Source: Candidatus Brocadiaceae bacterium (GTDB lineage: Bacteria > Planctomycetota > MHYJ01 > JACQXL01 > CAKKQI01). Taken from it: a DNA stretch of 11,634 bases. The notes beneath the pieces were generated by a model that had not been told where the DNA came from, searched no databases, and was given only the letters and a program-made list of their open reading frames with translations. The stretch is taken from NCBI GenBank assembly GCA_919901895.1, contig CAKKQI010000449.1, positions 1-11,634 on the forward strand, written 5' to 3'. Below are positions 1 to 11,634 of this stretch, in pieces (positions within the stretch are counted from its first letter, which is position 1; each line of letters starts with the position of its first letter). A program made the position numbers and the translations under genes.

Positions 1-1446
1 GATATAAGTATTGGCCCCCATAAAAACCGCCCCGCAGGAAATTGCGCTTAAAAGCATCACCCCCTCGGCGCCGAGATTAATCAAATCTTTAAGATAAGTT
101 GGCCCGAGGGCAATCCCTTTTATTCCGCTGGCCATCGCGGTCATCGTCAAATAGGTCGGGGCATTATCAAGGAAACCGGAAAGCGCCCCGGTAACCCAGA
201 AGAAATGAAACGGTTGTTGCAAACCCAGCGAAGCCCCCTTGGCGTTAAGGATTATCAAGGCCGGTATCATCGTTGCAAAAATACCGGCAAAAAGCACGGC
301 GACTTCAATAATCGGATTGAAAGTAAACTCATTTGCTTTACGGGTATGTTTTTTGGTAACACTTAAAGAAAAAACCGCCAGGAGCGTCATAAACGCCTCT
401 TTAATTCCAAAGTCCCAGCGCAGATAACCGGAAAGAAAGATGGTCGTAATGATACCACCCAGGAACAAGAAATTTACCGACCCCTCTATCCCTAACGGTT
501 TTTTGGGTTCGACATCTTCAATTAAGTCACCCGGTGTGGCAATATCTTCACGGTTGAATTTCCACTGGTCGTATAAATTAAAAACAATTAGAATTAACCC
601 GTTGACAAACAGCCATTGGGGTAAAAGTTTCAAGGTCCAGAGGAAAGGAACGCCTTTCAAAAAACCTAAAAAAAGCGGCGGGTCGCCTAACGGCGTCAGC
701 AATCCTCCGCAATTACCCACGATGAAGATAAAAAAGATGATGATATGTTTTTTGTCGTGGCGGACGCGGTTGGCCCGGATGAGCGGACGGATTAAAAGCA
801 CTGAAGCGCCGGTCGTGCCGATAAAACTCGCCAGCACCCCGCCGATAGCCAGAACCAGGGTATTGATCAAAGGCGTGCCGGCTAACGACCCTTTAATATA
901 AATCCCGCCGGCAATAATATACAGCGCCCCCAAAAGAATAATAAACGAAAGATAGTCCTTCAAGATAACGACTAATTCAGCCGGTTGAACCGTCAGGATA
1001 TAAATGGCCACCGGCACACCGAGCAGGAACGCAATGATCCCCTTATTTAAATGTTTTTCCCACCAGTGAGGCGAAATTAGCGGAATAACGGCAATGGCCA
1101 GAAGCATCAGGACGAAAGGAATCACCGACCAGAGAGGTAAATCAAGATGGTGGGTCGGTAACCGGTGATCGGCCCGCTCCGCCGAGCCGGAGACGAGGCG
1201 AGTAACCGGTGATTGGGTTTCACGAGAAAAAGACGACGAGGTTTCTGATTTCGTTATCGGAGAAAGTTGCGCCAAATGCGGAGTGAGCCCTTCGGCTTCG
1301 ATCAGGGCCTTGAGCCTGCCGAAAGGCGGAGCCGAACTATCAGAAGTGTGTTCCTGTGCATAAAGATTAACAGACAAAATAATCCCGAAAATTAAAATAA
1401 CGACAAAAATCTTAAATCTCGCGGCGAAATAATTGTTTTTTTTCAT
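1..1446 (-). CDS. Na+/H+ antiporter-like permease (NhaD/CitMHS_2 type), 3' end outside window
   Basis: Open frame of 482 codons read from the ATG at 1446 to the window edge, with no stop, so the C-terminus is missing. Residues 1-32 look like a signal peptide (basic start, hydrophobic core, LYAQE end). Residues 33-102 are a hydrophilic, low-complexity linker. From LPLWSVIPF (103 on) come repeated hydrophobic segments typical of the ion-transporter superfamily. Diagnostic motifs are GNCGGLLTPLGDPPLFLG (244-261) and LDNAPTYLTM (426-435), which I recognise from the CitMHS_2/NhaD-like 'sodium:proton antiporter' proteins of Planctomycetes, Bacteroidetes and relatives. The likely role is exchange of sodium for protons across the inner membrane; the substrate is inferred from family and could be another ion or an organic acid. 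I see no clear Shine-Dalgarno before the ATG. It is transcribed divergently from uvrB. Confidence 0.85.
   Translation of the reverse strand, partial: MKKNNYFAARFKIFVVILIFGIILSVNLYAQEHTSDSSAPPFGRLKALIEAEGLTPHLAQLSPITKSETSSSFSRETQSPVTRLVSGSAERADHRLPTHHLDLPLWSVIPFVLMLLAIAVIPLISPHWWEKHLNKGIIAFLLGVPVAIYILTVQPAELVVILKDYLSFIILLGALYIIAGGIYIKGSLAGTPLINTLVLAIGGVLASFIGTTGASVLLIRPLIRANRVRHDKKHIIIFFIFIVGNCGGLLTPLGDPPLFLGFLKGVPFLWTLKLLPQWLFVNGLILIVFNLYDQWKFNREDIATPGDLIEDVEPKKPLGIEGSVNFLFLGGIITTIFLSGYLRWDFGIKEAFMTLLAVFSLSVTKKHTRKANEFTFNPIIEVAVLFAGIFATMIPALIILNAKGASLGLQQPFHFFWVTGALSGFLDNAPTYLTMTAMASGIKGIALGPTYLKDLINLGAEGVMLLSAISCGAVFMGANTYI
1157..1213. repeat. 12-bp direct repeat in the antiporter linker
   Basis: The sequence gtaaccggtgat occurs at 1157-1168 and again at 1202-1213, 45 bases apart, with GC-rich sequence between. 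It lies in the part of the antiporter gene encoding the hydrophilic linker after the signal peptide (about residues 78-97), where the protein has no recognisable fold. It may be a small duplication or an insertion scar. Confidence 0.5.
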
Positions 1447-1507
1447 TGTAAATTAAAAATTTACTATATTGTAATGGATTTATTAAAGCCCTCCGCAAAA
1501 TGTCATT
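1447..1507. other. AT-rich 5' flank of the antiporter gene
   Basis: Read on the minus strand this holds TACAAT and TATAGT hexamers that could serve as a -10 box for the antiporter gene, but no matching -35 sequence at the right distance and no Shine-Dalgarno. I call no specific promoter here. Confidence 0.3.
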
Positions 1508-1647
1508 CAGACTGTGTCATAATCCTCTTTTTGTCATTGCGATCCGCCTGAGGCGGAGAAGCAATCTCTATTTAATGAGATTACTTCGTCGCCCCGTCCC
1601 GCCCAGGCGGGACGGGATTCCTCGTAATGACATTATGACACAGTCTG
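1508..1647. repeat. composite palindromic element with branched fold
   Basis: A perfect 15-bp inverted repeat (1508-1522 with 1633-1647) encloses a second stem (tgtcattgcga 1532-1542 with tcgtaatgaca 1622-1632, one G-T pair). Inside are a perfect hairpin 1543-1557 (tccgcct/aggcgga), an 11-bp pairing 1558-1568 with 1577-1587 (one mismatch), and an 11-bp perfect GC-rich hairpin 1593-1603 with 1606-1616. The whole folds as a branched cruciform. No transposase is nearby, so it is best read as a non-autonomous REP/MITE-like element. A 67-codon frame across it is made of repeat sequence and is not a gene. Confidence 0.8.
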
Positions 1648-1682
1648 ATTGCGAGTCTCGCCTTAGCGGGACGAAGCAATCT
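1647..1682. repeat. palindromic repeat unit, 'attgcgag...gaagcaatct' family
   Basis: The ends gattgcgag (1647-1655) and gaagcaatct (1673-1682) pair through gattgc/gcaatc around a central tcgccttagcggga arm. It is the same family as the unit inside 1532-1568 and the copy within nadD at 4901-4939. Confidence 0.75.
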
Positions 1683-1694
1683 GACCTGACAAGG

Positions 1695-1764
1695 TCATCC
1701 TGAGCGTAAGCGAAGGATCTCGTAACGAATACCAGAGAGACCCTTCACTCCGTTCAGGGTGACA
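1695..1764. repeat. inverted pair of 'tcatcctgag...aaggatct' repeats
   Basis: Unit 1695-1720 has atcct (1697-1701) pairing with aggat (1714-1718). A diverged copy in the opposite orientation lies at about 1735-1764, carrying ccct (1741-1744) and aggg (1756-1759). The two face each other and could pair over most of their length. The dyad tgacac/gtgtca at 1760-1774 follows directly. Confidence 0.65.
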
Positions 1765-1774
1765 CTTCGTGTCA

Positions 1775-1816
1775 GATTGCCACGCCCCCCGACGTTATGT
1801 CGGGGGTCTCGCAATG
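1775..1816. repeat. palindromic repeat unit with 8-bp GC stem
   Basis: The outer arms attgc (1776-1780) and gcaat (1811-1815) flank an inner stem cccccgac (1786-1793) paired with gtcggggg (1799-1806), loop gttat. It is another variant of the local 'attgc...gcaat' palindrome family, with a different central arm. Confidence 0.7.
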
Positions 1817-1905
1817 ACATACACAGAGGTAAAAAGTAAGTGCTTCAATAAAGCCAATTGTAATAAATATTTTAAACCTGGCAAGAAAAAACTACCATTT
1901 TTCTC

Positions 1906-1934
1906 TTTAACTTTTAAGAATTTTATCTTATAAT
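1906..1934 (+). promoter_or_regulatory. probable sigma70-type promoter for uvrB
   Basis: A perfect -10 hexamer TATAAT lies at 1929-1934. The -35 position 17 bases upstream is tttaac (1906-1911), a weak match. Transcription would start near 1941, giving a leader of about 70 bases. I see no LexA-like operator. Confidence 0.5.
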
Positions 1935-1937
1935 ATA

Positions 1938-2002
1938 AAAATCCGTCCCGATCGGATCGGGACAGGCAGGATTTTCCTTGTAGTGATCCCGCCGAGGCGG
2001 GA
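1938..2002 (+). promoter_or_regulatory. two hairpins in the uvrB leader
   Basis: The first hairpin has an 8-bp inner stem (gtcccgat 1945-1952 with atcgggac 1956-1963) inside an outer 7-bp stem (aaaatcc 1938-1944 with ggatttt 1969-1975). The second is tcccgcc 1987-1993 with ggcggga 1996-2002, loop ga. The only Shine-Dalgarno-like sequence before uvrB, gagg at 1994-1997, sits in the loop and stem of this second hairpin, 14 bases before the ATG. Both look derived from the repeat families seen upstream. Confidence 0.6.
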
Positions 2003-2011
2003 CGAACTATT

Positions 2012-4036
2012 ATGTTTAAACTCGTCAGTAAATTCAAACCGCAGGGCGACCAGCCGGAAGCCATCAGGCAACTGACCGAAGGCGTCCTGGCTGGCCACCG
2101 TTATCAAACTTTACTCGGAGTTACCGGTTCAGGCAAGACTTTTACGATGGCAAACATCATCAAAAATACCGGCCGGCCGGCCCTGATTATTTCTCATAAC
2201 AAAACACTGGCCGCCCAACTTTACGCCGAGTTTAAAGAATTCTTCCCGGCCAATGCGGTCCATTATTTTGTCAGTTATTATGATTATTACCAGCCCGAGG
2301 CCTATATCCCCCAGAAGGATATTTATATTGAAAAAGATGCTTCCATTAATGAAAACCTGGACCGGCTGCGTTTAGCCACCACCAGTTCACTGATGTCGCG
2401 GAGCGATGTGATTATCGTAGCCAGCGTTTCCTGCATCTACGGACTCGGCTCGCCGGAAGATTATGCCGAAATGGCCATCAAAGTCAGAAAAAATGACCAG
2501 ATTAGCCGAAACGAAATCTTAAAAAAACTAGTGGAAATCCAATATGAACGCAATGAAGTGGCTTTCCAGCGCGGGAATTTCCGGGTGCGGGGCGAAACGA
2601 TTGACGTTTACCCGAGTTATGAAGAATCAGCCGTCCGGTTTATCCTTAACCAGCCCCAATATAATCGGGGCCAGACCGTGGTTAAAAATATCTTCCGGAT
2701 AGATCCATTAACGGCTGAGATAATTACCGAACTGGACCAGGGATTTATTTTCCCGGCTAAACATTTTGTCATGCCGCCGGATAAAATTGACCGGGCTATG
2801 GAATCAATCAAGAAAGAATTAGCCGGACAGTTAAAAAAAATATCCGCCTCAGGCAAATTAGTGGAAGCCCAGCGGTTATCCGCCCGCACCAACTACGACA
2901 TAGAAATGCTGCAGGAAGTCGGTTATTGCAAAGGAATAGAAAATTATTCCCGTCATCTGAGCGGCCGATTGCCCGGCCAAAGACCCGATACCTTAATTGA
3001 CTTCTTTCCGAAAGATTTTCTAACGTTTGTAGACGAGTCCCATGTAACTATTCCGCAATTACACGGGATGTATCACGGCGACCGGGCGCGCAAGGAAACA
3101 CTGGTGGAATACGGGTTCCGGTTGCCTTCAGCCCTGGATAACCGCCCGATGAAATTTGACGAATGGGAAAAAGCCGTCAAGCAGGTAATTTTTGTTTCCG
3201 CCACCCCGAACCAGTTTGAAATCCAGAAATCAGACGGCCAGATCGTGCAACAAATTATCCGACCCACCGGACTGGTTGACCCGCTGATGACGGTTAAACC
3301 GTCCGACGGACAGGTAACCGACCTGTTAAAAGAAATTATCATGCGGATCAAGAAAAAGGAACGCGTGCTGGTTACGACCCTGACCAAACGTTTAGCCGAA
3401 GATTTAAGTCATTATCTCAAGGAAAAAAATATAAAAAGTTGTTATCTTCATTCGGAAATTGATACGATTGAACGTTCCCGAATTTTACGTGATTTAAGAA
3501 GCGGTAAATTTGACGTGCTGGTGGGGATAAATTTATTGCGGGAAGGCCTGGATTTACCGGAGGTTTCGCTGGTGGCGGTGCTGGATGCAGACAAGGAAGG
3601 ATTTTTGCGCTCAACCACCTCGCTGATCCAGACCGCGGGCCGGACGGCCCGGCATATCAACGGAACGGTTATCCTTTACGCCCGGCAAATCACCCGTTCA
3701 ATGACCGAAGCAATTAAAGAAACAGAACGCCGGCGTGAGATTCAACTAACTTATAATAAAAAACATAAGATTACGCCGAAAACTATCCGGAAAGAAATAA
3801 TTAAAGGGATTGAAGAAATCGTCAGCGCCAGGAAAGTGGAAGAATTCGCGCTTAATTTTGACCCGGATCAGTATCAGACTAATGAATTAATTAGTAAATT
3901 AGAACAGGAAATGTATGCGGCGGCGAAGAGCCTGGAGTTTGAACGCGCGGCGAAGTTAAGAAATCTACTTCAGGAACTAAAAGAAGCGCCGCGGCTAACC
4001 AGAGTAAAAAAGCACAAAATTCCAAACATCAAATAA
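2012..4036 (+). CDS. uvrB: UvrABC system protein B (excision nuclease subunit)
   Basis: Damage-recognition helicase-like subunit of nucleotide excision repair: UvrA loads it at a lesion, it verifies the damage, then recruits UvrC for incision. The protein has 674 residues, normal for the family. Walker A is GVTGSGKT (36-43); the tyrosine-rich damage-probing beta-hairpin region begins at YYDYYQPEAYIP (89-100); motif II is DESH (341-344) before VTIPQ; the TLVEYGFRLPSALDNRPM block is at 363-380; motif VI is QTAGRTAR (540-547), where most UvrBs have QTIGRAAR. The C-terminal UVR domain (about 627-657, EFERAAKLR) is the UvrC/UvrA contact. The start matches the family's usual N-terminus (FKLVSKFKPQGDQPEAI). 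The last residues (KHKIPNIK) are encoded inside an AT-rich repeat. It is probably expressed alone from the promoter at 1906-1934. Confidence 0.98.
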   Translation: MFKLVSKFKPQGDQPEAIRQLTEGVLAGHRYQTLLGVTGSGKTFTMANIIKNTGRPALIISHNKTLAAQLYAEFKEFFPANAVHYFVSYYDYYQPEAYIPQKDIYIEKDASINENLDRLRLATTSSLMSRSDVIIVASVSCIYGLGSPEDYAEMAIKVRKNDQISRNEILKKLVEIQYERNEVAFQRGNFRVRGETIDVYPSYEESAVRFILNQPQYNRGQTVVKNIFRIDPLTAEIITELDQGFIFPAKHFVMPPDKIDRAMESIKKELAGQLKKISASGKLVEAQRLSARTNYDIEMLQEVGYCKGIENYSRHLSGRLPGQRPDTLIDFFPKDFLTFVDESHVTIPQLHGMYHGDRARKETLVEYGFRLPSALDNRPMKFDEWEKAVKQVIFVSATPNQFEIQKSDGQIVQQIIRPTGLVDPLMTVKPSDGQVTDLLKEIIMRIKKKERVLVTTLTKRLAEDLSHYLKEKNIKSCYLHSEIDTIERSRILRDLRSGKFDVLVGINLLREGLDLPEVSLVAVLDADKEGFLRSTTSLIQTAGRTARHINGTVILYARQITRSMTEAIKETERRREIQLTYNKKHKITPKTIRKEIIKGIEEIVSARKVEEFALNFDPDQYQTNELISKLEQEMYAAAKSLEFERAAKLRNLLQELKEAPRLTRVKKHKIPNIK

Positions 4037-4106
4037 CAAACAAATATCAAATTTCAAATAAAAAGTCTTGAATTCTGGTAATTGCTATTTGAAATTTGGA
4101 ATTTGC
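4015..4106. repeat. AT-rich palindromic repeat over the uvrB 3' end
   Basis: A perfect 13-bp inverted repeat (caaatttcaaata 4048-4060 with tatttgaaatttg 4086-4098) is nested in a wider dyad, aaattccaaa (4017-4026) with tttggaattt (4095-4104). The left arm covers the final uvrB codons and stop (4034-4036). Its style (caaatatcaaattt...) is that of dispersed intergenic repeats seen in many environmental genomes. It could also act as a weak transcription end, but it lacks a GC stem with a clean T tract. Confidence 0.65.
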
Positions 4107-4187
4107 AAATTGTAAATGGGGTCTTGAAATAAGGAATTATTCGCACAGAAAAAAAGGCGTGTATTTCAACACTCAAACTCGTTGAGA

Positions 4188-4391
4188 AACATCCACTTGG
4201 GTTACCTACACCTCATTGTGAAGACGTTGTTTAATTCCGGAGGCTGAAACAGATCCGAAAAACAGTTCAATCGCCTCACGAAGGTTATCACGTGCTGTTT
4301 CAACCACGTTGCCCTGGCTGACGATGTCTAATTCAGGACACAACGCCACATAACCATCACCTAAATTTTCTTCCCAAAAAACGCATCCCTT
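4188..4391 (-). pseudogene. decayed HicB-like antitoxin
   Basis: Reading the minus strand from about 4391 gives GCVFWEENLGDGYVALCPEL, then DIVSQGNVVETARDNLREAI and ELFFGSVSASGIKQRLHNEV, then stop TAG at 4206-4208, then VTQVDV. This matches the core of HicB-family proteins (GDGYVALCPELDxxSQGxTVEEAxxNLxEAxEL), whose tail often reads EV(Y/F)VTQVEV. The stop therefore stands where a tyrosine or phenylalanine is expected, consistent with a one-base nonsense change. No start codon lies in frame upstream; the frame runs through an A10 tract into a stop. The nearest ATG (4386-4384) is out of frame across a run of six identical bases (4376-4381) and a one-base loss there would join them. No HicA toxin is adjacent. 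The nadD promoter now overlaps its 5' end. Confidence 0.8.
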
Positions 4392-4393
4392 TC

Positions 4394-4422
4394 TTGATTT
4401 TTTTTTTAAATCAGGTTATAAT
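4394..4422 (+). promoter_or_regulatory. promoter for nadD (leaderless geometry)
   Basis: TTGATT (4394-4399) and a perfect TATAAT (4417-4422) are separated by exactly 17 bases. The nadD ATG begins at 4430, only 8 bases past the -10 box, so the expected transcription start coincides with the start codon. No ribosome binding site is present between them. Confidence 0.7.
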
Positions 4423-4429
4423 TTAGTTT

Positions 4430-5143
4430 ATGAAAATCGGTATTTTAGGCGGGACTTTTAATCCGATCCACGCCGGGCACCTGATCATCGCCCAAGCGGT
4501 TTATGAAAAGTTTAAATTGGACCAAATACTTTTCATCCCCTGCCATACCCCCTATCATAAACAAAATACTTATTCACCCCGCTGTTACATCGGGGGACAA
4601 GTCGCCGAACCGAAACACCGGCTAAAAATGGTTGAACTGGCTACCAACAATATCGCCCATTTCGGTGTTTCCGACATTGATATCAAAAAAGGCGGACTAA
4701 CTTATTCCCTGGAAACATTACGTCGGTTGAAACAAAATTATCCGGCCAGCGCAAAATTTCATTTCATCATCGGGGCTGATTCCTTACCGGAACTGCCGCT
4801 CTGGTATAAAATTAAAGAACTCAGCCGGTTGTGCGAGTTTATCACGGTCGCCCGCCCCGTCCTCCGCCTTAGGCGGATCATCGGGACTCCTCGCAATGGC
4901 TGTCATTGCGAGTCCCGCCTTGCGGGACGAAGCAATCTCGTTTCGTTACGGGAACTAAAAACAATTTCTCAAAAACTGGGAGCCGGATTTGCCCGAAAGA
5001 TAGAAAGAAATTTCCTGAAGCATCCGATAATAAATATATCATCTACTGAAATTCGCGCCCGGTTAAAAAAACGGCAATCAATAAAGTATCTGGTCCCGCC
5101 GTCGGTAGAGAAATATATTATAAACCATAAACTTTATCCATGA
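4430..5143 (+). CDS. nadD: nicotinate-nucleotide adenylyltransferase with repeat-derived insertions
   Basis: Transfers AMP from ATP to nicotinate mononucleotide to make deamido-NAD in cytoplasmic NAD synthesis. Seen: the nucleotidyltransferase signature GGTFNPIHAGH (7-17), IIGADSLPELPLWY (113-126), the CEFITVARP block (135-143), the C-terminal ISSTEIR (203-209) and YLVPPSVEKYI (220-230). At 237 residues it is longer than most NadD proteins (roughly 190-215). Excess sequence sits at residues 144-171, where the DNA is a palindromic repeat, and possibly at about 50-60 (PRCYIGGQVAE), where the family normally has a shorter link between the PxHK and HRLxM motifs. Both additions keep the frame, and all signature motifs survive, so the enzyme is probably active. 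The start is fixed by the canonical MKIGILGGTFNP N-terminus. The stop overlaps the mlaE start (ATGA), implying co-translation. Confidence 0.95.
   Translation: MKIGILGGTFNPIHAGHLIIAQAVYEKFKLDQILFIPCHTPYHKQNTYSPRCYIGGQVAEPKHRLKMVELATNNIAHFGVSDIDIKKGGLTYSLETLRRLKQNYPASAKFHFIIGADSLPELPLWYKIKELSRLCEFITVARPVLRLRRIIGTPRNGCHCESRLAGRSNLVSLRELKTISQKLGAGFARKIERNFLKHPIINISSTEIRARLKKRQSIKYLVPPSVEKYIINHKLYP
4577..4610. repeat. possible short palindromic insertion in nadD
   Basis: ccccg (4579-4583) pairs with cgggg (4593-4597) around ctgttacat, resembling the cccccgac...gtcggggg unit at 1786-1806. It encodes about residues 50-60 of NadD, where related proteins have fewer residues. The match is short, so this is a tentative call. 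Confidence 0.4.
4859..4942. repeat. palindromic repeat inserted in frame within nadD
   Basis: About 84 bases encode NadD residues 144-171. The sequence tgtcattgcgag (4901-4912) ... gaagcaatctc (4929-4939), with a tcccgc/gcggga centre (4913-4918, 4922-4927), matches the intergenic units at 1532-1568 and 1647-1682. Upstream, ctcgcaatg (4890-4898) pairs with cattgcgag (4904-4912), and ccgcct/aggcgg forms a further hairpin near 4864-4876. The encoded peptide, rich in Arg, Cys and Ser, interrupts a normally continuous NadD alignment between VARP and LREL. Confidence 0.85.
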
Positions 5144-5925
5144 ATACGAGTCATCTATTTAATCCGTTTAAAAGTGTCCGGTTAATCATTACCGGCACGC
5201 TGGAAAGTCTGGGTTATAATTTATTATTATTAATCCAGTCGGCCCGGCAATACCGGAGCATTCCGAACAGGTTCAGGGAAACCGTTAACCAGATATCCAT
5301 CTGTGCGCGGGGTGGTTTTCCCGTGGCGATTATCGTGGCGATCTTCAGCGGGATGGTCCTGGCGTTGCAATCAGGCATTGAAATGGCCCGCTGGGGTCAG
5401 GAAGCCCAGATCGGAACGCTGGTGGCGGCGACAATGTGCCGGGAAATGGGACCGGTGATGACCGCTTATATCCTGGCCGGATTAATCGGCTCCACGATGG
5501 CCGCGGAAATCGGGACGATGAAGGTCTCGGAAGAAATAGATGCCCTGGAAGTAATGTCCATTGACCCCATTAGTTACCTGGTCCTGCCGCGGTTGCTGGC
5601 AATGGCCTTAGTTTGCCCCTTACTGACAGTTTATACCAATGTCGTTGGTATTTTAGGAGGCGGTGTCGTGGGCAAATTAGTTCTCAACGTAAATTTTTCA
5701 CTTTATTTCAGATATGCCCAGGAAGCCCTGACCCTGAAGGATATTTACAGTGGGCTTTTCAAGGCCTTGATTTTCGGATTTATGATTGCGCTGGTGGGCT
5801 GTTCGCAGGGTTTACGGGCGGAAAACGGTGCGGCCGGCGTCGGCAAAGCCACAATGAAAGCCGTCGTGATCGCTCTCATCTCTATCTTAATCTTTGATTA
5901 TTTCCTGACCTGGTTGTTTTATTAA
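5140..5925 (+). CDS. mlaE: MlaE-family ABC transporter permease (lipid transport)
   Basis: Membrane subunit of an MCE/Mla-type ABC transporter that moves phospholipids between inner and outer membranes. It has 261 residues, normal for MlaE. The amphipathic N-terminus (1-57) is followed by hydrophobic segments at about 59-79, 92-120, 147-178, 205-222 and 240-259. Family motifs include GMVLALQSG (71-79), REMGPVMTAYILAGLIGS (101-118) and the cytoplasmic loop EEIDALEVMSIDPISYLVLPR (131-151), which contacts the ATPase. The start overlaps the nadD stop by 4 bases, so translation is probably coupled; no Shine-Dalgarno is evident. The next genes are the matching ATPase and MCE protein. No mlaA, mlaB or mlaC gene is in the window. 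Confidence 0.93.
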   Translation: MNTSHLFNPFKSVRLIITGTLESLGYNLLLLIQSARQYRSIPNRFRETVNQISICARGGFPVAIIVAIFSGMVLALQSGIEMARWGQEAQIGTLVAATMCREMGPVMTAYILAGLIGSTMAAEIGTMKVSEEIDALEVMSIDPISYLVLPRLLAMALVCPLLTVYTNVVGILGGGVVGKLVLNVNFSLYFRYAQEALTLKDIYSGLFKALIFGFMIALVGCSQGLRAENGAAGVGKATMKAVVIALISILIFDYFLTWLFY

Positions 5926-5927
5926 CC

Positions 5928-5954
5928 ATAAAAATTTTCAGAGAAAATTTTTAT
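5928..5954 (+). promoter_or_regulatory. 12-bp perfect hairpin just before mlaF
   Basis: ataaaaattttc (5928-5939) pairs perfectly with gaaaatttttat (5943-5954), loop aga, ending two bases before the mlaF ATG at 5957. It fills the mlaE-mlaF gap and leaves no free ribosome binding site. It may lower or condition mlaF translation or act as a partial terminator, but the AT-rich stem argues against a strong terminator. Confidence 0.6.
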
Positions 5955-5956
5955 TT

Positions 5957-6754
5957 ATGATTGAATTCATTGACGTCCACAAATCATTCAACAGCCACGA
6001 GGTTCTGAAGGGGTTAAGTTTTAAAATCAACCGCGGTGAAAGTTTTGCCATTCTCGGCCGAAGCGGTTGCGGTAAAAGCGTCACCTTAAAACTGATGACC
6101 GGGTTACTCAAACCGGACCGCGGGCAGATTATTATTGACGGAATCGACATCACCAAACTTGAAAATTCCGGGCTGGCTAAAATCCGTAAAAAATTTGGTT
6201 TTCTCTTCCAATCCGGCGCCCTCCTGAATTCTCTTAACATTGAAAATAACATCGCCCTGCCGTTGCGTGAACATAAGGAATTACCGGAAGCCGCCATTAT
6301 GGAACGGGTCAAAGAAGTTTTAAATATTTTAGGATTAAAACATCTGGAGCACGTAATGCCGGCCGAGTTAAGCGGCGGGATGAAAAAACGGGTCTCGCTC
6401 GCCCGGGCGATTATCCGCCGGCCGGAAATTATTCTTTATGACGAGCCCACCACCGGACTGGACCCGATTATGGCCAATGTCATTAACCATCTTATCGTTG
6501 ATCTGAGAGAACGGTTGAAAATAACCTCGGTGGTCGTAACACACGATATGAAAAGCACTTTTATGGTAGCGGACCGGATTATTCTATTATACCGCGGACA
6601 AATTATCCGTTCCGGGACGCCGGATGAGTTTAAAGACAGCCCGGACCCTTTTATCAAACAATTCGTCCTCGGCGAACCGAAAGGACCGTTCCAGGATGAA
6701 GATGAACTGAAATTACAAGAAAAATTAACCGGAAAAAAAGAAGAAAATAATTGA
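5957..6754 (+). CDS. mlaF: MlaF-family ABC transporter ATPase
   Basis: Cytoplasmic ATPase that powers the MlaE permease. It has 265 residues, normal for the family. Seen in order: Walker A GRSGCGKS (34-41), Q-loop FLFQSGALLNSL (82-93) with the FQSGALxxSL form typical of MlaF, ABC signature LSGGMKKRVSLARA (138-151), Walker B IILYDEPTTGLDP (158-170) and the switch histidine VVTHD (193-197). The charged tail after about residue 240 is variable. All catalytic residues are present. The 31-base gap from mlaE is filled by a hairpin. The stop codon overlaps the -35 box of a promoter for the next gene, so mlaD can probably be transcribed apart from mlaEF. Confidence 0.95.
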   Translation: MIEFIDVHKSFNSHEVLKGLSFKINRGESFAILGRSGCGKSVTLKLMTGLLKPDRGQIIIDGIDITKLENSGLAKIRKKFGFLFQSGALLNSLNIENNIALPLREHKELPEAAIMERVKEVLNILGLKHLEHVMPAELSGGMKKRVSLARAIIRRPEIILYDEPTTGLDPIMANVINHLIVDLRERLKITSVVVTHDMKSTFMVADRIILLYRGQIIRSGTPDEFKDSPDPFIKQFVLGEPKGPFQDEDELKLQEKLTGKKEENN

Positions 6755-6778
6755 TTTAAAGAAAAGAAAAATTATAAT
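6751..6778 (+). promoter_or_regulatory. internal promoter for mlaD
   Basis: TTGATT (6751-6756, overlapping the mlaF TGA) and a perfect TATAAT (6773-6778) are 16 bases apart. The mlaD ATG begins at 6788, nine bases after the -10 box, so the transcript would have a leader of only a few bases. No Shine-Dalgarno is visible. The -35 hexamer is identical to that of the nadD promoter. Confidence 0.6.
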
Positions 6779-6787
6779 AGTGACGAC

Positions 6788-8038
6788 ATGAAAAAAAATT
6801 TAGAAATCGGCATTTTATTCATTGCAGCAATTCTGATGCTGGTAGTTTTCAGCCTGACCATCAGCCAGTGTAATCTTTTTGAAAAACATTACGACCTAAC
6901 CGTTATTTTAAAAATGGTCGGCGGCTTAAAAGAAGGCGACCAGGTCCAGGTCTCCGGAATGGAACTGGGCCGGGTTTATCAGTTAATCCTCCAACCGGAT
7001 ACCACGGTAAAAGTAATCCTGCGGATGGACACAAAAATAGAACTTCAAACAGATTACCTGATTGAAATCCGGGAATCCAGCATGATTGGCGGTAATTTTG
7101 TTTATATCCACCAAGGAACCGCTGGGCAAATCATCGATTCGACCCAGCCGCTGGCCGGCAAATTATCTATCAGCGGACTGAATGAAATCGGCGAGATGGT
7201 GCGGGATAGCAAGGCCGATTTGAAAGAATTATTAAACACGGCCAAAACTGTTTTTCAGCGGCTGGAAAGAGGCGAAGGTAATCTCGCCCAGTTTATTAAT
7301 GATCAAGGGCTTTATACCAACCTTAAAGAATCTTCCGAATCGTTAAAAAATATTCTTAAAGAAATAGAAAAAGGCCAGGGACCTTTAAACAAAATGATTT
7401 ATGACGAAAAACTCGCCCGTCAACTCTCGGAAGCCGGTGATGCGATCGTCAAAACATTTGAACCGGTGGTTAAAACCAAGGTCTATGCCGGCGCGGAGTC
7501 AAAATATTATGTGGAATCCGATCTGTTTATCTCCAGATTTAACATTAAAATCTATCCCCGGCCCAACCGTTATTTTTTACTCGGCGCTTCGGTGTTGTCT
7601 CTGGATACGGACGGCGATATTGATTTTAAAAATAAACAAGAAGGCGACCAATACCAGACCTTGGTCAAAGGTGATTTTTTAACGGCTTACGAGCCGGTTG
7701 AAAATCTTATTTTCCGGGTTGGCTTATTGGAAGGCAAACCGGGCGGCGGGATAGATTGGGAAATCCCGCTCTCTTCAACCTTTTGTTCTAAATTAACTTT
7801 CACACTGGAAGGCCGTGACGCCTATAACAGCGTTAAAGATGAAAATATAGACGAGAATATCAACGGCGGATTATTCCGGGCTTATGCCAGCGCCCAACTC
7901 TGGAATTATCTTTCGGTTTATGCCGGCGCTAACCGGATTGGTCACGGAAGTGAAGTGGAATTTATGGGCGGGCTGTGTCTGGAATATCTGGATGAAGATA
8001 TCAAGAATTTTGTTACCTTGATTGGTTTAAGCCGATAG
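6788..8038 (+). CDS. mlaD: MCE-domain (MlaD-type) protein with C-terminal beta-barrel-like region
   Basis: Membrane-anchored lipid-channel subunit of the Mla system; 416 residues, far longer than E. coli MlaD (about 180). Residues 6-27 form an N-terminal membrane anchor. The MCE domain spans about 36-122 (GGLKEGDQVQVSGMELGRV at 45-63; SSMIGGNFVYI at 97-107). Residues 130-228 are helical with two related units, RGEGNLAQFINDQGLYTNL (161-179) and KGQGPLNKMIYDEKLARQL (195-213), of the kind that form long periplasmic coiled tubes. Residues about 230-416 alternate hydrophobic and polar residues as in beta-strands: FRVGLLEGKPGGGIDWEIPL (309-328), LSVYAGANRIG (375-385) and a closing EYLDEDIKNFV (399-409). 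The last resembles the ends of MlaD proteins with fused outer-membrane barrels. I infer a bridge from inner to outer membrane. It lies directly after mlaEF. Confidence 0.92.
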   Translation: MKKNLEIGILFIAAILMLVVFSLTISQCNLFEKHYDLTVILKMVGGLKEGDQVQVSGMELGRVYQLILQPDTTVKVILRMDTKIELQTDYLIEIRESSMIGGNFVYIHQGTAGQIIDSTQPLAGKLSISGLNEIGEMVRDSKADLKELLNTAKTVFQRLERGEGNLAQFINDQGLYTNLKESSESLKNILKEIEKGQGPLNKMIYDEKLARQLSEAGDAIVKTFEPVVKTKVYAGAESKYYVESDLFISRFNIKIYPRPNRYFLLGASVLSLDTDGDIDFKNKQEGDQYQTLVKGDFLTAYEPVENLIFRVGLLEGKPGGGIDWEIPLSSTFCSKLTFTLEGRDAYNSVKDENIDENINGGLFRAYASAQLWNYLSVYAGANRIGHGSEVEFMGGLCLEYLDEDIKNFVTLIGLSR

Positions 8039-8063
8039 TACTAAAGTATTCCTTACTGATAAT

Positions 8064-8696
8064 TTAGAATCCTTCTCCCGCTAATTGCTCCAGTGTTAAA
8101 TCAGACTTTCCCATCTTCGCCAGCAGTTTATTAACCCATTTGCCCATGATATCTAATTCAACGTTAACCTGATCACCTTTCTTTTTTTCACCAAAGGTCG
8201 TGTGTTGCAAAGTAAAAGGAATCAGGGCAATGGAAAACCGGTCTTTTTTGATATCCATCAGCGTCAGACTGCAACCGTCCACCGCGATAGAACCTTTTTC
8301 TATCATCAGATTGGTAAATTCCGGAGGGACGGCTATTTCTATTACTGCACCTGTTTTTTTTGTTTCTTTTTTAGAAATAACACCGATGCCGTCAATATGC
8401 CCCTGGACGAAATGTCCGCCGAAGGGCTGCCCGGCCCGGATAGCCGGTTCAATATTAACCGCCTCACCTGTTTTAAAATCGCCCAGATTTGTTCTCTTAA
8501 CCGTTTCAAATACCACATCAAAAGAAACACTATTGTTATTTTTTTTTGTCACGGTCAGGCAGGTGCCGTTCACCGCGATACTATCACCGGCTTTAATTTC
8601 AGAAGCAAGTTTACCAATATCAACCGTGAGTCTAAAACCATCGCCGGTTGTTTCTTTTTTAACGACTTTCCCTAATTCAACAATCCCGGTAAACAT
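8064..8696 (-). CDS. ribE: riboflavin synthase, alpha subunit
   Basis: Converts two molecules of 6,7-dimethyl-8-ribityllumazine to riboflavin plus a pyrimidinedione, the last step of riboflavin synthesis. The start is set by the invariant MFTGIVE N-terminus and a good Shine-Dalgarno (gaggag, nine bases upstream on the minus strand). It has 210 residues, normal length. Two homologous lumazine-binding domains are clear: domain 1 (1 to about 95) with SIAVNGTCLTV (39-49), and domain 2 (about 96-190) with GGHFVQGHIDG (93-103) and SIAVDGCSLTL (136-146). The product ends shortly after the second domain. It converges with mlaD (25-base gap, no obvious terminator) and follows the nucleotidyltransferase gene by 23 bases. 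Other rib genes are absent, and there is no FMN riboswitch upstream. The symbol ribE is used here for the alpha chain, which E. coli calls ribC. Confidence 0.97.
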   Translation of the reverse strand: MFTGIVELGKVVKKETTGDGFRLTVDIGKLASEIKAGDSIAVNGTCLTVTKKNNNSVSFDVVFETVKRTNLGDFKTGEAVNIEPAIRAGQPFGGHFVQGHIDGIGVISKKETKKTGAVIEIAVPPEFTNLMIEKGSIAVDGCSLTLMDIKKDRFSIALIPFTLQHTTFGEKKKGDQVNVELDIMGKWVNKLLAKMGKSDLTLEQLAGEGF

Positions 8697-8719
8697 AAGA
8701 AGAGACTCCTCGTAATTAT

Positions 8720-9193
8720 TTATCTTCCTTTTAACGTTTTAGCGAATTCTTTTAAGAATGGTAAATCGCGCAGGTCGCGTTCTCTCTTCGCCGCTTCTTT
8801 ACTTATAATAATATCTTCAATATGAGCAACCGGAAATTCACGGATACGCATACTTCGTTTCTTAACTTCATCATAATTATTAAAACCCTCAGGCGCAAAT
8901 ACCAAATCCACGTCAAAAGGACCGGATTTTATCTGAACAAAATCTTTTCCTTGAATAATAGATTCTTTTATCTTCTTATCAAGTTTAAAACCTAATTTCA
9001 AAAGTGCCCGGATAATTCTTCGGCCATTAACAGGATCTTTTCTTGGATAGATATCAACATCCTGGGTGGTTCCCGGATAACCCAAAATAATTGCTCCTGA
9101 TTTGCCAATAAAAAGATAATCTGCTTTTTCCTTATTTAGCGCTTTGCACAACAGTTGTCCCTGCTTAAAACTAAAACCTCTGGATTGATTCAT
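8720..9193 (-). CDS. small nucleotidyltransferase-like protein
   Basis: 157 residues. The N-terminal half reads as a minimal nucleotidyltransferase of the type found in AbiEii/DUF6036-like proteins: FIGKSGAIILGYPGTTQDVD (28-47) resembles the GGxAxxLxGxxRxTxDIDL signature, with paired aspartates at 45 and 47 (DVD) and a further DVD at 94-96. The C-terminal HIEDIIISKEAAKRERDLRD (124-143) is also characteristic (EDLIxSKxAAxRxKDLxD). The glycine pair before the serine is altered to GKS, and the substrate is unknown. Relatives serve in toxin-antitoxin modules, in antibiotic modification and in unknown roles. It follows the 77-residue gene by 6 bases, which suggests a two-gene unit. An AAAGG sequence about 11 bases before the ATG is a weak ribosome site. 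Confidence 0.8.
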   Translation of the reverse strand: MNQSRGFSFKQGQLLCKALNKEKADYLFIGKSGAIILGYPGTTQDVDIYPRKDPVNGRRIIRALLKLGFKLDKKIKESIIQGKDFVQIKSGPFDVDLVFAPEGFNNYDEVKKRSMRIREFPVAHIEDIIISKEAAKRERDLRDLPFLKEFAKTLKGR

Positions 9194-9199
9194 TCTAAA

Positions 9200-9433
9200 T
9201 CAGGCCTTTCCCCGACGAGATAGTTTCTTGTTTACCCGGTATCCTAAATAAACAGGCAATTCCCTGATACACCATTTTTTATATTCTTTAATAGAATTAA
9301 ATATGCGGTAAGGGGCATCATCCAGAACCGGTTTATAAGTATAGACAAAACCATAGTCGATTCTATCCTGTAAACGTCGTTTTAACTGCCGGCGACATTG
9401 CTTAATCCAATTTTTCATGTCTGCAGACTTCAT
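9200..9433 (-). CDS. small basic protein of unknown function, paired with the nucleotidyltransferase
   Basis: 77 residues, strongly basic, with no signal peptide or membrane segment. I do not recognise a named family. It is rich in Lys and Arg at the N-terminus (WIKQCRRQLKRRLQDR, 9-24), followed by YGFVYTYKPVLDDAPYRIF (27-45) and EYKKWCIRELPVYLGY (49-64), whose aromatic residues and tidy helical look suggest a real folded protein. It lies 6 bases upstream of the nucleotidyltransferase gene on the same strand. An alternative start is the ATG five codons in (9418); neither start has a clear Shine-Dalgarno. The 57 bases between it and the dihydropyrimidinase stop hold no convincing terminator or promoter. 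Confidence 0.65.
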   Translation of the reverse strand: MKSADMKNWIKQCRRQLKRRLQDRIDYGFVYTYKPVLDDAPYRIFNSIKEYKKWCIRELPVYLGYRVNKKLSRRGKA

Positions 9434-9490
9434 ATGATATCTGATCGAAAATTATTTTTACCGGTATTGGCTGACACCGTCCGTTTTTTA

Positions 9491-10912
9491 TTAAACTGAT
9501 AGAATCTGGGCCGCTTCAAATTCATGGCGCGGTAAAAATTCTCCATCGCCGCACCGGCCGGTAAAACTATTATCTTTAACGATGACTTTACCCCGGGCCA
9601 GCACCTGAGAAATAGCGCCTCTGATTTCCCATCCTTCATAAGGACAATAATCAACGTTCTGATGAAGTTTATTCGCCCGCAGGACGAATTTTTTATTCGG
9701 ATTAAATATGACCAGGTCGGCATCGCTTCTTTCGGCCACAGTTCCTTTCTGCGGGTAGAGCCCGAAAATTTTAGCCGGTGCGGTGGCCCAGATATCCACC
9801 AATTTATTCAAGGTAATTTTATTTTTACAGACACCCTCCGAATAAAGAAGATATAATCTGGTTTCCACGCCCGGCACACCGTTGGGAATTAAAGAAAAAT
9901 TATCGCGGCCTAATTCTTTCTGTCCTTTCCAGTTAAACGAACAGTGGTCGGAACTGACCACCTGGAGATTGCCTTCAGCCAGTCCTTGCCAGAGATGAGT
10001 TTGATTATGTTTTCCGCGCAACGGCGGCGACATCACATATTTAGCGCCGGCAAAACCTGTCACCAATTCATTTTCGGAAGCAGGTTCGCTGTAATTATCC
10101 ACGGAAAGCGTTAAATATTGAGGACAGGTTTCGGCAAAAACGGACTGACGTCTGGCCCGGGTTTTTTTAACCTGCTCTAATGCCCCGGCACAACTCAAAT
10201 GCACGATATAAAGCGGCGCGCCGGTTAACTGAGCCAGCATAATCGCCCGATTAGTCGCCTCTTCTTCCAATTCCGGCGGCCGGCTCAGGGCATGATAAAG
10301 CGGTTCGGTTTTACCCTCAGATAAAAATTTCTTGATTAATAGATCAATTATCCCGCCGTTTTCGGCATGAACCATCACTAATGCCCCAATCTCCCGCGCC
10401 TTACTTAAAACACTAAAAAGCGTCTCGTCATCAACCATAAAAATATTTTTATACGCCATAAAAAGTTTAAAACTGCTTATCCCGGACTCCACCAGGTCAG
10501 GTAATTCATTTAATATTTCTTCGTTAACCTCAGTCAACACGAGATGAAACCCGTAATCAATCACCGCTTTTCCTTCGGCTTTTTGACGCCATAAGGCAAG
10601 AGATTCTTTTAAACTTTTATCTTTTTGCTGAACGGCAAAATCAATAATTGTCGTGGTCCCGCCGCAGGCCGCCGCCACCGAACCGGTAAAAAAATCATCA
10701 GATGAAACCGTTCCGCCAAAGGGTAATTCAAAATGAGTGTGGACATCAATCCCACCCGGTAGGATATAATACCCGCCGGCCTCAATCACTTTTTCGGCCT
10801 CATCGGATAAAACAGCCGCAATTTTTTCTATTTTACCATCGGTGATACCGATATCCGCCCGGAAAGTTTTTTCCGCAGTAATAATCGTACCGCCAACAAT
10901 TTTTAAATCCAT
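9491..10912 (-). CDS. hydA: dihydropyrimidinase / D-hydantoinase
   Basis: Cyclic amidohydrolase that opens 5,6-dihydrouracil or dihydrothymine to N-carbamoyl-beta-amino acids, the second step of reductive pyrimidine degradation; relatives also open hydantoins. I place the start at 10912 (MDLKIVGG), giving 473 residues. The frame is open 50 codons further upstream, but those overlap the previous gene and lack family similarity. TAGGA lies 11 bases before this ATG. Metal and active-site residues are present: DVHTH (H58, H60), SSFKLFMAYK with K149 as the expected carboxylated lysine, VHAENG (H182), YIVHLS (H238) and SSDHCSFNWKGQKELG (D322), the latter typical of dihydropyrimidinases. It lies 13 bases after the preA stop, so the two are very probably one operon. 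Confidence 0.95.
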   Translation of the reverse strand: MDLKIVGGTIITAEKTFRADIGITDGKIEKIAAVLSDEAEKVIEAGGYYILPGGIDVHTHFELPFGGTVSSDDFFTGSVAAACGGTTTIIDFAVQQKDKSLKESLALWRQKAEGKAVIDYGFHLVLTEVNEEILNELPDLVESGISSFKLFMAYKNIFMVDDETLFSVLSKAREIGALVMVHAENGGIIDLLIKKFLSEGKTEPLYHALSRPPELEEEATNRAIMLAQLTGAPLYIVHLSCAGALEQVKKTRARRQSVFAETCPQYLTLSVDNYSEPASENELVTGFAGAKYVMSPPLRGKHNQTHLWQGLAEGNLQVVSSDHCSFNWKGQKELGRDNFSLIPNGVPGVETRLYLLYSEGVCKNKITLNKLVDIWATAPAKIFGLYPQKGTVAERSDADLVIFNPNKKFVLRANKLHQNVDYCPYEGWEIRGAISQVLARGKVIVKDNSFTGRCGDGEFLPRHEFEAAQILSV

Positions 10913-10925
10913 AGTTGCTCTATTC

Positions 10926-11634
10926 CTAGACCAAACTAATCGCACCCGCCGGGCAGATCGCCAGGCACAAACCGCAGCCATCGCATTTTGATTTACTGAT
11001 ACAGACCTTATCACCGGCCATCGTAATCGCCTGAAAACCGGCGTCCTGGCAGGAAATCGCACATAACCGGCATTCCGGCAAGCATTTCATATTATTAATC
11101 ACTGCATAACTCTGGCGTAATTTTAACTGCCCGAATTTTACAATCTTAGGTTGAACCAGTCCGACCATATTTTTAATTGATGCGAATTTTTTCCGGTTCA
11201 TATATTGTTGTAATCCGTTGGTTAAATCTTCAATTAATTGGTAACCAAAAAGCATAATTCCGCTGCAAACCTGCAAGGTCCCGGCGCCGGCTAGAATGAA
11301 TTCGGCCGCATCACCCCAGGTTAAAATACCGCCGGAAGCGCTCACCGGCACTTTTACGGTCTGGGCAATCTCGGCCACGCAACGCAGGGCAATCGGCTTT
11401 ATCCCGGCCCCGCCATAACCGCCGAAAGTAGAGTAACCGTTAACCGAAGGAAGCGGTTCCAGTTTGTTAAGATCAATCCCGCCCAAAGACTTAACGGTAT
11501 TAATGCCGGAAATAGCGTCAGCGCCGGCCTTGACACAGGCGCTGGCAATCGCCGTAATATCAGTAACGTTAGGCGTTAATTTAACGACCACCGGAATCTT
11601 GACCGCCCATTTGACCCACTGAGTCACCTCAGCC
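10926..11634 (-). CDS. preA: PreA-type dihydropyrimidine dehydrogenase subunit, 5' end outside window
   Basis: C-terminal 235 or so residues of an FMN- and Fe-S-containing dehydrogenase that interconverts uracil/thymine and their dihydro forms with NAD(H), with a partner PreT subunit not in view. The frame is open to the window edge (AEVTQWVKW...); the GTG at 11627 is internal, not the start. Seen: the TIM-barrel FMN-binding part, VVVKLTPNVTD, GADAISGINTV, FGGYGGAGIKPIAL, SASGGILTWGDAAEFILAGA and LQVCSGIM, then a ferredoxin-like tail with two cysteine clusters. The second is canonical (CDGCGLCLAICP, at about 10953-10985). The first reads CLPECRLCAISC, one residue longer than usual. A dihydroorotate dehydrogenase is less likely, because that enzyme lacks this C-terminal ferredoxin tail. 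Dihydropyrimidinase follows immediately, supporting the pyrimidine role. Confidence 0.92.
   Translation of the reverse strand, partial: AEVTQWVKWAVKIPVVVKLTPNVTDITAIASACVKAGADAISGINTVKSLGGIDLNKLEPLPSVNGYSTFGGYGGAGIKPIALRCVAEIAQTVKVPVSASGGILTWGDAAEFILAGAGTLQVCSGIMLFGYQLIEDLTNGLQQYMNRKKFASIKNMVGLVQPKIVKFGQLKLRQSYAVINNMKCLPECRLCAISCQDAGFQAITMAGDKVCISKSKCDGCGLCLAICPAGAISLV

Follow-up and report, generated by a model that had tools for sequence, protein, structure and literature searches.

A translated pair of TGTC-tagged palindromic repeats in nadD of a Candidatus Brocadiaceae bacterium, and a GIY-YIG nuclease gene associated with the repeat family

The question raised by this locus is how a palindromic repeat came to be translated within nadD, and by what means its relatives are spread through the genome. 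The window, i.e., the whole stretch of DNA that was analysed (11,634 nucleotides), is contig C449 of a MAG of 2.5 Mb in 509 contigs. Its nadD gene (4430..5143, forward strand) codes for a nicotinate-nucleotide adenylyltransferase of 237 residues, which scores over the cut-off of the NCBIfam models NF000840/TIGR00482. The AlphaFold model of the protein is that of a confident NadD (pLDDT 87.6), and all 50 of the Foldseek matches listed for it are solved NadD/NaMN adenylyltransferase structures.

Comparison with related proteins places an in-frame insert of 81 nt at 4860..4940 of the forward strand (4859-4939 is equally possible), within residues 144-171. The alignment comprises 64 rows, i.e., the window protein and 63 relatives (from the best 120 of 1246 homologues listed, the window's own included). 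The insert segment is absent in all 63 relatives: columns 156-172 are empty in each of their rows, and columns 150-155 are filled in one. The closest relative, G001, a member of the same family, has a NadD without the segment and shares the uvrB-nadD-mlaE gene order with the window (by eye). The two proteins are co-linear apart from two regions, of which one follows the A-R-P motif and the other is a short stretch, and excision of the 81 nt (4860-4940) yields a NadD that is co-linear with that of G001 at the insert site. A sequence-only reading of this DNA had described a NadD interrupted with its frame kept, and is borne out in this respect. The in-frame palindromic repeat that it reported is also real, its size being about 81 nt or 27 codons (with a placement ambiguous by 1 nt) rather than 84 nt and 28 codons.

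In the AlphaFold model the insert appears as a low-confidence loop, with residues 147-167 below a pLDDT of 50, compared to block means of 97 (residues 131-140) and 96 (residues 181-190). The linker that follows the R-P motif comprises 60 residues in the window protein and 20-53 residues in the 63 relatives; one of these, P0008, has a longer linker of 53 residues at the insert site, with a different sequence. The 84-nt strand of the nadD segment folds at z = -4.87. The insert probably persists because the repeat unit has few stops, the frame is kept and the segment sits in a loop of variable length. A second in-frame addition, of about nine residues, is evident at NadD residues 48-56 (4571-4597), where each column is empty in at least 62 of the 63 relatives. 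A small palindrome, ccccgctgttacatcggggg, with acaagt after it, coincides with this addition. The motif cgggggacaagt recurs in a gene that looks radical-SAM-like by eye (L056, about 5275-5300).

The nadD segment had been taken for one palindrome of about 84 bases, sharing both of its ends with repeats elsewhere in the window. It consists instead of two abutting REP units, and both quoted ends occur only on the right-hand 39 nt. This right unit (4901..4939, forward strand; pattern match 4902-4937) is a complete TGTC-ATTGC...GCAAT-CTC REP, which reads TGTC-ATTGCGA...CGAAGCAAT-CTC and is translated in the TGT-CAT-TGC (C-H-C) frame. The left-hand 40 nt (4861..4900) are a truncated unit on the reverse strand, with a decayed tag and a mini-palindrome, CCGCCTnAGGCGG. 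The orientation of the pair is [-][+], with the tags inside, the opposite of the cassette-like [+][-] arrangement.

Further units lie upstream of uvrB. An intergenic unit of the ATTGC type at 1532..1568 (forward strand; pattern match 1533-1566) forms a [+][-] pair with a unit of the ATTAC type at 1578..1632 (reverse strand; pattern match 1579-1631). These are followed by a decayed unit with no intact tag at 1647..1682 (forward strand, by eye) and by a unit of the sister ATCCT type at 1693..1721 (forward strand; pattern match 1694-1719). Of the two intergenic copies to which the nadD segment had been related, the one at 1532-1568 is a good match and the one at 1647-1682 a decayed copy. A REP-like unit at 1772..1819 (reverse strand, by eye) begins with tgtcattgcgag and ends with gtggcaatctga in its reverse complement, and lies outside the pattern census described below. 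Several REP types are clustered directly 5' of uvrB (1500-1830), where the inverted pair actgtgtcataat / attatgacacagt encloses two units. The central hairpin varies between copies, several of which contain the nested CCGCCTnAGGCGG mini-palindrome. This occurs in the loops of different units (1541-1558, 4862-4879 and others), and in units of other Planctomycetota (G154) as well, as though one palindrome could insert into another.

Units of the GTCATNNNGA type are largely free of stops: 16 of 35 are open in all three forward frames, and the mean number of open forward frames per unit is 2.31, compared to 1.59 in letter shuffles (the highest of 200 being 1.86). In the reverse frames the mean is 1.91, none of the units being open in every reverse frame.

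The repeat is dispersed throughout the genome. Patterns built on its ends give 24 strict and 36 loose matches (one overlapping another) and none when reversed, and the sister ATTCT/ATCCT type gives 25 matches, again with none for the reversed control. The loose pattern and the sister type together amount to 60 units; two longer units (C331:3519 and C438:7478) are caught by the strict pattern only. Among adjacent pairs at most 100 bp apart, 12 are [+][-] and two are [-][+]. Eight of the 60 units lie inside seven ORFs, which encode NadD, an acyl-CoA dehydratase activase (two units), an HdrA-like protein, a ROK kinase, an adenine deaminase, a formate dehydrogenase-like protein and an RHS-like protein (the last named by eye). 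Units that overlap ORF ends or small ORFs (L002, L007, L011, L012, L016, L181 and L189) were left out of this intragenic count, and the remaining censused units are outside any ORF of 100 aa. The forward TGT-CAT frame is used in four of the seven ORFs (nadD, HdrA-like, ROK kinase and adenine deaminase). In the activase (C219) and the ROK kinase (C465) the insert is cleanly absent in close relatives. The adenine deaminase (L068) is only a partial case, since the net gain over its relatives is 6 of 13 residues, and in the formate dehydrogenase-like protein (L188) the REP lies within a stretch of about 67 residues that is missing from a solved relative, i.e., a larger insert. The HdrA-like protein (L009) was left out of the verified cases because its relatives fail to align across the insert.

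From its sequence, the nadD segment represents two inserted and translated REP units, which belong to a TGTC-tagged (CGTC-like) family of palindromic repeats. The earlier proposal of a dispersed palindrome that tolerates translation is in keeping with its absence from NadD relatives, the approximately 60 copies in the genome and the other in-frame copies in conserved genes; such a palindrome would presumably be mobile. Neither of the two results named beforehand as contrary to it (the same 28 residues in distant NadDs that lack the DNA repeat, or a genome devoid of further copies) was obtained. The same proposal held the type to be undescribed, which it is not: REPs were sorted by an unpaired GTAG or CGTC tag by Di Nocera, De Gregorio and Rocco (2013, PMC3733652), and the CGTC-tagged superfamily covers it. 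According to that paper, the tags of CGTC REPs may also read TGTC or CCTC, the stem begins with AT, and the units are mostly paired with their tags outside (HH). The superfamily is found inside ORFs and includes RPE-4 and RPE-6 of R. conorii and dRS3 of Neisseria, so the likeness seen earlier to Rickettsia palindromic elements was apt, and translated palindromes have a precedent. In over half of the cases an intragenic insert consists of a dimer or group of REPs that codes for 20-30 aa. Hosts given in the paper include S. meliloti, A. lipoferum and Neisseriae. The NadD insert itself is a new case of an already known phenomenon. A search of open-licence PMC papers for the letters of the repeat gave no relevant title among the matches listed. 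PMC3733652 states that CGTC REPs "apparently lack a dedicated transposase" and that transposase genes do not accompany them.

What is chiefly new is a partner gene located beyond the nadD coordinates. On contig C364 a GIY-YIG protein of 96 residues, with Gly at residue 72, adjoins ATTGC REPs; on contig C294 a second GIY-YIG nuclease, 61% identical to the first and with Trp at residue 72, lies between repeats of the ATTCT type. The genome thus contains one nuclease of each kind beside matching repeats. Only two of its ten stand-alone GIY-YIG genes are flanked by REPs on both sides, and only those two pass E <= 1e-15 with a model (A1) built on the two REP-flanked nucleases. Since the other eight are neither flanked on both sides nor recovered, the link with REPs belongs to a subfamily and not to GIY-YIG genes generally.

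The partner nuclease comprises about 95 residues and has a PF01541 match in all 62 aligned members; in the two members scanned no NCBIfam model scores over its cut-off. Residues Y19, G21, R29 and N85 are present in 80 of 80 nucleases and E66 in 78, with an X (stop or unread) in the other two; the assignment of catalytic residues follows the GIY-YIG literature. The structure model of the nuclease has a pLDDT of 93.7, and phage records contain no match to the protein. The C294 nuclease itself (L086:1435-1764) has a C-terminal tail that extends into the REP downstream of it, and the ORF upstream (aminotransferase-like by eye; L189:269-1435) ends in the REP-encoded CHSERSEESQL. REPs thus supply protein tails, since both proteins end in REP sequence.

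The association was assessed in other genomes, using the best 80 of 240 relatives in named genomes of many phyla, picked by similarity to the two REP-flanked queries, and a REP scanner written after the units of the window's genome had been seen. A REP lies within 200 bp on both sides of 53 of the 80 nuclease genes, compared to one of 297 control ORFs from the same loci, and on at least one side of 69, compared to 28 of the controls; in 11 of the 80 scanned loci no REP lies within reach. Near the nuclease gene there are 5.74 units per kb, compared to 0.14 per kb beyond 600 bp. In 51 of 58 cases the unit closest to the gene on its upstream side has an outward-pointing tag; the orientation of the downstream unit (38 of 64) is not significant.

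A plasmid collection contains 33 records with the nuclease, mainly from Rhizobium, Sphingobium, Shinella, Sinorhizobium and Neisseria. Fourteen loci (of 20 listed and 33 found; rhizobia, Azospirillum, Neisseria and others) were examined with a hairpin scanner, in a set that has no control ORFs. All 14 have a tagged REP within 250 bp, 11 of them on both sides; the downstream unit in L272 (Spirosoma) is self-complementary and doubtful, and L273 and L275 have a unit downstream only, at 182 and 204 bp. The tags read CGTC in ten, TGTC in two and CCTC in two (e.g., CGTCATCCCCGCGAAGGCGGGGATCCA in Azospirillum lipoferum), and the density of units is 5.1 per kb near the gene vs 0.49 per kb far from it. 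On a Planktothrix plasmid (L269) the REP-flanked GIY-YIG gene has an MmeI-like restriction enzyme on one side and a DISARM drmA gene on the other.

Among 246 Planctomycetota genomes, the nuclease is present in 17 of the 31 with at least 10 units and in 5 of the 215 with fewer (Fisher 7e-14, a value that ignores phylogeny and includes some chance unit matches in large genomes). The 30 loci fetched from this phylum represent 29 distinct genes (L262 is the same gene as L241). A unit lies within 200 bp on at least one side of 15 of these genes, and on both sides of nine; the 15 include the two of the window's genome, as well as L244, which rests on an odd match. The other 14 have none, and some of these REP-less genes sit in REP-rich genomes (G182 and G227).

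The type of REP follows the type of nuclease. On a tree of the 80 nucleases, the REP type (ATTG vs other, 69 labelled loci) changes six times, compared to a mean of 21 changes with shuffled labels and 17.5 with labels shuffled within phyla; none of the shuffles (500 each) is as low as six. Residue 72 is Gly in all 43 loci with ATTG (GTCATTG) heads and Trp in 24 of the 26 others, the exceptions being L107 (Gly, ATTA) and one Arg. In the out-of-sample Planctomycetota it is Gly in seven of seven ATTG loci and Trp in seven of seven others (two of the 14 belong to the window's genome, and L244, an odd match with Trp, was excluded). The 14 replicon loci, none of which has ATTG heads, contain Trp in 13 and Tyr in one. 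The tree holds only five to six independent switches of REP type, one of them on a well-supported branch, which is too few for a sign test on residue 72 to become significant. When REP type is predicted leave-one-out from neighbours below 70% identity, 6 of the 26 non-ATTG loci are assigned wrongly, and none of the 43 ATTG loci. The association of nuclease and REP, and its specificity, are well supported. We consider it likely that the nadD segment is a translated REP pair whose family is spread by a dedicated GIY-YIG partner nuclease.

Alternatively, the GIY-YIG gene could be a passenger, or could encode a domesticated nuclease for which REPs serve as landing site or regulator; replication slippage or another enzyme (e.g., a RAYT) would then spread the REPs. 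A RAYT-like gene is indeed present on C364 (L056:6073-6546; 74 bits with NCBIfam REP_Tyr_transpos, below the cut-off of 80), but it has GTAG-type repeats (gtagctgcgaggcttgccctcgcctc and relatives) on both sides and forms a separate REPtron. Y1_Tnp was the single transposase class searched, and its one match in the genome sits among the GTAG-type repeats and not the TGTC-tagged family (by eye); RAYT was therefore rejected as mobiliser of the latter. In addition, 14 of the 31 Planctomycetota genomes with at least 10 units, including the nearest relative G001 as well as G062, G154 and G195, have no nuclease at E <= 1e-15, which could reflect incompleteness, loss or the action of another enzyme. 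A passenger, however, would not need a REP type that follows its own type across phyla, and we regard this explanation as unlikely.

The nuclease might also restrain the REPs, trimming or resolving hairpins during replication and being kept adjacent by autoregulation, while moving nothing. Palindromes are hard to replicate, and co-variation of nuclease and REP type is expected of any direct contact. Several pairs of loci point in another direction. L118 and L124 belong to different records; over 398 bp they are 94% alike, and beyond that they are unrelated. Their homology starts no more than 2 bp from the outer tag of the upstream REP and ends at that of the downstream REP. In L112/L113 and L142/L173 it likewise begins no more than 2 bp from the upstream tag, and L128/L134, two copies in one genome, are 95% alike over 439 bp. 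In the other locus pairs compared, homology runs further or stops inside the cassette. Cassette-limited homology between different lineages suggests, from these alignments, that the unit itself moves, and a purely restraining role is in our view distinctly improbable. A third explanation, in which an ordinary loop of this lineage happens to look like the repeat, is hardly credible: linker length after the R-P motif does vary among NadDs, but the right unit fits a pattern specifying 14 bases with 36 matches in the genome and none reversed, the same kind of unit occurs in frame in other genes, and chance resemblance is contradicted by the reversed-pattern controls and the copy census.

Spread of the REPs by their partner nuclease could proceed as follows. 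A minimal GIY-YIG nuclease gene between outward-tagged REPs ([+] gene [-]) would encode an enzyme that recognises the REP via the tag and the first stem bases, its specificity being set partly by residue 72. The nuclease would cut or nick at the REP and mobilise its own cassette, gene-less [+][-] pairs and single units would be mobilised in trans, and copies that land in frame in loops would survive. The enzymatic role, i.e., DNA cutting, its chemistry, transposition and the nuclease as cause of the nadD event, is what we infer from these associations. More broadly, we lean towards the view that CGTC/TGTC REPs across bacteria, including dRS3 and probably RPE-4/RPE-6, are non-autonomous derivatives of a new mobile element (a nuclease of about 95 residues between outward-tagged REPs, in which residue 72 helps read the bases after the tag), and that protein-embedded palindromes of the NadD type are by-products of the activity of this nuclease. 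If true, GIY-YIG nucleases would join HUH transposases as candidate spreaders of REPs, and in-frame palindromes in essential bacterial proteins would be explained. The spread of CGTC REPs becomes directly testable, since the nuclease flanks, co-occurs and co-varies with them. Among open-licence PMC papers, none was found that contains GIY-YIG and "repetitive extragenic palindromic" together, no link between a GIY-YIG nuclease and REPs is found in the titles and abstract openings listed, and a term search of the RepRanger paper (PMC12306157) gave neither GIY nor RAYT.

Among known systems, the family is closest to the CGTC-tagged REP superfamily, with which it shares a CGTC/TGTC tag at one end, an AT/AT stem start, an unpaired tail of three bases, a predominance of tags-outside pairs, and intragenic copies or dimers of 20-30 aa; the nuclease subfamily adjoining both repeat sets is common to them. 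The TGTC tag is present in the nadD unit and the flanking loci, the GTCAT head being built into the census patterns. The first stem pairs are A-T and T-A (GTC-AT ... AT-C) in the 60 censused units, which is weak evidence because the patterns impose them. Unlike CGTC-tagged REPs, which have a stem of 8-9 bp, a loop of 4-5 bases and mostly a CCA tail, most units here show an outer stem of 5 bp, an internal GA/GAA mismatch and a central hairpin that varies (by eye), and the nadD unit, like the one at 1532-1568, has a CTC tail (1566-1568 in the latter). Since these details of stem and tail do not fit, the family is filed as a TGTC-tagged relative and not under CGTC-1 to -4. Rickettsia RPE-1, by its description as cited in PMC3733652, is likewise a palindromic insert translated in frame in genes. 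UPF0213-type small GIY-YIG proteins (1zg2, 1ywl) and GIY-YIG homing endonucleases share the fold and the catalytic positions of the partner nuclease, which is, however, a distinct, REP-flanked subfamily with no intron or intein seen. Like REPtrons (RAYT/TnpA_REP with GTAG REPs), the present system has a single gene between REPs, a partner specific to the REP type and non-autonomous units genome-wide, whereas the partner of REPtrons is an HUH tyrosine transposase and their tag GTAG, as opposed to a GIY-YIG nuclease and a TGTC tag here.
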